Assembly: GCF_000799075.1 (NCBI RefSeq)
Contig: NZ_JTLI01000007.1
Location: forward strand, 1 to 64,000
Direction of reading: 5' to 3'
DNA: 64,000 nucleotides
Source of the DNA: Cetobacterium sp. ZOR0034
Lineage (GTDB): Bacteria > Fusobacteriota > Fusobacteriia > Fusobacteriales > Fusobacteriaceae
Shown: positions 1-64,000 of the stretch, piece after piece
Layout: each line of letters begins with the position of its first letter
How positions within the stretch are numbered: position 1 is the first letter of the stretch
Made by a program: the position numbers and the translations under genes
Notes under the pieces: model-generated
The model's input: only the letters and a program-made list of their open reading frames with translations
Database searches by the model: none
What the model was told of the DNA's origin: nothing

Positions 1-74
1 AAGATAGCCTATTTGGACATTTAAAATTTGATAGCTAAGAAGTTAATTTACACTAAATTTGGTATACTCCCTAA

Positions 75-117
75 AAAAATGACGCCAAGATTATTTGTAT
101 TACTTGGCGTCATTTTT
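75..117. terminator. Intrinsic terminator of the HAD phosphatase gene
   Basis: A 15-bp perfect stem (75-89 with 103-117) closes a 13-nt AT-rich loop. It has A/T runs on both flanks, so it can work on either strand. It lies just after the stop of the leftward phosphatase gene. Confidence 0.85.
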
Positions 118-128
118 AAAGTTATATT

Positions 129-923
129 TTATAAATCTAAAGAGAAAACTTTAGCTAAGTACTTTGCAACTCCATTTTCATCATTAGTTAATTCTAATAC
201 TTCAAACTCTTTTTTTAACTCTTCAAATCCATTGGCCATAACCAATCCTTTTCCAGCAAATTTTAACATCTCATAGTCGTTAAAAGCATCTCCAAAGGCG
301 ATAGTGTGCTCTAGATCTATATTTTTAGAGTTAGCTAAAACTTTTAAAGCTTTTCCTTTTGAAGTTTCAAAATGAACAACATCAAGATAATTTTCTTGTG
401 ATATAAATGCATTTACTTCTTTTAAAGAGTTAAATTCAGAAGAAAGTTTTTCTAATTTATTGTTATCTTTACTCATTAAAACTATTTTTTCAAAATCAAA
501 TGTTGAAATGTTATTGATGTTTATTTCTATAGGGTCTTGAGCTGGATTGTATAAATAAGTATTAACAAGATCAAGCGTTCCCTCTCCTATATAAAGCTGT
601 GTTCCATAGCTTCCTAGAAAAGCACACTCCTCTTTTAAAGCTGTTTCAAAGACTAGTTGCGCTATATTTTTATCAACAATTTTTTGAAAGATTAATTCTC
701 CTTTGTTGTCATAAATTGTTGAACCATTATTACAAATAATCTCACCATTCAGGTTTAAAATATCATAAATATGCTTAGCCCCTTTCAAATTTCTACCAGT
801 TGCAATTATAAAATGTACACCATTTTGCTTTAATAAATCGACAATTTTCTTTGTGTAATCTGAAACCTCTTTATTGCTGTTCACTAATGTTCCATCTAAA
901 TCTGAAATAACTAATTTATACAT
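129..923 (-). CDS. HAD superfamily sugar-phosphate phosphatase (Cof family)
   Basis: This 264-residue cytoplasmic hydrolase fits the Cof/YidA branch of the HAD superfamily, which dephosphorylates small phosphorylated metabolites with Mg2+. Motif I is DLDGTLV near residues 8-14, with both catalytic aspartates. The motif II threonine lies in IIATGRN near residues 39-45. The late GDAFNDYEM motif carries the metal-binding acidic residues, and an IIB cap lies between. Length is normal for the family. The gene stands alone and ends at a strong hairpin. The substrate cannot be read from sequence, because members of this family are promiscuous. Confidence 0.88.
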   Translation of the reverse strand: MYKLVISDLDGTLVNSNKEVSDYTKKIVDLLKQNGVHFIIATGRNLKGAKHIYDILNLNGEIICNNGSTIYDNKGELIFQKIVDKNIAQLVFETALKEECAFLGSYGTQLYIGEGTLDLVNTYLYNPAQDPIEININNISTFDFEKIVLMSKDNNKLEKLSSEFNSLKEVNAFISQENYLDVVHFETSKGKALKVLANSKNIDLEHTIAFGDAFNDYEMLKFAGKGLVMANGFEELKKEFEVLELTNDENGVAKYLAKVFSLDL

Positions 924-1013
924 TTTGTCCCCCTTATTAAATTATGTTTTCAAAGACATTATAGTATTAAAAACTTATAAATTCAATATTAATATTTGAA
1001 AAAAATGAAATCT

Positions 1014-1047
1014 GTGTTAGAATGTTATAAAACACGTGTTAGAATGT
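1014..1047 (+). repeat. Two 12-bp direct repeats in the promoter region of the GGDEF/EAL gene
   Basis: GTGTTAGAATGT occurs at 1014-1025 and again, identically, at 1036-1047, with a 22-bp period (about two helical turns). The first copy includes a possible -10 (TAGAAT, 1018-1023) placed 16 bp after TTGAAA (996-1001). An operator for a direct-repeat-binding regulator is plausible but is only inference. Confidence 0.5.
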
Positions 1048-1076
1048 GACACAAATCAGGAGTAAAGGGAAATTAA

Positions 1077-3428
1077 ATGATGAAATCAAGGGTACTAATT
1101 TTACACGATAGCGAAAGAGCAAAAAGATCGCTAGAGGAACTAGGATTATATTTATTACAAGATTATGAATTCGAGTTTTTGAATATAGTAGAATATTCAA
1201 AAAATAATTGGAAAAACTATGACTTTATTATATTTGATAGCTACAATGACTATGTTTTTGAATGTTTCAAAGAGAAATTAGATAGAATAGTAGTATCTGT
1301 AAATATACTAAAAGAGGAGAGACCATCTGATTACATAAAAAGAGGAGCCACTAATTTCCTTTTAAAACCGTATTCTCTAAAAGAGATTAGATTAGTTTTA
1401 GATAAACTAAAAGAAACAATTTTAATAAAAGATGAAGCTGAAGAGAATAAACTAAAGTTTTATACTTTAATGGATAATATCCCATATATGGCATGGTTTA
1501 AAAATCAAAGTAGCCAATATATGATTGTTAACAACGAATTTAAAGAGCATTGTGGCAAAGACTTTGATACTATCAGAGGTAAGGATGATCAATTTGTTTG
1601 GAATGGTATGATTGGGGAGAACTGTAGAGAGTATGATTTAAAAGTAATGACTGAAAGAAAACAGTTAATATTTGATGAAGTTATTCCAGGAAAAAAAGGA
1701 TATAGACAATTTAATATATACAAAGTTCCTGTTGTTGACACTAATGATAATATTTTAGGAACAATGGGGATAGCTAAAGATATAACCGATTTAAAGAATA
1801 AAGACGTTAAATTTGATATTCTATTAGAAAATATGCCATTTGCTGTTTTTACTAAGAATAGAAAGGGAGAGATTGTACAAAGTAATTCTACATTCTATAG
1901 ATTAACAGAAATAAATAAACTTTTATATATGAATCTTAAAGAGGAAGATATATTAGGGCAAGAACATAGAGAAAGCATCTCTATAGAGGATAAAGATGTA
2001 ATATTTAATAAAAGTAATATAAGTTTAGTTAGAACCTTAAATACTAAATCGGGAGAAAAAATAGTAGAAGTATTTAAATCTCCAATTATAGATATATCGG
2101 GAGAAGTTATTGGAATAGTTTGTACTATGAGAGATGTAACTGAAATGAAAAATCAAGAAGCTAGAATCAAAAGAATGGCATATACAGATTCTCTTACTGG
2201 ATTAGCAAATAGAAGAGGACTGTATAATTTTATTGAAAGTGAACTAGTTGAAAATGATGCTGACGCTACTATCATGTTTATGGATTTAGATAACTTTAAG
2301 CATTTAAATGACAACTTTGGCCATCAACATGGTGATGAGATTTTAATTGAGTTTGCAGAGGATTTACAAAAAATTTGTAGAGATGGTTTTGTATCAAGAA
2401 TTGGTGGAGATGAGTTTGTAATAGCTTGGGAAGGTAAAATGAGTAAAGAGACTGCTACAGAAACTGCAGATAGTATTCTTAATCTATTAACAGGAAAAAA
2501 GATTAAATTTACAAAGTTATCAGCTAGTATAGGTATTGTAACAGGAAATACAGGTGAAGAAAGTATCGACAATTTCTTAACTAAAGGGGATTTAGCACTG
2601 TATAAAGCTAAAGATCAAGGTAAGAATCAGTACGTATTTTATAATAAAGATTTAGATAAAAAGAGATGCTTGAATGAAGAGATAGAACAAGATTTAAGAA
2701 ATGCTTTAGAAAAAGATGAGTTAGAACTATACTATCAACCTCAGTATTGTTGTAATAAAAATCTAGTTGGTTTAGAAGCTTTATTGAGATGGAATAATGA
2801 TAAATATAGAAGAGTTCCAATAATTGAGATTATAAATATTATGGAAAAATCAACATTGATAGATGAAATAGGAAACTTTATCATAAGAAGTGCATTTTCT
2901 TTTGCTAAAAAAATAAATGAAAATAGAGAAAAAAAAGTTGTTGTATCAGTTAATATATCTGCAGTTCAAATTATGAAACATAATTTTGTTAGAAATATTA
3001 AAAAGATAATAAATGAGGTTGGAGTAAATCCTAAATATGTAGGAATTGAAATTACAGAAACTGTATTACTTCAAAATATAGACGAAAATATATTAAAAAT
3101 AAAAAACCTAAAAGATATCGGAGTGAAAATATCTTTAGATGATTTTGGGACGGGTTATTCGGCATTTAATTACTTAGTAAAATTACCTTTATCTAATATA
3201 AAAATAGATAAAAGTTTTGTATGGGGAATGAAAGACAGTGAAGAGTATAGAACACTCGTTAAATTATGTATAGACACAGCTCATGCATTGAATTTAAGAG
3301 TAGTGGCTGAAGGTGTAGAAACAAAAGAGGATTTAGAACTTCTGAAATATATGAAATCGGATTATATTCAAGGATATCTATTCTCTAAACCTCTACCGAA
3401 GTCTGAAATACTAGAAACTATTTTATAA
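1077..3428 (+). CDS. REC-like/PAS/PAS/GGDEF/EAL cyclic-di-GMP signalling protein
   Basis: This is a 783-residue soluble protein with no membrane segment. A receiver-like domain fills about residues 1-115, two PAS domains lie near 124-235 and 245-360, and GGDEF and EAL domains follow. The cyclase signature RIGGDEF (GGDEF at 443-447) is intact. No RxxD inhibitory site precedes it. The EAL motif begins at E567, and DDFGTGYS, KIDKS and EGVET are all present, so both synthesis and hydrolysis of c-di-GMP look chemically possible. The receiver part keeps the phosphoacceptor-like FDSYN segment and a conserved lysine (LLKPYS). There is no histidine kinase next door, so its input is unknown. Start: two consecutive ATGs after AGGAG and GGGA; the first is used. 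Confidence 0.9.
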   Translation: MMKSRVLILHDSERAKRSLEELGLYLLQDYEFEFLNIVEYSKNNWKNYDFIIFDSYNDYVFECFKEKLDRIVVSVNILKEERPSDYIKRGATNFLLKPYSLKEIRLVLDKLKETILIKDEAEENKLKFYTLMDNIPYMAWFKNQSSQYMIVNNEFKEHCGKDFDTIRGKDDQFVWNGMIGENCREYDLKVMTERKQLIFDEVIPGKKGYRQFNIYKVPVVDTNDNILGTMGIAKDITDLKNKDVKFDILLENMPFAVFTKNRKGEIVQSNSTFYRLTEINKLLYMNLKEEDILGQEHRESISIEDKDVIFNKSNISLVRTLNTKSGEKIVEVFKSPIIDISGEVIGIVCTMRDVTEMKNQEARIKRMAYTDSLTGLANRRGLYNFIESELVENDADATIMFMDLDNFKHLNDNFGHQHGDEILIEFAEDLQKICRDGFVSRIGGDEFVIAWEGKMSKETATETADSILNLLTGKKIKFTKLSASIGIVTGNTGEESIDNFLTKGDLALYKAKDQGKNQYVFYNKDLDKKRCLNEEIEQDLRNALEKDELELYYQPQYCCNKNLVGLEALLRWNNDKYRRVPIIEIINIMEKSTLIDEIGNFIIRSAFSFAKKINENREKKVVVSVNISAVQIMKHNFVRNIKKIINEVGVNPKYVGIEITETVLLQNIDENILKIKNLKDIGVKISLDDFGTGYSAFNYLVKLPLSNIKIDKSFVWGMKDSEEYRTLVKLCIDTAHALNLRVVAEGVETKEDLELLKYMKSDYIQGYLFSKPLPKSEILETIL

Positions 3429-3456
3429 AAAATACAGATAAATAAAAATAAAAGAA

Positions 3457-3489
3457 GAGTAAAAGTTTAAACTTTTATTCTTTTTTTTT
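3457..3489 (+). terminator. Intrinsic terminator after the GGDEF/EAL gene
   Basis: A 12-bp nearly self-complementary stem (3457-3480, one G-T pair) is followed by nine T. It separates the signalling gene from the moxR/bat operon. Confidence 0.85.
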
Positions 3490-3569
3490 CGTCAAAAAAT
3501 TTGGTGATTTTAAATTTTTTAACTATAATAAAGTAATCACTATATACTATTGAAACTTAGGAGGAAAAA

Positions 3570-4499
3570 ATGGAAAGAATTAATACTTTAAAAAAGGAGA
3601 TTTCTAAAAAGGTTATTGGACAACAAGATATGATTCATAAAATACTTATAGGAATTTTAACGGGCAATCATATTCTTTTAGAAGGTCTTCCAGGATTGGC
3701 AAAATCACTGACGGTAAATACAATTGCAGAAACTTTAGGATTAAGTTTTTCAAGAATACAGTTTACTCCCGATTTATTGCCTAGTGACATAGTAGGAACA
3801 GAGATATACAATGAGAAAACGGGTGAATTTCATGTTAAGAAAGGACCTATATTCGCTAATATTATATTAGCTGATGAGATAAATAGAGCACCTGCTAAAG
3901 TTCAGTCAGCACTACTTGAAGCGATGCAGGAAAAACAGGTAACAATAGCTAATGAAACATTTAAATTAGATAAACCATTTATAGTTTTAGCAACACAAAA
4001 TCCAATAGAACAGGATGGAACATACCCACTACCTGAAGCTCAACAAGATAGATTTCTAATGAAAGTGAAAATAGAATATCCAACTTATGAAGAGGAGATG
4101 GAAATTCTTGATCTTTTAACGGGAGAGAAAGAGTTTAATGACATATCGATTCAAACAATAATAACAGCTAATGATATAGAGGATATAAAAGAACAGATAA
4201 AAAAAGTTAATATAGATTCAAAACTAAGAAAATATATTTTAGATATTATTTTTAAAACTAGAGAAGAGTCTGAATATATAGCATGTGGAGCTTCTCCTAG
4301 AGCTAGTATAGGACTTGTTATAGCAGCTAAAGCAGCAGCTTTCTTAGATGGAAGAGATTTCGTTATGCCACAAGACATAAAAAAAGTTATTTATGATGTT
4401 TTACGTCATAGATTGATACTTACATATGAAGCTGAAGCTGAAAATAAAGATGTAGAAGATATAATAGAGGATATATTAAAAACAGTAGTTTTACCTTAA
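3570..4499 (+). CDS. MoxR-family AAA+ ATPase
   Basis: MoxR ATPases act as chaperone-like remodelling factors and usually work with von Willebrand A (VWA) proteins encoded beside them. The Walker A segment reads GLPGLAKS near residues 37-44. Walker B reads ILADEINRAP near residues 101-110, and sensor 1 ATQNP is present. The C-terminal lid is intact, and 309 residues is normal length. It is the first gene of a seven-gene operon with DUF58 and two VWA (Bat) proteins, the standard partner set. A clear AGGAGG lies 5-6 nt before the ATG. The client process is not established for this family in fusobacteria. Confidence 0.93.
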   Translation: MERINTLKKEISKKVIGQQDMIHKILIGILTGNHILLEGLPGLAKSLTVNTIAETLGLSFSRIQFTPDLLPSDIVGTEIYNEKTGEFHVKKGPIFANIILADEINRAPAKVQSALLEAMQEKQVTIANETFKLDKPFIVLATQNPIEQDGTYPLPEAQQDRFLMKVKIEYPTYEEEMEILDLLTGEKEFNDISIQTIITANDIEDIKEQIKKVNIDSKLRKYILDIIFKTREESEYIACGASPRASIGLVIAAKAAAFLDGRDFVMPQDIKKVIYDVLRHRLILTYEAEAENKDVEDIIEDILKTVVLP

Positions 4500-4511
4500 G
4501 GAGTGATAGTT

Positions 4512-5345
4512 ATGAATTTTGATCATAGTAAAGAGAGTAAAAAAGAGCTGTTGAAAAAAATTAAAAATATAGAGATAAAAGCTACAATTTTATCGGATAA
4601 TATTTTTGCGGGACAATATCAATCATGTTTAAAAGGAAACGGTATGGAGTTTGCTGATATTAGAAGATACGCTCCGGGTGATGATGTAAAAAAGATAGAT
4701 TGGAAAGTAACTGCAAAACAGAGAAAAGCATATGTAAAAGAGTTTGTTGAGGAGAGGGAACTCTCTGTATTTCTATTAGTTGATGTTTCAGCTTCAAATA
4801 GATTTAAAGATAAATTGGATTTAATAACTGAACTAGTAGGAAGTTTAGCATTTAGTGCAAATAAAAACGGAGATAGAGTTGGAGCTCTGTTTTTCTCTAA
4901 TGAGATAGAAAAAATTATCTCTTTGAAAAAGGGAAAAAAACATGCCCTTTCTATTATAGAAAATCTTTTAGTTTTAAATCCAAAAGGAAAGAATACCGAT
5001 ATAGCTAATGCTCTTAGATATTTTGGAAAAATATTCAAACGAAGATCTGTTATATTTTTAATCTCTGATTTTTTGGATGATAACTACGAAAAGGAACTGA
5101 AAAGTTTATCTAGAAGGCATGAGATAATTCCAGTCAGAATAGGTGATAAAAAGTTCGAATCACTACCTAAAGGAGCGATTTTTACTTTAGAAGATTCTGA
5201 AACTGGTGAACAAATAGTTGTTGAAAACTATAGTTCTAAAAGTGAATTTGCTATAAATAGTTTAAATGATGGAATCAATCTTTATGTAGGCCAAGATTAT
5301 GTAAAAGAGATATCAAGATTTTTCTGTCGAGGGAGAGTGAGATGA
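4512..5345 (+). CDS. DUF58 protein of the moxR/bat operon
   Basis: DUF58 proteins carry a conserved N-terminal segment followed by a degenerate VWA-like fold, and are almost always encoded between moxR and bat genes. Seen here are the family hallmark DIRRYAPGDDVKKIDWKVTA and the VWA-like strand VFLLVDVSASN. There is no signal peptide or transmembrane helix. A GTG nine bases upstream is in frame, but AAGGAG (4498-4503) sits 8 nt before the ATG at 4512, so I start there (277 aa). The stop overlaps the next start by four bases, indicating translational coupling. Confidence 0.9.
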   Translation: MNFDHSKESKKELLKKIKNIEIKATILSDNIFAGQYQSCLKGNGMEFADIRRYAPGDDVKKIDWKVTAKQRKAYVKEFVEERELSVFLLVDVSASNRFKDKLDLITELVGSLAFSANKNGDRVGALFFSNEIEKIISLKKGKKHALSIIENLLVLNPKGKNTDIANALRYFGKIFKRRSVIFLISDFLDDNYEKELKSLSRRHEIIPVRIGDKKFESLPKGAIFTLEDSETGEQIVVENYSSKSEFAINSLNDGINLYVGQDYVKEISRFFCRGRVR

Positions 5346-6082
5346 AAGAGATAAAAAAATTGTTCCTCTTTATCTTCATATTTTTCTCCGTTTTAGGTTT
5401 TGGTGAAGAAGTTAAAGAGAAAGAGTATTATGTAGGAGATAGGATAACATTAAAAATATCTGGAGATATAAAAGAGGAAGAGATTAAACAAAGTTTAGAG
5501 GAGTTCAAAATATACTCTTTAGATAAAACAAAAAATAGCTCATATATAGTAACGTTTGGAAGTTATAATATTGGAGAAAAGGAGATTCTTCTAGGTGATA
5601 AAAAATTAAAGTTACCAATAGTATCTACTTTAACCGATGAAGATAGAGAACCTTATAAAGAGTTGGCTAATTTAGAGAAGATGTATGATGAAAAAGACTA
5701 TCCTTATACCGCTATAATATTAGGAATGAGTGGAACGACTGCAATGCTACTATCTATTGTATTATTTATAATAGATAGATTAAAAGATCCATATATTATA
5801 TTTAAAAAAGGAATAACTAAAGTTAACGAGAGTAATTGGAAAGAGAAAGTTAGTTTTGAATTAAGAAAATATATAGATGGTGTATATAATACAAACTTCT
5901 TAGGTGGAGATTATAAGTTAATCTCTACATTAACTACTAGCGATATTGATTTTATTAAGAAAATGGATTATTTAAAATTTGCTCCAAATGCTATTTGTAG
6001 CAACGAAGAGAGCTCAGAATACAAGAATAAAGCCATAGAAATGGTTGAAAGACTCAGAAAGGAGAAAAAGAATAGTGTTTAA
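5342..6082 (+). CDS. Bat-operon membrane protein with signal peptide and one central TM helix
   Basis: I do not recognise a named family with certainty. The 246-residue product has an N-terminal hydrophobic signal (LFLFIFIFFSVLGFG), a small periplasmic beta-like domain (about 22-120), one TM helix (about 122-145) and a basic cytoplasmic tail with helical segments. Position and topology match the DUF4381-type protein often found between DUF58 and BatA, but sequence support is weak. Its start overlaps the DUF58 stop as ATGA, and its end overlaps batA by 8 nt. The tail may contact MoxR or DUF58; that is inference only. Confidence 0.6.
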   Translation: MKEIKKLFLFIFIFFSVLGFGEEVKEKEYYVGDRITLKISGDIKEEEIKQSLEEFKIYSLDKTKNSSYIVTFGSYNIGEKEILLGDKKLKLPIVSTLTDEDREPYKELANLEKMYDEKDYPYTAIILGMSGTTAMLLSIVLFIIDRLKDPYIIFKKGITKVNESNWKEKVSFELRKYIDGVYNTNFLGGDYKLISTLTTSDIDFIKKMDYLKFAPNAICSNEESSEYKNKAIEMVERLRKEKKNSV

Positions 6083-7034
6083 CTTCAAATTACCTTATAT
6101 ATTATTACTAATCCCTATAGTGACCTATCTTTTCTTTAGAAGAAGAGTTAGTGGAGCTATTAAAGTTCCAGGAATACAGATGATAAAAAAATATTCCAAA
6201 GGAAGTAAAAAACATCTTTTAGGAAAGATTTGTATATATTTATCTACAATTTTCATGATATTTGCTTTGGCCAGACCACAAATTACAAGTGAAGGAAAAA
6301 TTGTAAAAAAAGATGGAATAGATATTGTTATATCATTAGATTTATCTAAATCTATGGAAGCTAGAGATTTTAATCCAAATAGATTGGAAAAATCAAAAGA
6401 GATTTTAAATGAGTTTGTAGATAAAAGATCTAACGACAGAATGTCATTGGTTGTTTTTGGTGGTGAAGCATACACAAAGGTTCCTTTAACTTTTGATCAC
6501 AATGTTTTAAAAAATATGATATCTACAATTACAACAGATGATATTAGTAGTAATAATAGAACTGCTATAGGAATGGGATTAGGAGTCGCTTTAAATAGAT
6601 TAAAAGATTCTGATTCAAAATCTAAAGTTGTTATTCTTATGACGGATGGTGAGAATAATTCGGGAGAGATGAGTCCTATTGGTGCTGCAAAAGTAGCTAA
6701 AGAATTAGGAATAAAAGTTTATACTATAGGTATAGGTGCAAAAGAGATTCCTGTTCCTGGATTTTTTGGAACTAGATATATTCAAAACAACGAACTTGAT
6801 GAAAATCTTCTGCAAACTATTGCAAATGAAACAAATGGAAAATATTTTAGAGCTAGTGATTCTAAAGAGTTTCAAAACATTTTCAACGAGATTGATAATT
6901 TAGAAAAAACTAAAATAGATAGTAGAAGTGTATATGATATAAAAGAATACTTCGAAGAGCTATTAGAAATTGCTCTATTTTTATTATTATTAGGTATATT
7001 TTTCCAATATTTTAAATATATAAGAATACCTTAA
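6075..7034 (+). CDS. batA: BatA-like VWA membrane protein
   Basis: This aerotolerance-type protein has N-terminal TM helices, a VWA domain exposed to the periplasm and a C-terminal TM helix (LFLLLLGIFFQYF). The metal-ion-dependent adhesion site (MIDAS) is complete: DLSKS, the threonine of NRTAIG, and TDGEN. The reading frame is open further upstream (TTG at 6045), but AAGGAG at 6059-6064 lies 10 nt before GTG 6075, which gives the expected start of BatA proteins (a short tail then the first TM) and 319 residues. It overlaps the upstream gene by 8 nt. Confidence 0.82.
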   Translation: MFNFKLPYILLLIPIVTYLFFRRRVSGAIKVPGIQMIKKYSKGSKKHLLGKICIYLSTIFMIFALARPQITSEGKIVKKDGIDIVISLDLSKSMEARDFNPNRLEKSKEILNEFVDKRSNDRMSLVVFGGEAYTKVPLTFDHNVLKNMISTITTDDISSNNRTAIGMGLGVALNRLKDSDSKSKVVILMTDGENNSGEMSPIGAAKVAKELGIKVYTIGIGAKEIPVPGFFGTRYIQNNELDENLLQTIANETNGKYFRASDSKEFQNIFNEIDNLEKTKIDSRSVYDIKEYFEELLEIALFLLLLGIFFQYFKYIRIP

Positions 7035-7045
7035 GGAGGGATAGT

Positions 7046-8008
7046 ATGGAATTTGGAAATATAGATAATTTAAAATTTATAGTTACCCCTGTATTAGTCG
7101 TGGTATTTTTAATATTAGGGTTTAGAAAAAGACAAAATATTTTAAGAAATATTGGTTGGAAGAATGATAATATTTATTCATTTTTAAAAGCTATTTTTTT
7201 GTCTATAGGTGCTTTTTTAGTATTTTTAGCATTACTTTCTCCACAAAAATTAAAAGATGAGCAGAAAATAGAGGTTAAAGGAAGTGATTTATATATTCTT
7301 ATGGATATATCTAGATCAATGCTAGCTCAAGATACCTATCCGAATAGACTCGAACTGAGTAAGAAAGAGTTGAAAGAGATTTTATCAAATTTAAAAGGAG
7401 ATAGGGTAGGAATAGTTCCTTTCTCAGATAGTGCTTACATCCAAATGCCTTTAACAGATGATTATTTTATGGCAATAAATTATATTGATGCTATTGATAG
7501 TAAGTTAATATCAGGTGGAGGAACACAACTTCTAGAGGCATTAAAACTAGCAAATAGTTCGTTTGAGAAAACAGAGGCTATAGATAAAAATGTTATAATT
7601 TTTTCTGATGGTGGAGATCGAGAACCTGATGTTTTAAGCTTTGTTAAAAAAAATAATTTAAAAACATTTATTTTTGGGGTTGGAACTGCAGATGGAAGTG
7701 TAATTCCAATAGACAACGGGTTTATAAAAGATGACTCTGGAAATATCGTTGTTTCGAAATTGAATGACACTTTTTTAAAAGAATTAGCCTCAGAAAGTGG
7801 AGGTAATTATTATTCTTTAAACAATCTGAGTACAGGTAGTTATAAAAATTTGATTGAAGATATTGGAAAACTAGATAAAACTTCTCAACGAGAAGAAAAT
7901 TTGAAAACTTATGAAAAATATTATCAATATCCATTAAGCTTAGGATTATTTTTAATTTTATTGGGATATTTTTTACCTAAAAAGGAGAGGGAGGAATCGT
8001 ATGTTTAA
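7046..8008 (+). CDS. batB: BatB-like VWA membrane protein
   Basis: This is the second VWA protein of the operon, 320 aa, with two N-terminal TM helices, one VWA domain and a C-terminal TM helix (LSLGLFLILLGYFL). The MIDAS motif is complete: DISRS, a threonine in GGGTQLLEAL, and SDGGD. It resembles BatA in layout but differs clearly in sequence, as in the usual batA-batB pairs. AAGGAGGG lies 7-8 nt before the ATG. The end overlaps the next gene by 8 nt, so the two are translationally coupled. Confidence 0.85.
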   Translation: MEFGNIDNLKFIVTPVLVVVFLILGFRKRQNILRNIGWKNDNIYSFLKAIFLSIGAFLVFLALLSPQKLKDEQKIEVKGSDLYILMDISRSMLAQDTYPNRLELSKKELKEILSNLKGDRVGIVPFSDSAYIQMPLTDDYFMAINYIDAIDSKLISGGGTQLLEALKLANSSFEKTEAIDKNVIIFSDGGDREPDVLSFVKKNNLKTFIFGVGTADGSVIPIDNGFIKDDSGNIVVSKLNDTFLKELASESGGNYYSLNNLSTGSYKNLIEDIGKLDKTSQREENLKTYEKYYQYPLSLGLFLILLGYFLPKKEREESYV

Positions 8009-8576
8009 AAAAATCTTTCTTTTTATTTTAGGAGTTATATTGAGTTTATTTTCTTTTTTGGAATTCAAAAAATCTATGAATAAAACTGAAAATATAGGAT
8101 ATACAAAATTTTTATCTGGAAATAAGTTGGTTGAAGAAAATAAAATAAAAGAAGCTATTGAAGAATACAAGCTAGCATTAGATAATAATAACGATATAAA
8201 TATAAAAAAAAATTATGAACTAGCATTGAAACAACAAGAAAATCAACAACAATCTGATCAACAAGATCAAAACAAAAAAGATAATCAAGAACAGAATGAA
8301 AATAATCAAGAGCAAAATAAAAATCAGCAGCAATCTGATCAAGAAAATGGCAATAATAATGAAAATAAAAATAATCAGAGTGATCAAAATAATAACGAGA
8401 ATAACTCTGAAAATAATAAACAGACACAAAGTGAACAGCAACAACAAGATCAGCAAAAAGCTGATGAATTGAAAAGTATTATGCAACGACTTGAAGGAAA
8501 TGAAAAGAGAGCTTTCAAAAATAATGAGAGAGTTCTAAACATGAGTGAAGATAAAAATAGTGAGAATAGATGGTAA
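8001..8576 (+). CDS. batC: BatC-like protein with TPR unit and N/Q-rich tail
   Basis: The 191-residue product has a hydrophobic N-terminal anchor (FLFILGVILSLFSFL). One tetratricopeptide-like repeat follows (GNKLVEENKIKEAIEEYKLAL, about residues 35-56). Then comes about 75 residues of almost pure N, Q, D, E, K and S (about residues 75-150), and a charged end. BatC proteins characteristically combine TPRs with a low-complexity tail, and the position between batB and batD fits. The TPR part is shorter than in most BatC proteins, and the tail would be extracytoplasmic and disordered. The start lies within the end of batB behind GGAGGAA. Confidence 0.72.
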   Translation: MFKKIFLFILGVILSLFSFLEFKKSMNKTENIGYTKFLSGNKLVEENKIKEAIEEYKLALDNNNDINIKKNYELALKQQENQQQSDQQDQNKKDNQEQNENNQEQNKNQQQSDQENGNNNENKNNQSDQNNNENNSENNKQTQSEQQQQDQQKADELKSIMQRLEGNEKRAFKNNERVLNMSEDKNSENRW

Positions 8577-8585
8577 GGAGTCGGA

Positions 8586-9944
8586 ATGAAAAAAACTAGT
8601 TTATATATAATGATGTTACTACTTTGTAAAATAAGTTTTTCAGAGTTAGTTTTAAATGCCTCAAATCCATCCCCATCTAGAAATGAAGACTTTAGTATAG
8701 AAGTTTCATTCTTAAATGAGGATAAAGGAAAATATACGATTGAAGGAATAGAGAATTTTGATATTATATCTAAAGCTTCAACAAATAGTTATAACTCTAT
8801 CAATGGAAAAACAACTTCAGCTAAAAGTGATATTTATAGAGTTAGAGCAAAATCAGAAGGAGAATTTTCTTTAAAAGTAAAAACTGAAAAAGGAGTAGAA
8901 AAAGTAATTTTAATAGATGTTCAAAAAAGTCAATCTATTAATTCCGCTTTAAGTGATAGATTTATATTAAAAAGTACTACTCCTAAAACGACATTCTATT
9001 TTGGAGAGAAGATTCCATATGAGGAGTATTTTATAAGTGGGGTTAGAGTAAGTTCTCTTAGTCAGGCAAAAAAGCCTAATTTCAAAGATTTTTCAGTTAA
9101 AGATATGACTCCATATAGCAATAATAACTATATTCAGACTCCTGTTGATTTTAATGGAAAACAAGGAATTCAAGTGACACTTTTCAAAGGAGTTTTACAA
9201 GCTAATGGTAGTGGTCTGAAAAGCATATCTTCAAGTAGTGTTAAAGTAGGAGAGCCCACAAGAGATTTTTTCAATGAAAATACATCATATATAGGAGATG
9301 AGGATATTGAGATAGATATCAAACCTTTACCTGATCATTCTCCTACTAATTTTAAAGATATCGTAGGAACATTGAACTCTTTAGAAAGTTGGAAAACTAA
9401 AGAAGTGAATGTTGGTGAAGCCATAACTTTAACTTTGACTTTACAAGGAAGTGGAAATTTGGCTCTTTTAGATAGTTTGCCTATTAAAGAAGATATGAAT
9501 TTTAATGTATTTCAAACTATCAAAGGATATAATGAAAAGATAATTGATGGAAAATATTTTAATGAAAAGATTTTTGAAATTGCATTTATTCCTAAAAAAA
9601 ATGGAGTTCAAAAAACTCCAATAATAGATATTCCTTATTTCAATACGATCACAGAAAAATATGAAATATTAAATATTCCAAGTGAAGAGATCGTCGTGAA
9701 TGGAAAATCTGTAAGTTCAGAAATAAAAATACCACAAAATACAAACACTAGTCCTATAGATAAAAATATAGAAAAAAATATGAAAAATATTGATTTAGAA
9801 ATGATTCAAGTTGAGAAAATTTCTCCAAAAAATATTTTTAAATTAATTTCTGTAATATTTGGATTTATTGCTCTAATTGAAGGTGCACTTATTTCTTACC
9901 TATTATACACTCGTAAACAGGCTTCTAATTCTAAAAAAAGATAA
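8586..9944 (+). CDS. batD: BatD-like oxygen-tolerance protein
   Basis: This is a 452-residue secreted or anchored protein, the last gene of the operon. It has a signal peptide (SLYIMMLLLCKISFS), tandem immunoglobulin-like beta domains through about residue 390, and a C-terminal TM helix (LISVIFGFIALIEGALISYLLY) with a short basic tail. Motifs such as NEDFSIEVSF at the start of the first domain and VGEAITLTLTLQGSGNL in a later domain are typical of BatD. BatE, often found beside BatD, is absent, because a strong terminator follows directly. The function of Bat proteins in envelope stress or oxygen tolerance is suggested in other phyla but is not settled. Confidence 0.8.
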   Translation: MKKTSLYIMMLLLCKISFSELVLNASNPSPSRNEDFSIEVSFLNEDKGKYTIEGIENFDIISKASTNSYNSINGKTTSAKSDIYRVRAKSEGEFSLKVKTEKGVEKVILIDVQKSQSINSALSDRFILKSTTPKTTFYFGEKIPYEEYFISGVRVSSLSQAKKPNFKDFSVKDMTPYSNNNYIQTPVDFNGKQGIQVTLFKGVLQANGSGLKSISSSSVKVGEPTRDFFNENTSYIGDEDIEIDIKPLPDHSPTNFKDIVGTLNSLESWKTKEVNVGEAITLTLTLQGSGNLALLDSLPIKEDMNFNVFQTIKGYNEKIIDGKYFNEKIFEIAFIPKKNGVQKTPIIDIPYFNTITEKYEILNIPSEEIVVNGKSVSSEIKIPQNTNTSPIDKNIEKNMKNIDLEMIQVEKISPKNIFKLISVIFGFIALIEGALISYLLYTRKQASNSKKR

Positions 9945-10006
9945 AATTACAGTTTTAAAAAACTAATTTTTGTGGAATAATAATTTAGAGATTCAAAAAT
10001 AAAAGA

Positions 10007-10036
10007 AGTGAGGTATTTAGTTAAACCTCACTTTTT
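10007..10036. terminator. Intrinsic terminator of the moxR/bat operon
   Basis: An 8-bp perfect stem (10007-10014 with 10025-10032), a 10-nt loop and a T run close the operon. A/T flanks allow function for the convergent gene on the other strand. Confidence 0.85.
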
Positions 10037-10061
10037 GATTAATATAGATTTTTAATTTTTT

Positions 10062-10475
10062 TTATTTCTTTTTTTTCATGAATTTTTGGAAATGGTTTGT
10101 ATTTAGATCTTTATTTCCAGGAAGAGTTTTTTCTTTTCTAGAATTTTCTGTATCGGTCTTTTTTTTGATATTTTTGATTTTATAAAGTTTTGGATATTTT
10201 GCAAAAATATTTTTTTGAATTTTTTCGTAATCAGATCCATCTCCAATAACAAACTCTTCATATACTTCATCTTCATCGTCAACATATATTGTTATTTCTA
10301 ACAAATCATTTTTCTTTGTTTTTATAGAGTCGAAATCTTTAATTTTTTCTATTAAAAACTCATCTGCTTCATCATCTATTTTGTTTAATACAACTAATTC
10401 ACCATCTAGCTCTTTAGCTAATTTTATATATCCTTCTAAAACTTCAACTAACATTTCTCTTGTCACGTTATACAT
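10062..10475 (-). CDS. Uncharacterised small acidic/basic protein
   Basis: I do not recognise this 137-residue protein. The first 95 residues are acidic (ELDGELVVLNKIDDEADEF, VDDEDEVYEEFV) and look like a compact alpha/beta domain. The last 40 are strongly basic and probably disordered, ending in MKKKK. There is no signal peptide or membrane segment. It has a good AGGAGG before the ATG and sits alone between two converging or diverging units, so it is likely a real single-gene unit. Confidence 0.6.
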   Translation of the reverse strand: MYNVTREMLVEVLEGYIKLAKELDGELVVLNKIDDEADEFLIEKIKDFDSIKTKKNDLLEITIYVDDEDEVYEEFVIGDGSDYEKIQKNIFAKYPKLYKIKNIKKKTDTENSRKEKTLPGNKDLNTNHFQKFMKKKK

Positions 10476-10747
10476 AGTTTTACCTCCTAATATTTAAATA
10501 TTTATGCTATATTATCTCATATTTTATAAAAAGTTACAATTCTTATTAAATTAGTTTAAATAATTATTATTTAAAACTTATGTTGATGCAGATAAGAGGT
10601 ATTATATGTACTTTTATTTTCTATATATTGTTATAGTAATTATTATTTTTATATGTTTGTAATTATGTGTTTTTTAAAGAAATAATTTTAGTTTTGAATA
10701 TTTTATAGTATGTATTTTTTATAAGAAATATGCTCTTAAAATAAAAG
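10476..10747. other. AT-rich intergenic region without a recognised gene
   Basis: About 270 bp of very AT-rich sequence lie between the divergent small gene and the purine permease promoter. I see no convincing ORF, RNA gene or repeat here. It may hold the promoter of the leftward gene. Confidence 0.6.
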
Positions 10748-10776
10748 TTGACAATATTTGTGAAATATAGTACAAT
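10748..10776 (+). promoter_or_regulatory. Promoter of the purine riboswitch/permease unit
   Basis: A consensus TTGACA (10748-10753) is followed after 17 bp by TACAAT (10771-10776). The predicted start near 10783 lies only about 12 nt before the riboswitch P1 stem. Confidence 0.85.
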
Positions 10777-10794
10777 ATTCTGTATTTTTGATCA

Positions 10795-10861
10795 CTGATA
10801 TAATCCTGCAATAAGGGCAGGAGTTTCTACAAGCCGCCGTAAATGGCTTATTATTAGGAGG
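10795..10861 (+). ncRNA. Purine riboswitch, predicted adenine class
   Basis: All core elements of the purine aptamer are visible. P1 is CTGAT (10795-10799) with ATTAG (10853-10857). J1/2 reads ATAAT. P2 is CCTGC with GCAGG, and L2 ends in GG (10815-10816). J2/3 contains GTTTCTAC, and P3 is AAGCC with GGCTT. L3 contains CCGTAAA, with CC at 10837-10838 to pair with the L2 GG. The nucleotide that reads the ligand (position 74 in the B. subtilis xpt numbering) is T10851, which in known members gives adenine rather than guanine specificity. AGGAGG (10856-10861) begins inside the P1 3' strand, so ligand binding should hide part of the ribosome binding site. Known: the aptamer class. Inferred: ligand and off-switch mechanism. 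Confidence 0.9.
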
Positions 10862-10865
10862 AGTA

Positions 10866-12194
10866 ATGGAGAACATTAAACAAAAGAATAATGGTGTGCT
10901 AGGGGCTATTGATTCTTATTTTCAACTTAGCCAACACAACACTACAATTTCAACAGAATTAACTGCTGGAATTACAACATTTATGACAATGGCATACATT
11001 TTAATAGTTCAGCCTCTATTCATGAGCGCTGCTGGAATGGATGTAAAAGCTGTTACTATTGTAACTGCGATACTATCAGCTGCATTTTCAATCGTTATGG
11101 GACTATATACAAATAGACCTTTTGCCATGGCACCAGCTATGGGAGGAAATGCTTTCTTTGCTTATACTTTAGTTGCCGGAGGAATGGTAACTTGGGAAAC
11201 AGCTATGGGAATGGTATTTCTATCAGGAATAGGATTTTTATTATTAACAGTTCTTGGATTAAGAGGACTTATAGTAGAAGCGATTCCTAAAAATTTAAAA
11301 TTTGCTATTGGAGTAGCTGTAGGATTCTTCATAGCTATGGTAGGATTTAAAAATGGTCAAATAATGACTATTGGAAACGGGACAATCTCTATGGGAAGCA
11401 TCTCTAATCCAAATACCATACTATCTTTAATCGGACTTTTCATAACAATTGCACTTGTTTTAAATAAAGTAAAGGGCGGAGTTTTAATTGGTATAGTTAT
11501 TACAACTTTACTTGGAATTCCAATGGGGATCACTCAGATACCTGAGAGTTTCTTCTCTATGCCTCCATCAATATCTACAATAGCTTTCAAGCTTGATATT
11601 ATGGGATCATTAAAATTTGCATTTATACCCCTTATATTCACATTTTTCGTAGGAGATTTCTTCTGCACTCTTGGAACACTTCTTGGAGTATCTGCTCAAG
11701 CAGGACTTTTAGATGAGGATGGAAATCTACCAGAAGTAGATAAACCATTTTTAGTAGATTCTATAGCAACTATTGTAGGAGCATTATTTGGTTCAACAAC
11801 AATAACAACATTCTTAGAATCTGCAGCTGGAGTTGAAGAGGGAGGAAGAACAGGGTTAACTGCAATCTCAACTGGAATATGTTTTATATTTACTATATTT
11901 TTAACACCTATAGTTTATATAATTCCATCTGCTGCAACAGCACCAGCTTTAATTTTTATTGGAATTTTAATGATGACAAGCATTAAATTTATTGACATGG
12001 ATGACATGACTGAATTCGTTCCTGCTGTTATCACGATTATGTTTACAATTTTTACTGATAATATGGCCTCAGGAATGAGTATGGGAATAATATCTCATGT
12101 TATTATCAAATTTTTAACTGGAAGATATAAAGAGCTAAATGCTCCTGTGTTAATTTTAACACTGCCATTACTTGGTTATTTTATCTTTTTATAG
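10866..12194 (+). CDS. NCS2/AzgA-PbuG family purine permease
   Basis: This 442-residue polytopic membrane protein of the AzgA/PbuG branch of nucleobase transporters takes up adenine, guanine or hypoxanthine by proton symport. The N-terminal TELTAGITTFMTMAYILIVQP segment is a family hallmark, as is PAMGGNAFFAYTLV. A dozen or more hydrophobic helices fill the rest, and the GALFGSTTITTFLESAAGVEEGGRTG motif region (about 310-335) carries substrate and ion contacts. It sits directly behind the purine riboswitch. The adenine-type position 74 makes adenine a likely substrate. It is a single-gene unit ending in a bidirectional terminator. Confidence 0.93.
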   Translation: MENIKQKNNGVLGAIDSYFQLSQHNTTISTELTAGITTFMTMAYILIVQPLFMSAAGMDVKAVTIVTAILSAAFSIVMGLYTNRPFAMAPAMGGNAFFAYTLVAGGMVTWETAMGMVFLSGIGFLLLTVLGLRGLIVEAIPKNLKFAIGVAVGFFIAMVGFKNGQIMTIGNGTISMGSISNPNTILSLIGLFITIALVLNKVKGGVLIGIVITTLLGIPMGITQIPESFFSMPPSISTIAFKLDIMGSLKFAFIPLIFTFFVGDFFCTLGTLLGVSAQAGLLDEDGNLPEVDKPFLVDSIATIVGALFGSTTITTFLESAAGVEEGGRTGLTAISTGICFIFTIFLTPIVYIIPSAATAPALIFIGILMMTSIKFIDMDDMTEFVPAVITIMFTIFTDNMASGMSMGIISHVIIKFLTGRYKELNAPVLILTLPLLGYFIFL

Positions 12195-12220
12195 AATACA
12201 GAATTAAATATATTTAAATT

Positions 12221-12250
12221 AAAAAAGCTGAAGAATTCTTCAGCTTTTTT
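12221..12250. terminator. Bidirectional terminator between purine permease and ABC transporter
   Basis: This is a perfect 30-bp palindrome around GAATTC with AAAAAA and TTTTTT at its ends. It serves the converging permease and ABC transporter units. Confidence 0.9.
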
Positions 12251-12258
12251 CTATCTTA

Positions 12259-13821
12259 TTAATTTATGATTCCTTTCTCAATCAAAAACTTTCTAATGAT
12301 ATTTTCAATCGGTTCTTGACCTTCAATAGCTAAAAGATTTAAAAGTTGCATCTCATCCTCGTTAAGCATTCCAACCAAAGAATCTAAGGATTTTATAACA
12401 TCTGGTTTTATATTTTCAAAGCCTTTTTTCATAGTTACAACAACTTCATAAGGTGGGAAAAACTTTAAGTCATCCTCTAATAAAAATAGATTATGTTTAG
12501 CTATAAGTCCATCCGTTGAATAAACTAAGGCAACCTCTATTTTGTCAGATACTAAAGAGTTTATAACAAGCCCTTGATCCATTGAAAGAATACCATTAAA
12601 TTTTATATTATAAGCTTTTTGAATTCCTAAAAGCCCATCCTCCCTCTCCATAAACTCATGAGGGCCACTCAATACCATATTTCCTGCATATCTTTTTAAA
12701 TCTGTTATAGTTTTTATTCCATATTTTTCAGCAACTTCTGGTTTCATAGCAAAAGCATAAGTATTTTCAAATCCCATCGGTTCTCTTATGTCTAAATTAT
12801 GATCTCTTGCGTACTCTTCTTTAATGATATCAAAGACTGTTTTTGCATCAGCTTTTTCTTTTTTGCCAAGATACGCTGCATAGGCTACACCAGTATATTC
12901 TGGATATACATCTATGTCTCCATTTTTTATAGCTTCAAATATCACAGTTCCTGTTCCAAGTTCTACGGTTTTTACTTTATAAGAAGTGTTGGCTTCTATT
13001 ATTTGGGACATCATAATACCTAAAATTCTTTGTTCATTATAATTTTTATGTCCTACGATGATTGTTGGAACTCCTTTTTCTTTACTGTTTTCATAAATTC
13101 TAAATCCTACAAGAAGAACCAAGATAGTTGTAATAACTTTTAAAATCTTTATATTCTTCTTTTTTTCTTTTCTATTTGTTAGCATACCACTTGGTGTTAA
13201 AACTTTTTCTAATACACCTAAAAAATAGTTAGCAACAAATGCCAAAACCGCTGTTGGAATAGCACCCGTTAAAACCAAATTATTATTACTAGTTGAAATT
13301 CCTCTAAATATAAGTTCACCAAGACCACCAGCACCTATTAGTGCTGCAATTGTAGCAGTTCCTATTGTAGCAACTGTTGAGATTCTAATTCCTCCCATTA
13401 TGACAGCAACAGCAATCGGAAGTTTTACTCTTGTCAAAACTTGGAAATTTGTCATTCCCATTCCAACCGCAGCTCCAATAGTCGACTTATCAACTCCCTT
13501 AATTCCAATATATGTATTTGTTATTATTGGTAGAAGAGAATATAAAAAAAGTACAAAAACTGCTGGCTTAAGACCGATTCCCATAATTGGAATTATTAAA
13601 CCAAAAAGAGCTAAACTAGGAATCGTTTGGAATATCCCTGCTATTGTTAACACAATTTTAGAGAGTCGCTCACTTCTAATTATAAAAATTCCGATGGGAA
13701 CACCTATAAGGATAGCTATACTTACAGCTAGTCCTGTTATTTCTATATGCTGAAGCAAAGCTACATTTACTTCAGGTAATTTTTCTAAAAAATATTTTAT
13801 GAAAGAGTTCAGAGAGTTCAT
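12259..13821 (-). CDS. Fused permease/substrate-binding protein of a betaine/carnitine/choline- or ergothioneine-type ABC transporter
   Basis: The 520-residue product fuses an OpuB/OpuC-type permease (about residues 1-215, with the coupling motif in GTATIAALIGAGGLGELIF) to a periplasmic ligand-binding domain (about 250-520), after an extra helix near 228-242. The binding domain has the family signature DVYPEYTGV. Such single-chain fusions occur in quaternary-ammonium importers and in EgtU, the bacterial ergothioneine importer. I cannot separate these from motifs alone. Its start overlaps the stop of the ATPase gene (ATGA), so the two are coupled and form a complete importer with one permease-binding chain and one ATPase. 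Confidence 0.85.
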   Translation of the reverse strand: MNSLNSFIKYFLEKLPEVNVALLQHIEITGLAVSIAILIGVPIGIFIIRSERLSKIVLTIAGIFQTIPSLALFGLIIPIMGIGLKPAVFVLFLYSLLPIITNTYIGIKGVDKSTIGAAVGMGMTNFQVLTRVKLPIAVAVIMGGIRISTVATIGTATIAALIGAGGLGELIFRGISTSNNNLVLTGAIPTAVLAFVANYFLGVLEKVLTPSGMLTNRKEKKKNIKILKVITTILVLLVGFRIYENSKEKGVPTIIVGHKNYNEQRILGIMMSQIIEANTSYKVKTVELGTGTVIFEAIKNGDIDVYPEYTGVAYAAYLGKKEKADAKTVFDIIKEEYARDHNLDIREPMGFENTYAFAMKPEVAEKYGIKTITDLKRYAGNMVLSGPHEFMEREDGLLGIQKAYNIKFNGILSMDQGLVINSLVSDKIEVALVYSTDGLIAKHNLFLLEDDLKFFPPYEVVVTMKKGFENIKPDVIKSLDSLVGMLNEDEMQLLNLLAIEGQEPIENIIRKFLIEKGIIN

Positions 13822-14990
13822 AAAACATCTCCCCCTTCAATTACATCTCCTTCATTTTCAGGAGATGGAGCTATCTTGCTGATTGCATTTACCAAACCTA
13901 AGTTTGTAATAACTCCTGTTAATTTATTATTACTATCTACAACAGGCATAACTCTAGCTTTTATACTAGACATTTTATTTAAAACATCCAAAAGATTACT
14001 ATCTTTGTCTATCGTAGAAAAATCTATATCCATTACTTCACGCACTCTTAATACGTTGTTCTCCATAGCATGAATTAAATTTTTTCTAAATATTATACCT
14101 ATCGGTTCACTATGCTTTCCAGCTTCACTTTCAGTCACAATTAAAAAATCTGTATCATGAGTTTTAAGAAGATTGAAAGCTCTTGATATGTTACTTCTTT
14201 TCTCTATTGTCCAATACTGCTTAGACATAATATCTGAAACCAAAAGTTTTTTAGGAGTTTTCCAAATTCTATCTTTACCTATAAATTGCTCTATATATTC
14301 TGAAGCTGGATTTTTTAGAATTTCATCTGGAGTTCCAAATTGTAAAATTTCACCATCTTTTAAAAATGCTATTCTCTCTCCTAATTTTATAGCTTCATCC
14401 ATATCATGGGTAACAAAAATTATTGTTTTCCCCAACTCTTTTTGCAATTTTAAAACCTCATCCTGAATACTCTCTCTAGTTATCGGATCTAAAGCTGAAA
14501 ATGGTTCGTCCATGAGTATTATATCTGGATTTGTAGCTAGAGCTCTGGCTATTCCAACTCTCTGCTTTTGCCCCCCAGATACTTCATGTGGATACTTATC
14601 ATAGTATATTTCAGGATCAAGATTTAAAAGTTGTAATAATTCAAACGCTCTACTTTTTCTTTTCTCCTTTTCCCACTTTAAAAGTTTAGGAACAAGTTCT
14701 ATATTTTCTCCAATAGTCATATGTGGCATAAGACCTTCTTTTTGAATAACATAACCTATTCTTCTTCTTAAAGTGATTGGATCAACTTTACTGATATCCT
14801 CTCCATCTATGAGAACTATTCCATTGCTTGGATCAATCAATCTGTTGATTAGTTTCATTGTGGTCGTTTTTCCACATCCAGATTCCCCAATCAAAACTAC
14901 AAATTCACCAGTTTTTACTTTGAAATCTATATTTTTTAAAATAAGTGTTTTCTTATCATAGGATTTTGTAACTTTTTTAAACTCAATCAT
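13818..14990 (-). CDS. ABC transporter ATPase with tandem CBS domains (OpuCA/EgtV type)
   Basis: This is the ATPase partner of the fused permease/binding protein. Walker A is GESGCGKTT, the ABC signature is VSGGQKQRVGIARAL, and Walker B is DIILMDEPFSALD. Two CBS domains follow from about residue 265 to 380; in related osmotransporters these sense ionic strength or nucleotides. The frame is open 14 codons further upstream, but GGGGTGA lies just before the ATG at 14990, and the encoded MIEFKKVTKSYD start matches the family, giving 390 residues. Confidence 0.9.
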   Translation of the reverse strand: MIEFKKVTKSYDKKTLILKNIDFKVKTGEFVVLIGESGCGKTTTMKLINRLIDPSNGIVLIDGEDISKVDPITLRRRIGYVIQKEGLMPHMTIGENIELVPKLLKWEKEKRKSRAFELLQLLNLDPEIYYDKYPHEVSGGQKQRVGIARALATNPDIILMDEPFSALDPITRESIQDEVLKLQKELGKTIIFVTHDMDEAIKLGERIAFLKDGEILQFGTPDEILKNPASEYIEQFIGKDRIWKTPKKLLVSDIMSKQYWTIEKRSNISRAFNLLKTHDTDFLIVTESEAGKHSEPIGIIFRKNLIHAMENNVLRVREVMDIDFSTIDKDSNLLDVLNKMSSIKARVMPVVDSNNKLTGVITNLGLVNAISKIAPSPENEGDVIEGGDVL

Positions 14991-15082
14991 ATCTATCACC
15001 CCAAAATATAAATTTTTGTAAAATAAAAGCAACTATTCCTATATACTTCTAACTCCTAAATTTCCTTTTTAAATTTTTTATT

Positions 15083-16285
15083 TTATGAATCTTTTAATAA
15101 CTCTTTATATGTTGAGTTTATTCCTATCGCACCTAACGGAGCTGTTATTAATACACTCAATATAGCTATGGCTTGCATAATTTCTCCACCCACAACTCCC
15201 ATTTGCAAAGGTATTCCAGCTTTTGCAGATTGAACTGTTGCTTTTGGTAGATATGCTATCACACAAAAAAGCCTCTCTTTATAAGTTAAATTAGTTCCTA
15301 TTAAGGCGATTAAAACTCCTAATGATCTTACTGAAAGTGAGAAAAATAAAATAGTTAAACCTATAAAAAAGTATCCACCTACAAGTCCTGGATTTATTGC
15401 CATTCCTACAAATGTAAACAGATATATTTTTCCATATTTCCAAATAGAATTCATTCCTTTATGAATCTCTTTATATTTTTCACTATAATAGAAACGAATA
15501 AAAAACCCTAGAGACATAATACTAAGTAATGAATTGTATAGAGAAAAATGATATTTGTTTTCTATAAATCTTAGTAAGATACACAGACTAAATATTACAA
15601 TCAATTTAAAACTAGAGTTTTTAATATTTAAAAATGATTTTTTTCCAATAAAAGCAACGACCCATCCTATAAGTAAACTAACTACAATTGAAAGTGGAAT
15701 AGTCAAAAGTTGAGTTTTCATATCAAAACTTCCTCCATCAATCTTTTGAAAATATATAGCTAAAAATGTTGTAAATAGAGTTATAGCTATTGTATCATCT
15801 GCTGAAGCTCCAACTAAAAGTAGTTGTGGAACAGATTTCTTTTGTCCAACATTTTTATCAATAAGATTTACCATCGATGGAATAAGTACAGCCGGACTAA
15901 CTGCAGCTATTATAAATCCTAGAATAGCACCTTGGATAAATGTAAAATTTAAAAAAATTGTTGAAAGATAAGCTACTGCAAATCCTTCTAATGTAGCTGG
16001 AATAATACTAAGTAAAACTGCCGGTCGTCCTATTTTTTTTATTTGATCTGCTCCAATACCAAGACCACCAATAAATAAAACTATGACTAAAGCGATGTCT
16101 TTTAACAAAGGTGCAAAGCTTAGAGCTAACTCAGGTGTTTTATCAAATCCATATGGTCCAATCAAAACCCCTGCAACCATCATCCCTATTAAAGATGGTA
16201 TTTTAAATTTTTCTACAATTTTACCTAAAAAATTTGAATAGATTGCTAAAAAAATGAAAAAAATTAAAGTAATAATATAATGCAT
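15083..16285 (-). CDS. CPA2-type cation:proton antiporter under fluoride riboswitch control
   Basis: This 400-residue membrane protein has 11-13 hydrophobic segments in the order of the CPA2 exchanger family. GIGADQIKKIGRPAVL (about 76-91) and the buried acidic pair in GASADDTIAI (about 158-167) are where transport aspartates lie in this fold. It has no C-terminal TrkA/RCK domain, unlike KefB or KefC. A fluoride riboswitch fills its leader, so a role in fluoride tolerance is likely; whether it moves fluoride itself or adjusts ion or pH balance cannot be told from sequence. AAGGAGG lies 8 nt before the ATG. It forms a single-gene unit. Confidence 0.88.
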   Translation of the reverse strand: MHYIITLIFFIFLAIYSNFLGKIVEKFKIPSLIGMMVAGVLIGPYGFDKTPELALSFAPLLKDIALVIVLFIGGLGIGADQIKKIGRPAVLLSIIPATLEGFAVAYLSTIFLNFTFIQGAILGFIIAAVSPAVLIPSMVNLIDKNVGQKKSVPQLLLVGASADDTIAITLFTTFLAIYFQKIDGGSFDMKTQLLTIPLSIVVSLLIGWVVAFIGKKSFLNIKNSSFKLIVIFSLCILLRFIENKYHFSLYNSLLSIMSLGFFIRFYYSEKYKEIHKGMNSIWKYGKIYLFTFVGMAINPGLVGGYFFIGLTILFFSLSVRSLGVLIALIGTNLTYKERLFCVIAYLPKATVQSAKAGIPLQMGVVGGEIMQAIAILSVLITAPLGAIGINSTYKELLKDS

Positions 16286-16302
16286 TTTCTCTTCCTCCTT
16301 AA

Positions 16303-16380
16303 AATAAAAAAGACTCCTACCCTTAAAAAAGAGTAGGAGTCATTAGCTTTACGCGTTTAATGGCGAACTCCATCGCCTAT
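16303..16380 (-). ncRNA. Fluoride riboswitch (crcB motif) with built-in terminator
   Basis: On the minus strand the leader reads GGCGATGGAGTTCGCC (from 16377), then ATTAAACGC, then GCTAATGACTCCTAC: nearly the class consensus. GGAG in the first hairpin loop can pair with CTCC in the last segment to form the pseudoknot of the fluoride-bound aptamer. That same segment (16341-16333) is the 5' arm of a 9-bp terminator stem (3' arm 16320-16312) followed by TTTTTT. Fluoride binding should therefore prevent termination and turn on the antiporter gene. Confidence 0.95.
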
Positions 16381-16396
16381 TTATTAATCTAGAATT

Positions 16397-16424
16397 ATTA
16401 TATCATATATTAAAATAAAGTAAA
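16397..16424 (-). promoter_or_regulatory. Promoter of the fluoride riboswitch/antiporter unit
   Basis: On the minus strand TATAAT (16402-16397) lies about 10-20 nt before the aptamer, with a moderate -35 (TTTACT, 16424-16419) 16 bp upstream. RNA would start near 16390. Confidence 0.6.
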
Positions 16425-16531
16425 TAAAAAAATTAATTTTTTATTTATTTGAACACTGATTCTACAAGGATTTATGCAATATTTTTTGTATATATTATAG
16501 TTATTGTGTTCTATAAAAATATAAATCGTTC

Positions 16532-16560
16532 TTGACATAATAATTCTTTTATTATAAAAT
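16532..16560 (+). promoter_or_regulatory. Promoter of the PTS IICB gene
   Basis: TTGACA (16532-16537) and TAAAAT (16555-16560) are separated by 17 bp and lie 47 bp before the start codon. TATAAA (16553-16558) overlaps as an alternative. Confidence 0.75.
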
Positions 16561-16606
16561 ATGTTAGAAATAAAATTTCAAAAAAAATATATTTAGGAGG
16601 GAATGT

Positions 16607-18064
16607 ATGTTTAGTTATTTACAAAAAATCGGTAAAGCACTAATGGTTCCTGTTGCAGTATTACCTGCTGCTGCAATTTTATTAGGTTTAGGTTACTTTA
16701 TTGACCCAACTGGTTGGGGAGGAAACAGTGCTTTAGCTGCGTTTCTAATTAAATCAGGAGCTGCTATCATAGATCAAATGCCAATTCTATTTGCTGTTGG
16801 AGTTGCCTTTGGAATGTCTAAGGATAAAAATGGTTCAGCTGCTTTAACTGGTTTAGTTGGATTCCTTGTAATCACTACTCTTTTATCACCAGGTGCTGTA
16901 GGACAAATTATGCAAATTGAAGAGGTTCCTGCAGGATTTAGTAAAATCAACAACCAATTCATAGGAATTTTAGTTGGAGTTATATCATCAGCTTTATACA
17001 ACAGATTTAGTGATGTAGAATTACCAAAAGCTCTTTCTTTCTTCAGTGGAAAAAGATTGGTTCCAATTATAACATCTTTCGTTATGATTCTTGTTTCATT
17101 CATTTTAATGTATGTTTGGCCAACAATCTATGATGGATTAGTAAACTTTGGAGAAGCAATCAGTGGAATGGGAGCTGTTGGAGCTGGAATTTACGGATTC
17201 TTAAACAGATTACTTATCCCTGTTGGATTACACCACGCATTAAATTCTGTATTCTGGTTTGATGTTGCAGGTATAAATGATATTCCTAAATTCTTAGGTG
17301 GAGCACAATCTATCGCTAACGGAACTGGAATTCCTGGAATTACAGGAATGTACCAAGCTGGATTCTTCCCAATAATGATGTTTGGACTTTTAGGAGCTGC
17401 TCTTGCATTCGTAAAAACAGCTAAGCCTGAAAATAAAGATAAAATAAAATCAATCATGATTGCTGCTGGATTTGCAACTTTCTTAACTGGGGTTACTGAA
17501 CCTTTAGAGTTTGCTTTCATGTTCGTAGCACCTGGATTATATTTAGTTCATGCTATTTTAACTGGTATATCTTTATTCATAGCAGCATCTATGCATTGGA
17601 TGGCTGGATTTGGATTCTCAGCTGGTTTAATAGATATGCTATTATCATCTAGAAACCCATTAGCTACTAACTGGTATATGTTAATAATTCAAGGATTAGT
17701 ATTCTTCGTACTTTATTATGTAATATTTACTGCAGTTATAACTAGAATGAATTTAAAAACTCCAGGAAGAGAAGATGAAGATTCATCTGATGATGAAACA
17801 ACTTCTTCTAAACCAACAACAAATGATGAGTTAGCTGAAAAACTAATCCCTCTTTTAGGTGGAGTAGATAACATAGTTATTGTTGATAACTGCATTACAA
17901 GATTGAGACTTGAATTAAAAGATAATAGCTTAGTTCAAGATTCTGAAATTAAAAAGTTAGGTATTGCTGGTGTATTAAAAGCTGGAAAAACTTCAGTACA
18001 AGTTATAGTTGGAACTCAAGTTGAATTCGTAGCAAATGCTTTAAAAAGATTAACTGGAAAATAA
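16607..18064 (+). CDS. PTS system glucose/N-acetylglucosamine-type IICB component
   Basis: This is a membrane permease-phosphotransferase that takes up and phosphorylates a hexose. The IIC domain fills about residues 1-385, starting with the family-typical YLQKIGKALMVPVAVLPAAA and containing LNRLLIPVGLHHALNSVFWFD. After a DDETTSS linker, the IIB domain (about 408-485) carries the phospho-accepting cysteine C429 in VDNCITRLRLE. There is no IIA domain, so it must borrow one. VFWFDVAG and the single-gene layout are closer to NagE-type than to PtsG-type, but the sugar is not certain. Confidence 0.9.
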   Translation: MFSYLQKIGKALMVPVAVLPAAAILLGLGYFIDPTGWGGNSALAAFLIKSGAAIIDQMPILFAVGVAFGMSKDKNGSAALTGLVGFLVITTLLSPGAVGQIMQIEEVPAGFSKINNQFIGILVGVISSALYNRFSDVELPKALSFFSGKRLVPIITSFVMILVSFILMYVWPTIYDGLVNFGEAISGMGAVGAGIYGFLNRLLIPVGLHHALNSVFWFDVAGINDIPKFLGGAQSIANGTGIPGITGMYQAGFFPIMMFGLLGAALAFVKTAKPENKDKIKSIMIAAGFATFLTGVTEPLEFAFMFVAPGLYLVHAILTGISLFIAASMHWMAGFGFSAGLIDMLLSSRNPLATNWYMLIIQGLVFFVLYYVIFTAVITRMNLKTPGREDEDSSDDETTSSKPTTNDELAEKLIPLLGGVDNIVIVDNCITRLRLELKDNSLVQDSEIKKLGIAGVLKAGKTSVQVIVGTQVEFVANALKRLTGK

Positions 18065-18090
18065 TACCTAAAAAATAAATAAAAAGTTAA

Positions 18091-18125
18091 AAAGGATTGA
18101 AACATAAAATTTCAATCCTTTTTTA
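18091..18125 (+). terminator. Intrinsic terminator after the PTS gene
   Basis: A 12-bp stem (18091-18102 with 18110-18121) with a 7-nt loop is followed by a T run. Confidence 0.85.
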
Positions 18126-18194
18126 TTTTGTTTAAATTTGAATTTTGATCCATTCAGTGGTAAACTGTAATAAGAATAGTTTTAGGAGGGGGAT

Positions 18195-19370
18195 ATGAAG
18201 ATACTTCATACTTCTGATTGGCACTTAGGTAAAAAACTAGAGGGTCAATCTAGAATAACAGAGCAAAAATTATTTATAAATGACTTAGAAGAGATAATAA
18301 AAAATGAAAAAATAGATCTTGTGCTTCTCGCGGGTGATATTTACGATACATACAATCCATCTGCTGAAGCTGAAAAATTATTTTTTGATAGCATAAAACA
18401 ACTTTCTTTGAATGGAAATGTTGGAATTATAATAATTCCAGGAAATCACGATAATCCAGCAAGATTAAATGCGGTTAGCCATCTAGCAAAAGATTATGGT
18501 GTTATAATATATGAAACAGCATTCCAAAAGATAGAGACAGGAAGGTATGGCTCTTTAAATATATATAAGAATTCTCCAGGAGGAATTTTTATTGAGAAAA
18601 ATGAAAAGAAAATCTATCTATATAATTTGCCATTTCCTAGTGAGGCTATTTTAAATGAAACATTTGAAGAGAAAAAATTTAACCTGAGAATAAAAGAGAT
18701 TTTAGAAGAGGGAGTCTCTTATAATGATGAAAATATTCCAACAGCTATTATGACACATATATATGTAGCTGGTTCTATGGGAGAAGGAGAGGTTGCACTT
18801 GAATTAGGTGGTTCAAGAGCTATCTCTACAGGTGATTTACCAGAAGTTGAATATATAGCTTTAGGACATGTTCATAAGCCAATGGTATTTAAAAATAAAA
18901 ATGCATACTACTGTGGATCTCCATTGGAGTATAGAGTTACTGAAAATAGATTTGATAAAAAAGTTTTTGTTGTGGACATCTCTTTAGATTCAAGTGTTAT
19001 AAAAGAGATACCGATATCAAACTATAAACCTATAAAAGAGTATCTTGTAAATGGAGCTGAAGAAGCGATTCAAAAATCCAATGAGCTTTTAGATAAAAAC
19101 GAATGGATATATTTAAAAGTAAAATTAGATGAACCTCTAACAAATTCAGCAATCAGAAAAATTAAATCCAATAAAAATATTTTAGAGATTATCCCAATTA
19201 TAGAGCTAAATGAGGAAGAAAACGAAGTTACGTTATATAACGAAACTAACTTGGAAGAGGCTTTTATAGAGTTTTTTAAAGAGGAAAGTGAAGGGTTAGC
19301 TCCAAATGACAACATTTTGAAACTTTTCTTAGAGCTTTTAGAGGAGGGGGAAAAAGATGAAACCAATTAA
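18195..19370 (+). CDS. sbcD: Exonuclease SbcCD subunit D
   Basis: This Mre11-type metallophosphoesterase is the nuclease of the SbcCD complex, which opens DNA hairpins and trims ends during repair. The five phosphoesterase motifs are all visible: TSDWHLGK, GDIYD, PGNHDNPAR, MTHIYVAG and GHVHKP. The C-terminal part is the capping and SbcC-binding region. At 391 residues it has family length. It overlaps sbcC by 14 nt, so production of the two subunits is coupled. AGGAGGGGG precedes the ATG. Confidence 0.95.
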   Translation: MKILHTSDWHLGKKLEGQSRITEQKLFINDLEEIIKNEKIDLVLLAGDIYDTYNPSAEAEKLFFDSIKQLSLNGNVGIIIIPGNHDNPARLNAVSHLAKDYGVIIYETAFQKIETGRYGSLNIYKNSPGGIFIEKNEKKIYLYNLPFPSEAILNETFEEKKFNLRIKEILEEGVSYNDENIPTAIMTHIYVAGSMGEGEVALELGGSRAISTGDLPEVEYIALGHVHKPMVFKNKNAYYCGSPLEYRVTENRFDKKVFVVDISLDSSVIKEIPISNYKPIKEYLVNGAEEAIQKSNELLDKNEWIYLKVKLDEPLTNSAIRKIKSNKNILEIIPIIELNEEENEVTLYNETNLEEAFIEFFKEESEGLAPNDNILKLFLELLEEGEKDETN

Positions 19371-22300
19371 ATTAGAAATAAGTGGACTACAAAGTTTCTC
19401 TAAAAAACAAACTATAGATTTTAATGAGCTTACTTCTCTTGGCCTTTTCGGTATATTTGGAGAAACCGGAAGTGGGAAATCAACAATCTTAGATGCTATG
19501 ATTTTTGCAATATTTGATAAAATACCTAGAACTATGGGAAATAGTGGGAATGGAATAAGACCATGTCTAAATCAAGACAGTGACAGCATAGAAGTTTATT
19601 TTAAATTTTCTTTAGGTGAGAATTTATTTGAAATAGATAGATGCTATAAGAAGAAATATACTCGGAAGGGTGAAGAAAAATTTGAGCAAGCGAAACCAAT
19701 TTTAAAGATAAATGGTGACGTGGTTGCTGATACTGTAACAAATGTTCAAAGTAAAATAAATGAATACTTTGGAATAGGAGTTAATGATTTTACAAGATCA
19801 GTTGTTCTTCCTCAAGGAAAGTTTAGTGAGTTTTTAAAACTTAAAGGTTCAGATAAAATGAGTATGCTTGAAAATATTTTCGATTTAGAAAAATATGGTA
19901 CGAACTTGTCAAATAAAATAAGTTTTCGTCTGAATGATTTAAAAGAAAGTATAAGTTCGCTTCAAAATCAGATTAAAGGAAAAGGAGATATCTCTATTGA
20001 ACTTATAAACACCCTTAAATCTGATTTAAAAATCAAAAACTCTGAACTTACTCAAATTATAGTTGAGAAAAAAACTTTAACATCTGAATTCTCAGAATTA
20101 AATAATATAAAGACTCTTTTTGAAAAATTAGAACTATATAGTTCTGAACTTTTAAAATTAGATTTAGTAAAAGAGGAGATCGAACGAAATAAAAATGATG
20201 TCTTGAAACACGAAGTTGCAAGCTCTTTAAAAGTTTTAATTGAAGAGTTAGAAAAAATTAAATGTGAGATTATTCAAAATAACTTCGATTTAAAAAATCT
20301 TCAAATATCTTTAGATAAAGAAAATGCAATTCTAGATTTAGAAAAAAATAAGGAAGAATCTTTCGATAAAAAAATAGAAGAGATAAATCAAAAAATTTCA
20401 GAGAGAAAAGTTGATCATGAAGCACTTGATTCTCTTAGAAAAGCCGAGGGATATCTTAATAAGATTGAAATAAAAGAAAAACTATTAAAAGAGATCTCTT
20501 CAACTAATAAAAAAATAGAGGAAGAGATTGTATCGTTTAAAGAAAAAGTTACAAAAAATAAAGTTGAATTAGAAATTAAAGAGAACGAGTTAAACTCATT
20601 AATAAAAATTGATTCAAACACAATATCTACTTTAGAAAAAGATATTGCAGATATAAAAACAAAACTTGGAATTGAAACAGAGAAAAATTTAAATAAATCT
20701 AATTTAGAAAAAGATTTAAGAAACTATTTAGAAAAAAAAGATGATTTATTACATCAGTTTTCTGCAATAGATAAAATAGTTACGGATCTTCAAAAACAAA
20801 CTCTTCAAAATCATGCTTTCGAATTAGCTCAACATCTGAATCATGGAGATAATTGCCCCGTATGTGGATCAAAAGAGCATCCAGATTTAGCAAAAGCTAC
20901 TCATCATATTGATATATCTATTCTAGAAAAAAATATTAATGAGAAAACTATTTTAGAAAAGAGATTAATAGAGATAGAGACAAAGATTGAATATGTAAAT
21001 GCAGATATATTAAGAATTGGAGATATTGAAAATATAGAAAGTTTAAAAGAGACTTTAATACTGAAAGAAAAAGAGTTGAAATCTTTGAAAGATATTGAAA
21101 GCGAAGCAGTTAGAAAAGAACGAGATTTACATAGCTCTATAACAACTCTAATTTCTAGCATATCTAACTTAGATGAAAACATCTCTCACAGAAAGTCGAC
21201 ACTAAAAGATTCTTTACAAAAAGTTACGGTTTATGAAAATGAAATATCAAAGGAGAGAGAGAATCTATCCTCTCTAAAGTTTAACAACATATTTTCAAAT
21301 TCAAATGAGATTATTTTAGAGTCAATTTTAAAAGAAAAAAATATTTTAGAAAATATGGATAAAGAGTATAGAACTCTTATCTCTTTTAAAGAATCATCTG
21401 AGATTGAATTAAGAAAAATTAAAAATAACCTTCTCTCTATTTTAGAGAATGTTCAATCTAAGAATATAGATGTTGCTACCTTGAAAGAGAAAATAAGCAA
21501 CTCTGAAAGCAACTTCGAGATTAAAGATAATCATTTAAAAGAAACCATAATTTCTAAAGGATTCAATTCAAAAGACGAAGTTCTTTCATATCTTTTAAAT
21601 GAAGATATCTACTTATCTATAAAAAATAAGATTTCAGAATTTGAAAATAGTTATACTAGATATAACCATTTAAAAAGTGAGATTCTATCCGATATTGGCA
21701 ATAGAGAGTTTAATTCTGAAAGATGGGAGTTTTTGAGTAGATATCTAGAAGAGTTATCTGAAAAAGAAAACTCTTTAATTAAAGAGACTACAGAATTGAA
21801 AAGTAATTTGAATAGAATAGAACTCCTAGCTGAAGAAGCTCATGAGTTATTAAAAGAGATTGAAATGCTAACTCTTAAACAAGATGATCTTCTACTTCTT
21901 CAAAAAAGATTTAAAGGACGAAAGTTCGTTAACTTCCTTGCTAGAAAACGTCTAGATTACATAACATATGAAGCGTCAAAAAGATTACAAAAAATAACTA
22001 GAGGAAGATATCTTTTAAAAGTTGATAATAACTGTGATTTTATAATAATTGACACCTTTAATAGTAATCACTCGAGAGAGTGCTCAACACTTTCTGGTGG
22101 AGAGACTTTTATTGTATCTCTTGTATTAGCTTTAGCATTATCAGGGCAATTACAACTAAAGGGTAAAATTCAATTGGAGTTCTTCTTCCTAGATGAAGGT
22201 TTCGGAACACTTGATAGTGTTTTATTAGATAGAGTTATTGAGATATTAGAAGAGATTAGATGGAAAGAAAAAATGAAGATTGGTATTATAAGTCATGTTG

Positions 22301-22386
22301 AGGATTTAAAAATAAGAATACCAAGAAGACTTGAAGTTTCTACTGCAATACCGGGAGAAATAGGTAGTACAATAAAATTAATATAA
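19357..22386 (+). CDS. sbcC: Exonuclease SbcCD subunit C (Rad50-like SMC ATPase)
   Basis: The 1009-residue ATPase subunit folds back on itself through a long antiparallel coiled coil. The N-terminal half-ATPase has Walker A GETGSGKST near residues 35-43. The coiled coil runs about 190-480 and 530-850. The zinc hook CPVCGS (cysteines 500 and 503) is at its tip. The C-terminal half holds the signature STLSGGETFIVSLVLAL and Walker B FFLDEGFGTLD. Everything needed for ATP-driven clamping is present. It follows sbcD with overlap and precedes murI by 29 bp. Confidence 0.95.
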   Translation: MKPIKLEISGLQSFSKKQTIDFNELTSLGLFGIFGETGSGKSTILDAMIFAIFDKIPRTMGNSGNGIRPCLNQDSDSIEVYFKFSLGENLFEIDRCYKKKYTRKGEEKFEQAKPILKINGDVVADTVTNVQSKINEYFGIGVNDFTRSVVLPQGKFSEFLKLKGSDKMSMLENIFDLEKYGTNLSNKISFRLNDLKESISSLQNQIKGKGDISIELINTLKSDLKIKNSELTQIIVEKKTLTSEFSELNNIKTLFEKLELYSSELLKLDLVKEEIERNKNDVLKHEVASSLKVLIEELEKIKCEIIQNNFDLKNLQISLDKENAILDLEKNKEESFDKKIEEINQKISERKVDHEALDSLRKAEGYLNKIEIKEKLLKEISSTNKKIEEEIVSFKEKVTKNKVELEIKENELNSLIKIDSNTISTLEKDIADIKTKLGIETEKNLNKSNLEKDLRNYLEKKDDLLHQFSAIDKIVTDLQKQTLQNHAFELAQHLNHGDNCPVCGSKEHPDLAKATHHIDISILEKNINEKTILEKRLIEIETKIEYVNADILRIGDIENIESLKETLILKEKELKSLKDIESEAVRKERDLHSSITTLISSISNLDENISHRKSTLKDSLQKVTVYENEISKERENLSSLKFNNIFSNSNEIILESILKEKNILENMDKEYRTLISFKESSEIELRKIKNNLLSILENVQSKNIDVATLKEKISNSESNFEIKDNHLKETIISKGFNSKDEVLSYLLNEDIYLSIKNKISEFENSYTRYNHLKSEILSDIGNREFNSERWEFLSRYLEELSEKENSLIKETTELKSNLNRIELLAEEAHELLKEIEMLTLKQDDLLLLQKRFKGRKFVNFLARKRLDYITYEASKRLQKITRGRYLLKVDNNCDFIIIDTFNSNHSRECSTLSGGETFIVSLVLALALSGQLQLKGKIQLEFFFLDEGFGTLDSVLLDRVIEILEEIRWKEKMKIGIISHVEDLKIRIPRRLEVSTAIPGEIGSTIKLI

Positions 22387-22415
22387 AAATCATAAAAAAA
22401 GAATGTGAGGTTTTA

Positions 22416-23189
22416 ATGAGAACAATTGGAGTATTTGATTCTGGAGTAGGGGGAGTTTCAGTTTTAAAAGAGGTGTTAAGAGAGTTTCCTTACGATAATA
22501 TCATCTATTTTGGTGATAGTTTACATGCTCCTTATGGAGATAGAGAGATTGATGAAATTCGTTCTCTTTGTTTAAAGGTCTCAGACTTCTTAGTAAACGA
22601 AAAAAAAGTGGATGCTCTTGTTATAGCTTGTAACACTGCTACTGGTGCAGCAATGGATATTATGCAAGAGAGATATAGCATTCCTGTTGTTGGAGTTGTT
22701 GAAAATGGATCTAACGAGGGAATTAAAATTACAAAAAATAAAATGGTTGGAGTTATTGCAACTCCAGCTACAATAAAAATGGATATATATAAAAAATCTA
22801 TCGAAAAAAAAGATACATCTATAAAAGTATATAGTATTAAATGCCCTCTTTTTGTTGGTATGATCGAAAAGGGATGGGAAGATAATTATGAAAGTAATAA
22901 TTTAATTCAAAGTTACTTAAATCAATTTCCAGAGGAGATAGATACTTTAATTTTAGGATGTACTCACTATCCTTTAATTCAAAAATATATAATGAGATAT
23001 TTTAAAGGACAGGTTGTTGATCCCGCTAAAGAGACAGCAAAATCTTTAAAAAAATTAATCGGAGAAGGTAAATATTTTAAAACTCCATACCTTAAATTCT
23101 ATGTGAGTGGTGATTGTAAAAAATTTAAAAAAGTTGCTCAAGAGTTTCTAGGTCAAGAGATTCAGGAGATAGAAAAAATTATTTTATAG
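22416..23189 (+). CDS. murI: Glutamate racemase
   Basis: This cytoplasmic, cofactor-independent racemase converts L- to D-glutamate for peptidoglycan. The N-terminal IGVFDSGVGGVSV, the first catalytic cysteine C72 in ACNTATGAA and the second, C182, in GCTHYPL are present. Length 257 aa is usual. It lies between sbcC and a peptide-binding protein gene with short gaps (29 and 11 bp), so it probably belongs to the same transcript; there is no obvious functional link to SbcCD. Confidence 0.96.
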   Translation: MRTIGVFDSGVGGVSVLKEVLREFPYDNIIYFGDSLHAPYGDREIDEIRSLCLKVSDFLVNEKKVDALVIACNTATGAAMDIMQERYSIPVVGVVENGSNEGIKITKNKMVGVIATPATIKMDIYKKSIEKKDTSIKVYSIKCPLFVGMIEKGWEDNYESNNLIQSYLNQFPEEIDTLILGCTHYPLIQKYIMRYFKGQVVDPAKETAKSLKKLIGEGKYFKTPYLKFYVSGDCKKFKKVAQEFLGQEIQEIEKIIL

Positions 23190-23200
23190 GAGAACATATT

Positions 23201-24676
23201 ATGAAGAGGATTAAACTACTTTTATTTTTTATGCTACTTTTTACCATTAATATATTTTCAGCAACAATCAATGTAGTTCAAGAAGGTGATCCAAGAACTT
23301 TTGATCCGCATTTCGGAAATGATGGATTCTCCTTGAGAATAAATAGATTACTTTACTCTAGACTTTTAGAAAAAAACCATAATATGGAAACTATCCCTGG
23401 AGTTGCTAAAAGTTATAAATTTATTAATAATCAAAAAATAGAATTTACTCTAAAGGAAAATATCCTTTTTCAAAATGGGGATAAATTGACATCGGAGGAT
23501 GTCAAATTTTCATTTGATAGAATGAAAAAATCTCCAAGGATAGCGGGTTTATTACCACCTATTAAAGATATTGTTATTATAGATGAGTATAATTTCGAAA
23601 TGATCTTGGAAAAGCCATTTTCAGCTATTATAGACCAATTAACACATCCTGCGCTAAGCATTGTCAGTAAAAAATATGTAACTAACAATCCAAAAGCTCT
23701 CGTTGAAAATCCTATGGGAAGTGGAAAATATATTTTAGAAAGCTGGGCTCCGGGTGAAGGGTTAGTTTTAAATAGATTTGAAAATTACTTCGATACTAAA
23801 CCAACATATGAAAAGATAAATATAAAAACAATACCGTTAGCCACTAATAGAACTATTGCTCTTGAAACAGGTGAAGCTGATATAGCATTTACTTTACCTC
23901 CACAAGATAAGGTTACAGTTGATAAAAATGAAAATCTTCAGTTTATGTCGATTCCATCATATTCATATACTTATATGGGATTAAATTTAAAAAAAGAGAT
24001 TTTTAAAGACCCAGATATTAGAAAAGGTATCAATTTAGCTATAGATAAAGAAGCTATTTTAGAAACAGTTTTAAATGGAGAGGGAAAAATTGCGAATTCA
24101 CCCGTAGCAGAGGGAGTTCAAGGTCATAATCCCAATACCCGAAATTTAAGTTACAATAAAAATGAAGCTATCACTCTTCTAAAAAAAATAAAAGGAACAT
24201 CTTTAACTTTAGCAACTATGAGCTCTGGAATAGATATTCAAACTGCTGAAATAATTGCGGCATATCTAAAAGAAGTTGGAATAGATGTTTCAATAGCTAT
24301 TCTTGAACCTAGTATATACTGGCTAAAAACAAATGAAGGTGAGTTTGATATGTTTATAGGATCTTGGGGAAGTGTTACAGGTGATTCAGATTACGCGCTT
24401 TATCCAACACATCATACCAACGCTTTTGGTGCTGCTGGAAATAGAACTTTTTTCAGCGATAAAAAAGTAGATTCTCTTTTAGAAGAAGCTCGTGAAACCT
24501 TAGATTTAAAAAGTAGAGAAAAAATATATGAGGAAATCCAAGAGATAATTGTTGCTAACAATAGTGAAGTTATGTTATTTTACAGAGATTTAAATGGTGC
24601 ACTTAATAAAAAAATAAAAGGTTTCAATCTATATCCCATCCCAATACATGATTACTCTTTAGGAAGTATATATTAG
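23201..24676 (+). CDS. Peptide/nickel-type ABC transporter substrate-binding protein
   Basis: This is a family 5 solute-binding protein, 491 aa, with a signal peptide (LLLFFMLLFTINIFSA) and no lipobox. The mature start TINVVQEGDPRTFDPHFGNDG and later DVKFSFDRMK are typical of DppA/OppA-type oligopeptide receptors. No permease or ATPase genes are beside it, so it would dock on a transporter encoded elsewhere. It follows murI by 11 bp. Periplasmic dipeptides or muropeptides would fit that neighbour, but this is guesswork. Confidence 0.85.
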   Translation: MKRIKLLLFFMLLFTINIFSATINVVQEGDPRTFDPHFGNDGFSLRINRLLYSRLLEKNHNMETIPGVAKSYKFINNQKIEFTLKENILFQNGDKLTSEDVKFSFDRMKKSPRIAGLLPPIKDIVIIDEYNFEMILEKPFSAIIDQLTHPALSIVSKKYVTNNPKALVENPMGSGKYILESWAPGEGLVLNRFENYFDTKPTYEKINIKTIPLATNRTIALETGEADIAFTLPPQDKVTVDKNENLQFMSIPSYSYTYMGLNLKKEIFKDPDIRKGINLAIDKEAILETVLNGEGKIANSPVAEGVQGHNPNTRNLSYNKNEAITLLKKIKGTSLTLATMSSGIDIQTAEIIAAYLKEVGIDVSIAILEPSIYWLKTNEGEFDMFIGSWGSVTGDSDYALYPTHHTNAFGAAGNRTFFSDKKVDSLLEEARETLDLKSREKIYEEIQEIIVANNSEVMLFYRDLNGALNKKIKGFNLYPIPIHDYSLGSIY

Positions 24677-24735
24677 AATGATGATTCAAATTAAAGGAAA
24701 ACATTTGACTTTAAAGTATATATGAGGTAATAAAT

Positions 24736-25134
24736 ATGGTAATTAAGATGATAGAAGGGGTTGATACCATGATTATAGCTTATGAAAAATTAACTAACTC
24801 TTACAGAAATATCGTAAAGGAAAATATGTTTCATATAGGAGAGGGACTTATTTTAGATCGAGAAAATAACGTTCTTCACAGATTTGAAAATATAAATGAT
24901 ATTACCTTGGATATTTTAAAAAAGCTTAACAAACTAAGAGAAGAAATCGTAATCGTTTATCCTTGCAATCTAAGAGAGAGAAAAACTACTTTAGATGTCT
25001 GTGTTGAGTCTTACATTGTTAGACATTACAACTTAGAAACTATCTTCGATGCTATTCATGCTTGTGAATGCACAAAGAGAAATATAAAATTGCTTTGGAA
25101 TGTCGATTTAAGATATTGCAATGTTTTCTTTTAA
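24736..25134 (+). CDS. Uncharacterised 132-residue protein
   Basis: I do not recognise this protein. It is soluble, mixed alpha/beta, with four to five cysteines concentrated near the C terminus (DVCVES, HACECTKRN, RYCNVFF), which might bind a metal or sense redox; that is speculation. Two starts are possible: ATG 24736 behind GAGGT, and ATG 24769 (MIIAYEKL) behind AAGGGG. The longer is given. It ends before a hairpin that also looks like an operator for the next gene. Confidence 0.55.
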   Translation: MVIKMIEGVDTMIIAYEKLTNSYRNIVKENMFHIGEGLILDRENNVLHRFENINDITLDILKKLNKLREEIVIVYPCNLRERKTTLDVCVESYIVRHYNLETIFDAIHACECTKRNIKLLWNVDLRYCNVFF

Positions 25135-25191
25135 AAAGTACAGTTAGATTACATTTTAATCCTTAAAAAATCTTTTTTTACTCAAAATAAA

Positions 25192-25224
25192 ATGGTGTGA
25201 TTTTTGTCACACCATATTTTTTTT
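25192..25224 (+). terminator. Terminator hairpin that doubles as a TGTGA-N6-TCACA operator
   Basis: A 9-bp perfect stem (25192-25200 with 25207-25215), a 6-nt loop and a T run follow the upstream gene, which fits an intrinsic terminator. The same bases contain TGTGA-TTTTTG-TCACA (25196-25211), a perfect CRP-type site. See the next entry. Confidence 0.75.
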
Positions 25225-25237
25225 ATTCTAGTATAAA
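25196..25237 (+). promoter_or_regulatory. CRP-type operator and -10 of the formate/nitrite channel gene
   Basis: TGTGA-N6-TCACA is centred at 25203.5. A good -10, TATAAA (25232-25237), puts transcription start near 25244, so the site is centred at about -41, the classical class II activator position. No -35 consensus is visible, as expected for an activated promoter. Regulator identity is inferred; see the Crp-family gene at 31643. Confidence 0.65.
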
Positions 25238-25270
25238 ATGCTAGTATATTATTTATTTTAGGAGGATTCT

Positions 25271-26047
25271 ATGTTTTTAGAAACGATTGAAAAAGTTGCA
25301 AACGCAGGTGTTGCTAAGAGTAATTTTTTAAAAAATAGCTTAGGAAAATACTTTGTATTATCAACTTTTGCCGGATTTTTTGTTGGATTAGGAATTTTAT
25401 TAATTTTCTCTATTGGTGGATTAGCTGCACCAGTTATTGGACCATTAGGTGCTAGAACTCTTATGGGAGCTTGTTTCGGAGTTGCACTTAGTTTAGTTAT
25501 TATGTGCGGAAGCGAATTATTTACTGGAAATAACTTTGTTATGACAATATCTACACTGTCAAAGAAAACTACTTGGGCAGATACTATAAAACTTTGGGTT
25601 GTATGTTATTTTGGAAATCTATTTGGATCAATACTTTGTGGATGGTTCTTCTCAATGACTAACTTAACTGTTCATTTTGTTCCTGGTGCAGAAAGTGTTG
25701 GAAAATTTATGGTGACTATAGCTACTTTAAAAGCTACTGCTCCATTCATGGATCTTTTCTACAGAGGTGTTCTTTGTAATATCCTTGTTTGCTTAGCTGT
25801 TTGGTGTTCAATAAAAATGACATCTGAGTCAGGAAAACTAATCATGATTTGGTGGTGTCTATTCGCATTCATTACTATAGGATTAGAACACAGTATTGCA
25901 AATATGACTCTTTTCTCTGCTTTAATGTTTAAAGAACCTCAATTCTTCATGGGAATGATTACAAATCTAATCCCTGTAACTCTTGGAAATATTGTTGGAG
26001 GAGTTGGATTAGCAGCAGCATACTTCTATGTATCTAAAAAAGACTAA
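25271..26047 (+). CDS. Formate/nitrite transporter family channel
   Basis: This 258-residue pentameric FNT-family channel (FocA, NirC or hydrosulfide type) has six TM helices. The conserved first helix region FAGFFVGLGILLIFSIGG, the slit motif region GCELFTGN-like GSELFTGNNF (about 80-89), and HSIANMTLF near residue 216, which holds the central histidine, are present. Substrate could be formate, nitrite or hydrosulfide. The promoter carries a CRP-type site shared with the sulfite reductase operon, which makes a link to sulfide export or anaerobic respiration attractive but unproven. AGGAGG precedes the ATG. Confidence 0.9.
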   Translation: MFLETIEKVANAGVAKSNFLKNSLGKYFVLSTFAGFFVGLGILLIFSIGGLAAPVIGPLGARTLMGACFGVALSLVIMCGSELFTGNNFVMTISTLSKKTTWADTIKLWVVCYFGNLFGSILCGWFFSMTNLTVHFVPGAESVGKFMVTIATLKATAPFMDLFYRGVLCNILVCLAVWCSIKMTSESGKLIMIWWCLFAFITIGLEHSIANMTLFSALMFKEPQFFMGMITNLIPVTLGNIVGGVGLAAAYFYVSKKD

Positions 26048-26056
26048 TTAATAAAC

Positions 26057-26090
26057 AAAAATGGAGACAAAATTAAAGTCTCCATTTTTT
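26057..26090. terminator. Bidirectional terminator between channel gene and secreted FMN-binding-like gene
   Basis: A 12-bp perfect stem (26057-26068 with 26079-26090) with A and T tails lies between converging genes. Confidence 0.88.
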
Positions 26091-26099
26091 TATTATAGT

Positions 26100-26831
26100 T
26101 TATTTACTTTGAATAGTTACTTCAATACGATTTTCATATGCTTTTTTTATTGCCTCTAAAATATCTCCGTGACTATCTCTTAAACTCATTGTAGCTCCCG
26201 CAGTTATATCAGCAACTTCTTTTTTCTGAGCATCAGTTAATTTAGCAAATTTTTCTTTATCTTTTTCATTTGCACTACGCTCTTTTAAAGGTCTTCCATT
26301 AACATCAGAATACATCTTTGCAAAATTATCTTCAAGTTCGTCAACTGTTTTTCCTTTAAACTTTTCTTGGAAATAATCCATCTGCTTATCCCATTCATTT
26401 CTAGGATTCATTCCATAGGTAGCTCCACGCTCTCTTTTAGTTTTCCAGCTATTAACTTCATTTGAAATATTTTCAACACTGTTTTCAGTTTTACCAACAA
26501 CTGTTTTTGTTTTATGATCAGTTAAATTATATCCCTCTGTTCCAGGCCACCCAGAAAAATGTGGCATACTTTCACCATCATAATTTGGAGAACTAACCTC
26601 TAAAGCATCAACAATCACATTTATAATTTTTCCATCAGCATCAAATATTACAGAAGCATCAATATAGTTAAAACTATAAACTTGATGTCCTTCACTATCT
26701 TTTCCTGGACCTACTCTGAAATTTTTTGAATGTCCTAATCCTTGATAAACTTTAGTTTCTGCTGCAAAAGATGTTATAGAACCACAAATTAAAATTGCTA
26801 CGAACGACAAAGGTATCCATTTTTTCATCAT
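26100..26831 (-). CDS. Secreted FMN-binding-like protein
   Basis: The 243-residue product has a signal peptide (KKWIPLSFVAILICGSITSFA) and a mature domain of about 215 residues. The segment ADITAGATMSLRDSHGDIL near the C terminus resembles the (S/T)GAT flavinylation motif that ApbE modifies with FMN. The start AAETKVYQGLGHS plus VDALEVSSPNYDG also recalls secreted FMN-binding proteins of anaerobes. The conserved serine or glycine before GAT is replaced (TAGAT), so attachment of FMN is uncertain. Two ATGs follow GGGAG; 26831 is used, while the frame is open 11 codons further up. It lies divergent from the metallophosphoesterase gene. Confidence 0.6.
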   Translation of the reverse strand: MMKKWIPLSFVAILICGSITSFAAETKVYQGLGHSKNFRVGPGKDSEGHQVYSFNYIDASVIFDADGKIINVIVDALEVSSPNYDGESMPHFSGWPGTEGYNLTDHKTKTVVGKTENSVENISNEVNSWKTKRERGATYGMNPRNEWDKQMDYFQEKFKGKTVDELEDNFAKMYSDVNGRPLKERSANEKDKEKFAKLTDAQKKEVADITAGATMSLRDSHGDILEAIKKAYENRIEVTIQSK

Positions 26832-26932
26832 TATAACCACTCCCTCAAAATATGATAGTTGCATATTACTACTGTATATACTCTATTTTTTAAAAAAAAA
26901 CAAGAATCATTTTTAAGTTTTTCTAAATTTTA

Positions 26933-26963
26933 TTGACTTCGAGTCAACTCTAAGTGATATAAT
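26933..26963 (+). promoter_or_regulatory. Promoter with a dyad over the -35 of the metallophosphoesterase gene
   Basis: TTGACT (26933-26938) forms a perfect inverted repeat with AGTCAA (26942-26947). TATAAT (26958-26963) follows after a long 19-bp spacer. A repressor or spacer-distorting activator might bind here. Confidence 0.5.
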
Positions 26964-27005
26964 ATTTTTATATTCTAAACATTTAAATTACAAAGTGGAG
27001 GCAAT

Positions 27006-28088
27006 ATGATTTTTATTTTACAAAGACTACTTCCGGTAGTTTTATTTATAATAACAGCAGCATTTTTCTTTTATAAAGTTTATGGCAGTTTATGGTTCTT
27101 TTTAATTATTCCTCTTATAAGTTTCTTACCGTTTATTCTTTTTTATTTTTTAAGAGAGAATAGAAATGAAATGTTTGAAGTTGTATTGGGTCATTATTTA
27201 TTTTATTTAAATTATATTCTTATTGGAGCTGTTTCTATAGTTTTAGTGTCATTTATAGCAAAACTTTTTTCTATAGATTTACTAGGATTGATTGCTCAGA
27301 GAAAAATATTTTTTAATATTTTTACAATTATTAGCTTTATAGGTCTTTATTATTTAGGAAATAAAAACTTTGAAAATATCTTAGTACAAAATTATGAGGT
27401 TCCTTTACAAAATAGATTTTTAAATAAAGATTTAAAATTCGCTTTTATTAGCGATATTCATCTGAATGCAAAATTTGATGGAAGTAAACTTAGAGAATCA
27501 TTCAAAAATATGGAGTCTGAAGGGGTTGAATTAGTTCTTATCGGTGGTGATTTTCTAGATAATACATATAAAACAGTCAACGACGATATCAAAAGTATAA
27601 TTGATGAAACATCTTTCAAACACGGCATATATCTAGCCTTAGGAAACCATGAGTATTATGGTGGAATCGATGAAAATATAGAATACATTAAAAATCTCGG
27701 AATTAAAATATTAAGAGATGAATCCACAGAAATTGAAGGTATCACTATTATTGGTAGAGATGATAGACACAACAGAAACAGAAAAAATCTAGACGAACTT
27801 TTAAAAAATATAAATCCTGAGAATACCATTATCGTTGTGGATCACAACCCTGAATCTTTAAGAGAATTGAATGGTGAAAAAATTGATCTTTATCTTTCAG
27901 GGCATACACACAGAGGGCAAATTTTCCCATTTAATCTTTTAGTGGATTATATGTATGAAAACTCTAGAGGTTACAAAAAAATTAATAACACTCATTCATA
28001 TGTTAGCTCAGGCTTAGGAACTTGGATGATTCCTTATAGAATAGGTAGCCAAAGTGAGATGTTTATTATGAATTTAAAAGCCAATTAA
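27006..28088 (+). CDS. Membrane-anchored calcineurin-like metallophosphoesterase
   Basis: This is a 360-residue protein with four N-terminal TM helices (about residues 1-115) and a C-terminal metallophosphoesterase domain (about 145-355). The metal-binding motifs are complete: SDIHLN, GGDFLDN, LGNHEYYGG, VDHNP and SGHTHRGQ. It resembles the YkuE-like branch with an added membrane part. The physiological substrate (lipid-linked phosphate or nucleotide) is unknown. A dyad lies over its -35 element. Confidence 0.85.
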   Translation: MIFILQRLLPVVLFIITAAFFFYKVYGSLWFFLIIPLISFLPFILFYFLRENRNEMFEVVLGHYLFYLNYILIGAVSIVLVSFIAKLFSIDLLGLIAQRKIFFNIFTIISFIGLYYLGNKNFENILVQNYEVPLQNRFLNKDLKFAFISDIHLNAKFDGSKLRESFKNMESEGVELVLIGGDFLDNTYKTVNDDIKSIIDETSFKHGIYLALGNHEYYGGIDENIEYIKNLGIKILRDESTEIEGITIIGRDDRHNRNRKNLDELLKNINPENTIIVVDHNPESLRELNGEKIDLYLSGHTHRGQIFPFNLLVDYMYENSRGYKKINNTHSYVSSGLGTWMIPYRIGSQSEMFIMNLKAN

Positions 28089-28103
28089 AAAATGCTAACT
28101 AAA

Positions 28104-28136
28104 AAACCAGCATAGTTAAAGAGACTGTGCTGGTTT
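28104..28136. terminator. Bidirectional terminator between metallophosphoesterase gene and asrC
   Basis: A 12-bp stem with one G-T pair (28104-28115 with 28125-28136) has A and T flanks, and lies between converging genes. Confidence 0.85.
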
Positions 28137-28156
28137 TCTATTTATTTTAATTTTAT

Positions 28157-29149
28157 CTACTTTCCAATATCGTTTTCAGCACCAGAATAGATAATTCCAT
28201 TCCAATGAACCATATTTCTTTCGATAGTAACATTTTCTAAATTTACACCCTCAAGAGCAAATTTTTTGAACTCATGGAATCCTGTTCTATCCACGATATA
28301 TCCGATATGCTCTTTTGGCAATGCTCTGTTGATATATGTATCAACATATTTATATGTATTCTTGATTATTTTTATGATGCTCTCTTCGTCAGCCCACAGT
28401 AACCAATCTTCAGCAAGTCTTGGATTTTTCTTTCCAGTTCTTCCCATGATAGCTAATCTATAGTATTTCTTCTCATCTCTAACCCAAGCTGATGTAGGGC
28501 AGTTTAAAACACACTCTCCACACCCAATACACTTACTATGCTCTCTCACAACAGTATAATTCTCTGCACTTAAAGCACCTGTAGATAATCCTTTACACTT
28601 CTTAACACAAGCACCACAAGATACACATCTCTCTTTCTCATAAAGAGGCATAGCCATACCTACGATACCAAAGTCATGCATTCTAGCTTTGATACAGTCG
28701 TTAGGACAACCAGTTAAAGCTATTTTAAAATGGAAATCATGAGGGAAAACCTCTTTCTCTATCTTTCTAGCAAACTCTGTTGTGTTATATTGAGCTTTAG
28801 GACAAACACCATTTCCTATACAAGCTGTTATATTTCTAGTTCCAGCAGCTGGATATCCATTTCCCTCTCCATTTGGTTGGTTGATTTCAAATCCATCTAT
28901 TAAAACTTGTATCTCTTTATTTACTTCATCGATCATAGTTATATCGATACCTTTTATCTCAAACCCTTGACGAGTTGTTATATGAACTTTTCCATTTCCA
29001 TATTTCGAAGCGATTTCAGAAACTTTAAGTAGTAACTCAGCTGTTATTTCTCCACCTGGAACTCTAACTCTTAAAGCGGTCTTCTTTCTCTCTTTCGTAA
29101 TTCTAAATGCATTTTTCGTAAAACTTTTTCTACTTAATTCTAAAGCCAT
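28157..29149 (-). CDS. asrC: Anaerobic sulfite reductase subunit C
   Basis: This is the catalytic siroheme subunit of the NADH-dependent AsrABC enzyme, which reduces sulfite to sulfide in the cytoplasm during anaerobic growth. The siroheme/4Fe-4S cysteines lie in ACIGNGVCPKAQYNT and ALTGCPNDCIKA. An inserted two-cluster ferredoxin segment has CVSCGACVKKC and CIGCGECVLNC (about residues 165-215). The length of 330 aa fits AsrC. It is the last gene of the asrABC operon. Confidence 0.95.
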   Translation of the reverse strand: MALELSRKSFTKNAFRITKERKKTALRVRVPGGEITAELLLKVSEIASKYGNGKVHITTRQGFEIKGIDITMIDEVNKEIQVLIDGFEINQPNGEGNGYPAAGTRNITACIGNGVCPKAQYNTTEFARKIEKEVFPHDFHFKIALTGCPNDCIKARMHDFGIVGMAMPLYEKERCVSCGACVKKCKGLSTGALSAENYTVVREHSKCIGCGECVLNCPTSAWVRDEKKYYRLAIMGRTGKKNPRLAEDWLLWADEESIIKIIKNTYKYVDTYINRALPKEHIGYIVDRTGFHEFKKFALEGVNLENVTIERNMVHWNGIIYSGAENDIGK

Positions 29150-29157
29150 GTCTCCTC

Positions 29158-29952
29158 CTAATCTAAAAGCTTCTTAGCTTTTACATAATTAAATATAGGT
29201 CCTTCTAAACAAACATATGTTTCATCAATTTTACAATGTCCACATTTACCAACAGCACAAGACATATTTCTTTCGAATGAAACCCAAATTTTCTCTTCAG
29301 GAATTCCTAGCTTTAAAAACTCTAAAGCAGAGTATTTCATCATCATTGGTGGTCCAACTATAACAACTTCTAAGTTATCGAACCCTTCGTTCAATCTAAG
29401 GTGAGGTATATATTCAGTAACTAAACCAACACACTCTCCATCAATTCCACAACCTTTATCTACAGTTAAAATCATAGGAGCTTTCTTTCTCCATGTATCT
29501 ATCTCTTTCTTAAATAGGATAGAATCTTGATCTTTAAATCCAAAAATTAGCTCGATATCAGTTTTTTTATCATCTATCAGTTGTTTTATTAATGGTCTAA
29601 CCGGTGCTGTTCCACTTCCTCCTGCAACAACTATAACTCTTTTACCTTTATAAGTATCCATAGGGAATGAGTTTCCATATGCTCCTCTTAAAAATATAGA
29701 ATCTCCTGGTTTTAAGTTGAATACTGCGTCTGTAACCTTTCCAACTTTTCTTATTAAAAACTCAATCCATCCCTCTTCATGATTACAATCAGCAACCGAT
29801 ATAGGAGCCTCTCCAACCATAGGAATAGATAACTGTATAAATTGTCCAGCTAATGGCTTTATAGTTGTTTTAACTTTAAATAGCCACTCTATTGAACTCT
29901 CTTGAACTATTGATAATATCTCTCCTCTTTCAGGCATATATATATTATTCAT
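29158..29952 (-). CDS. asrB: Anaerobic sulfite reductase subunit B
   Basis: This flavoprotein of the ferredoxin-NADP reductase type passes electrons from NADH to AsrA and AsrC. It shows the FAD-binding region (PLAGQFIQLSIP), the NAD-binding GGSGTAPVRPLI and a C-terminal 2Fe-2S cluster motif MSCAVGKCGHCKI plus YVC. The frame extends to a GTG three codons upstream, but AGGTGA lies 5 nt before ATG 29952, giving 264 aa. Its start overlaps the end of asrA by 8 nt. Confidence 0.94.
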   Translation of the reverse strand: MNNIYMPERGEILSIVQESSIEWLFKVKTTIKPLAGQFIQLSIPMVGEAPISVADCNHEEGWIEFLIRKVGKVTDAVFNLKPGDSIFLRGAYGNSFPMDTYKGKRVIVVAGGSGTAPVRPLIKQLIDDKKTDIELIFGFKDQDSILFKKEIDTWRKKAPMILTVDKGCGIDGECVGLVTEYIPHLRLNEGFDNLEVVIVGPPMMMKYSALEFLKLGIPEEKIWVSFERNMSCAVGKCGHCKIDETYVCLEGPIFNYVKAKKLLD

Positions 29953-30952
29953 CTTTATCACCTAACTTTTTACTTAGTTTATTTATACAGTTGATGTATG
30001 AGATATATTCTGGGCAAGCATCATCACATCTTCCACACCCTATACACATATGAGTTCCAAATCTCTTTTTGTAATCAGAAATTTTATGCATAACTTTAAA
30101 TCTCATTCTATCTCCAGATTTTTGTCTGAACTCATGTCCTCCAGCCATAGTTGTAAATCCATCTACATGGCAAGAAGCCCAAACTCTTCTTCTCTCTCCA
30201 GTTTTAGAGTTATCTCTATTGAAGATATCTTGACTTGTGAAGCAAGTACAAGTTGGACATACAAAGTTACATCTTCCACACTTTATACATCTGTCGTAAT
30301 CTCTCCACATCTCACCATTTATTATATCCTCTAAAACGATATTTTCAGGAACTGTAACTTTCTCAACGTTTTCTGTTACAAACTCCATTTCGAACTCCTC
30401 GTTTTTCCCTGCATCAAAGAAGTTTAATAGCTCTTCATCTTTAACATCTGTGTAAACCTCTCCATCTTTGAATGTTAATCCTAAGTTGTAGTTATCTGTT
30501 TTATTTGTTCCCATTGAAGCACAGAAACAGCTCTCCCAACCTTTTCCTGGGCAGCCCATTACAGCAAATTTTACCATTTTTTTAGCGTCAGCATAGTATT
30601 CGTCGCTAAATTTATTATTTAAGTAGATATTATCTACTTTTTCAATTGCATGTAAATCGCAGCTTCTTAATATTACTAGAGCTTTTTTTGTTCTTCCCTC
30701 TGGCTTTTTAAATTCATTTTCATTAAAGTAAAATATTGTTTGTCTTATAGGTAGTAGAATCTCTTTAGCTGAATAATAACTCTTATCTTTTAAATTAATC
30801 TCTTCTAATGTAGTTATCTTTTCATATTTAACTAAATCAGTGTCTGAGAACGTTCCCTTAAAAGGAAGTGTAACTGGAGCATAGATATCATACTCTTTAG
30901 ATAGGTTTAATAACACACTATTAAACTCATCATTTGTTAATAATTTTTTCAT
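29945..30952 (-). CDS. asrA: Anaerobic sulfite reductase subunit A
   Basis: This 335-residue iron-sulfur electron-transfer subunit is the first gene of the operon. Two ferredoxin-type motifs, CIKCGRCNFVCPTC (about 230-243) and CIGCGRCDDACP (about 308-319), carry 4Fe-4S clusters. The upstream part includes RSCDLHAI and ESCFCASMGT, as in coenzyme F420 hydrogenase/AsrA-type proteins. The operon is preceded by a perfect CRP-type operator. Confidence 0.95.
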   Translation of the reverse strand: MKKLLTNDEFNSVLLNLSKEYDIYAPVTLPFKGTFSDTDLVKYEKITTLEEINLKDKSYYSAKEILLPIRQTIFYFNENEFKKPEGRTKKALVILRSCDLHAIEKVDNIYLNNKFSDEYYADAKKMVKFAVMGCPGKGWESCFCASMGTNKTDNYNLGLTFKDGEVYTDVKDEELLNFFDAGKNEEFEMEFVTENVEKVTVPENIVLEDIINGEMWRDYDRCIKCGRCNFVCPTCTCFTSQDIFNRDNSKTGERRRVWASCHVDGFTTMAGGHEFRQKSGDRMRFKVMHKISDYKKRFGTHMCIGCGRCDDACPEYISYINCINKLSKKLGDKDE

Positions 30953-30988
30953 TCTTTCACCTCTTAATTTTGAGTATTTTTATACATC

Positions 30989-31034
30989 ATTCTATTACTT
31001 TATATAGAAAAAAATGTGTGACTCTAGTCACACA
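30989..31034 (-). promoter_or_regulatory. CRP-type operator/terminator dyad upstream of asrA
   Basis: A 9+9 inverted repeat, TGTGTGACT and AGTCACACA (31015-31034), contains TGTGA-N6-TCACA (31017-31032). On the minus strand it is followed by eight T, so it can also terminate the gene upstream. TAGAAT (30994-30989, minus) is a plausible -10, which would put the operator near -42. It matches the site before the formate/nitrite channel gene. Confidence 0.65.
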
Positions 31035-31094
31035 TCTCTATATTGACAAAAAATAAATTTTTTTAAGATCAATTACTAATCTTTTGTAATCTTA

Positions 31095-31574
31095 TTATTT
31101 CTCTCCTCTGAAAAGTTCAGTGATTCCCTTTATAAATACTCTTACATATTTATCTCCAGCTTCTCTGTAATTCTTGTGATCTGGTCTTCTGAAAATAGCA
31201 CTTAATTCTGATTCAGACATCTTTAGTCCACCTGTTTGGAATGCATCAATCATATCTTCACTTCTAAAAGCTAAAGCTATTTTTAACTTTCTTAAAATAT
31301 GGTTGTTGATATTTTTGTTGTTAGGAACAACCTCTTCAACTTTTGCAGCTCCTGGTTTTTGTGGTCCTCTTTTGTAAGTTATAAGTCCACTTAAGAATAC
31401 ATCTAAAGTTTGGTTGTTACAAGTTTTGAAGTTATCATCTTCTGGCTTACTTAAAAGAGCAGTTAACTCCTCTAAAGAAAGTTTCATTCCTCCTAATTTG
31501 AAAACTTCTAGCATAGCTTTATCGTTTATTCTTAAAGCGTATCTAACTCTTCTTAGAACGTCATTATTTGTCAT
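31095..31574 (-). CDS. DUF1456 (YehS-like) protein
   Basis: This 159-residue soluble protein consists of two related repeats. The first begins NNDVLRRVRYALRINDKAML (about residues 2-21) and the second NNHILRKLKIALAFRSEDMI (about 92-111). Each is followed by a GG-(L/M)-K-(L/M)-S segment and an FxRP- or LSKPED-like motif. This is the DUF1456/YehS architecture, whose biochemical role is unknown. It lies between the Crp-type regulator and asrABC, ends in the operator/terminator dyad, and has its own AGGAGG. Confidence 0.85.
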   Translation of the reverse strand: MTNNDVLRRVRYALRINDKAMLEVFKLGGMKLSLEELTALLSKPEDDNFKTCNNQTLDVFLSGLITYKRGPQKPGAAKVEEVVPNNKNINNHILRKLKIALAFRSEDMIDAFQTGGLKMSESELSAIFRRPDHKNYREAGDKYVRVFIKGITELFRGEK

Positions 31575-31642
31575 TTATTCCTCCTGATATTTTAAATTTA
31601 CTCATAATTATAGCACAAATTTAAAAGTATTCCTATATAAAT

Positions 31643-32308
31643 CTACTGTCTATAAAAATCTTTAATTTTAGATTTTAAAATAAAGATTGCATTATTTTCA
31701 ACTTTAACTAAACCTAACTCTTTTAATTTTTTAATTCCTCTTGAAACGGTCTCTCTATTCGTTCCAAGCATATCTGCTAAATAGGTATTATTTACTTTTA
31801 CCGTAAATCCGTGAAATTCCTTTACTTCATACCCAAAATCTTTTGAAAGTTTCCACAATTTCGCTGCAATTTTTTTATCCATAGATATTGTCGTTGTATT
31901 TTTTAACTGCCTATATAGACGTTTTGTTTTTTTTGAAAGAGATTTGATTATCAATATAGCTAAATCTGGATACTTTATAATTAATCTTTTAAGTTCTTTA
32001 ACTGGAATTATAAGCGTTTTAACATCTGTAAAAGCGTCACAGCTAATACTTGTTTTTTCACTCTCTTCATAAATTATTGTATCATTTAAAAATGATCCCT
32101 CTCCTAAAAGATATATTATTTTTCTTTTTCCATCTGAATTATCTTTATAAACTGTAACATTTCCACTAATCACAAAATATACCTCTTCACAAAATGAGTG
32201 TTCTAAAAAAAGAGTTTCCCCTCCTTTAAATTCTTGGCAGTGAGAAACTCTTAGTAAATCATTTAAACACTCTTTTGATAAAGAATTGCTTAAATATTCT
32301 GTATTCAT
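31643..32308 (-). CDS. Crp/Fnr-family regulator with CRP-like recognition helix
   Basis: The 221-residue product has a cyclic-nucleotide-binding-type beta barrel (about 20-110), a dimerisation helix (about 112-140) and a winged HTH (about 145-215). The recognition helix reads GTNRETVSRGIKKL. Its R-E-x-x-x-R pattern is the one by which E. coli CRP reads TGTGA. No N-terminal cysteine cluster typical of FNR is present (cysteines 14, 24 and 40 are scattered), so oxygen sensing through an iron-sulfur cluster is unlikely. It starts 1 nt after the deoC stop, without a strong ribosome binding site, so it probably depends on coupling. Perfect TGTGA-N6-TCACA sites lie before asrA and the formate/nitrite channel gene. 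Confidence 0.88.
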   Translation of the reverse strand: MNTEYLSNSLSKECLNDLLRVSHCQEFKGGETLFLEHSFCEEVYFVISGNVTVYKDNSDGKRKIIYLLGEGSFLNDTIIYEESEKTSISCDAFTDVKTLIIPVKELKRLIIKYPDLAILIIKSLSKKTKRLYRQLKNTTTISMDKKIAAKLWKLSKDFGYEVKEFHGFTVKVNNTYLADMLGTNRETVSRGIKKLKELGLVKVENNAIFILKSKIKDFYRQ

Positions 32309-32309
32309 A

Positions 32310-32975
32310 TTAGTATTTATTTGGATCCGCAGTTCCTGTAGTCACTAACTCAACTCCAGAACTTGTTCCTAATCTTGTTACACCTAAAGATATATATTTT
32401 TCTGCAGTAGCTAAATCTCTAACTCCTCCTGCAGCTTTTAATTGAGCTGCATCTCCAACAATCTCTTTCATCAGTGCGATATCTTCAAAAGTAGCTCCAC
32501 CTGTTCCAAATCCTGTAGATGTTTTTACAAAGTCAGCTGCAGCATCTAAACAAAGTTTTGTAGCAACTTTTTTTTCATCATCTGTTAAGTAACAGTTTTC
32601 AATTATAACTTTTAAAACATTTGTACCTATAGCTTTTTTTATAGCTGCTATCTCATTTTTTACATACTCAGTTTCTCCAGCTTTTAACATTCCAATATTG
32701 ATTACCATATCAATTTCAGAAGCTCCATCCTCTATAGCAGTTTTTGCTTCGAAAACTTTTGAAGCTGTTGACATAGCACCTAATGGAAACCCTATCACTG
32801 CACAAACCTTTACTTCTGAACCTTTTAATTGCTCAGCTGCTAATTTTACATAAGATCCATTTACACAAACTGAGAAGAAATTGTGCTCTTTTGCTTCCTT
32901 ACATAATTTTAAAATATCCTTTGGTTCTGTTGTAGCTTTTAATACTGTATGATCAATATATCTGCTTAAATTCAT
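32310..32975 (-). CDS. deoC: Deoxyribose-phosphate aldolase
   Basis: This class I aldolase splits 2-deoxyribose 5-phosphate into glyceraldehyde 3-phosphate and acetaldehyde, in deoxynucleoside breakdown. Seen are the N-terminal YIDHTVLKATT, the Schiff-base lysine in LKVIIENCYL or FVKTSTGFGTGGA (the latter, about residue 154, holds the catalytic lysine), and KAAGGVRDL. Length 221 aa is normal. It lies between the nucleoside phosphorylase and the Crp-type regulator in one operon. Confidence 0.96.
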   Translation of the reverse strand: MNLSRYIDHTVLKATTEPKDILKLCKEAKEHNFFSVCVNGSYVKLAAEQLKGSEVKVCAVIGFPLGAMSTASKVFEAKTAIEDGASEIDMVINIGMLKAGETEYVKNEIAAIKKAIGTNVLKVIIENCYLTDDEKKVATKLCLDAAADFVKTSTGFGTGGATFEDIALMKEIVGDAAQLKAAGGVRDLATAEKYISLGVTRLGTSSGVELVTTGTADPNKY

Positions 32976-33018
32976 TCTTTCTCTTTCCTCCTAAATTTTT
33001 ATAAATTTAATTACTTTA

Positions 33019-34332
33019 TTATAACCCAATATTAGATAAAATTTCTAGAATAACTTTATTTTTTTCCACTTTTTCATCTACTATCGTATATGCACCCTCT
33101 AAAAACTTTATCGATGACTCTAAATTTTTGTCATTGTGTTGAACTATAGCTAATGTCTCTCCAGCTTCGATATAATCTCCAACTTTTTTTGTAAGTAAAA
33201 CACCAACCGAATGATCTATTACATCCTCTTTTGTGGCTCTTCCTGCTCCTAAAACCATAGCAGCCTTTCCTATCTCTTCTGCTTCTATCTTAGCTATCCA
33301 ACCTGATTTTTTAGATTTAAATTCAAACTCAGATTTAAATGTTGGAAGAAGTGTGTAGTCGTCAACTAATTTTGGATTTCCTCCTGCTGCCTCTATGAAG
33401 TCCTTTAAATGTTGAATTGCTGATCCATTGCTAATAACCTCTGCAACCCATTCTTTTCCCTCTTCTAAAGTTTTTACATCACCTTTTATTTGAAGAGCTG
33501 TTGCCACAATAGTTTCAACAAGCTCTGTAAAATCTGCTGGCCCTCTTCCTCTTAAAGTCTCTATAGCTTCAATAATCTCATTACTATTTCCAACTGCATA
33601 TCCTAAAGGTTGATCCATATCTGTTAGTAAAGTCACTACTTTTCTATCAAATGAATCTCCTATATCTATCATCGTTCTTGCTAACTCTTTAGCTGTATCA
33701 ATATTTTTCATAAAGGCTCCAGACCCAACTTTAACATCTAGTATTATTCCATCAGCATAAACCGCTAACTTTTTACTCATTATTGAACTTGCTATTAAAG
33801 GTATACTTGAAACTGTTGCTGTAACATCTCTCAATGAATATAATTTTTTATCTAAAGGTACAATTGTATCCGAATACCCCATTATTCCTGTTCCAACTGT
33901 ATTTACCATTTTCACTAACTCTTCTCTTGTTTCTGGGAAAACAAATCCTGGAATCGCTTCAAACTTATCTATCGTTCCACCAGTATGTCCTAACCCTCTA
34001 CCTGATAACTTTGCAGTTCCTATTCCAAAAGCTGCAAAAAGACCGGCTAGAGCTATTGTAGTCTTATCTCCAACCCCACCTGTAGAGTGTTTATCTATTA
34101 AAAATTTTTCTATTCCATCAAATTTAATAACTTCACCGCTATTCATCATAAGTTCTGTAAATACTTTCAATTCAGGTTTAGTCATTCCATTAAAATAAAC
34201 AGCCATCAAAAATGATGACATTTGATAATCTGGAATTTTATTTTGCAAGTATTCTCCCAATAAAAAACTCATTTCTTCTGCTGTAAGCTCAATGTTATCT
34301 CTCTTTTTTTGAATAATATCTACCGCTCTCAT
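33019..34332 (-). CDS. pdp: Pyrimidine-nucleoside (thymidine) phosphorylase
   Basis: This 437-residue cytoplasmic enzyme cleaves thymidine, deoxyuridine or uridine with phosphate, feeding deoxyribose 1-phosphate towards deoxyribose-phosphate aldolase. The family signature SGRGLGHTGGTIDKFEAIPG (about residues 109-128) is intact, as is KHSTGGVGDKT (phosphate loop). The name deoA would be used if it is thymidine-specific; length and signature fit the broader Pdp type of Gram-positives and fusobacteria. It is the first gene of the pdp-deoC-crp operon. No phosphopentomutase gene is in view. Confidence 0.94.
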   Translation of the reverse strand: MRAVDIIQKKRDNIELTAEEMSFLLGEYLQNKIPDYQMSSFLMAVYFNGMTKPELKVFTELMMNSGEVIKFDGIEKFLIDKHSTGGVGDKTTIALAGLFAAFGIGTAKLSGRGLGHTGGTIDKFEAIPGFVFPETREELVKMVNTVGTGIMGYSDTIVPLDKKLYSLRDVTATVSSIPLIASSIMSKKLAVYADGIILDVKVGSGAFMKNIDTAKELARTMIDIGDSFDRKVVTLLTDMDQPLGYAVGNSNEIIEAIETLRGRGPADFTELVETIVATALQIKGDVKTLEEGKEWVAEVISNGSAIQHLKDFIEAAGGNPKLVDDYTLLPTFKSEFEFKSKKSGWIAKIEAEEIGKAAMVLGAGRATKEDVIDHSVGVLLTKKVGDYIEAGETLAIVQHNDKNLESSIKFLEGAYTIVDEKVEKNKVILEILSNIGL

Positions 34333-34448
34333 CTACTCCACCTCGTTTTATTTTAATATTTTATATATTTTTCTAGTATTTTTTCTATTTTTATGATATA
34401 TAAATTCTTAGACAATAGATAGGACATATGGCCCAATAAGGAGAATTT

Positions 34449-35057
34449 ATGAATAAAATAATGAATTATATAAGTTTATTTAAATTAGACGACATTTTAA
34501 CAAAAGAAGTTCAAGAAAAACTTCATCTTAAACATTATAAAAAAGGAGAGTATATTTTAGAAGCTCACAAAGGAACGAATAGTATTTATTTTATCGTTGA
34601 AGGAACTGTTGAAGTTTCATGTATATTAGATAATGGGAATCAAGTGTGTTTAAATATATTAAAACCTTTAGAAATTTTTGGTGATATTGAATTTATTAAC
34701 AAGCAAGAAGTTCTTTTTGATGTTGTAGCCAAAAGTGACGTGAGCGTTATTCTTCTTCCTTTTATAATTGCTAGAGAACTCTTAAATGAAAATATACATT
34801 TTTGGAAATTTTTAGCTATAGAAGGAAATAAAAAATTATTAAATACAAATAAAGCTATTTTTTACAAAAGTACTTTAAAAGCTAAAGATATTTTCTTAAA
34901 ATATATTGAAGATAATGACGGAGAGATTATATTTAAATCTCTAGATGAACTTTCTGGTAGACTAAATATAAGTTATCGAAATTTAACAAGAATAATCGCT
35001 TTTTATGTTAAAAATAAAACTATTTTCAAAGATAGAAATTCTATCAAAATGTTATAG
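34449..35057 (+). CDS. Second Crp/Fnr-like regulator
   Basis: This is a 202-residue protein with a cyclic-nucleotide-binding-type barrel (about 15-115, containing the FGDIEFINKQEVLFDVVA segment) and a C-terminal HTH. The recognition helix reads LNISYRNLTRIIAFYV and lacks the RETxSR pattern of the other regulator, so its site must differ. It is encoded 11 nt before an alcohol dehydrogenase and likely regulates it; that is inference. A near-palindrome, GGACATATGGCC (34422-34433), lies between the promoter region and the ribosome binding site. Confidence 0.8.
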   Translation: MNKIMNYISLFKLDDILTKEVQEKLHLKHYKKGEYILEAHKGTNSIYFIVEGTVEVSCILDNGNQVCLNILKPLEIFGDIEFINKQEVLFDVVAKSDVSVILLPFIIARELLNENIHFWKFLAIEGNKKLLNTNKAIFYKSTLKAKDIFLKYIEDNDGEIIFKSLDELSGRLNISYRNLTRIIAFYVKNKTIFKDRNSIKML

Positions 35058-35068
35058 AGGAGGGGTTT

Positions 35069-36241
35069 ATGAAAAATTTTATTTATGATGTTCCTACTAA
35101 AATATTATTTGGAGAAGGTCAAGTTTCAAATGTAGGTAAAGAGGTTAAGAAATATGCCTCAAGAGTACTACTTCTTTATGGAAAAAATAGTATTAAAAAA
35201 AATGGATTGTATGATGAAGTTTTAAAAAGATTAACTGATGAAAATATTGAAGTTATTGAACTTTCAGGAGTAGATCCAAATCCTAGAATTGAAACAGTTA
35301 GAGAAGGTGCTGATCTTTGTAGAAGATATAAATTAGACCTTATTTTAGCTGTTGGAGGTGGAAGTACTATTGACTGTGCTAAAGGAATAGCTGCTCAAAC
35401 TAAATATCACGGAGATATTTGGCAGGACCTTTGTGTGGATAAAAAATTTCATCTTTTAACTGAAGCACTTCCGATTGCATCAATCTTAACTCTTGCCGCT
35501 ACTGGAAGTGAAATGAATGGAAATAGTGTTTTATCAAATCCAAACGAAAATCTAAAATTAGGTTTTGGAAGTTATATTTTAAGACCTGTTTTTTCTATTT
35601 TAGATCCTGTTTACACATTTACAGTTAATAAATATCAAACTGCTGCAGGAGTTGTAGATATAATGAGTCACCTTTTTGAACAATATTTTTCACCTGACAA
35701 AAAAGGATATCTACAAGCTAGAATAATGGAGGGTTTACTTAAAACTGTTATTCATTATGGGCCTATCGCATATGAAAATCCTACTGACTATGAAGCTAGA
35801 GCCAACATCATGTGGGCAAGTTCTCTCTCTTTAAATGGACTCACTTCATCTGGAAAAGAATCAACAGATTGGGCAACTCATCAAATTGAACATGAATTAA
35901 GTGCTAAATATGACATCACTCACGGTATTGGTCTTGGTATCTTAACACCTTACTGGATGGAATATGTTTTAGATAAAGAGAATGTTCATAGATTTGTAGA
36001 TTATGCTAACAATGTTTGGGGGATTTTTGAAGATGATGACTTTGAAGTTGCAAGAAAAGTTATTCAAAAAACTAGAGAGTTTTTCAACTCACTTGATGTA
36101 CCTTCAACTTTAGCTGAAGTGGATATTGATAGCTCAAAACTTGAGGAGATGGCTGCAGGAGCAACTAGGTTAGGACCGATTGGAACTATGAAAAAATTAG
36201 AATTTAAAGATGTTTTAGAAATTTTAAGTTCAGCTCTTTAA
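35069..36241 (+). CDS. Iron-containing alcohol dehydrogenase (butanol dehydrogenase type)
   Basis: This 390-residue type III alcohol dehydrogenase is a fermentative NAD(P)H-dependent aldehyde reductase. The nucleotide-binding GGGSTIDCAKGIA (about residues 94-106) is present, as are iron ligands in DIMSHLFEQYF (about 195-205) and the two histidine motifs WATHQIEHELS and ITHGIGLGI. It is closest by motif to BdhA/YqhD-type enzymes, with TGSEMNGNSVLSN as in that group. A Crp-like regulator gene is directly upstream in the same operon. Confidence 0.9.
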   Translation: MKNFIYDVPTKILFGEGQVSNVGKEVKKYASRVLLLYGKNSIKKNGLYDEVLKRLTDENIEVIELSGVDPNPRIETVREGADLCRRYKLDLILAVGGGSTIDCAKGIAAQTKYHGDIWQDLCVDKKFHLLTEALPIASILTLAATGSEMNGNSVLSNPNENLKLGFGSYILRPVFSILDPVYTFTVNKYQTAAGVVDIMSHLFEQYFSPDKKGYLQARIMEGLLKTVIHYGPIAYENPTDYEARANIMWASSLSLNGLTSSGKESTDWATHQIEHELSAKYDITHGIGLGILTPYWMEYVLDKENVHRFVDYANNVWGIFEDDDFEVARKVIQKTREFFNSLDVPSTLAEVDIDSSKLEEMAAGATRLGPIGTMKKLEFKDVLEILSSAL

Positions 36242-36256
36242 AAAATTATAAAAATA

Positions 36257-36293
36257 AAAGCACAGAGAACTTCATTTTCTTCATCTGTGCTTT
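36257..36293. terminator. Bidirectional terminator between alcohol dehydrogenase and siderophore operon
   Basis: A 10-bp stem (36257-36266 with 36284-36293) with T and A tails lies between converging units. Confidence 0.85.
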
Positions 36294-36308
36294 TTGTTTT
36301 TTATTTAA

Positions 36309-37238
36309 TTATTTTAATCCAGCTTTTACTTCATCAATCATTTTTTGAGTAGTTTTTATACCACCTGTTGCAGTGTACCAAATCTCTGCATCCAAGAAAA
36401 TGATATTTCCGTTCTTATAAGCATCTGTTGCTTTTATAATATCATTATCAAAAGCCTTATTAGCCGATACATCTCCGCCATTTACAGCACTTCTATCTAC
36501 AACAAATATATAATTTGGATTTTTCTCTAATATATATTCAAAGTTTATCTTACTTCCATGAGTAGAAGCTCCTATATCTCCAACTGTTTTGAATCCCATA
36601 TGGTCATGAACGATTGCAAATCTAGATTTTAAACCATAAGCTGATAGCTTTCCATTATTTGAAAGAACAACTAAAGCATTTAAATCTTTAGATTCCACTT
36701 TATCTTTGATCTCTTTTAAATTAGTCTCTATAGTTGCTAACTCTTTATTAAGCTCAGTGTTTTTAGAGAAAATATCTCCCATCATCTTTACATTTACTTT
36801 TAAAGCCTCTAAGTAATCATCTCCTGTTGTTGTCAGTCCCACTGTTGGAGCAATTTTAGATAATTGCTCATAGAAAGGTTCTTGTCTTCCTGACACAATT
36901 ATTAAATCTGGCTTTAATTCATATATTTTTTCTAAGTTAGGATCTTTAAGTCCACCAATATTTATGTACTTCTCATCTTTGAATTTATCTAAAAATTTAG
37001 GTAAACTATCTTTTGGCAATCCTATAATTTCAATTCCTACAGTATCTAACATATCTACAATTCCATAGTCAAATACAATTACTTTTGTTGGATTCTTTGG
37101 AACTTCAGTGCTTCCCATAACATGGTTAATTGTTATTTTTTCTACATTTGAAGTTTCATTTGACTCTCCTGTTAAATAGAAGAACGCTCCTATACAAACT
37201 GCTATAACTACTGCTAATAAAGCTAATATCTTTTTCAT
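36309..37238 (-). CDS. Iron-siderophore ABC transporter substrate-binding protein
   Basis: This is a helical-backbone (class III) solute-binding protein, 309 aa from ATG 37238 behind GGAGGGA; the frame is open 23 codons upstream inside the ATPase gene. The N-terminal hydrophobic segment ILALLAVVIAVCIGAFFYL ends near a cysteine (IAVC), which is not a canonical lipobox, so it may be an uncleaved anchor. The mature sequence VPKNPTKVIVFDYGIVDMLDTVGI and GGLKDPNLEKIYELKPDLII match the YclQ/CeuE-type catechol-siderophore receptors. It is last of four genes: permease, permease, ATPase, receptor, the same order as yclNOPQ. Confidence 0.88.
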   Translation of the reverse strand: MKKILALLAVVIAVCIGAFFYLTGESNETSNVEKITINHVMGSTEVPKNPTKVIVFDYGIVDMLDTVGIEIIGLPKDSLPKFLDKFKDEKYINIGGLKDPNLEKIYELKPDLIIVSGRQEPFYEQLSKIAPTVGLTTTGDDYLEALKVNVKMMGDIFSKNTELNKELATIETNLKEIKDKVESKDLNALVVLSNNGKLSAYGLKSRFAIVHDHMGFKTVGDIGASTHGSKINFEYILEKNPNYIFVVDRSAVNGGDVSANKAFDNDIIKATDAYKNGNIIFLDAEIWYTATGGIKTTQKMIDEVKAGLK

Positions 37239-37248
37239 TTTATCCCTC

Positions 37249-38004
37249 CTAGAAGTAAACACATATATTTTTATTGTTAATCTCTTGAATATGGAACGGC
37301 ATCTCATAAAGCTTTTCTAAAGTTTCTTTTACAACAACATTTTGAGTTTTATCCATATGTTTCATTTTTCCATTTTTCATTGCTAAAATATAATCTGAAT
37401 ACACTGATGTAAAGTTTATATCGTGCATTACTATAACTATTGTTTTATTAAAATCTTTTACAAGTCTGTGTAAAATTTTCATCATAGCCACCGAACTCTT
37501 CATATCCAAATTATTTAATGGTTCATCTAAAAGTATATATTTTGTATTTTGAGCAATTGTCATAGCTATATAAGCTCTTTGTCTTTGCCCTCCACTTAAT
37601 TCATCTAAATACTTGTCTCTGAACTCTCCTAAATTCATATATTCGATTGCTTCTTCAATAACTTTTTTATCTTCAGCATTCAATCTTCCACCACTGTGAG
37701 GAAATCTTCCAAATGAAATTAACTCGTAAACTGTAAGTCTTACATTTGTGGTATTTTCTTGTTTTAGAGTAGCCATTGTTTTTGCTAATTCTGCTTTATC
37801 CCATTCTGTAATAGATTTCCCATCTATTATTATCTCTCCAGAATCTAAAGGAGTTAAACGACTTATCATATTCAACAATGTACTCTTTCCTGCACCATTT
37901 GGTCCTATGATACATGTTATCTTCCCTTCTGGAATATCTGTGCTTACACTATTTACAACCGGTTTTAATCTGTATGTTTTACTGACATTTTTTATCTCTA
38001 TCAT
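37249..38004 (-). CDS. Iron-siderophore ABC transporter ATPase
   Basis: This is the 251-residue ATPase of the four-gene siderophore importer. Walker A GPNGAGKST, signature LSGGQRQRAYIAMTIAQ, Walker B YILLDEPLNNLD and the H-loop VMHDINF are complete. The protein belongs to the FepC/BtuD-like class. It lies 1 bp after the preceding permease gene. Confidence 0.93.
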   Translation of the reverse strand: MIEIKNVSKTYRLKPVVNSVSTDIPEGKITCIIGPNGAGKSTLLNMISRLTPLDSGEIIIDGKSITEWDKAELAKTMATLKQENTTNVRLTVYELISFGRFPHSGGRLNAEDKKVIEEAIEYMNLGEFRDKYLDELSGGQRQRAYIAMTIAQNTKYILLDEPLNNLDMKSSVAMMKILHRLVKDFNKTIVIVMHDINFTSVYSDYILAMKNGKMKHMDKTQNVVVKETLEKLYEMPFHIQEINNKNICVYF

Positions 38005-38005
38005 C

Positions 38006-38974
38006 TTATCCTACTCTCCTCTCTTTCAATAGAATCCATAACAAGTACATTCCACCAACGAAATTGATTATTGTACCTACTGGGAAACTATTATTAAATA
38101 CTCTTTCAACTATTATCTGTCCAACTATTAAAGAGAGTATACTCATAAAAATAGATCCCATCACTAAATATTTATGTTTGTAAGTTTTAAGCAACTCTTT
38201 TGAAATATTTACAGTTAAAAGTCCTAAAAAAACTACTGGTCCTACTAAAGCTGTAGAAATTGAAACTAGAATTCCCACTATTGTTAAATTTTTTCTTAAA
38301 AGTTTCTTGTAATCTAAACCTAAATTTATAGATTGACTATATCCTAAACTCATAACATCTAAAGTTCTCATATCATTTTTCAACCAGAAAAATACAAGTC
38401 CTACTATTATATAAGCTATTAGTAATAAAGTGGTATTAACTCTGCTGTAACTCGCAAATAAACTACTCTGTAAAATTAGAAATTCATCTGGATCCATTAC
38501 CATCTGAATTCCGCTCGATAAACTATCTAAAAATGTTCCTACAATCATTCCAATCAAAATCATATAAAGAAGTTTTCCTTTACTTTTTCCCGTAAAAAAT
38601 TTCTGAAGGAAAATACTTATCATAATCATAAGTCCAATTGTTATAAAAAACTTTGGAATTGGTGCTGTTAACACAGGAATCATTCTTCTAAAAATAAAGA
38701 TTGTCATTGTTTGTAAAAATACATACATTGAATCTAATCCCATCACACTCGGAGTTAGAATTCTACTATCGGTAACTGTTTGGAATATCAATGTAGATAT
38801 TGCAACACATGTCCCACTTAAAATTATTGCTAATATTTTTATACTTCTTGTAGATATAAGATATCTAAAATTACTTTTATTTACACCTATCAGTAGGAAA
38901 AGAGCTATCCCTATTAATACTCCCACTAAAAGACCAAATAAAATATTTTCTATTCTTTTCTCTTTACTCTTCAA
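38006..38974 (-). CDS. Iron-siderophore ABC transporter permease (second)
   Basis: This FecCD-family permease, 322 aa, has eight to ten TM segments. The GTCVAISTLIFQTVTDSRILTPSVMGLDS region (about 55-83) and GPVVFLGLLTVNISKELLKTY (about 242-262), the ATPase-coupling segment, are present. It overlaps the first permease by 11 nt and would pair with it as a heterodimer. Confidence 0.92.
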   Translation of the reverse strand: MKSKEKRIENILFGLLVGVLIGIALFLLIGVNKSNFRYLISTRSIKILAIILSGTCVAISTLIFQTVTDSRILTPSVMGLDSMYVFLQTMTIFIFRRMIPVLTAPIPKFFITIGLMIMISIFLQKFFTGKSKGKLLYMILIGMIVGTFLDSLSSGIQMVMDPDEFLILQSSLFASYSRVNTTLLLIAYIIVGLVFFWLKNDMRTLDVMSLGYSQSINLGLDYKKLLRKNLTIVGILVSISTALVGPVVFLGLLTVNISKELLKTYKHKYLVMGSIFMSILSLIVGQIIVERVFNNSFPVGTIINFVGGMYLLWILLKERRVG

Positions 38975-39917
38975 AATTTAACCTCCTAAGTATCATAGCT
39001 AAGAATATTCCACTACCGAATACTCCTGTTATCATTCCTATCGGAATCTCATGAGGATATATAACCAATCTTCCTAATATATCACAGAACAGAAGGAACA
39101 AACTTCCTAGAGCTCCTGTTATATATAGATTTTTCGAAAGATTATCTCCGAAGAACATAGAAACTATATTTGGAATAATTAATCCTAAGAATGGTATTCC
39201 TCCTATCGTTATCATTACTAATGAAGATATGAAACAAACCAAAACTAATCCAATATTTACAATAAATTTATAATTTATTCCCAGATTTATTGCAAACTCC
39301 TCTCCCATTCCTGAGATCGTAAATTGCTTTGAATAAAAGAAAGCAATTAATACTAAAGGAATTGTTATATATAATAGTTCATAATTTCCTTTTAATACGC
39401 CTGAAAAATCACCAAAAAGCCAACTGTTAATACTTTGAATCAAATCACCTTTGTAGGCAAAGAACATTGTTATAGAGCTTAGTATTCCACTTATCATCAT
39501 TCCAATCAATGGTACTAAAGCATTGTCCTTTATTTTTATCTTCCTAACTATTCCTAAGAAAAGGAAAGTTCCTCCTATCGAGAATATAGTTGCGATTAAC
39601 ATCTTAAATATAATCGATTCTCTTGGAAAAAATACTAAACCTACCAAAATCCCTAATTTTGAAGAGTCAGCAGTTCCTGCAGTTGTAGGAGATACAAATT
39701 TATTCATAGTAAGTTGCTGCATAATTAAACCACAAATGCTCATCCCAAATCCCGCTGTCACAATACTTATTGTTCTTGGAACTCTACTTAAAAATATTAT
39801 ATTGTTACTATTAGTTCCTACAACAAAAATATCTGACAGATTAACTGTTGCTACACCTAAAAAAATAGAGGCTATTGATAGAAAAATGATAAATGTTGTT
39901 ATTGTAAAGTTTTTCAT
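38964..39917 (-). CDS. Iron-siderophore ABC transporter permease (first)
   Basis: This FecCD-family permease, 317 aa, is the first gene of the operon. It carries the signature regions RVPRTISIVTAGFGMSICGLIMQQL (about 45-69) and GIPFLGLIIPNIVSMFFGDN (about 235-254). It forms the membrane channel with the second permease. GAGGAG precedes the ATG, and a strong promoter lies 40 bp upstream. Confidence 0.92.
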   Translation of the reverse strand: MKNFTITTFIIFLSIASIFLGVATVNLSDIFVVGTNSNNIIFLSRVPRTISIVTAGFGMSICGLIMQQLTMNKFVSPTTAGTADSSKLGILVGLVFFPRESIIFKMLIATIFSIGGTFLFLGIVRKIKIKDNALVPLIGMMISGILSSITMFFAYKGDLIQSINSWLFGDFSGVLKGNYELLYITIPLVLIAFFYSKQFTISGMGEEFAINLGINYKFIVNIGLVLVCFISSLVMITIGGIPFLGLIIPNIVSMFFGDNLSKNLYITGALGSLFLLFCDILGRLVIYPHEIPIGMITGVFGSGIFLAMILRRLNFEE

Positions 39918-39954
39918 TTAATCTCCTCTTTTGATATTTTGTTTTACAAATTAA

Positions 39955-39982
39955 ATTATAGCAAAAGATTATGCTTTGTCAA
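39955..39982 (-). promoter_or_regulatory. Promoter of the siderophore transporter operon
   Basis: On the minus strand, TTGACA (39982-39977) and TATAAT (39960-39955) match consensus exactly, with a 16-bp spacer. GCA-N8-TGC between them is a weak dyad; I see no classical Fur box. Confidence 0.85.
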
Positions 39983-40046
39983 CAATAAACTTTCAATTTC
40001 AAACTATTTTCTTTATTTTTTTTATCAACAATTTTTATATATAAAA

Positions 40047-40070
40047 AAAAGCCCTATTTAAAGGGCTTTT
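40047..40070 (-). terminator. Intrinsic terminator of the diguanylate cyclase gene
   Basis: A 9-bp stem, AAAAGCCCT with AGGGCTTTT, closes a 6-nt loop. On the minus strand eight T follow. Confidence 0.88.
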
Positions 40071-40088
40071 AATATAACTTTCATCACA

Positions 40089-41198
40089 TCAATTAATTTT
40101 TTCTTTTTTTATTTTATATAACTCAACATCGGCTCTTTTATAGAAAGCGTCTAATTTTTCTGCGCTCTTTCTTTGAACTAACCCAGCACTAATCTCAAAA
40201 GAAAACTCTTCGGTAATGTTTTGTTTTCTTATCTCACTTTCAACTCTTTGATAAACTCTCTTTAAATCCTCTAAATTTGATTCAATCACTATGCAAAGTT
40301 CATCTCCACCCATTCTTATTATATAATCACCATTTTTTCTGATACTATTTTTTAAAATAGTTGCTAATCTCTTTAATACTAAATCCCCTATGTCATGCCC
40401 TTTAGAATCGTTAATCTCCTTAAATTTATCGATATCTATAAGCATCATTGAAAATATTGAGCTAGTTTTTTCTTCAAAAATACTTCTTAATCTCTCTTCA
40501 TAAAAGTTTCTATTGTAAGTTCCTGTCAGTATATCTTTATAAGCTTTCTCTTTTAAATCTAAACTTCTTTTTTTAGATTCTGTAATCTCTTTTACCATTG
40601 CCAAAATACCATACTCATCATTTTCTAAATCTACTCTTGATTTAAAAGTTTGATACCATCTTCCATCTAGATATTCCTCTTCATAAAAGTTTCCTTTTTC
40701 AAAAGCAATTTCATTGTTTTCTAAACACTTCTTAGCCATTGCCTCTGGAAAAAATTCAATCTCTTTTTTCCCATATAACTCATTATTTGGAATATTTAAA
40801 TATTCTGCATATGCCTTATTAAAATACTCTAATCTTCCCTCTGAGTCTAAATAAAAAATAAATTCTTGAACAGTATCTAACATTGCAACTAACTTATTTT
40901 GACTTTTCGATTTCTCTTCTAAATCTTTTTCTAATTTTTTTAAATCACTGACATCATGAAATTCTAAAAAAAGATATGCCTCACCATCTTTTTTTATTTC
41001 ACGCTGCTTTACTTTTAAATCAAATTTCGCTAACCTCTTTTTTAATGCCTCATTCATTTTTAAATATTTCAAATCTATTTCATTAAAATATTCTTTTAAA
41101 ATCTCTTTCATGTATCTGTTCAGGTATTTTACTTCAAACTCTTGATTTAAAATTAATACTCCAATTGTTAAGTTATCTAATAATAAATTTTCAAACAT
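40089..41198 (-). CDS. PAS-PAS-GGDEF diguanylate cyclase
   Basis: This is a soluble 369-residue sensor cyclase. The first PAS-like domain spans about residues 1-85, the second (AMLDTVQEFIFYLDSEGRLEYFN onwards) about 103-215, and GGDEF about 220-369. The active-site motif is RMGGDEL (GGDEL 297-301): the last phenylalanine is replaced by leucine, a conservative change that probably leaves activity. The usual RxxD inhibitory site is replaced by KxxD. Unlike the other cyclase in the window it has no EAL domain. It is a single-gene unit with terminators on both sides. Confidence 0.88.
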   Translation of the reverse strand: MFENLLLDNLTIGVLILNQEFEVKYLNRYMKEILKEYFNEIDLKYLKMNEALKKRLAKFDLKVKQREIKKDGEAYLFLEFHDVSDLKKLEKDLEEKSKSQNKLVAMLDTVQEFIFYLDSEGRLEYFNKAYAEYLNIPNNELYGKKEIEFFPEAMAKKCLENNEIAFEKGNFYEEEYLDGRWYQTFKSRVDLENDEYGILAMVKEITESKKRSLDLKEKAYKDILTGTYNRNFYEERLRSIFEEKTSSIFSMMLIDIDKFKEINDSKGHDIGDLVLKRLATILKNSIRKNGDYIIRMGGDELCIVIESNLEDLKRVYQRVESEIRKQNITEEFSFEISAGLVQRKSAEKLDAFYKRADVELYKIKKEKIN

Positions 41199-41266
41199 TC
41201 AATACCTCTTTAATACTTTTTATAATCTCTCGTGTAATATTGTAACACATTTTCAATAAAAAAAAC

Positions 41267-41295
41267 AGAGAAATGAAAATTAATTTCCTTTCTCT
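41267..41295. terminator. Terminator of the flavin lipoprotein gene
   Basis: A 12-bp stem with one mismatch (41267-41278 with 41284-41295) has eight A on the left, giving a T run on the minus strand, and T on the right. Confidence 0.78.
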
Positions 41296-41315
41296 ATTTT
41301 TTTGTTTTTTTTAAT

Positions 41316-42995
41316 TTATTTATTAATAAACTTAACTGCATTCTCTCCAGCTATACGACCGAAGATTACCGCAGCACTATATGCAGCACTACTGTTTGTA
41401 ACCTCTCCTGCAGCGAATAACCCTGGAACAATATCACCTTTTGTATTTAAAACTTCCGTTTTTTCATTGGCAACAACTCCACCTCTTGTCATATGAACTG
41501 CTGATTCAACTTGAACTCCATAGAAAGGTCCTTCAACTCTAAACTCTCTTTTAAATGGTTTTGCTCTAAATTGATCCTCTTGCTCTCCACGAATAGCACT
41601 ATTGAATCTATCTCTTGTCTCTACTAATTTATCTGCTGGAATACCTAATTTTCCTGCTAACTCTTCTAAGGTATCAGCTTTTACATGGTACCCTTTCGCT
41701 GTATGTTTTTGTAAACGGTAACTTCCATCAAATAAAGTTTGGTCATATATATAGAAAGCTTTTCCACCTGGTTGAGCTAATATCGTTTGAGCAGCTTCAA
41801 ATCTAGCATCTTTTGATATGTTCTCATTTAAGAATCTCTCTCCATTTGAATTTACAAGCATAAATCCATCTGATCCACCTGTTAAATCTCTAGTCGTTCT
41901 AACTATGAATGGAAATAAATTCAACTCCTCTAAATTGGCTAAAGCTATATCATTCTCTTCAAATACAGGTATAAAATCTCCTGTTGCTCCAAGCTGATTT
42001 GAAGTTTGTAACTTCTCTGTTCCTGGAGAATATTTTGCCAATAACTCTTTATTTGCTGAGAATCCTCCTGTTGCCATTACAACAGCTTTAGTATTTATAT
42101 CATAGAAGTTATTTCCATTTTGAACTTTGATTCCTTTAACCTCTCCATTTTCTATGATTAAATCAGTTCCTTTAGTTCCTGTTCTAATATCTATTCCTAA
42201 TTTTTTTGCTGTGGCTTCCATTCCATCTTGAACTTCTTCTCCAGCATAAGCATTACTTTTAGCCATATGACCTCTTTTTCCATAGTAATGCTCCAATTTT
42301 ATTCCCATAGATCTAAGCCATGTATCTAATTTATAAGCACCCTCTGCCTGAACTCTTGTTCTTTCAGGTGTATCCATCCAATTGCTATTATCTGCGATTA
42401 GTTTTTCAACTGAATCTTCTACTCCAGCATTTTTTTGAGCTTCAGAGTTTATTAAGTCGTAGAAGTTCATGTCATACTTTCCATTTCCACTTAATATATC
42501 TAACTTTTCTATTAATATTATATTTTTTAATCCGGCTTCTTTAGCTGATATAGCTGCCGCAAGACCCGCTGGTCCTCCACCTACTATAACTAAATCTGTT
42601 TTAACTGGTTCTAAAAATGCCACTGGCTGTTCTGGTCCCTTTGTATTGATAGTTATTCTTCCAAAATCTTTTCCACTCTCTTTAAGTGCTGCAGCTACTG
42701 CTCTTTTCACTCCTAAAGATGTGTATGTTGCTCCAGATACACTATCAACGATTGGAGATTGTGCTTTTAAAATTCTATCTTTTAGAATTGGGAATGTTCT
42801 TGAAATAATATGAGAAGTTTCATTATCAGAAACTAACTCAAGATTCTCAATTTTATCTCCCTTTGTCACAACGTTTACTTTAATCTCCCCAGAGAATCCA
42901 TTTCCTTTACCAATAACAGATTTCTCCTTTGTTCCGCAAGCTACTAACATTAAGCTTGCCAAAAGAATTGCTAATTTACACCTATTTACTTTCAT
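41316..42995 (-). CDS. FMN/FAD-binding lipoprotein, fumarate-reductase-like
   Basis: This 559-residue extracytoplasmic lipoprotein has a lipobox (LMLVAC, cysteine about 20). An FMN-binding domain follows (about 30-110) with the ApbE flavinylation motif SVSGATYTS. Then comes an FAD-binding fumarate reductase/succinate dehydrogenase-type domain (DLVIVGGGPAGLAAAISA at about 135-152). It lacks cytochrome c motifs, as in urocanate reductase-type proteins that receive electrons through FMN. The late active-site region reads GEVTNSSAAYSAAVIFGR instead of the usual GEVTGG-HG-NR-GG pattern, and the histidine motif reads HMTRGG. The acceptor may therefore differ from fumarate. Inferred role: terminal reductase of extracytoplasmic flavin-based respiration. 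Confidence 0.85.
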   Translation of the reverse strand: MKVNRCKLAILLASLMLVACGTKEKSVIGKGNGFSGEIKVNVVTKGDKIENLELVSDNETSHIISRTFPILKDRILKAQSPIVDSVSGATYTSLGVKRAVAAALKESGKDFGRITINTKGPEQPVAFLEPVKTDLVIVGGGPAGLAAAISAKEAGLKNIILIEKLDILSGNGKYDMNFYDLINSEAQKNAGVEDSVEKLIADNSNWMDTPERTRVQAEGAYKLDTWLRSMGIKLEHYYGKRGHMAKSNAYAGEEVQDGMEATAKKLGIDIRTGTKGTDLIIENGEVKGIKVQNGNNFYDINTKAVVMATGGFSANKELLAKYSPGTEKLQTSNQLGATGDFIPVFEENDIALANLEELNLFPFIVRTTRDLTGGSDGFMLVNSNGERFLNENISKDARFEAAQTILAQPGGKAFYIYDQTLFDGSYRLQKHTAKGYHVKADTLEELAGKLGIPADKLVETRDRFNSAIRGEQEDQFRAKPFKREFRVEGPFYGVQVESAVHMTRGGVVANEKTEVLNTKGDIVPGLFAAGEVTNSSAAYSAAVIFGRIAGENAVKFINK

Positions 42996-43078
42996 TATTA
43001 CCCCTTTATCATCTCTTTGAATAAATTTTCAAAGAAAATAATAACACATAATGACTTTTTTATCAATGTTTTTACTAT

Positions 43079-43942
43079 TTATCTCTTCTTTATTTCGCTT
43101 AAAAGTACAGATCCAAATATTAAAATACCTCCCACTAAAACTTGTAAAGTCATTTTATCTCCCAAAACTAAAATTGAGAATAAAGCACCAAAGATAATTT
43201 CTGTTGTTAATATTAGTGATACTTGACTCGGATTAATCTGTTTTTGTGCATATGTTTGAATCGAGTAACAAATAAAAGTATTAAAAGCAATTATATAAGT
43301 TAGCGCTAAAATTTGTTTTAGATCATAACTTCTTGTAAAAATTGTACCACCCTCAACTAATAAATTCATTAAAATCCCTATAATTCCTGCTGAAAACATT
43401 TGAAAACCATTAATAGTAAATGGGTTTCTATTTTTTATACGACTTCCAATAACAACTATCTGCAATGCAAAGCCTATTGCACATATAAATGTTAAAAAGT
43501 CTCCAAAATTAACTGTCAAATCTTTCTCAAAAGATAGGATTCCAATTCCTAAAAAGCAAATTATTGATGAAAATATATACAATAGTTTAGGTCTTTGTTT
43601 TGTAAAAATCCAAGCTATGTACGGAACAAAAATAACGTTAGCACCAGTTATAAATGCATTTTTAGATGCTGTAGTATAGACTAATCCCACTGTTTGAAAA
43701 GCAAATGCTAAAAATAAAACTATACCTGCCACTAACCCTAGTTTAATCTCTCCTTTTTCAATTTTCATCTTTTTTATCCCCATAATTCCAAACATCACAA
43801 CAGCTGTAATAAAAAATCTAATGGCTAAAAACTCATATGGTTGAACCCCTGTATCTAAAATTATTTTTGTAGCTGGAAAACCACTTCCCCAAATCATAGC
43901 AACTAAAATTAATAATACTTTACTTATATTCTCTTTTTTCAT
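43079..43942 (-). CDS. EamA-family (DMT superfamily) transporter
   Basis: This is a 287-residue protein with ten TM helices arranged as two EamA repeats (about 5-138 and 150-283). The start LLILVAMIWGSGFPATKIIL is typical of the family, as are the ends of each repeat. Drug/metabolite transporters of this type export amino acids, nucleosides or other metabolites; the substrate cannot be told. It stands alone between the flavin lipoprotein gene and minE. Confidence 0.88.
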   Translation of the reverse strand: MKKENISKVLLILVAMIWGSGFPATKIILDTGVQPYEFLAIRFFITAVVMFGIMGIKKMKIEKGEIKLGLVAGIVLFLAFAFQTVGLVYTTASKNAFITGANVIFVPYIAWIFTKQRPKLLYIFSSIICFLGIGILSFEKDLTVNFGDFLTFICAIGFALQIVVIGSRIKNRNPFTINGFQMFSAGIIGILMNLLVEGGTIFTRSYDLKQILALTYIIAFNTFICYSIQTYAQKQINPSQVSLILTTEIIFGALFSILVLGDKMTLQVLVGGILIFGSVLLSEIKKR

Positions 43943-43991
43943 ATCGATTCCCCTCTCATATTCATATTATAAGTTCAACATATATAAAAAA

Positions 43992-44013
43992 AAATAGCAC
44001 CAAAGTACTATTT
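43992..44013 (-). terminator. Terminator of the minCDE operon
   Basis: A 9-bp stem (one G-T pair) with loop CAAA overlaps the minE stop. Nine T follow on the minus strand. Confidence 0.78.
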
Positions 44014-44262
44014 CTTTATTTTTATAGGTATGTTAGCTATTAAAGCCGTCTCCCTTCCTGTTTCAGACTCTTGTGAAACTTCTATATTTAAAGCATCTTT
44101 ATCTATATCTACATATTTAGATATAACTAAAATAATCTCATTTTTCAATGCTTCTAATGTTTTTGGAGTAAGCATAGCTCTATCATGAATCAGTACCAAC
44201 TTCAAACGATCTTTTGCTACTGAACTAGATTTTTCTTTATTTAAAAAATTAAAAAATCCCAT
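44008..44262 (-). CDS. minE: Cell division topological specificity factor MinE
   Basis: This is a small 84-residue protein, third gene of minCDE. The N-terminal helix MGFFNFLNKEKSSS is the membrane-targeting part. The DRLKLVLIHDRAMLTPKTLEALKNEIILVISKYVDID segment (about 18-54) is the MinD-contacting and dimerisation core. MinE stimulates MinD ATPase so that the division inhibitor oscillates or is kept off midcell. Confidence 0.95.
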   Translation of the reverse strand: MGFFNFLNKEKSSSVAKDRLKLVLIHDRAMLTPKTLEALKNEIILVISKYVDIDKDALNIEVSQESETGRETALIANIPIKIKK

Positions 44263-44276
44263 AATTGCCCCTCCTT

Positions 44277-45068
44277 TTATTTTTTAAATATCTCTTTAAT
44301 TTTATCAAAAAACCCGATTTTTGGGTCTAGATCTAAAAATTCCACATTTTGACCTAATGTTCTAGCCGCAATATTCATATAAGCTTTTGCAGCTAATGAT
44401 TCACCTTTATAAACTAAAGGCTCACCTTTATTTGTAGATATAACTATATTTTCATCATCTGGAACAATTCCAATAGGTTTTATTCCAAGTATATCTGTTA
44501 CATCCTCAACACTTAACATATTTCCATCTTTAACCATCTCTACTCTAAGACGATTTACAATAAGTTTAGGATTTCTAATCTCATTAGCTTCTAATAATCC
44601 AATAATACGATCAGCATCTCTAACAGCTGAAATCTCTGGAGTTGTAACTACATAAGCTTCCTCTGCTGCTGCTATAGCATTTTTAAATCCTTGTTCTATT
44701 CCTGCTGGACAATCTACAAGTATAAAATCATACTCAGCTTTTAATGTATCTATTAACTCTCTCATTTGTTCAGGTGTAACTGCATTTTTATCTCTAGATT
44801 GAGCTGCTGGTAGAAGATGTAAGTTATCATTTCTTTTATCCTTTATTATAGCTTGTTTGGGTTTACATGTTCCTTCTATAACATCTATTAGATCATAAAC
44901 AATTCTATTTTCTAATCCCATTACAACATCTAAGTTTCTAAGTCCAATATCTGTATCAATCAGTAGGGTCTTTTGATTTTCCATAGCTAGTGCAGCCCCT
45001 AAATTTGCACTACTTGTTGTCTTTCCTACTCCACCTTTACCTGAAGTAATTACTATAACTTTTCCCAT
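44277..45068 (-). CDS. minD: Septum site-determining ATPase MinD
   Basis: This 263-residue membrane-associated ATPase has a deviant Walker A motif, GKGGVGKTTSSANLG (about 9-23), a switch region VDCPAGIEQGF (about 117-127), and a C-terminal amphipathic membrane-targeting helix IGFFDKIKEIFKK. It recruits MinC to the membrane. It lies between minC (19 bp gap) and minE (14 bp gap). Confidence 0.97.
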   Translation of the reverse strand: MGKVIVITSGKGGVGKTTSSANLGAALAMENQKTLLIDTDIGLRNLDVVMGLENRIVYDLIDVIEGTCKPKQAIIKDKRNDNLHLLPAAQSRDKNAVTPEQMRELIDTLKAEYDFILVDCPAGIEQGFKNAIAAAEEAYVVTTPEISAVRDADRIIGLLEANEIRNPKLIVNRLRVEMVKDGNMLSVEDVTDILGIKPIGIVPDDENIVISTNKGEPLVYKGESLAAKAYMNIAARTLGQNVEFLDLDPKIGFFDKIKEIFKK

Positions 45069-45087
45069 AATTCCTCCTGTCTTCCCC

Positions 45088-45783
45088 TTATATTTTTATC
45101 ATATGCTCTAAGGTCGCTTTATTGAACTTTTCAATAAATATATTTCCATCTTTTAAGTATGCTACTTCAAAATCTACAGTTTTCTTAACCTTATTTACAT
45201 CTAACACATTTGTACTTGGATTTTTTGCTATAACCTGCCCTATTTTTATTTGAATAGGATTCAATGAAAACGCACCCACAAATGCTTCAGAACCATCATC
45301 TTCACCTGCATACACAGTTCCGTTTAGATATCCTAAAACGACAACATTTCCTTTTGCCTTTATTACAGCTCCTGGATTAACATCTCCTAACACAACAACG
45401 TTTCCTTCAAATTCCAAATTGTGTCCAGAACGTAAAGTTCCTTTATGAAACTTCGTTACTCCTTCATCTGTCACATCTTTTATATTATTAAAAGGAAGCT
45501 TAAACTCCCCTACTGGCAACTGTGAAAAAATAGATCTTTCAGAAAAAATGAAAGCTATTTTTATTTTCGTCTCTTTATTAATTACTCCGATTAAGATATT
45601 TTCCTCTATTTCTGTAAGTTTTCTATTTGTAAACTCGATGGCTATTTTTGTATCACCTATAAATGCTTCTGCCTGTTTAATCTTTTCAGAAAATTTATCT
45701 TTTAAAGAACTAAAATCGATAGCACTATCTAATTGTACAACTAATCTGTCCTTTTTTCCTTTTAAAATTACACAGTCGTTCAT
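45088..45783 (-). CDS. minC: Septum site-determining protein MinC
   Basis: The 231-residue inhibitor of FtsZ assembly is the first gene of the operon. The N-terminal alpha/beta domain covers about residues 1-105. The C-terminal right-handed beta helix, including GNVVVLGDVNPGAVIKAKGNVVVLGYLNGTVYAG (about 130-165), is the most conserved part and binds MinD. AGGAG precedes the ATG. Confidence 0.94.
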   Translation of the reverse strand: MNDCVILKGKKDRLVVQLDSAIDFSSLKDKFSEKIKQAEAFIGDTKIAIEFTNRKLTEIEENILIGVINKETKIKIAFIFSERSIFSQLPVGEFKLPFNNIKDVTDEGVTKFHKGTLRSGHNLEFEGNVVVLGDVNPGAVIKAKGNVVVLGYLNGTVYAGEDDGSEAFVGAFSLNPIQIKIGQVIAKNPSTNVLDVNKVKKTVDFEVAYLKDGNIFIEKFNKATLEHMIKI

Positions 45784-45886
45784 ATTTGTACGCTCCTAAT
45801 TTTATTTTTTACATATCAATCAATTATAGCACTTTTATGTTCAAACTTCAATCGTTTTATGATTATATAGGTTTATTTTATAAAAA

Positions 45887-45914
45887 AAATGAGCCTATTT
45901 ACTAAGGCTCATTT
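45887..45914. terminator. Terminator of the sugar ABC ATPase gene
   Basis: A 10-bp stem (45887-45896 with 45905-45914), with A and T tails, directly follows the ATPase stop on the minus strand. Confidence 0.85.
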
Positions 45915-45922
45915 CTATTACA

Positions 45923-47047
45923 TTAAATAGTTATATTTTGCTCTGATTCTATATCAAATAAATGGCACTTATCCATTTCGAAATAAAACTCCTCTTTCTG
46001 GTTAAAGTTTGCTCCAGTTGATTTTTCAGCTGGAATTCTAGCAGTGTATTGAGTATCTCCAATGAAGAAGTAAATAAACTCTTCATTACCCATTTGCTCT
46101 ACTATATTTACTTTTCCTACTAATGATGCATCTCCATCCTTAGCTGTATTTTTATTTCCTACATTTTCAGGTCTAATTCCAAACCAAACATCTTTTCCAA
46201 CATGATTTTTTACTTTTTCAGCTTTTTCTTTTGGTAGCGCTAATCTGTCTCCATTAGCTAATTTAACAAAAGTTACATCCGCTTCTTTGATTAAAGAAGC
46301 TTTAACAATATTCATCGCTGGTGATCCGATAAATCCTGCAACGAATTTGTTTGCTGGGCTATTGTATAGATTTAATGGAGTGTCAACTTGCATTATCTTT
46401 CCATAATTTAATACACAGATTCTATCTCCCATTGTCATAGCTTCAACTTGATCATGTGTTACATATATCATAGTTGCATTTTGTCCCTCTTCTTTTAACT
46501 GTTTGTGTAGTTGAGTGATTCTTACCCTCATCGACACTCTAAGTTTTGCATCTAAGTTAGAAAGAGGTTCATCAAATAGGAAAACTTCTGGTTTTCTAAC
46601 AATCGCTCTACCTACCGCAACCCTTTGTCTTTGCCCTCCTGACATCTCTTTTGGTTTTCTGTCTAAAAGATCTGTTATCTCTAACTTCTCAGCTGCTTCT
46701 TTAACCCTTTTATCAATCTCACCTTTAGGCACTTTCGCCATTTTAAGACCGAACGCCATATTATCATAAACTGTCATATGTGGGTAAAGTGCATAGTTTT
46801 GGAAAACCATTGCAATTCCTCTATCTTTAGGAGGTAAGTCATTAACTAGCTTCTCCCCTATGTAGATCTCTCCACCTGTTATCTCCTCTAAACCTGCAAC
46901 CATTCTTAGAGTAGTTGATTTTGCACAACCTGATGGTCCAACGAAAACCATGAACTCTCCATCTTTGATTTCTAAATCGATTCCATGAACTGCTTTAAAC
47001 CCATTTGGATATTGTTTCTCAACTTTTTTTAACACTACTTCTGCCAT
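45923..47047 (-). CDS. MsmX/UgpC-type multi-sugar ABC transporter ATPase
   Basis: This 374-residue ATPase of carbohydrate ABC importers has Walker A GPSGCAKSTT (note alanine before the lysine where most have glycine), signature MSGGQRQRVAVGRAI, Walker B EVFLFDEPLSNLDAKLR, and a C-terminal TOBE domain (about 245-374). No permease or binding protein gene is nearby. It is probably a shared ATPase that serves several importers, as MsmX does. The frame is open 17 codons upstream, but AAGGAGGAAG lies before ATG 47047. It is a neighbour of the galactose genes. Confidence 0.92.
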   Translation of the reverse strand: MAEVVLKKVEKQYPNGFKAVHGIDLEIKDGEFMVFVGPSGCAKSTTLRMVAGLEEITGGEIYIGEKLVNDLPPKDRGIAMVFQNYALYPHMTVYDNMAFGLKMAKVPKGEIDKRVKEAAEKLEITDLLDRKPKEMSGGQRQRVAVGRAIVRKPEVFLFDEPLSNLDAKLRVSMRVRITQLHKQLKEEGQNATMIYVTHDQVEAMTMGDRICVLNYGKIMQVDTPLNLYNSPANKFVAGFIGSPAMNIVKASLIKEADVTFVKLANGDRLALPKEKAEKVKNHVGKDVWFGIRPENVGNKNTAKDGDASLVGKVNIVEQMGNEEFIYFFIGDTQYTARIPAEKSTGANFNQKEEFYFEMDKCHLFDIESEQNITI

Positions 47048-47160
47048 ATTAATTCTTCCTCCTTGTTTTTTACTAAATCTGAGGTCATTATATAGCAACT
47101 TTTTTCAAAAATCAAGTTTTTTTGTTTGTTTTTAACACTTTTTTTACTTTTTATTAACAA

Positions 47161-48162
47161 TTAGTTAAAAATAAAAATTGTTTCTGCTCTGTATACTAAA
47201 TTTTTATTATATATCTTCACTCTTTCAGGTAAAAAATTATTTACATCTGGATAATCCTGCATCTCAAAACATATTCCATTGTGTTTTTTTTCTAGATAGT
47301 TACCAGTGTATATTACCGCTACTGGCTCGCTACTTTTTACTTTCATAGATCTTCCTGAGATTTCATCTCGCAACTCTATATCGTATTCAGATTTTTTTGA
47401 CATTTCGAAAGGATGATCTATACCCCCTCCTACAATTGAGAGTTGTGAACTTTCTCTATTTAAAACATCCTCTAACTTTTCAAAAACATTAAATTTTAAA
47501 AAATCAGAAATATCTTCTAATTTTAAAGGCAGTGTCGTTTCGTCAACAACTCCATATGCCGAAGCATTGACTTTTAAATCACTACTTTTTATATCTCTTT
47601 TATTATCTCCACTCAAATTGAAATAACTGTGATTTGTTAAATTTAAATATGTATCTCTATCGCTTTCACCTATATAATCTATTTTTAAAATATTTTTTTC
47701 TAAAGTATACTGAACTGTAAAATCCACTTCTCCTGGGAATCCAGATTCTAAGTGTGAACTTTTATAAAATAAAGTTAAAATACCTTTCTCTCCAACAACT
47801 TCACCTTTCGCTTTCCACACTCTTGTATTCAATCCCTCTGGTCCACCATGTAGATTGTTTCCACTATTATTTTTTTCTAAATTATATATGCTATCTCCTA
47901 TTTTTAAAACTCCATCTTTTATTCTTCCAGCAACTCTTCCAGTAATAGCTCCAAGATAACACTCATCCTCTTCATACTCTTTTAAAGTTTCATACCCTAA
48001 TACAACATTTTCAAATCCTCCATTTTTATCGGCTGTTTTTAAAGATTTTATAACCCCCCCATAAGATATAATCTCTAACTCTACAAACTCATTTTTAAAT
48101 TTAAAAATAGAAACCTCTTCACCACTTTTCGTTTTTCCAAACTCTGAAACCTTCATTCTCAT
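47161..48162 (-). CDS. galM: Aldose 1-epimerase (galactose mutarotase)
   Basis: This 333-residue enzyme interconverts alpha- and beta-galactose, giving GalK its substrate. Family motifs are visible: GAITGRVAGRI (about 68-78), NNLHGGPEGLNTRVWKA with the active-site histidine region, NLTNHSYFNLSG (catalytic histidine) and the C-terminal FEMQDYPDVNN with an active-site glutamate. Its start overlaps the repressor stop (ATGA), so the repressor and mutarotase genes form one transcript divergent from galKT. Confidence 0.93.
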   Translation of the reverse strand: MRMKVSEFGKTKSGEEVSIFKFKNEFVELEIISYGGVIKSLKTADKNGGFENVVLGYETLKEYEEDECYLGAITGRVAGRIKDGVLKIGDSIYNLEKNNSGNNLHGGPEGLNTRVWKAKGEVVGEKGILTLFYKSSHLESGFPGEVDFTVQYTLEKNILKIDYIGESDRDTYLNLTNHSYFNLSGDNKRDIKSSDLKVNASAYGVVDETTLPLKLEDISDFLKFNVFEKLEDVLNRESSQLSIVGGGIDHPFEMSKKSEYDIELRDEISGRSMKVKSSEPVAVIYTGNYLEKKHNGICFEMQDYPDVNNFLPERVKIYNKNLVYRAETIFIFN

Positions 48163-49331
48163 AAACTATCCCTCCATATATTTTTTCTAAATAGATTGTG
48201 TCTAACTACCGATATAGGATTATAAGTATGCATCTCATTTAACATATCTGAAACTATCAAATCATACTTTTGTTCTTCTAAAGTTACTTTCTGTAACTCC
48301 AATTTCAAAGTACTTAAAAGAAGATTCTCTTTAAATATCTCTCCTATCAAAACTATTTTTTCAGGATTTATAAGAGAGATTATCATATCAATACTGTGAG
48401 CAATTGTAACCATTGCCTCTGTACTTACCTTAGTGCTTAAAAAATCTCTTTTTTTAACTGCTTCGATAACATCTAAAATATTTATAGAACCATTTTTTTT
48501 CAATCTTTCTTTCAGAGAACTGTAGTTATTCAGTTTTATCATTGAAACCAATCTATTTATTATAGCTGCATTTGATGCTTCAGCTTCTAAACAACCTCTT
48601 TTTCCACACGAACATTTTCTTAAGCTACTTCTATCCATAACAACATGTCCAATCTCACCGGATATAAAACCATATCCCGACAGTAGATCTCCATTCATAA
48701 AAATAGAACTTCCAATCCCTTCTGAAACATTTAAAACAACATAGTTTTCGCTCTCTCTTGCTTTACCGAAATATTTTTCCGTTAAAGCCATCGCTCTTAC
48801 ATCATTTTCTATTAAGACAGGAATTTTAAATCTTTCCTCTATCATTTTTTTTATCTCAATTTTTTTTCTTTTGTAATGAGGTGAAAAAAGAATGACTCCA
48901 TTTTCTGAATTTATAAGCCCAGTTATAGCCATCGATATCACTTTGATTCCATTTTCATCTTTCAACTCTGTTTCTATTATATCCTCTAAATATGAGGCTA
49001 ATTCATTGCTTCCCTCTATTTTATAACTATTACTTTTAAAAATTTCACCCTCTATATTTCCAACAGAGGTTATAATTGAGGTTGGTGTCAAAGAGATTCC
49101 AAAAATTTTTCCTACCCAATACTTATTCAAAGATAGATCAATCGCTCTTCTTCCCCCTGTCGATTCTCTTTGAGCCACCTCTAAGACTATTCCAGATTGC
49201 AATAGAGGTTCTATTGATTTTGTTATCGCTGCAGGTGTTAGCTCCAACTCATCCGCTATTTTTTTTCTAGATATTCTATTTTTATTTTTAATCATCTCCA
49301 ATATTCTCAACTGAGATTGCGTAAATTGCAT
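48159..49331 (-). CDS. ROK-family transcriptional repressor (probable galactose regulator)
   Basis: The 390-residue product has an N-terminal winged HTH (RKKIADELELTPAAITKSIEPLL, about residues 20-43) and a sugar-kinase-like ROK domain. It contains the ROK zinc site CSCGKRGCLEAEAS (about 245-258) and the GYGFISGEIGHVVMD region. The start is ATG 49331 behind GGGAGGGA; the frame is open 19 codons further. It lies divergent from galK and overlaps galM, so regulation of the gal genes by galactose or a related sugar is likely but inferred. Confidence 0.88.
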   Translation of the reverse strand: MQFTQSQLRILEMIKNKNRISRKKIADELELTPAAITKSIEPLLQSGIVLEVAQRESTGGRRAIDLSLNKYWVGKIFGISLTPTSIITSVGNIEGEIFKSNSYKIEGSNELASYLEDIIETELKDENGIKVISMAITGLINSENGVILFSPHYKRKKIEIKKMIEERFKIPVLIENDVRAMALTEKYFGKARESENYVVLNVSEGIGSSIFMNGDLLSGYGFISGEIGHVVMDRSSLRKCSCGKRGCLEAEASNAAIINRLVSMIKLNNYSSLKERLKKNGSINILDVIEAVKKRDFLSTKVSTEAMVTIAHSIDMIISLINPEKIVLIGEIFKENLLLSTLKLELQKVTLEEQKYDLIVSDMLNEMHTYNPISVVRHNLFRKNIWRDSL

Positions 49332-49434
49332 ATATTCCCTCCCTAATCTATATACTTTATAATACCCCTTCGGATATCTTTTAGTCAATGTATTTAAGAA
49401 TAACTTTTTTTACTTTTTCAATTAAGTTTGTTCT

Positions 49435-49480
49435 AAAACAGCATTTTTATCTTTTAAAACATTTTTTTTTGCAGTATACT
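49435..49480 (+). promoter_or_regulatory. galK promoter region with TAAAACA direct repeats
   Basis: TATACT (49475-49480) is a candidate -10 with a weak -35 (TTTTAA). TAAAACA occurs at 49435-49441 and 49455-49461, 20 bp apart, the second copy covering the -35. A ROK operator is possible. Confidence 0.4.
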
Positions 49481-49524
49481 CAAATCAAAATAACAAAACG
49501 AGTTAAAAAAGGGGAGAGATATTT

Positions 49525-50712
49525 ATGGAACTTATCAAAAACTTAGTACACAATTTTAAAAAAGAGTTTAAAAAAGATAGTGATACAACTACAGAGGTTT
49601 TCTTTGCTCCAGGAAGAGTTAATCTAATCGGAGAACATATAGATTATAACGGTGGAAAAGTTTTTCCTTGTGCTTTAGACTTTGGAACATATGCTGTTTT
49701 AACAAAAAGAGAGGACAAAACATTTAGAATGTACTCTGAAAACTTTAAAGATTTAGGAATAATAGAGTTCTCTTTAGACTCTTTAATATATGATAAAAAA
49801 GATGATTGGGCAAACTATCCAAAAGGAGTTGTAAAAACTTTCTTAGATGCTGGCTTCAAAATAGATTCTGGTTTTGATGTTTTATTCTACGGAAATATTC
49901 CAAATGGTGCTGGACTTTCATCATCAGCTTCTATTGAAGTTTTAACATCAGTTATCATAAAAAATCTTTTCAATTTAGATGTTGATATGGTAGAGATGGT
50001 GAAACTATGTCAAAAAACTGAGAACGAGTTTATTGGAGTAAACTGTGGAATTATGGATCAATTCTCTATTGGAATGGGTAAAAAGGATCACGCTATTCTT
50101 TTAGATTGCAACACTTTAGAGTACTCTTACGCTCCGTTTATTTTAAACGATATCTCTATCGTAATTGCAAATACCAACAAAAGAAGAGGACTTGGAGAAT
50201 CTAAATACAACGAGAGAAGAGCTTCTTGTGAAAGTGCTTTAAAAGATTTAAAAGCAGCTGGTGTAGCGATTAACTCACTTTGTGATATGGATATGCAACT
50301 TTTTGAAAGTGTTAAACACCATATAAAATCAGAGGAAGCTATTCCTAGAGTGAGACACGCTGTAAGCGAAAATGTTAGAGTTTTAAATGCAATGGAAGCT
50401 TTAAAAGTTGGAGATATAAATAGATTTGGACAACTTATGATTGGATCTCACAACTCACTTAGAGATGACTATGAGGTTACTGGATTTGAATTAGATAGTT
50501 TAGTTGAAGCGGCTCTTGAAGAAAAAGGAACTATCGGTTCTAGAATGACTGGAGCTGGATTTGGAGGATGTACTGTTTCTCTTGTTAAAAATGATTCTTT
50601 AGAAGAGTTTATAGCTCATGTTGGAAAGAAATATTTTGAAAAAACTGGATTAGAGGCTGCATTCTATATTGGTAACCCTGGAGATGGGGCTAGAAAGTTA
50701 GGTGATTTCTAA
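49525..50712 (+). CDS. galK: Galactokinase
   Basis: This 395-residue GHMP kinase makes galactose 1-phosphate. The substrate motif GRVNLIGEHIDYNGG (about 31-45), the ATP loop PNGAGLSSSASIEV (about 129-142), the catalytic aspartate region NCGIMDQFSIGMG and MTGAGFGGCTVSLV (about 342-355) are complete. Its stop overlaps the galT start by one base (TAATG). GGGGAGA lies before the ATG. Divergent from a ROK repressor and galM. Confidence 0.97.
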   Translation: MELIKNLVHNFKKEFKKDSDTTTEVFFAPGRVNLIGEHIDYNGGKVFPCALDFGTYAVLTKREDKTFRMYSENFKDLGIIEFSLDSLIYDKKDDWANYPKGVVKTFLDAGFKIDSGFDVLFYGNIPNGAGLSSSASIEVLTSVIIKNLFNLDVDMVEMVKLCQKTENEFIGVNCGIMDQFSIGMGKKDHAILLDCNTLEYSYAPFILNDISIVIANTNKRRGLGESKYNERRASCESALKDLKAAGVAINSLCDMDMQLFESVKHHIKSEEAIPRVRHAVSENVRVLNAMEALKVGDINRFGQLMIGSHNSLRDDYEVTGFELDSLVEAALEEKGTIGSRMTGAGFGGCTVSLVKNDSLEEFIAHVGKKYFEKTGLEAAFYIGNPGDGARKLGDF

Positions 50713-52199
50713 TGATATTCTCACTTATAAATGAACTTTTAAACTACGGTCTAGAGAAAGAGCTTATCGACAAGGATGAGCTTATCTACTCTAGAAACCT
50801 TATTTTAGACAGTTTAAATCTAGATGATTGGAAAGATGATGCTCCAAAAGTTGGTAGAGATATTGAAGCTATACTTTTAGATATTTGTGGATGGGCTATA
50901 GAAAATGACTTAATAAACAATTCACCTGCTGAGATGGAACTTTTAGATACAAAAATTATGAACTGTATCCTTCCAAGACCAAAAACTGTTATAGAAAAAT
51001 TTAAAACTGATTATGCTATATCTCCAGAAATCGCAACTTTAAATTACTATAACTTCTCTAAGGCCACAAACTATATAAGAGATGCTAGAATCAAAAGAAA
51101 TCTTCACTGGTTCTCTAAAACACCTTATGGAGATTTAGAGATTACGATAAATCTAGCTAAGCCAGAAAAAGACCCAAAGGATATTGAAAGAGAGAAAAAC
51201 ATGCCAAAGTCTTCATATCCTAGTTGCTTACTTTGCTTAGATAACGTTGGATATGCAGGAAGATTAAATCATCCAGCTAGAAGCACACATAGAGTTATTC
51301 CGATGACTTTAAAATCTGAGAACTGGTATTTCCAATTCTCACCATATGTTTACTACAATGAGCACTCAATAGTTTTCTGTGAAGAGCACAGACCTATGAA
51401 GATGAGCAAAGACACTTTCGATCGTCTTTTAGAATTTGTAGAACAGTTCCCACACTACTGTATTGGATCAAATGCTGATCTACCTATAGTTGGTGGATCG
51501 ATTCTATCACACGATCACTATCAAGCTGGAAAGCATATCTTCCCTATGGAGAAAGCTGAAATTGAAAATAGATTTGATTTAAAAGATTTCCCAGAAATCG
51601 AATGTGGAACTGTTAAATGGCCTATGTCTGTTGTAAGACTTACAGGTTCTGATAAAGAGAGCTTATCAAATGCTGCTCTGCACATATTTAACTCTTGGAA
51701 AAATTACAGTGATGAAAGTGTACAACTACATTCACACTCTGGTGATACACCACACAACACTGTTACTCCTATCGCTAGAAGAGTCGGAGAAAAGTTCCAA
51801 ATCGATTTAGCTCTTAGAAACAATAGAACATCTGATGAACACCCTATGGGAATTTTCCACCCTCACTCTGAGGTTCACAATATAAAGAAAGAAAATATTG
51901 GTCTTATTGAGGTTATGGGACTGGCGATTCTACCTGGAAGACTTCAAGAGGAGATGTCTCTTCTTGAAAAGGCTCTAAAGAAACCTAATTGGAAGGAGAA
52001 TCTAAAAAATGATTCTGTACTTGAAAAACATTTCGATTGGATAAATGAAATCTCTTCTAGAAGAGAAAAAACTATTGATGGCGAGGTTTTAAAAGAGGAG
52101 ATTGGAAAAACATTCTCAACAGTTTTAGAGCACGCTGGAGTATTCAAAAGAGATACTCTTGGAAAAGAGGCTTTCCAAAAATTCATGAATACTCTATAA
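50712..52199 (+). CDS. galT: Galactose-1-phosphate uridylyltransferase, class II
   Basis: This 495-residue enzyme exchanges UDP between glucose 1-phosphate and galactose 1-phosphate in the Leloir pathway. It belongs to the long class II type found in Firmicutes and fusobacteria, not the short E. coli type: KRNLHWFSKTPYGDLEITINL and the NADLPIVGGSILSHDHYQAG segment are hallmarks. No galE is present in the window, so epimerisation of UDP-galactose must come from elsewhere. Confidence 0.95.
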   Translation: MIFSLINELLNYGLEKELIDKDELIYSRNLILDSLNLDDWKDDAPKVGRDIEAILLDICGWAIENDLINNSPAEMELLDTKIMNCILPRPKTVIEKFKTDYAISPEIATLNYYNFSKATNYIRDARIKRNLHWFSKTPYGDLEITINLAKPEKDPKDIEREKNMPKSSYPSCLLCLDNVGYAGRLNHPARSTHRVIPMTLKSENWYFQFSPYVYYNEHSIVFCEEHRPMKMSKDTFDRLLEFVEQFPHYCIGSNADLPIVGGSILSHDHYQAGKHIFPMEKAEIENRFDLKDFPEIECGTVKWPMSVVRLTGSDKESLSNAALHIFNSWKNYSDESVQLHSHSGDTPHNTVTPIARRVGEKFQIDLALRNNRTSDEHPMGIFHPHSEVHNIKKENIGLIEVMGLAILPGRLQEEMSLLEKALKKPNWKENLKNDSVLEKHFDWINEISSRREKTIDGEVLKEEIGKTFSTVLEHAGVFKRDTLGKEAFQKFMNTL

Positions 52200-52230
52200 T
52201 TAAAGTAAAACTTTATTGTGGGAGAATTAC

Positions 52231-52506
52231 ATGGAAAAAAAGTGGTATATTTATATTCTAAGATGTGAAAACAACTCTTTATACACAGGAATTACTACAG
52301 ATGTCGAAAGACGATTTAAACAGCACCAAAGTGGAAAGGGTGCAAAATATACAAAAGTTAATAAACCTATTAAAATTTCTGCAATCTTCGAGAGAGAAAA
52401 TAGATCTGAAGCAACTAGAGAAGAGATTCGAATAAAAGCTTTAACTAAAGCTCAAAAAGAGCTATTGTGCAAAAACTATCTAGATGATATACTAAGAAAT
52501 AAATAA
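52231..52506 (+). CDS. GIY-YIG nuclease-superfamily protein (UPF0213/YhbQ-like)
   Basis: This small 91-residue single-domain GIY-YIG protein shows the motif pair WYIYILRC and LYTGITTD (about residues 4-24), the active-site arginine in ERRFKQH and the glutamate in FERENRSEA. The role of these proteins in DNA repair or processing is unclear. The frame is open from TTG 52216, but GGGAG lies 6 nt before ATG 52231. It probably rides on the galKT transcript. Confidence 0.88.
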   Translation: MEKKWYIYILRCENNSLYTGITTDVERRFKQHQSGKGAKYTKVNKPIKISAIFERENRSEATREEIRIKALTKAQKELLCKNYLDDILRNK

Positions 52507-52523
52507 TTTATTCGGGGGATTCT

Positions 52524-53312
52524 ATGTTAGAACTATTTTTTTCAGAGATTTCAATTGTTAACTTTATGTTTTTAGCATCAGCTTGCTTTTGTGCTGCTTT
52601 TGTCGATGCTATCGCTGGAGGTGGAGGCCTTATAAGTTTACCAGCCTTTTTGGCTGCTGGACTAGATCCACACATGGCACTTGGAACAAATAAATTAGCA
52701 GCTTTCTTTTCAAGTAGTGGAAGTGCTTTAAAATTTGCTCGATCAGGTAAGATTAATTGGAATCTAATTAAATACCTTATTCCATTCTCATTTATAGGAG
52801 CAATCTTAGGAGTAAAATCAGTTATGCTAATAGATTCAAAATATCTTTACCCTATCGCTTTTGGACTTTTACTTGCTGTATTAATTTATACTTTAAAAAA
52901 TAAAAAACTTGGAACCTGTGATAATTTCACTGGGCTTACTTCATCTAATATAAAGCTAGGAATTTTGCTTGCTTTTTCTCTTGGGTTTTACGATGGATTC
53001 TTTGGTCCAGGAACAGGTTCATTCATTATATTTGGACTTATTAGAATATTTAAATTTGATTTTATTAGAAGTAGTGGAAATTCAAAGTTCTTAAACTTGG
53101 CTAGTAACGTTGCTAGTGTAATAACTTTTATATACTACGGAAAAATAGCTTATATGTACGCTTTAGCGGTTGGAGCGGTTATGCTATTTGGGGCTAGCAC
53201 AGGAGCTAAAGTTGCCGTAACAAAGGGGACTGGATTTATACGTCCTGTCTTTCTTATAATAACTACAGTTGTCACGGCAAAGATGGCTATCACATTCTTA
53301 CAAAATTTATAA
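52524..53312 (+). CDS. TSUP family (TauE/SafE) transporter
   Basis: This 262-residue membrane protein has seven to eight TM helices. The N-terminal repeat motif AAFVDAIAGGGGLISLPAFLAAGLDPHMALGTNK (about 25-58) and the second-repeat FYDGFFGPGTGSFIIFGLI (about 155-173) define the sulfite exporter TauE/SafE family (organosulfonate or sulfite anions). The proximity to asrABC is about 22 kb, so no direct link. It ends the gal-side transcript, before a terminator. Confidence 0.9.
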   Translation: MLELFFSEISIVNFMFLASACFCAAFVDAIAGGGGLISLPAFLAAGLDPHMALGTNKLAAFFSSSGSALKFARSGKINWNLIKYLIPFSFIGAILGVKSVMLIDSKYLYPIAFGLLLAVLIYTLKNKKLGTCDNFTGLTSSNIKLGILLAFSLGFYDGFFGPGTGSFIIFGLIRIFKFDFIRSSGNSKFLNLASNVASVITFIYYGKIAYMYALAVGAVMLFGASTGAKVAVTKGTGFIRPVFLIITTVVTAKMAITFLQNL

Positions 53313-53314
53313 CA

Positions 53315-53340
53315 AAAAGCAGGAAAAATTTCCTGCTTTT
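53315..53340 (+). terminator. Terminator of the galK-side transcript
   Basis: A 12-bp perfect inverted repeat (53315-53326 with 53329-53340) is followed by T-rich sequence. Confidence 0.8.
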
Positions 53341-53429
53341 ACTTTTTTATGTTTGACTTTTGATTTTTTAATAATTATAATAACAATAAAAAACACATCT
53401 TACTTCTGTGTTTTCGAGGGGGGCAAAAT

Positions 53430-54866
53430 ATGTCTTTAGAATTCAATACTAAACACCTAAGAGTTTTAAACCTCTTACAATTCACTAGGGGAGAAAATCT
53501 GGATTTTATTGAATCCATATTAGAAATTTCTAGACCTAATTTAAATAATTATTTAAAAGAAATTCATACCCTTATTTCAAATAAGGAAAAAACCGGAAAA
53601 ATGGATATTATAATAAAAGATATCATTAAAAAAAAGGAAATAATTAATTCTTTTAAAGAGAATCATACAGTTTCAAAAGAAGATCGAATCTTTTTTTTAA
53701 TTCTAAAACTTTTAATTGATAGCACTTTAAATTTAGATTCTCTATCAGATCTTTTAAAAATTTCCCGTAGAACCTTAAATGCTGATTTAGTAAATATGAG
53801 AAAAGATTTAAGCATCTTCGATTTAAAAATAGAAAGTCATGCTGAAAGAGGAATTTTTTTAGAAGGAGAAAAAATTAATAAAAAACGTGCCCTTTGCTGT
53901 TATATATACAAATATTTCGTTGAAGAGGAATTTCTTCCAAAAATTTTTAAAGATAACTTTTCATCTATAAAACTCGACCCAGAAATTGGAGAACAACTGA
54001 TGAACGATATCGAAAAAATTATGTGTAACTCTAACTTTGATATGTTCTTTTACAATAGAGTACTTCTTCTTTCATTTTATATTAGTTTTAAATATGTACA
54101 ATATGAAGATATCATAGAGGAGTATCCTCACAACACTTTAGAATTTACATTAAAAGATAAATTTTGCTTTAAAACATATTTTAGTAAAGCTTTTTCAGAT
54201 GACGAATTATCCGAGTTTTATAACTATCTACATAACTCCCTTTTTAAACATGTCTCATTTGATGATATTAGCTCTTTTTTAAATATTTTAAAAATATGTC
54301 GAGGTAACTTTCCAGAAGAAAAAATATATCTGGAGAATCATACTTTAAAATGGAGAAAAATCATTAAAAATGCATTAGATAGAAATCTTACTATTCACCA
54401 AGAAGAGGCTCTTAGAAATCATATTATAAGATTAGGGTTTTCAAGTAAACAAAAACATTATCTGACGGTTTATGAACTACATTTTTTAAAATTAAATATG
54501 GATTTTCATACTTCAAAAAGTTGTATCGCACTCTATAAAGAATTTAAAAAATATTACTGGAATGTATCTTTTATGGATGTGATGATTATATATTTCATTT
54601 TAAATGCACCAAAAAAAACTGAAAATAAAAAAATTACTATTTTTTATGAAACAATACCCAAATACATTTTAGAAACTATGAAAGAACAACTTGAATACAA
54701 ATACAATATTACCATTCTTGATTTTGTAAATATACATTTTTTTGAGGAGTATAAAAAAAATAATGATGTTAAAATTATTGGTGTTTTTGCAGATTTAAAA
54801 CTATTTAATAAATTAAAAGACTCTGATGAAACATTAGAAATCATCCATTTAGATTTAAAAATATAA
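53430..54866 (+). CDS. Multi-domain HTH regulator of the BglG/MtlR/Mga-like type
   Basis: This 478-residue cytoplasmic protein starts with an HTH (ENLDFIESILEISRPNLNNYLKEI, about 18-41). A second winged HTH follows (LDSLSDLLKISRRTLNADLVNMRKDL, about 99-124) with LKIESHAERGIFLEGE, the usual wing of PRD-type regulators. A helical PRD-like middle (about 150-370) and a C-terminal alpha/beta part (about 390-478) that could be a decayed PTS IIB-like domain come next. I do not see a cysteine phosphorylation site there. The same architecture recurs in the neighbouring gene on the other strand. Target unknown. Confidence 0.7.
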   Translation: MSLEFNTKHLRVLNLLQFTRGENLDFIESILEISRPNLNNYLKEIHTLISNKEKTGKMDIIIKDIIKKKEIINSFKENHTVSKEDRIFFLILKLLIDSTLNLDSLSDLLKISRRTLNADLVNMRKDLSIFDLKIESHAERGIFLEGEKINKKRALCCYIYKYFVEEEFLPKIFKDNFSSIKLDPEIGEQLMNDIEKIMCNSNFDMFFYNRVLLLSFYISFKYVQYEDIIEEYPHNTLEFTLKDKFCFKTYFSKAFSDDELSEFYNYLHNSLFKHVSFDDISSFLNILKICRGNFPEEKIYLENHTLKWRKIIKNALDRNLTIHQEEALRNHIIRLGFSSKQKHYLTVYELHFLKLNMDFHTSKSCIALYKEFKKYYWNVSFMDVMIIYFILNAPKKTENKKITIFYETIPKYILETMKEQLEYKYNITILDFVNIHFFEEYKKNNDVKIIGVFADLKLFNKLKDSDETLEIIHLDLKI

Positions 54867-54901
54867 TAGATAGGAGTCTAATGGGAAGACTCCTATCTAT
54901 T
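54865..54901. terminator. Bidirectional terminator between the two regulators
   Basis: A 15-bp perfect stem (54865-54879 with 54887-54901) overlaps the stops of the two converging regulator genes. Confidence 0.88.
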
Positions 54902-56171
54902 ATATTTTATCTATCTTAATTAAATTTCCATAAGAATCGAGTAGCTCCTTCACTATATCCTCTCGATTTATACTAAAACTATTCCTTTCTATGATATCTA
55001 ACAAATGACTTAATTTTATTTTTTTCTGACTTTCTTTCCCTATCTCTTTCTCAATTTCACTTGAAATATAATATATCTCAAACTCTGTTAACTTTTCAGG
55101 TAAAAAATCCTCTTCGGTAGAATAAATAAAAACCATTTCATAAAACTTGCCTTTTTCTCCTATTTTTCCTATACTAAAGTTATTTCTAAGTCTATATATA
55201 GCTGGTATCAAATACCCCATCAATTTTATTTTCAACTCTTCTGAGAACTCAAAACTCTCGATAGATGAAGATAACTCCTCTATACATTTCATCTCTAATC
55301 CCTCAAGATATTTTTCAACACTGCTTTTCAACTCTGAGATATTATCCTTGACACCACCACTAATAAAATACTCTGTCAAATGAACAAGCTCATAGCTGAA
55401 TCTCTTTGGAATAACATCTTTAAGAATTCCCTCTATGATAGAGTAGTGTTCGGTGTTTATCAAAAATTTATAATTCGCTTTTCTATCTATTATAAATCCT
55501 TCCTCAATTCTTTCTAAAGTTACATATAAAAATATATTCATTAAATTTATAAATTTTATATCAAACGTCAAAGAAAATATCTCCTCTATTTTTAAAACTA
55601 TTTTTTTGAGACTATCCAATCTCACTATATCCATCTCAGAAAATAGATATTTTTTATCTAGCCAAGTTATGTCTTTTTCAATGTATTCAGTATACTTTAA
55701 AGCTTTTAAATGTCTAAGTTTTTTTTCATTTCCAACAATTCGAAATCTATTTTTTTCAGCTTCTAATCTTAATCCAAATTTTTCTAATTTGAAATTAACC
55801 ATCTCTATATCTTTTTTCAATGTAGCTCTTGTTATTTCCAATCTTTTTTCTATATTTGTTAAATTTATATCTTTCAAAAATAAGAATGCGACTACTATAT
55901 ATTCAACTCTTTCAAAACTATCTAGAACATAGTAATTTTCATATACAGTTGAAAAAAAGTTATCAATCTCTCTCTCATCTAAAGAGATTAATAACCTTTC
56001 TTTATCTTTTTCTATAACTTTATCTAAAATTTTCTTTAGATAAAAATTCAAATTTTGAAGCATATATCTTAAATTTCTTTCGCTTGTGTCTAACTTAGAT
56101 AAAATCTCTCCAAATGTTTTGCCATCTATAACTAGCTTTAATATTTCTAACTCTTTTCTTTTTAGACTCAT
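54900..56171 (-). CDS. Multi-domain HTH regulator, probably of malX-malY
   Basis: This is a 423-residue regulator of the same build as the converging gene: HTH (KTFGEILSKLDTSERNLRYML, about residues 17-37 of the longest frame), second HTH (NLTNIEKRLEITRATLKKDIEMVNFKLEKFG) with the wing GLRLEAEKNRFRIVGNEKK, and a helical PRD-like region. Four potential starts follow one another (GTG, then three ATGs); AGGTG lies 6 nt before ATG 56171, which is used. It lies 25 bp downstream of malY on the same strand, so it likely belongs to the malX-malY operon and may control it through PTS signals. Confidence 0.7.
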   Translation of the reverse strand: MSLKRKELEILKLVIDGKTFGEILSKLDTSERNLRYMLQNLNFYLKKILDKVIEKDKERLLISLDEREIDNFFSTVYENYYVLDSFERVEYIVVAFLFLKDINLTNIEKRLEITRATLKKDIEMVNFKLEKFGLRLEAEKNRFRIVGNEKKLRHLKALKYTEYIEKDITWLDKKYLFSEMDIVRLDSLKKIVLKIEEIFSLTFDIKFINLMNIFLYVTLERIEEGFIIDRKANYKFLINTEHYSIIEGILKDVIPKRFSYELVHLTEYFISGGVKDNISELKSSVEKYLEGLEMKCIEELSSSIESFEFSEELKIKLMGYLIPAIYRLRNNFSIGKIGEKGKFYEMVFIYSTEEDFLPEKLTEFEIYYISSEIEKEIGKESQKKIKLSHLLDIIERNSFSINREDIVKELLDSYGNLIKIDKI

Positions 56172-56196
56172 CATCATCACCTAAAATTATTATACT

Positions 56197-57354
56197 CTAC
56201 TTTTTAAGTTTTTCAATAGCTCTTTTAATGCCGTTTACTCCAACTTTTACTTTCGATAGTGGACATCCTACATTTAGACGTATCCTATTACTATCACCAT
56301 ATGCTTCTCCAGACATAATTGCAACTTTTCCAGTTTCTATAAGAGCCTTTTTAAATTCATTCATATCTATGCCACATTTTTTCAAATCGATCCACATCAA
56401 ATATGTCCCCTCGGGAACAGCAACATCTATACCATAATATCCATCCAATTCATTTACAACGTATTCACAGTTTTTTGTTAGATATTCATTTAATTCATCC
56501 ACCCAGTATTCACAACTATTATACGCAACCATCGTTGAAAGTACACCAAATATTGTTGGTGACGATACTGAATCTACCTCTTTTAAATGAGTTATAAAGT
56601 TATCTCTCAACTCTCTTTGTGGAATCAAGGCATATGATCCACCTAAAGCTGGTGTATTAAATGTTTTCGAGGCAGAACTTACAACAATACAGTTTTCTGA
56701 ATCTATTTTCAGAACTGGAGTTACCTCTTTCCTAGCTATATCCATATGAATATCATCTGAAATTAATATTACAGAATACTTTTTGCAAAGCTCTATAAGT
56801 TTTTTTAACTCTTCATAAGCCCAAACTTTTCCAATTGGATTTTCAGGATTACAAAGTAAAAATAACTTTACCCCCTTTTTAAACCCTTCCTCTATTTTCA
56901 GAAAGTCAGTTTCATAGATACCTTTTTGAGTCTCTTTTAATTCTATTTCAAAAAGCTCATAAGGTTTCAAAATCTTGGTAAATCCATCATACTTAGGTGT
57001 ATGAGTCATTACTTTCCCACCTTTTCCTACAAGTTTATCCACCAAAATAGAGATTGTATATATCACACTCGGAGCATACACAACCCACTCTGATTCTATA
57101 GATGTTTTGTATCTTCTATTGTACCATCCTTTTATAGCTCCCTTATAGTCTTCGTGATTCCAACGAGAATATCCAAAAATACCATGCTTTGTTCTTTCTA
57201 ATATAACATTTAAAATTTCATCTGGACATCTGAAATCTGTATCAGATATTGAAAACGGAGTTAAATCTTTTGTTCCTTCTCCAAATCTATCCTCTATATA
57301 ATCCCACTGCGTACAGTAGGTTCCTTTTCTATCTATAATTTCATCAAATCTCAT
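56197..57354 (-). CDS. MalY/PatB-type PLP-dependent C-S beta-lyase
   Basis: This 385-residue fold type I PLP enzyme cleaves cystathionine or cysteine-like C-S bonds. Family motifs: GIFGYSRWNHEDYKGAIKGWY, LLCNPENPIGKVW, LISDDIHMDI, and the PLP lysine in SSASKTFNTPALGGSYA (about residue 230). The pairing with malX recalls E. coli malX-malY, where MalY also dampens the maltose activator. Whether it has a regulatory side role here is unknown. It lies 50 bp after malX. Confidence 0.9.
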   Translation of the reverse strand: MRFDEIIDRKGTYCTQWDYIEDRFGEGTKDLTPFSISDTDFRCPDEILNVILERTKHGIFGYSRWNHEDYKGAIKGWYNRRYKTSIESEWVVYAPSVIYTISILVDKLVGKGGKVMTHTPKYDGFTKILKPYELFEIELKETQKGIYETDFLKIEEGFKKGVKLFLLCNPENPIGKVWAYEELKKLIELCKKYSVILISDDIHMDIARKEVTPVLKIDSENCIVVSSASKTFNTPALGGSYALIPQRELRDNFITHLKEVDSVSSPTIFGVLSTMVAYNSCEYWVDELNEYLTKNCEYVVNELDGYYGIDVAVPEGTYLMWIDLKKCGIDMNEFKKALIETGKVAIMSGEAYGDSNRIRLNVGCPLSKVKVGVNGIKRAIEKLKK

Positions 57355-57404
57355 AATATCCTCCTTCTTACAAAGAAAGAGAGAGATTACTCCCTCTCCT
57401 AATC

Positions 57405-58943
57405 TTACATTAATTTTTGCAGTTGCTTTTTCAGCACTTGCACCTTTGGTCCAATTATAACTTGAACATTTGTATCACTAAGTTTTACAACATTTACTGC
57501 TCCTGCATTTTTAACAGCTTCTACATCTATTAAATTTGCATCTTTAACTACTAATCTAAGTCTAGTTATGCAGTTATCTAAATTTACTATATTATCCTTT
57601 CCACCTAAAGCCTCTAACATAATTTTTGCCGTATATCCAGCTATATCTCCGCTTTCAACAGCTTCCTGAGCTCCTTCTGAGTTATCTCTTCCTGGAGTAG
57701 GAATATCATACTTTTCAATATACCACTTAAATACAAAGTAGTAAATAAGGAACCAAACTATTCCCACAGGAATAACTAAGTACCATTTTGTCCATAGGCC
57801 TTGGAACACTCCAAACACTAAGAAATCAATTATATTTCCATCTGTATTTCCAATAACTACTTTTAATAATCCCATAACCATAAATCCAAGTCCTGTCATA
57901 ATAGCATGGAACACATAAAGAACTGGTGCTATAAACAGGAATATAAATTCGATTGGCTCCGTTATTCCTCCAACTGCTGATGCAACAACCGCTGATAAAA
58001 GAAGACCTTTTATTTTATTTCTATTTTTTAAATACGCCGATTTATATATTGCTAATGCTGCTCCTGCTAAACCAAACATGAATGTTGGCATTTTCCCCTG
58101 AGATAAGAACTTTGTTACGTCTGGTGATACAAACTCTGGTCCTGCTGCAAACTGATTGTAGAATATATTTAAAGCTCCGTGAATTGTTTCTCCAGCCGCT
58201 GTAACATAAGTTCCCCCAGCTTCAGTAAATCTAATTGTTGCTACTAAAATATGGTGTAATCCAAACGGAAGTAACAATCTCTCTCCTGCTCCGAATAAGA
58301 ATGGTCCAAACGCCCCTGCACCTGCAATAATAGCTCCAACTTTATTTATTCCAGCTGCAAAGAACGGCCATACCATAGGTACAAACAATCCTATAACTGA
58401 CATTATTAAAACTGTAGCTACAGCTACAAATCTTGTTCCTCCAAAGAATGAAAATGCATCTGGTAACTCTATATTCTGGAATTTTTCATGAATAAAGAAT
58501 ACTATAACTCCACAAATTAAAGCACCTAAAGCTCCTGTATCTATACTTTGAATTCCCATAACCATTCTTGTATCTACAACATCTAGCAACCCTCTTTCAC
58601 TCAGATAGAAATTTGTTCCAAGTTGCATAGATATATATCCCATAAGTCCTGCGAATGCTGCAATCTCTTTATTTTCTCTTGCCATCCCCAACGGTATTGC
58701 AACAGCAAACATCAATGGTAAAAATGAAAATGCTACCAAACTCACTTTTATCATAAAATTAAATATACCTTGTAAAAAACCATTTCCTAAAAATGGAAAC
58801 ATCTCAATTGTAGTTCCACCCGTAAATGCTGCTCCTATTCCTAAAAGTATTCCCATCGCTGCTAATAATGAAACTGGCAACATAAATGTTTTTCCTAAGC
58901 TTTGGAAAAATTCCCATGCACTTATTCTATTTTTAGTCGTCAT
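57405..58943 (-). CDS. PTS system maltose/glucose-type IICB component (MalX-like)
   Basis: This is a 512-residue sugar permease-phosphotransferase. The IIC domain fills about 1-420 (AWEFFQSLGKTFMLPVSLLAAMGILLG, and ERLLLPFGLHHILVATIRFTEAGG, longer in this loop than the NagE-type paralogue). After a GRDNSEGAQEA linker, IIB has its cysteine at about 458 in LDNCITRLRLVVK. No IIA domain. The co-operon MalY-like lyase supports a MalX-type assignment, but the sugar could be another glucoside. GGGGAG lies 6 nt before ATG 58943; a GTG codon directly precedes. Confidence 0.88.
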   Translation of the reverse strand: MTTKNRISAWEFFQSLGKTFMLPVSLLAAMGILLGIGAAFTGGTTIEMFPFLGNGFLQGIFNFMIKVSLVAFSFLPLMFAVAIPLGMARENKEIAAFAGLMGYISMQLGTNFYLSERGLLDVVDTRMVMGIQSIDTGALGALICGVIVFFIHEKFQNIELPDAFSFFGGTRFVAVATVLIMSVIGLFVPMVWPFFAAGINKVGAIIAGAGAFGPFLFGAGERLLLPFGLHHILVATIRFTEAGGTYVTAAGETIHGALNIFYNQFAAGPEFVSPDVTKFLSQGKMPTFMFGLAGAALAIYKSAYLKNRNKIKGLLLSAVVASAVGGITEPIEFIFLFIAPVLYVFHAIMTGLGFMVMGLLKVVIGNTDGNIIDFLVFGVFQGLWTKWYLVIPVGIVWFLIYYFVFKWYIEKYDIPTPGRDNSEGAQEAVESGDIAGYTAKIMLEALGGKDNIVNLDNCITRLRLVVKDANLIDVEAVKNAGAVNVVKLSDTNVQVIIGPKVQVLKKQLQKLM

Positions 58944-58974
58944 CACACACTCCCCTTATTTTTTTATATACTAA

Positions 58975-59003
58975 ATTGTATATTTAAAATTTATTTTGTT
59001 CAA
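58975..59003 (-). promoter_or_regulatory. Promoter of the malX-malY operon
   Basis: On the minus strand, TTGAAC (59003-58998) and TACAAT (58980-58975) are 17 bp apart, ending about 30 bp before the malX start. Confidence 0.75.
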
Positions 59004-59092
59004 TTGTTAATCTTCTTCATATTTTTTTGAAACAAATTTATAGTATATATTTTTTGAAAATCATTTTTCATTTTTTTATATATAAAAAATAT

Positions 59093-59127
59093 TTGATTTA
59101 TGTACTTTTTTACTGTACAATTGTACA
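59093..59127 (+). promoter_or_regulatory. Amino acid permease promoter with a perfect palindromic operator
   Basis: TTGATT (59093-59098) and TACAAT (59116-59121) are 17 bp apart. The 14-bp perfect palindrome TGTACAATTGTACA (59114-59127) covers the -10, a typical repressor position. Confidence 0.7.
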
Positions 59128-59167
59128 TATTAAAGTGAAATATTTAACAAAAAGGAGTACTGTAACA

Positions 59168-60598
59168 ATGGAATCAAAAAAATTAAACTGGCGTATGCTT
59201 GCAATGATGGGATTCACAATTGTTTGGGGATTTGGAAACGTTGTTAATAACTACGCAAACCAAGGACTTACAGTTGTTGTATCTTGGATTTTAATCCTTT
59301 CTCTTTATTTCTTACCTTATGCACTTATGGTAGGAGAGATGGGATCTGTATTTGAACAAAAAGCTGGAGGAGTTTCAGGTTGGGTTGGCTCAACTTATGG
59401 TCCTATGATAGCTTATCTTGCTGGATGGACTTATTGGGTTGTACACATCCCATACTTAGCACAAAAACCACAAAGTGCACTAGTTGCATTAAGTTGGGTT
59501 TTCTTCCAAAACGGAGATATTATAAAAACATTTAACCCATTACTTTTACAAAGTATTGTTTTAGGGATATTCATACTATTCCTTTGGTTATCATCTAAAG
59601 GAATGAACTCTTTAAAGAAAATCGGAGCCCTTGCTGGAACATCTATGTTCTTTATGGGTATTTTATATATCTTACTAACTGTAGCTGCTCCATCTCTTGT
59701 AGATGCAAAGTCTGCAACTGAGGTTTGGACACTATCAACGTTTTTACCTAAGTTTGACTTTACATACTTTACTACTATATCTATGTTAGTATTTGCTGTT
59801 GGAGGTTGTGAAAAAATATCTCCATATGTAAAAGATGTTGAGAATCCTAACAAGAATTTCCCTAAAGGGATGTTAGCTCTTGCAGCTATGGTTGGAATGT
59901 CTGCACTGCTTGGATCATTCGCTATGGGAATTATGTTCAACAGTAGCAACATACCAGCTGACTTAAAGATGAACGGTCAATACTACGCATTCAAACTTCT
60001 TGGTGAATACTATGGAGTTGGAAATGCTCTTATGGTTTTATATGCTGTAGCTAATACTCTATCTCAAATATCAGCACTTATGTTCTCGATTGATGCTCCA
60101 CTTAAGATATTAATCGGAGAAGGGGATAGAAACTTTATACCAGCTGCTTTCACTAAAGTTAATGAGAATGGTGCACCAATAAATGGTTACAAATTGACAG
60201 CTGTATTAGTTGGAATTTTAATAATAATCCCTGCAATCGGTATTGGGGATATGAACAACCTTTATAACTGGTTACTAGATCTGAACTCTATCGTTATGCC
60301 TCTTAGATATCTTTGGGTATTCTTAGCATATATAGGACTTAGAGGATTTGTTAGAAACAAAAACTTACACTCTAATTCTGGATTTAAATTTGTTAAAAAT
60401 GATAAGATCGCAACTGCAATCGGAGTTTGGTGTTTTGCCTTCACATCATTTGCTTGTCTAATGGGAATCTTCCCTAAAAATATTGAGACATTCAGTTCAG
60501 AGTGGTTCTTCCAAATTACTCTTAACATTATGACTCCAATAGTTTTAGTTGGACTTGGACTTATCTTCCCTAAGATAGCTAGAAAACATAATAAATAA
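59168..60598 (+). CDS. APC-family amino acid permease
   Basis: This 476-residue transporter has 12 TM helices of the amino acid-polyamine-organocation superfamily. The first helix MMGFTIVWGFGNVVNNYANQG has the unwound GFGN segment that binds substrate in this fold. The EKISPYVKDVENPNKNFPKGML region (about 210-235) is family-typical. It resembles glutamate:GABA or basic amino acid exchangers most. The frame is open far upstream, but AAGGAG lies before ATG 59168. Its promoter carries a perfect operator palindrome over the -10. Confidence 0.88.
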   Translation: MESKKLNWRMLAMMGFTIVWGFGNVVNNYANQGLTVVVSWILILSLYFLPYALMVGEMGSVFEQKAGGVSGWVGSTYGPMIAYLAGWTYWVVHIPYLAQKPQSALVALSWVFFQNGDIIKTFNPLLLQSIVLGIFILFLWLSSKGMNSLKKIGALAGTSMFFMGILYILLTVAAPSLVDAKSATEVWTLSTFLPKFDFTYFTTISMLVFAVGGCEKISPYVKDVENPNKNFPKGMLALAAMVGMSALLGSFAMGIMFNSSNIPADLKMNGQYYAFKLLGEYYGVGNALMVLYAVANTLSQISALMFSIDAPLKILIGEGDRNFIPAAFTKVNENGAPINGYKLTAVLVGILIIIPAIGIGDMNNLYNWLLDLNSIVMPLRYLWVFLAYIGLRGFVRNKNLHSNSGFKFVKNDKIATAIGVWCFAFTSFACLMGIFPKNIETFSSEWFFQITLNIMTPIVLVGLGLIFPKIARKHNK

Positions 60599-60605
60599 GA
60601 TATTA

Positions 60606-60646
60606 AAAAAGCTTAGAAGCTGGTTTTACTAGCCTCTAAGCTTTTT
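60606..60646. terminator. Bidirectional terminator between permease and AAA-ATPase/nuclease gene
   Basis: A 12-bp stem (60606-60617 with 60635-60646), around a loop that contains a second small hairpin, has A and T tails. Confidence 0.82.
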
Positions 60647-60658
60647 TACTTTTTTACT

Positions 60659-62263
60659 TTAATCAACTTGGCTCTCAATAGCGACATCTTTTCCACTAAA
60701 AGCCATTCCTATTTTTATGATTTTCAACACTCCGTTGTTTTTCATAGATACATCATATTTTTTTTCATTTATTTGAGCTAAAGCTTCTCTTGCTTTTTCT
60801 TCGATGGAATCTTTATCACTCGTTTTAAACTCAAATATAAGTCCATAATTTCTTTTATCTTTTGGCTCTAAAGCGATATCGTATCTCCCATATCCACTCT
60901 CTCTATTTGAAGTTATTGTATATTTATCTCCTAATGTTAAAAGAAGTCCTAACATAAAGTGGTGATAGTATTTTTCACTATCTGCACTATCGTGATAACT
61001 GATTGCTGATAAATACATCTTTTTGAATTTACTTGTAAAAGAATTTAAATTCCCCAAAAATAGATCTTCCATCATAGTTCCATAAAAATGAACATCACCT
61101 TTTGTATAAACTTCTATAAAACTTTGTCTAAAAAAGCTTTTAATCTCTGCGTTAGGTATTTTTAAAGAGTATGATTTAAGCCCGGTTATTGATGAGACTC
61201 TAGCTTCTTCATATGTTAAATATCCAGAAAATAACATTAACGACCATATTGTATTTATATTATTTAAATCATCAAAGATTATATTTTCTGAAATTGCTTC
61301 CCAAATTGTATCACCTTTAAATATTAGTTCTAACTCTTCAAAAACTTTGCTGTCATTTTTATTTAATAACTCTTTTATTAAACTATTATCGCTTGTGTTT
61401 ACCCAATATGAGTTCAGTTCATTTTTACTTGCAAAGTTAATTATAGACCAGGGATTGTACACGCAGCTTTTTCCAAACTTATAGCCGTTATACCATTTTT
61501 TAACATCCTCTACTTCATACTCTAACTCGTAGTATTTTAACAGCTCTACAACTTCATCTTCAGTCAATCCAAAATGATTAAAATCACTATCTAAAAGACT
61601 CGAAACAGTTAGGTTGTTCAATCCTGAAAATATACTTTCTTTTGCTATTCTCAATATTCCTGTAAGCACAGAAAACTCTAGATACGGATTCCCTTTTAAT
61701 CCTGCACTTAAAAAATTACGGAAGAAAAATATCGCATCATTATAATACCCTTGTGAATAAGCTGTAACTAGAGGTGTATCGTATTCATCTATTAAAATAA
61801 TAACTTTTTTATCATATTTTTTATAAAGAGCTGCAGATAATGTCAAAAGAGCATTTTCTTGTTCTGCTCTCTCTTCACCTAAACTCAAACCATGTTTAGT
61901 TGCTTCACTTTTTAGTAATAATCCAAGTTTATTTAAACAAAGCTCCCAATTATCAACTTTTATATCTTTTAAACTTATATATATAACAGGATACTCTCCA
62001 AAATATATCATTTTATCTGTGGCAGTTATTGCCAAATTATTGAATAAAGTTTTATTACTCTCTTTATTTTCTATATCAAAGAAATATTTTAGCATCGACA
62101 TATTCAAAGTTTTACCAAACCTTCTCGGTCTAGGTAGCAAAGTTACCTTAGATTTCTTTTCCAACAACTCATCTATAAACATAGATTTATCAACTAAATA
62201 AAAATCATTTTCTCTCGCTTCTTTAAAATCATCCACTCCTAAAGGTAAATTTTTCTTAATCAT
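60659..62263 (-). CDS. AAA-ATPase-like protein with C-terminal PD-(D/E)XK nuclease-like domain
   Basis: This 534-residue member of the AAA-ATPase-like/DUF1703 family is common and multi-copy in fusobacteria and gut anaerobes. An N-terminal GVDDFKEARENDFYLVDKS precedes a Walker A-like PRPRRFGKTLNMSML (about 47-61) and Walker B KVIILIDEYDTPL. The C-terminal nuclease-like core reads GRYDIALEPKD then LIFEFKT (D and E-x-K, about 465-490). Function is unproven; defence or mobile-element roles have been suggested for such families. GTG lies four codons upstream, but GAGGTGGAGA sits right before ATG 62263. Confidence 0.85.
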   Translation of the reverse strand: MIKKNLPLGVDDFKEARENDFYLVDKSMFIDELLEKKSKVTLLPRPRRFGKTLNMSMLKYFFDIENKESNKTLFNNLAITATDKMIYFGEYPVIYISLKDIKVDNWELCLNKLGLLLKSEATKHGLSLGEERAEQENALLTLSAALYKKYDKKVIILIDEYDTPLVTAYSQGYYNDAIFFFRNFLSAGLKGNPYLEFSVLTGILRIAKESIFSGLNNLTVSSLLDSDFNHFGLTEDEVVELLKYYELEYEVEDVKKWYNGYKFGKSCVYNPWSIINFASKNELNSYWVNTSDNSLIKELLNKNDSKVFEELELIFKGDTIWEAISENIIFDDLNNINTIWSLMLFSGYLTYEEARVSSITGLKSYSLKIPNAEIKSFFRQSFIEVYTKGDVHFYGTMMEDLFLGNLNSFTSKFKKMYLSAISYHDSADSEKYYHHFMLGLLLTLGDKYTITSNRESGYGRYDIALEPKDKRNYGLIFEFKTSDKDSIEEKAREALAQINEKKYDVSMKNNGVLKIIKIGMAFSGKDVAIESQVD

Positions 62264-62295
62264 TCTCCACCTCACTTTAAGAATTTTTCATTATA

Positions 62296-63639
62296 TTATA
62301 CCACATTTTTATAAAACTTGTCCCGATAGAACTTTGCAAAAATTGCAGCTTCTACTGTCCACTGAAGTGAGGTAATCCACCAGAAATATGTCACTGGCAT
62401 CTTTTTTAAATATATAAAGTAGTACATCAACGGTAATCTTATACACCAGTTACAAAACAGAACTATTCTAAACGGCGTCTTCGTATCTCCCATTCCCTTT
62501 AGAGCTGCTGATAATACCATATCTATAGCGGTCGGGATTTGTTGAATTGAAGCTATTGTCAAACATGCCGCTCCAAGAGCTATAATTTCAACTTCATCAC
62601 TTTTAATAAAAATTCGTATGAGATCTTTTGAAAAAATCAAAAATATTATCGAGAAAAATCCCATAACCATAACAGCTAAAAGTAGTGATACATTAGCATA
62701 TTCACGGGCTTCTTTTAAATCTTTCTTTCCTATACTATATCCAACTAAAGAAACAGCCGAGATAGCGAATCCCCATCCTGGCATAAACGAAACACTCTCT
62801 ATCGTAACTGTTATTTGGTTTGCTGAAAATGCCAAACTTCCGAGCTTCATCACCATCATTACACTCAAAAGCCTCACTATACTAAAAGCTCCTTCACTAA
62901 GAGCGGAAGGAATAGATAGCTCCACTAGCTCTTTTAAATTAGAATAGTCTATCCTACCTTTCAAAGTCAACTTAAAAGGTAACTCTTTTAATTTTGTCAA
63001 AATAAATATAAAAGCAAGTATATTTCCAGTTGTAGTTGCTATTGCTGCCCCAGCAATCCCAAGCTCTGGAAAACCAAACTTTCCAAAAATAAGAACATAG
63101 TCGAGCGATAAATTAACTATATTAAGTATTGCAGCAGCGTAAAGAGGGATTTTTGTATTTTTGGCTCCTCTAAAAACACCATTTAAAACATTTGTAATCA
63201 TATTAAACAGCAATCCAATAGAACATATCCTCATATATTTATAGCTCAACTCTAATACTTCACCTTTTGCTCCACCTAAACTCAAAATCTCTTTTGAAAA
63301 TATAAAAAAGATAGAAAACATAATAAAGGCTATGAAAATACCAATCTTCACTCCAAGATTAGCTACACTCTTAGCTTTATCTTCATCTCCTCCGCCAAGA
63401 GCTCTAGCTACTATAGAAGTAATAGATATTGATAATCCCATACCTATCAATATATTTATGAAAGTATACATAATCTCAGAGCTAAATCCTACGGCTGAAA
63501 CAGCTGTTCCCCCTCCATACTTCCCAACCATAAGAGTATCTAAAACCCAGATAAGCATATAGAGTATCATCTCTCCAACCGCTGGAATAGCTAACTTTAT
63601 AATCTCTTTAGATCTATTTATAAAAACCTCTTTTTTCAT
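62296..63639 (-). CDS. MATE-family multidrug/metabolite efflux transporter
   Basis: This 447-residue antiporter has 12 TM helices in two homologous halves. The start LAIPAVGEMILYMLIWVLDTLMVGKYGG and the repeat QITVTIESVSFMPGWGFAISAVSLVGYSIG (about 268-297) are typical of the NorM/DinF-like MATE superfamily. Substrate unknown. AAGGGGTGAG precedes the ATG. It lies divergent from the gene behind the tandem-repeat leader. Confidence 0.92.
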   Translation of the reverse strand: MKKEVFINRSKEIIKLAIPAVGEMILYMLIWVLDTLMVGKYGGGTAVSAVGFSSEIMYTFINILIGMGLSISITSIVARALGGGDEDKAKSVANLGVKIGIFIAFIMFSIFFIFSKEILSLGGAKGEVLELSYKYMRICSIGLLFNMITNVLNGVFRGAKNTKIPLYAAAILNIVNLSLDYVLIFGKFGFPELGIAGAAIATTTGNILAFIFILTKLKELPFKLTLKGRIDYSNLKELVELSIPSALSEGAFSIVRLLSVMMVMKLGSLAFSANQITVTIESVSFMPGWGFAISAVSLVGYSIGKKDLKEAREYANVSLLLAVMVMGFFSIIFLIFSKDLIRIFIKSDEVEIIALGAACLTIASIQQIPTAIDMVLSAALKGMGDTKTPFRIVLFCNWCIRLPLMYYFIYLKKMPVTYFWWITSLQWTVEAAIFAKFYRDKFYKNVV

Positions 63640-63730
63640 AAACTCACCCCTTTAATCGCGAATTTAATCTATAACTATTCTTATTTACTAAAATATACCA
63701 TAGTTTCATTCGTTTTACAAAAATTAAAAA

Positions 63731-63759
63731 TTGACTTTTAACATAATAAAGAGTATAAT
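63731..63759 (+). promoter_or_regulatory. Promoter of the tandem-repeat leader RNA
   Basis: TTGACT (63731-63736) and TATAAT (63754-63759) are exactly 17 bp apart. RNA would start near 63766, some 20 nt before the repeat array. Confidence 0.85.
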
Positions 63760-63765
63760 TTATTA

Positions 63766-63934
63766 AAGTAAAGGTGAACTAGCACCTAAAAAACCTAAAA
63801 TTTAAATCAGACATAAGGGCTGATACCGTTGGTAGGCAACAGAAAAACCTAAAATTTAAATCAGACATAAGGGCTGATACCGTTGGTAGGCAACAGAAAA
63901 ACTAGAAGTTAAAGACCACTTTAAAGTGGTCTTT
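63766..63934 (+). ncRNA. Structured leader RNA with tandem units and terminator-like hairpin
   Basis: The leader begins with a small hairpin, AGGTG/CACCT (63772-63787), followed by two exact 54-nt units and then a 12-bp palindromic hairpin (63911-63934) with a weak T tail. Each unit can form two stems (ATCAG/CTGAT and GTTG/CAAC). CCTA at the start of each unit is complementary to TAGG in the second loop. No known RNA class is recognised. See the findings for the candidate interpretation as a tandem aptamer. Confidence 0.6.
63789..63896 (+). repeat. Two exact 54-bp tandem repeats
   Basis: Unit 1 spans 63789-63842 and unit 2 spans 63843-63896, identical over all 54 bases. The five A that start each unit recur after unit 2 (63897-63901), followed by CTAG rather than CCTA. 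Confidence 0.97.
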
Positions 63935-63942
63935 ATATTTTC
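63911..63942 (+). terminator. Possible attenuator hairpin of the leader
   Basis: A 24-bp perfect palindrome (63911-63934), AAAGACCA and TGGTCTTT around CTTTAAAG, is followed by ATATTTTC. The T tail is imperfect. It ends 11 nt before AGGAG. Confidence 0.6.
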
Positions 63943-63955
63943 ATTAGGAGACTAT

Positions 63956-64000
63956 GTGAATACAAATATTAATAAAAAAGATATTTTAAAGAAACTAAAA
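63956..64000 (+). CDS. 5' end of an unidentified gene behind the tandem-repeat leader
   Basis: Fifteen codons are visible, starting with GTG 5 nt after AGGAG (63946-63950) and reading NTNINKKDILKKLK before the window ends. An ATG two bases earlier is followed at once by a stop codon, so GTG is the likely start. The product cannot be identified from this length. Confidence 0.6.
   Translation, partial: MNTNINKKDILKKLK

Follow-up and report, generated by a model that had tools for sequence, protein, structure and literature searches.

A compact adenine-type aptamer that probably serves as its own expression platform upstream of a purine permease gene in Cetobacterium

Direct occlusion of the ribosome by an aptamer is established for the preQ1, SAM-II and SAM-III riboswitches, and ribosome sites embedded in the P1 stem are established for SAM-I. 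In purine aptamers, a U at position 74 selects adenine. In the Vibrio vulnificus add riboswitch, the ligand undoes a separate hairpin that sequesters the Shine-Dalgarno sequence (SD) and the AUG, and in Bacillus subtilis pbuE, which encodes an exporter, it disrupts a terminator, both with ON logic, while xpt-pbuX and other C74 importer switches are guanine-specific and use a terminator platform with strand exchange. The name direct occlusion is that of a review (PMC10907184), according to which only the 5' base of the ribosome binding site (RBS) lies within the aptamer of Tte preQ1-I, and another preQ1-I switch blocks at a distance of up to 10 nt. In Barrick and Breaker 2007 (PMC2258182), direct translation attenuation is assigned where the start codon lies within 15 nt of P1, an RBS inside the aptamer is placed mostly in TPP, preQ1 and SAM-I, and the question is raised why direct translational control is not commoner in classes with RBS-like 3' bases.

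The leader described here was found in a window of 64,000 nucleotides from Cetobacterium sp. ZOR0034 (contig NZ_JTLI01000007.1, positions 1 to 64,000 of the forward strand). Analysis by cmscan returned an RF00167 match at 10776-10873 with 59.3 bits and an E-value of 1.1e-7 (gathering cut-off 37 bits). Judged by its sequence, the element is an ordinary member of this family and, by its U74, of adenine type, and it presumably binds adenine. A first-pass annotation, made from the DNA letters, had already placed a promoter, a purine aptamer with its P1 stem, an AGGAGG and a start codon here, and each was recovered at the positions given below; the ATTAG that it took for the P1 3' strand (10853-10857) corresponds to the last five bases of the six-base strand UAUUAG. 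The features are as follows:

10748..10776 (+): sigma-70-type promoter, TTGACA-17-TACAAT, 11 of 12 consensus matches, kept in orthologous leaders
10782..10865 (+): predicted 5' leader of about 84 nt, nearly all of it aptamer; start predicted from the -10 box and a conserved G after it
10792..10793 (+): possible P1 extension U-C, pairing with G10858-A10859 over the bulged A10794 (MFE fold, pair counts)
10795..10800 (+): P1 5' strand CUGAUA (cmscan alignment, pair counts)
10804..10822 (+): P2 hairpin UCCUGC / GCAGGA with loop AAUAAGG (cmscan, pair counts; 2 pairs with compensatory changes)
10823..10830 (+): J2/3 core GUUUCUAC, U51 equivalent at 10828 (cmscan; invariant across leaders)
10831..10849 (+): P3 hairpin AAGCCG / UGGCUU with loop CCGUAAA (cmscan, pair counts; 3 pairs with compensatory changes)
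A10850-U10851 (+): J3/1 (cmscan)
10851 (+): specificity base, position 74 equivalent, U and thus adenine type (RF00167 alignment; U in 11 of 11 leaders)
10852..10857 (+): P1 3' strand UAUUAG (cmscan alignment, pair counts)
10856..10861 (+): Shine-Dalgarno AGGAGG, first 2 bases within P1, complementary to the organism's own 16S 3' end ...GGATCACCTCCT, which was confirmed as far as CACCTCCT
10866..12194 (+): AzgA-type NCS2 purine permease, 442 aa (profile match to PF00860, 117 bits)
12221..12250 (+): intrinsic terminator 3' of the permease gene, 13-pair stem and T run

As the promoter ends at 10776, transcription would start near 10782, which leaves a leader hardly longer than the aptamer. P1 consists of six weak pairs, one of them G-U, and its 3' strand has A10856 and G10857 in common with AGGAGG, leaving the four SD bases GAGG outside the stem. 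The extension pairs U10792-A10859 and C10793-G10858 would cover two further SD bases. AGGAGG is followed by a 4-nt spacer and the permease ATG at 10866, which stands 12 nt after A76 of the aptamer and 8 nt after P1; with this distance below 15 nt and two SD bases in P1, the layout falls within direct translation attenuation as defined above. The annotation had found no space for a separate expression platform, and we likewise detected neither a separate sequestering hairpin in the leader nor a terminator in the leader or the first 650 nt of the permease gene, the only terminator matches being weak 5-pair ones deep within the gene and the strong one after it. Elsewhere in the window, a predicted gene for a cation/proton antiporter (15083-16285, minus strand) is preceded, at a distance of about 40 nt, by a fluoride riboswitch (RF01734, 58 bits, 16327-16386, minus strand).

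Orthologues of the permease were collected within the family to which the window belongs, and 10 of 10 orthologous leaders tested gave RF00167 matches at 56.6-65.5 bits. The layout is common to 11 leaders including that of the window, ten from Cetobacterium and one from a sister genus. None of the 11 departs from the P1/SD segment UUAUUAUUAGGAGGA, and the ATG follows it at a constant distance except in one leader with an extra A. Among the nine distinct leaders, the structure is kept in 97.2% of pair cells (94.4% for the P1 extension) and five pairs in P2 and P3 have changed on both sides; none of 500 shuffles matched the observed values for pair conservation and both-sided change, and the match is not one of chance. 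P1 itself is near-invariant, with one G-U to A-U change, and so receives no separate support from covariation, a constraint that fits a stem whose 3' strand must double as SD. Three-way junction, conserved core and covarying P2 and P3 are those of a purine aptamer, while the leader MFE z of about -0.3 is uninformative alone, the aptamer being small and AT-rich. An 81%-identical orthologue of a sister-genus genome (L022 in G002) retains the promoter, TTAGGAGG and an intact SD with no aptamer between promoter and TTAGGAGG; control is thus dispensable in at least one species.

The permease is related in sequence to the AzgA/AZG proteins, its best solved relatives being the plant adenine/guanine permeases AZG1 and AZG2. 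Of the nine homologues closest to it beyond the orthologue group (50-54% identity), seven are encoded directly downstream of an adenine deaminase (TIGR01178, 408 bits on a fragment, under the full-length cut-off), and this linkage points to adenine as the likeliest cargo. Paralogues of about 40-45% identity, including L006 of the same genome, follow C74 aptamers with terminators in several species. The match of L006 (G000:C6:42823-44067) contains one in-frame TAG in two genomes. In genomes G010 (L127) and G008 (L128), the aptamer in front of an adenine deaminase-permease operon is of C74 (guanine) type and is accompanied by a terminator; adenine use may thus be guanine-controlled there.

We propose, with a probability of roughly 70%, that the leader is an adenine-type riboswitch in which the aptamer constitutes the whole expression platform and, by direct occlusion, turns off translation of an adenine importer. 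As long as adenine is absent, P1 would stand open for some or all of the time, leaving AGGAGG accessible to the ribosome. Adenine would pair with U10851 and lock the three-way junction together with P1, which would then take the first two SD bases, and probably four via the bulged extension, while the compact folded RNA would sit against the rest of the SD, 8 nt before the start codon, so that the 30S subunit could not load and the importer would be repressed by its own cargo. Since the leader contains no terminator and offers no space for a further hairpin, the aptamer is the sole structure that adenine could stabilise, and the small overlap of P1 and SD is no obstacle in view of the one-base overlap of Tte preQ1-I and the preQ1-I block at up to 10 nt. 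We infer both the OFF direction, in which ligand lowers expression, and the steric block of the ribosome by the aptamer. The earlier claim that ligand-stabilised P1 blocks translation is supported by the anatomy, by its exact conservation in 11 leaders, by the lack of a terminator or separate sequestering hairpin and by the identity of the gene; the thermodynamic models are ambiguous as to whether P1 opens in the ligand-free state.

In favour of the proposal, the calculated hybrid with the anti-SD weakens from -10.2 to -7.7 kcal/mol on closure of P1, and to -5.9 kcal/mol with the extension; a hybrid of the free SD bases shifted downstream by one register (AGGAG) is conceivable but would lie only 2 nt from the ATG. 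When 35 nt of coding sequence were included, the ensemble model left P1 mostly open without ligand and gave a chance of 0.51 that AGGAGG of the window is fully open, the value with P1 closed being zero by construction. In leader-only folds without ligand, P1 is largely formed, its 5' strand occupying about 1.9 of the two bases that SD and P1 have in common. Ligand would then have little left to change, which counts against the proposal, as do the four SD bases outside the six-pair P1 and the orthologue that lacks the aptamer. Nearest-neighbour models of this kind ignore the loop-loop contact and the ligand and cannot settle whether closure of P1 depends on the latter.

The modelled opening of P1 in the presence of coding sequence results from pairing of AAUAAU in codons 8-9, which in most orthologues is not above synonymous-codon chance. 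If this pairing with the P1 3' strand formed a hidden platform, the SD would be presented in a loop in the free state and control would proceed by strand exchange; the structure appears in the modelled MFE of the window's leader with coding sequence, and the closest orthologues within Cetobacterium retain its site. We consider such a platform very unlikely, as it does not clearly exceed synonymous-codon chance (fractions 0.045-0.96, 11 leaders) and is absent in the sister-genus orthologue with the same aptamer. A coding-region anti-P1 as a general feature was rejected after a synonymous-recoding test. Quite unlikely, too, is a translational ON switch of the kind found in add, where the SD would be trapped in an alternative pairing without ligand and freed by adenine. 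In its favour, the adenine switches characterised so far act ON, ON layouts are also those of the other adenine-type aptamers read, and UCCU in P2 might in theory pair with the AGGA within the SD; yet there is no room for the sequestering hairpin, the SD lies partly in P1 when ligand is bound, and an ON switch on an importer would create a positive feedback loop. The modelled ensembles of almost all leaders place SD-P2 pairing near zero, and trapping of the SD by P2, being negligible in most of them, was dismissed as a candidate.

Control at the mRNA level, for example by Rho-dependent termination or decay once translation stops, could act instead of or besides initiation, and translational riboswitches of other systems are coupled to Rho or decay in this way (PMC10907184). 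We regard it as unlikely here, given that neither the leader nor the early gene contains an intrinsic terminator and that such an effect would follow from SD occlusion rather than replace it. That the aptamer is vestigial or constitutively closed and its regulation lost seems highly improbable: although it has the lowest score among the 11 RF00167 aptamers of its own genome and is missing from one orthologue, invariant core bases and covarying stems in two genera are not expected of a decaying element.

Direct occlusion as proposed for the window leader would be an exception among the purine aptamers surveyed. Nine of the 11 aptamers in the genome carry C74 and two U74, namely that of the window and L005, which lies upstream of a deaminase-type gene (presumably adenosine/adenine deaminase, going by its sequence) and whose terminator stem uses the P1 3' strand, a layout of ON logic. 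The other aptamers of the genome (L005 was read separately) are located 83-291 nt upstream of their starts, or about 80 nt for L002, versus 12 nt after A76 here; the automatic TTG start of L002 at +14 is most likely wrong, with a plausible ATG near +80. In the same genome, the C74 aptamer L009 (G000:C25) precedes a gene for a BMP-type binding protein whose SD lies within a strong hairpin (-26.6 kcal/mol), perhaps indicating translational control by strand exchange.

For the family, the summed count is about 334 aptamers in 61 genomes, and the direct layout was seen in 12 of them, namely the 11 leaders described above and the doubtful C74 case L095; extension to the 98 genomes available for the phylum added none. 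In L095 (genome G056, C123:18940-18983), a C74-type aptamer is followed directly by GGAGG and the ATG of an ORF and then by a terminator, downstream of which lies a gene resembling formate-tetrahydrofolate ligase; with an ORF of only 16 codons and a P1 broken by a mismatch, it was excluded from the count. The other U74 aptamers of the family, from two genomes of Cetobacterium and seven of another genus, are deaminase-linked, and the remaining pattern matches are probably due to chance. A U74 scan of 84,980 species genomes, with a pattern of fixed P3 length that required GGAG and ATG and would therefore miss looser variants, returned the direct layout in Cetobacterium only. Eight of nine pattern matches outside this genus were not purine aptamers by cmscan, and the remaining one, L053 from Firmicutes UBA6806, is a genuine U74 aptamer followed by a terminator and a deaminase-type gene, so that its GGAGG belongs to the terminator stem. 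The C74 direct layout was searched for in the phylum, in 398 genomes of the phylum of L053 and in viral contigs; the 398 genomes gave zero cases, a weak result as the aptamer pattern occurred in only 4 of 101 sampled, and two viral matches were coding sequence without the aptamer core. Every other adenine-type aptamer read, whether from the genome itself, one sister genome, seven of another genus or a Firmicute, shows an ON layout in its sequence, with a deaminase-type gene and a terminator competing with P1, which bears out the contrast that the annotation had drawn with ON-acting adenine switches.

We hold it somewhat more probable than an even chance that the leader represents the first natural direct-occlusion purine riboswitch and the first adenine OFF switch, built as one 84-nt unit that is confined to Cetobacterium and a single sister genus. 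A search of open-access literature turned up neither a direct-occlusion case among purine riboswitches nor an adenine OFF switch. As direct occlusion is established in other classes, the novelty would lie in the combination and not in the principle. With a natural purine example, the question of Barrick and Breaker could be put to the test on an aptamer that is among the best understood; if the proposal is true, one could ask how a six-pair P1 alone gates the ribosome without strand exchange, ON logic would not be obligatory for adenine aptamers, and synthetic work would gain a very small OFF switch of natural origin.

Compared with known systems, the window leader shares with add an RF00167 aptamer with U74 and the presumed action on translation initiation, whereas in place of a sequestering hairpin undone by the ligand it has a P1 that holds part of the SD, with OFF logic as the likely outcome. 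Like pbuE, it combines an adenine-type aptamer (U74) with a gene for purine transport, here that of a likely importer with no terminator in its leader; the separate terminator or SD hairpin and the ON logic by which add and pbuE are recognised were thus not seen in the window leader. Shutting off a purine importer through a purine aptamer, as would be the case here, is a trait of xpt-pbuX, other C74 importer switches and L006, yet the window leader has neither their guanine specificity nor their terminator platform with strand exchange. Closest in design are Tte preQ1-I, preQ1-II, SAM-II/V and SAM-III, where aptamer and platform likewise form one unit with the RBS in or beside the aptamer, and SAM-I, in which the RBS lies in the P1 3' strand, as two bases of the SD do in the window leader. 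These direct-occlusion riboswitches belong to other aptamer families with other ligands and are mostly pseudoknots, whereas the window leader would rely on the stem that closes a purine three-way junction.

What the first reader, a model, noticed from the sequence alone, without database searches (positions are those of the whole stretch)
63766..63955. Candidate new tandem regulatory RNA: two identical 54-nt units in one leader
Seen: a consensus promoter (63731-63759), two exact 54-bp tandem copies, a perfect 24-bp hairpin, then AGGAG and a GTG start. Each unit can form ATCAG/CTGAT (nine-nt loop), then GTTG/CAAC (loop GTAGG). CCTA near the unit start is complementary to TAGG in that second loop, so each unit could close as a pseudoknot. 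A 54-nt compact domain, repeated in a leader before a terminator-like hairpin, is the layout of tandem riboswitches such as glycine or guanidine-II. I cannot match it to a known class. Exact identity of both units could instead reflect recent duplication.
Basis: partly seen in the sequence, partly recalled or inferred. Interest (0 to 1): 0.85.

Follow-up and report, generated by a model that had tools for sequence, protein, structure and literature searches.

The report
Repeat-RNA antitoxin with predicted nuclease toxin
The two repeated RNA units are not a metabolite sensor but look like the RNA antidote of a self-contained poison-antidote cassette, whose poison is a predicted RNA-cutting protein of a family (PBECR4) not previously tied to RNA antidotes in any paper I could search.

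Summary
In detail: two identical 54-nt units (63794-63847, 63848-63901) follow a near-consensus promoter and precede a terminator hairpin and a GTG gene. The tandem-riboswitch reading does not hold. The gene (63956 to contig base 64585, read from the whole genome) is a PBECR4 predicted RNase (Pfam PF18813, 1.2e-21). Diverged arrays of the same design precede PBECR4 genes in another genus of the family (4 units), in Lactiplantibacillus, Enterococcus, Pediococcus and Macrococcoides plasmids and in Streptococcus, Enterococcus and Erysipelothrix phages. Both unit stems covary (37 double-change cells, 0/500 shuffles). A close relative has the empty site: the module is an 837-bp insert holding promoter, RNA, terminator and toxin, nothing else. 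Some arrays stand alone without any PBECR4 gene, unlike a riboswitch. Best explanation: a type III-like toxin-antitoxin module with a new toxin family and a new RNA fold class. Toxicity, neutralisation and RNA processing are inferred, not shown. Rfam, PADLOC and open-access literature hold no match.

The parts
63731..63759 (+). sigma-70-type promoter TTGACT-17-TATAAT; its first bases lie at the left junction of the insert
   Evidence: junction
63772..63787 (+). 5' hairpin H0 (AGGTG/CACCT), loop AACTAG carrying L0 = CTAG (63779-63782)
   Evidence: same element in other arrays
63794..63847 (+). unit 1: P1 CCTA 63794-63797; stem-loop ATCAG 63806-63810 / CTGAT 63820-63824; hairpin GTTG 63828-63831 / CAAC 63837-63840 with loop GTAGG (L1 = TAGG 63833-63836); A-rich AGAAAAA 63841-63847
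63848..63901 (+). unit 2, identical: P2 CCTA 63848-63851; stem-loop 63860-63864 / 63874-63878; hairpin 63882-63885 / 63891-63894 with L2 = TAGG 63887-63890; A-rich 63895-63901
63902..63905 (+). P3 = CTAG, complementary to L0 of the 5' hairpin
63910..63935 (+). intrinsic-terminator-like hairpin between RNA and toxin gene
63946..63950 (+). ribosome-binding site AGGAG
   Evidence: sequence
63956..64000 (+). start (GTG) of the PBECR4 gene, 209 aa; runs on to contig base 64585 outside the window (L007:457-1086)
63735..64000 (+). left part of an 837-bp insert (contig 63735-64571) absent from the nearest relative

Best explanation
A type III-like toxin-antitoxin module. One promoter makes an RNA of two 54-nt units plus a 5' hairpin; most transcripts stop at the terminator and give RNA antitoxin, while read-through makes a little of the PBECR4 endoribonuclease. 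The RNA folds into H-type-like pseudoknots (4-bp stem, loop pairing with a tetramer beyond an A-rich linker) and closes on itself through ordered loop-strand pairs, and binds and blocks the nuclease; loss of the RNA, for instance after phage attack or loss of the element, would free it. Shown: unit structure, covarying pairs, gene identity, cassette-like presence and absence, spread on plasmids and phages, arrays without the gene. Inferred: toxicity, direct neutralisation, read-through, cleavage of the array by the toxin, trigger.
For: Gene is PBECR4, E 1.2e-21; [quoted passage not shown] Layout promoter-repeats-terminator-nuclease gene is that of type III operons (PMC5086642). Homologous arrays precede PBECR4 genes in G018 (4 units), G066, and plasmids and phages of Bacillota. 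Stems covary: 96.8% paired, 37 double-change cells, 0/500 shuffles. Loop-strand pairs covary: 98.4% paired, 20 double-change cells, all 8 pairs with double changes, 0/500. Protein-blind find: a DNA pattern that left three bases of each loop free found a viral contig whose array shows all three predicted pairs (CCTAG:CTAGG, CCTG:CAGG, TAGG:CCTA) and is followed by a PBECR4 gene (7.4e-21). Empty site in a close relative. 13 array-linked toxins fall in one clade, 100/99 support, which also holds 9 other rows. One-base L1 and A-rich L2 resemble the CptI antitoxin pseudoknot (PMC4627078).
Against: No experiment. No sequence relation to solved type III toxins; AlphaFold model too poor to use (pLDDT 56, three-row alignment). 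PADLOC has no model that matches. Many other PBECR4 genes have single-copy, unrelated-looking upstream RNAs, so repeats are not general in the family. My terminator scan is permissive: 32 of 42 PBECR4 loci against 24 of 52 ordinary genes. Seven of 11 genomes with an array carry no PBECR4 match.
Confidence: 0.82

Rival explanations
1. Tandem riboswitch or other cis-acting leader: the two units sense a small molecule and control termination or translation of the downstream gene.
For: Promoter, tandem compact domains, terminator hairpin and ribosome-binding site in order.
Against: Downstream gene is a predicted RNase of mobile elements, not a metabolic gene; arrays with promoter and terminator but no following PBECR4 gene in G325, G459 and G445; no Rfam riboswitch match; conservation lies in stems, loop ends and A-rich linkers rather than a fixed pocket; unit number varies 1, 2, 4.
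Confidence: 0.06
2. Autoregulatory RNA-protein module without toxicity: the RNase binds and cleaves its own leader repeats to set its level, serving the phage or plasmid in counter-defence.
For: PBECR domains were proposed as phage effectors against host or CRISPR RNAs (PMC5512222); multi-domain PBECR4 proteins exist as long open frames.
Against: Stand-alone gene travels with the RNA as a minimal cassette on a bacterial chromosome; RNA arrays persist without the gene.
Confidence: 0.09
3. The RNA is a required cofactor or guide of the nuclease (as in other ncRNA-linked defence proteins) rather than its inhibitor.
For: Structured RNA next to a nuclease gene on mobile elements; the same genomic layout would be expected.
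Against: RNA-only loci; resemblance to CptI and ToxI arrays.
Confidence: 0.05

Closest known systems
Type III toxin-antitoxin systems, CptIN family (Eubacterium rectale, PDB 4RMO)
   Same: Tandem RNA repeats (two, of 45 nt against 54 nt here), terminator, then an endoribonuclease gene; H-type pseudoknot with a one-base L1 and an A-rich long L2.
   Different: Toxin is PBECR4 (predicted BECR fold) with no sequence match to a solved type III toxin; each unit carries an extra stem-loop of about 5 bp; array ends pair with each other through ordered tetramers.
ToxIN / AbiQ (Pectobacterium, Bacillus thuringiensis, Lactococcus)
   Same: Repeat RNA antitoxin, terminator and nuclease; carried on plasmids, once on a prophage.
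   Different: 34-36-nt repeats; ToxN is a Kid-like fold; no stem-loop between pseudoknots in the passages read.
PBECR domains of polyvalent phage proteins (Iyer et al. 2017, PMC5512222)
   Same: Same protein family, with solo versions noted in phages and mobile elements.
   Different: The term RNA antitoxin does not occur in that paper; it proposes host or phage mRNA or CRISPR RNA as targets.
Glycine and guanidine-II tandem riboswitches
   Same: Tandem small RNA domains in a leader (own knowledge).
   Different: No Rfam match, no metabolic or transport gene, gene-less arrays, keys that pair across units.

Membership tests
Type III toxin-antitoxin | RNA made of tandem repeats upstream of the toxin gene, one promoter | tested here: met
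   2 units here, 4 in G018, 2 in about ten further loci; promoter by consensus only
Type III toxin-antitoxin | Rho-independent terminator between repeats and toxin | tested here: met
   63910-63935, 11-bp stem; also seen in relatives
Type III toxin-antitoxin | Pseudoknotted RNA antitoxin | tested here: met
   by covariation of loop-strand pairs; no solved structure
Type III toxin-antitoxin | Toxin is an endoribonuclease | tested here: inconclusive
   Pfam PBECR4 is a predicted RNase; activity unknown
Type III toxin-antitoxin | Toxin cleaves the repeats and is inhibited by direct RNA binding | not testable with these tools
   needs bench work
ToxIN / CptIN / TenpIN (named families) | Toxin homologous to ToxN, CptN or TenpN | tested here: not met
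   only PBECR4 in Pfam above cut-off; no PADLOC match; no significant PDB match by sequence
Known riboswitch class | Match to an Rfam model | tested here: not met
Known riboswitch class | Downstream genes in a metabolic or transport pathway | tested here: not met
   PBECR4 genes, or no consistent adjacent gene

The most novel reading that the evidence does not exclude
A new branch of RNA-antitoxin systems: PBECR4 nucleases as a large toxin family kept in check by several unrelated RNA classes. In this class the RNA carries a palindromic order of 4-6-nt loop and strand keys (L0:P3, P1:L2, L1:P2), so that only a complete transcript can close, which would make antitoxin activity depend on RNA integrity.
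Probability: 0.4. Interest if true: 0.85.

Novelty: new variant of a known kind. Interest (0 to 1): 0.77.

Why it matters
Type III toxin-antitoxin systems were sorted into three toxin families (ToxN, CptN, TenpN; PMC4627078). A predicted BECR-type nuclease with a covarying repeat RNA, spread over phages and Enterococcus plasmids (76 records in one search), would widen the class, give a role to an uncharacterised Pfam family, and supply a testable RNA architecture in which the two ends of the array recognise each other.

Tried and rejected
Riboswitch: rejected as above. Recent duplication only: rejected, since diverged arrays keep 53-54-nt units and structure. Viral scans with the window, L. 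plantarum and E. faecium proteins found no relative. One search aligned hand-trimmed sequences and is not used. Terminator and folding survey of PBECR4 upstream regions: enrichment is modest, so it is weak support only. G448 pair assignment is ambiguous for two equal CTTG segments (rank 2 of 24).

Full report
Observation. The window holds two identical, abutting 54-nt units at 63794-63847 and 63848-63901, a promoter TTGACT-17-TATAAT at 63731-63759, a perfect 26-nt palindrome at 63910-63935 that folds as an 11-bp stem, AGGAG and a GTG start at 63956. Rfam has no match in this region that reaches a family's gathering score. The full leader folds better than its shuffles (z -3.07).

The gene. The window ends 45 bases into it, so I read on in the whole genome: 209 codons to contig base 64585. 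It matches Pfam PF18813, PBECR4, at 1.2e-21 over nearly the whole domain. PBECR domains were described in polyvalent phage proteins and as solo proteins of phages and mobile elements, predicted metal-independent RNases with a His in the first helix and a C-terminal Thr or Ser (PMC5512222). Nine aligned stand-alone relatives share an invariant H-L-x-G, and most keep P-x-[ST] near the C-terminus.

Relatives of the RNA. In G018, another genus of the same family, 4.3 copies of a diverged 54-nt unit precede a terminator and a PBECR4 gene. In G066 two 53-nt units do the same. Searches with the protein brought arrays of the same design in Erysipelothrix phage phi1605, L. plantarum plasmids, E. faecium and E. 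durans plasmids, Streptococcus phage Javan100, a Macrococcoides plasmid, an Enterococcus phage and a Pediococcus plasmid (genes checked against Pfam for several).

Structure by covariation. Every unit has a free tetramer P, a stem-loop of about 5 bp with a loop of mostly 9 nt, a 4-bp hairpin with a 5-nt loop carrying L, and an A-rich linker. Across 14 units the two stems are 96.8% paired, 8 of 9 pairs have changes on both sides, 0 of 500 shuffles reach the observed covariation score, and slid versions collapse to 22-42% paired. The loop and free segments pair in the order L0:P3, P1:L2, L1:P2, which is nested. In eight arrays P1:L2 and L1:P2 are 98.4% paired, all eight pairs have double changes, 0 of 500 shuffles. 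Among the six ways to assign three loops to three segments, the nested one is the sole best in 12 of 14 arrays and tied in two whose keys repeat. Caveats: these arrays are not all independent (Javan100, L126, L128, L. plantarum and Macrococcoides are close); the segments were picked by hand; the rule was formed on the first few loci and then held in loci found later. Examples: Enterococcus phage CAGG:CCTG, CTCA:TGAG, CGAG:CTCG; Pediococcus ATCAAG:CTTGGT, CCAG:CTGG, CTGA:TCAG; phi1605 GCTTGA:TCAAGC, CTTG:CAAG, TTGG:CCAA. In the window the keys are CTAG:CTAG, CCTA:TAGG, TAGG:CCTA. G066 L0 and G264 L0 lack a clear hairpin and are weaker.

Protein-blind tests. A DNA pattern that fixed the 4-bp hairpin stems and A-rich linkers but left three bases of each loop open found one viral contig; its array has all three predicted pairs and the next gene is PBECR4 at 7.4e-21. 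A covariance model of the unit found arrays in 6 of 98 genomes of the class and 5 of 400 of another class. Four lie upstream of PBECR4 (G000, G018, G066, G448); in seven genomes no PBECR4 match was found. G325, G459 and G445 are strong arrays with no PBECR4 gene behind them. In G448 two one-unit halves lie 295 nt apart and have cross-matching keys, GGTGGG:CCCACC and CAGG:CCTG.

Cassette. In G010, of the same genus, the flanks are 93-96% identical and contiguous; the window's locus has 837 bp more (contig 63735-64571) between AAATTG and AAAAAGTGG. The extra DNA is the -10 part of the promoter, the array, the terminator and nearly the whole gene. So RNA and gene come and go together, with nothing else.

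Family background. In a tree of 46 PBECR4 domains, the 13 array-linked toxins fall in one clade (100/99) together with four genes without this array type and the phage polyvalent proteins; 24 stand-alone genes with other upstream sequences form the other side. The upstream regions of those others look structured, some are tandem (L074, L077, L085), and none of those tested is in Rfam. This suggests, but does not show, that PBECR4 genes are generally paired with RNAs; a control survey shows only modest enrichment of terminators and folding.

Interpretation. Promoter, repeat RNA, terminator, nuclease gene, mobile carriage and pseudoknots match the description of type III toxin-antitoxin operons (PMC5086642), and the pseudoknot with a one-base first loop and an A-rich second loop resembles CptI (PMC4627078). 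It is not a ToxN, CptN or TenpN relative by any search made. Hence: it works like a type III system (likely), belongs to none of its three named families, and full membership awaits proof of toxicity, neutralisation and processing. Searches of open-access papers for PBECR, PBECR4 and type III combinations found no report of such a pairing; most preprints and subscription journals were not covered, so prior description cannot be excluded.

Noticed in passing
window 10776-10873 (+): Purine riboswitch (RF00167, 59 bits).
   Followed up: no
window 16327-16386 (-): Fluoride riboswitch (RF01734, 58 bits).
   Followed up: no
L045, L046, L057, L059, L061, L063, L065; L047/L060; L049/L052/L055; L053/L054/L062; L058: Several other structured-looking, terminated sequences without Rfam match lie directly upstream of PBECR4 genes in the same class of bacteria: candidate further RNA antitoxin classes.
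   Followed up: partly
L074, L075, L077, L085: Long (about 90-150 nt) tandem repeats upstream of PBECR4 genes in Bacilli.
   Followed up: no
L118, L119, L120, L122, L109, L110: Arrays without a PBECR4 gene nearby, with intact key pairs in several; possible orphan antitoxins or remnants.
   Followed up: partly
L128: A gene-less array sits just upstream of a second, different repeat sequence (AGCTATCAAGATGGGTAGCGAG twice) and another PBECR4-like gene.
   Followed up: no
L066:1459-2060: The PBECR4 gene of Erysipelothrix phage phi1605 carries an in-frame stop.
   Followed up: no
L053, L054, L062: 22/44-nt direct repeats (TGTAGTAAGTAATGTTACA) further upstream of PBECR4 genes in the same genus.
   Followed up: no
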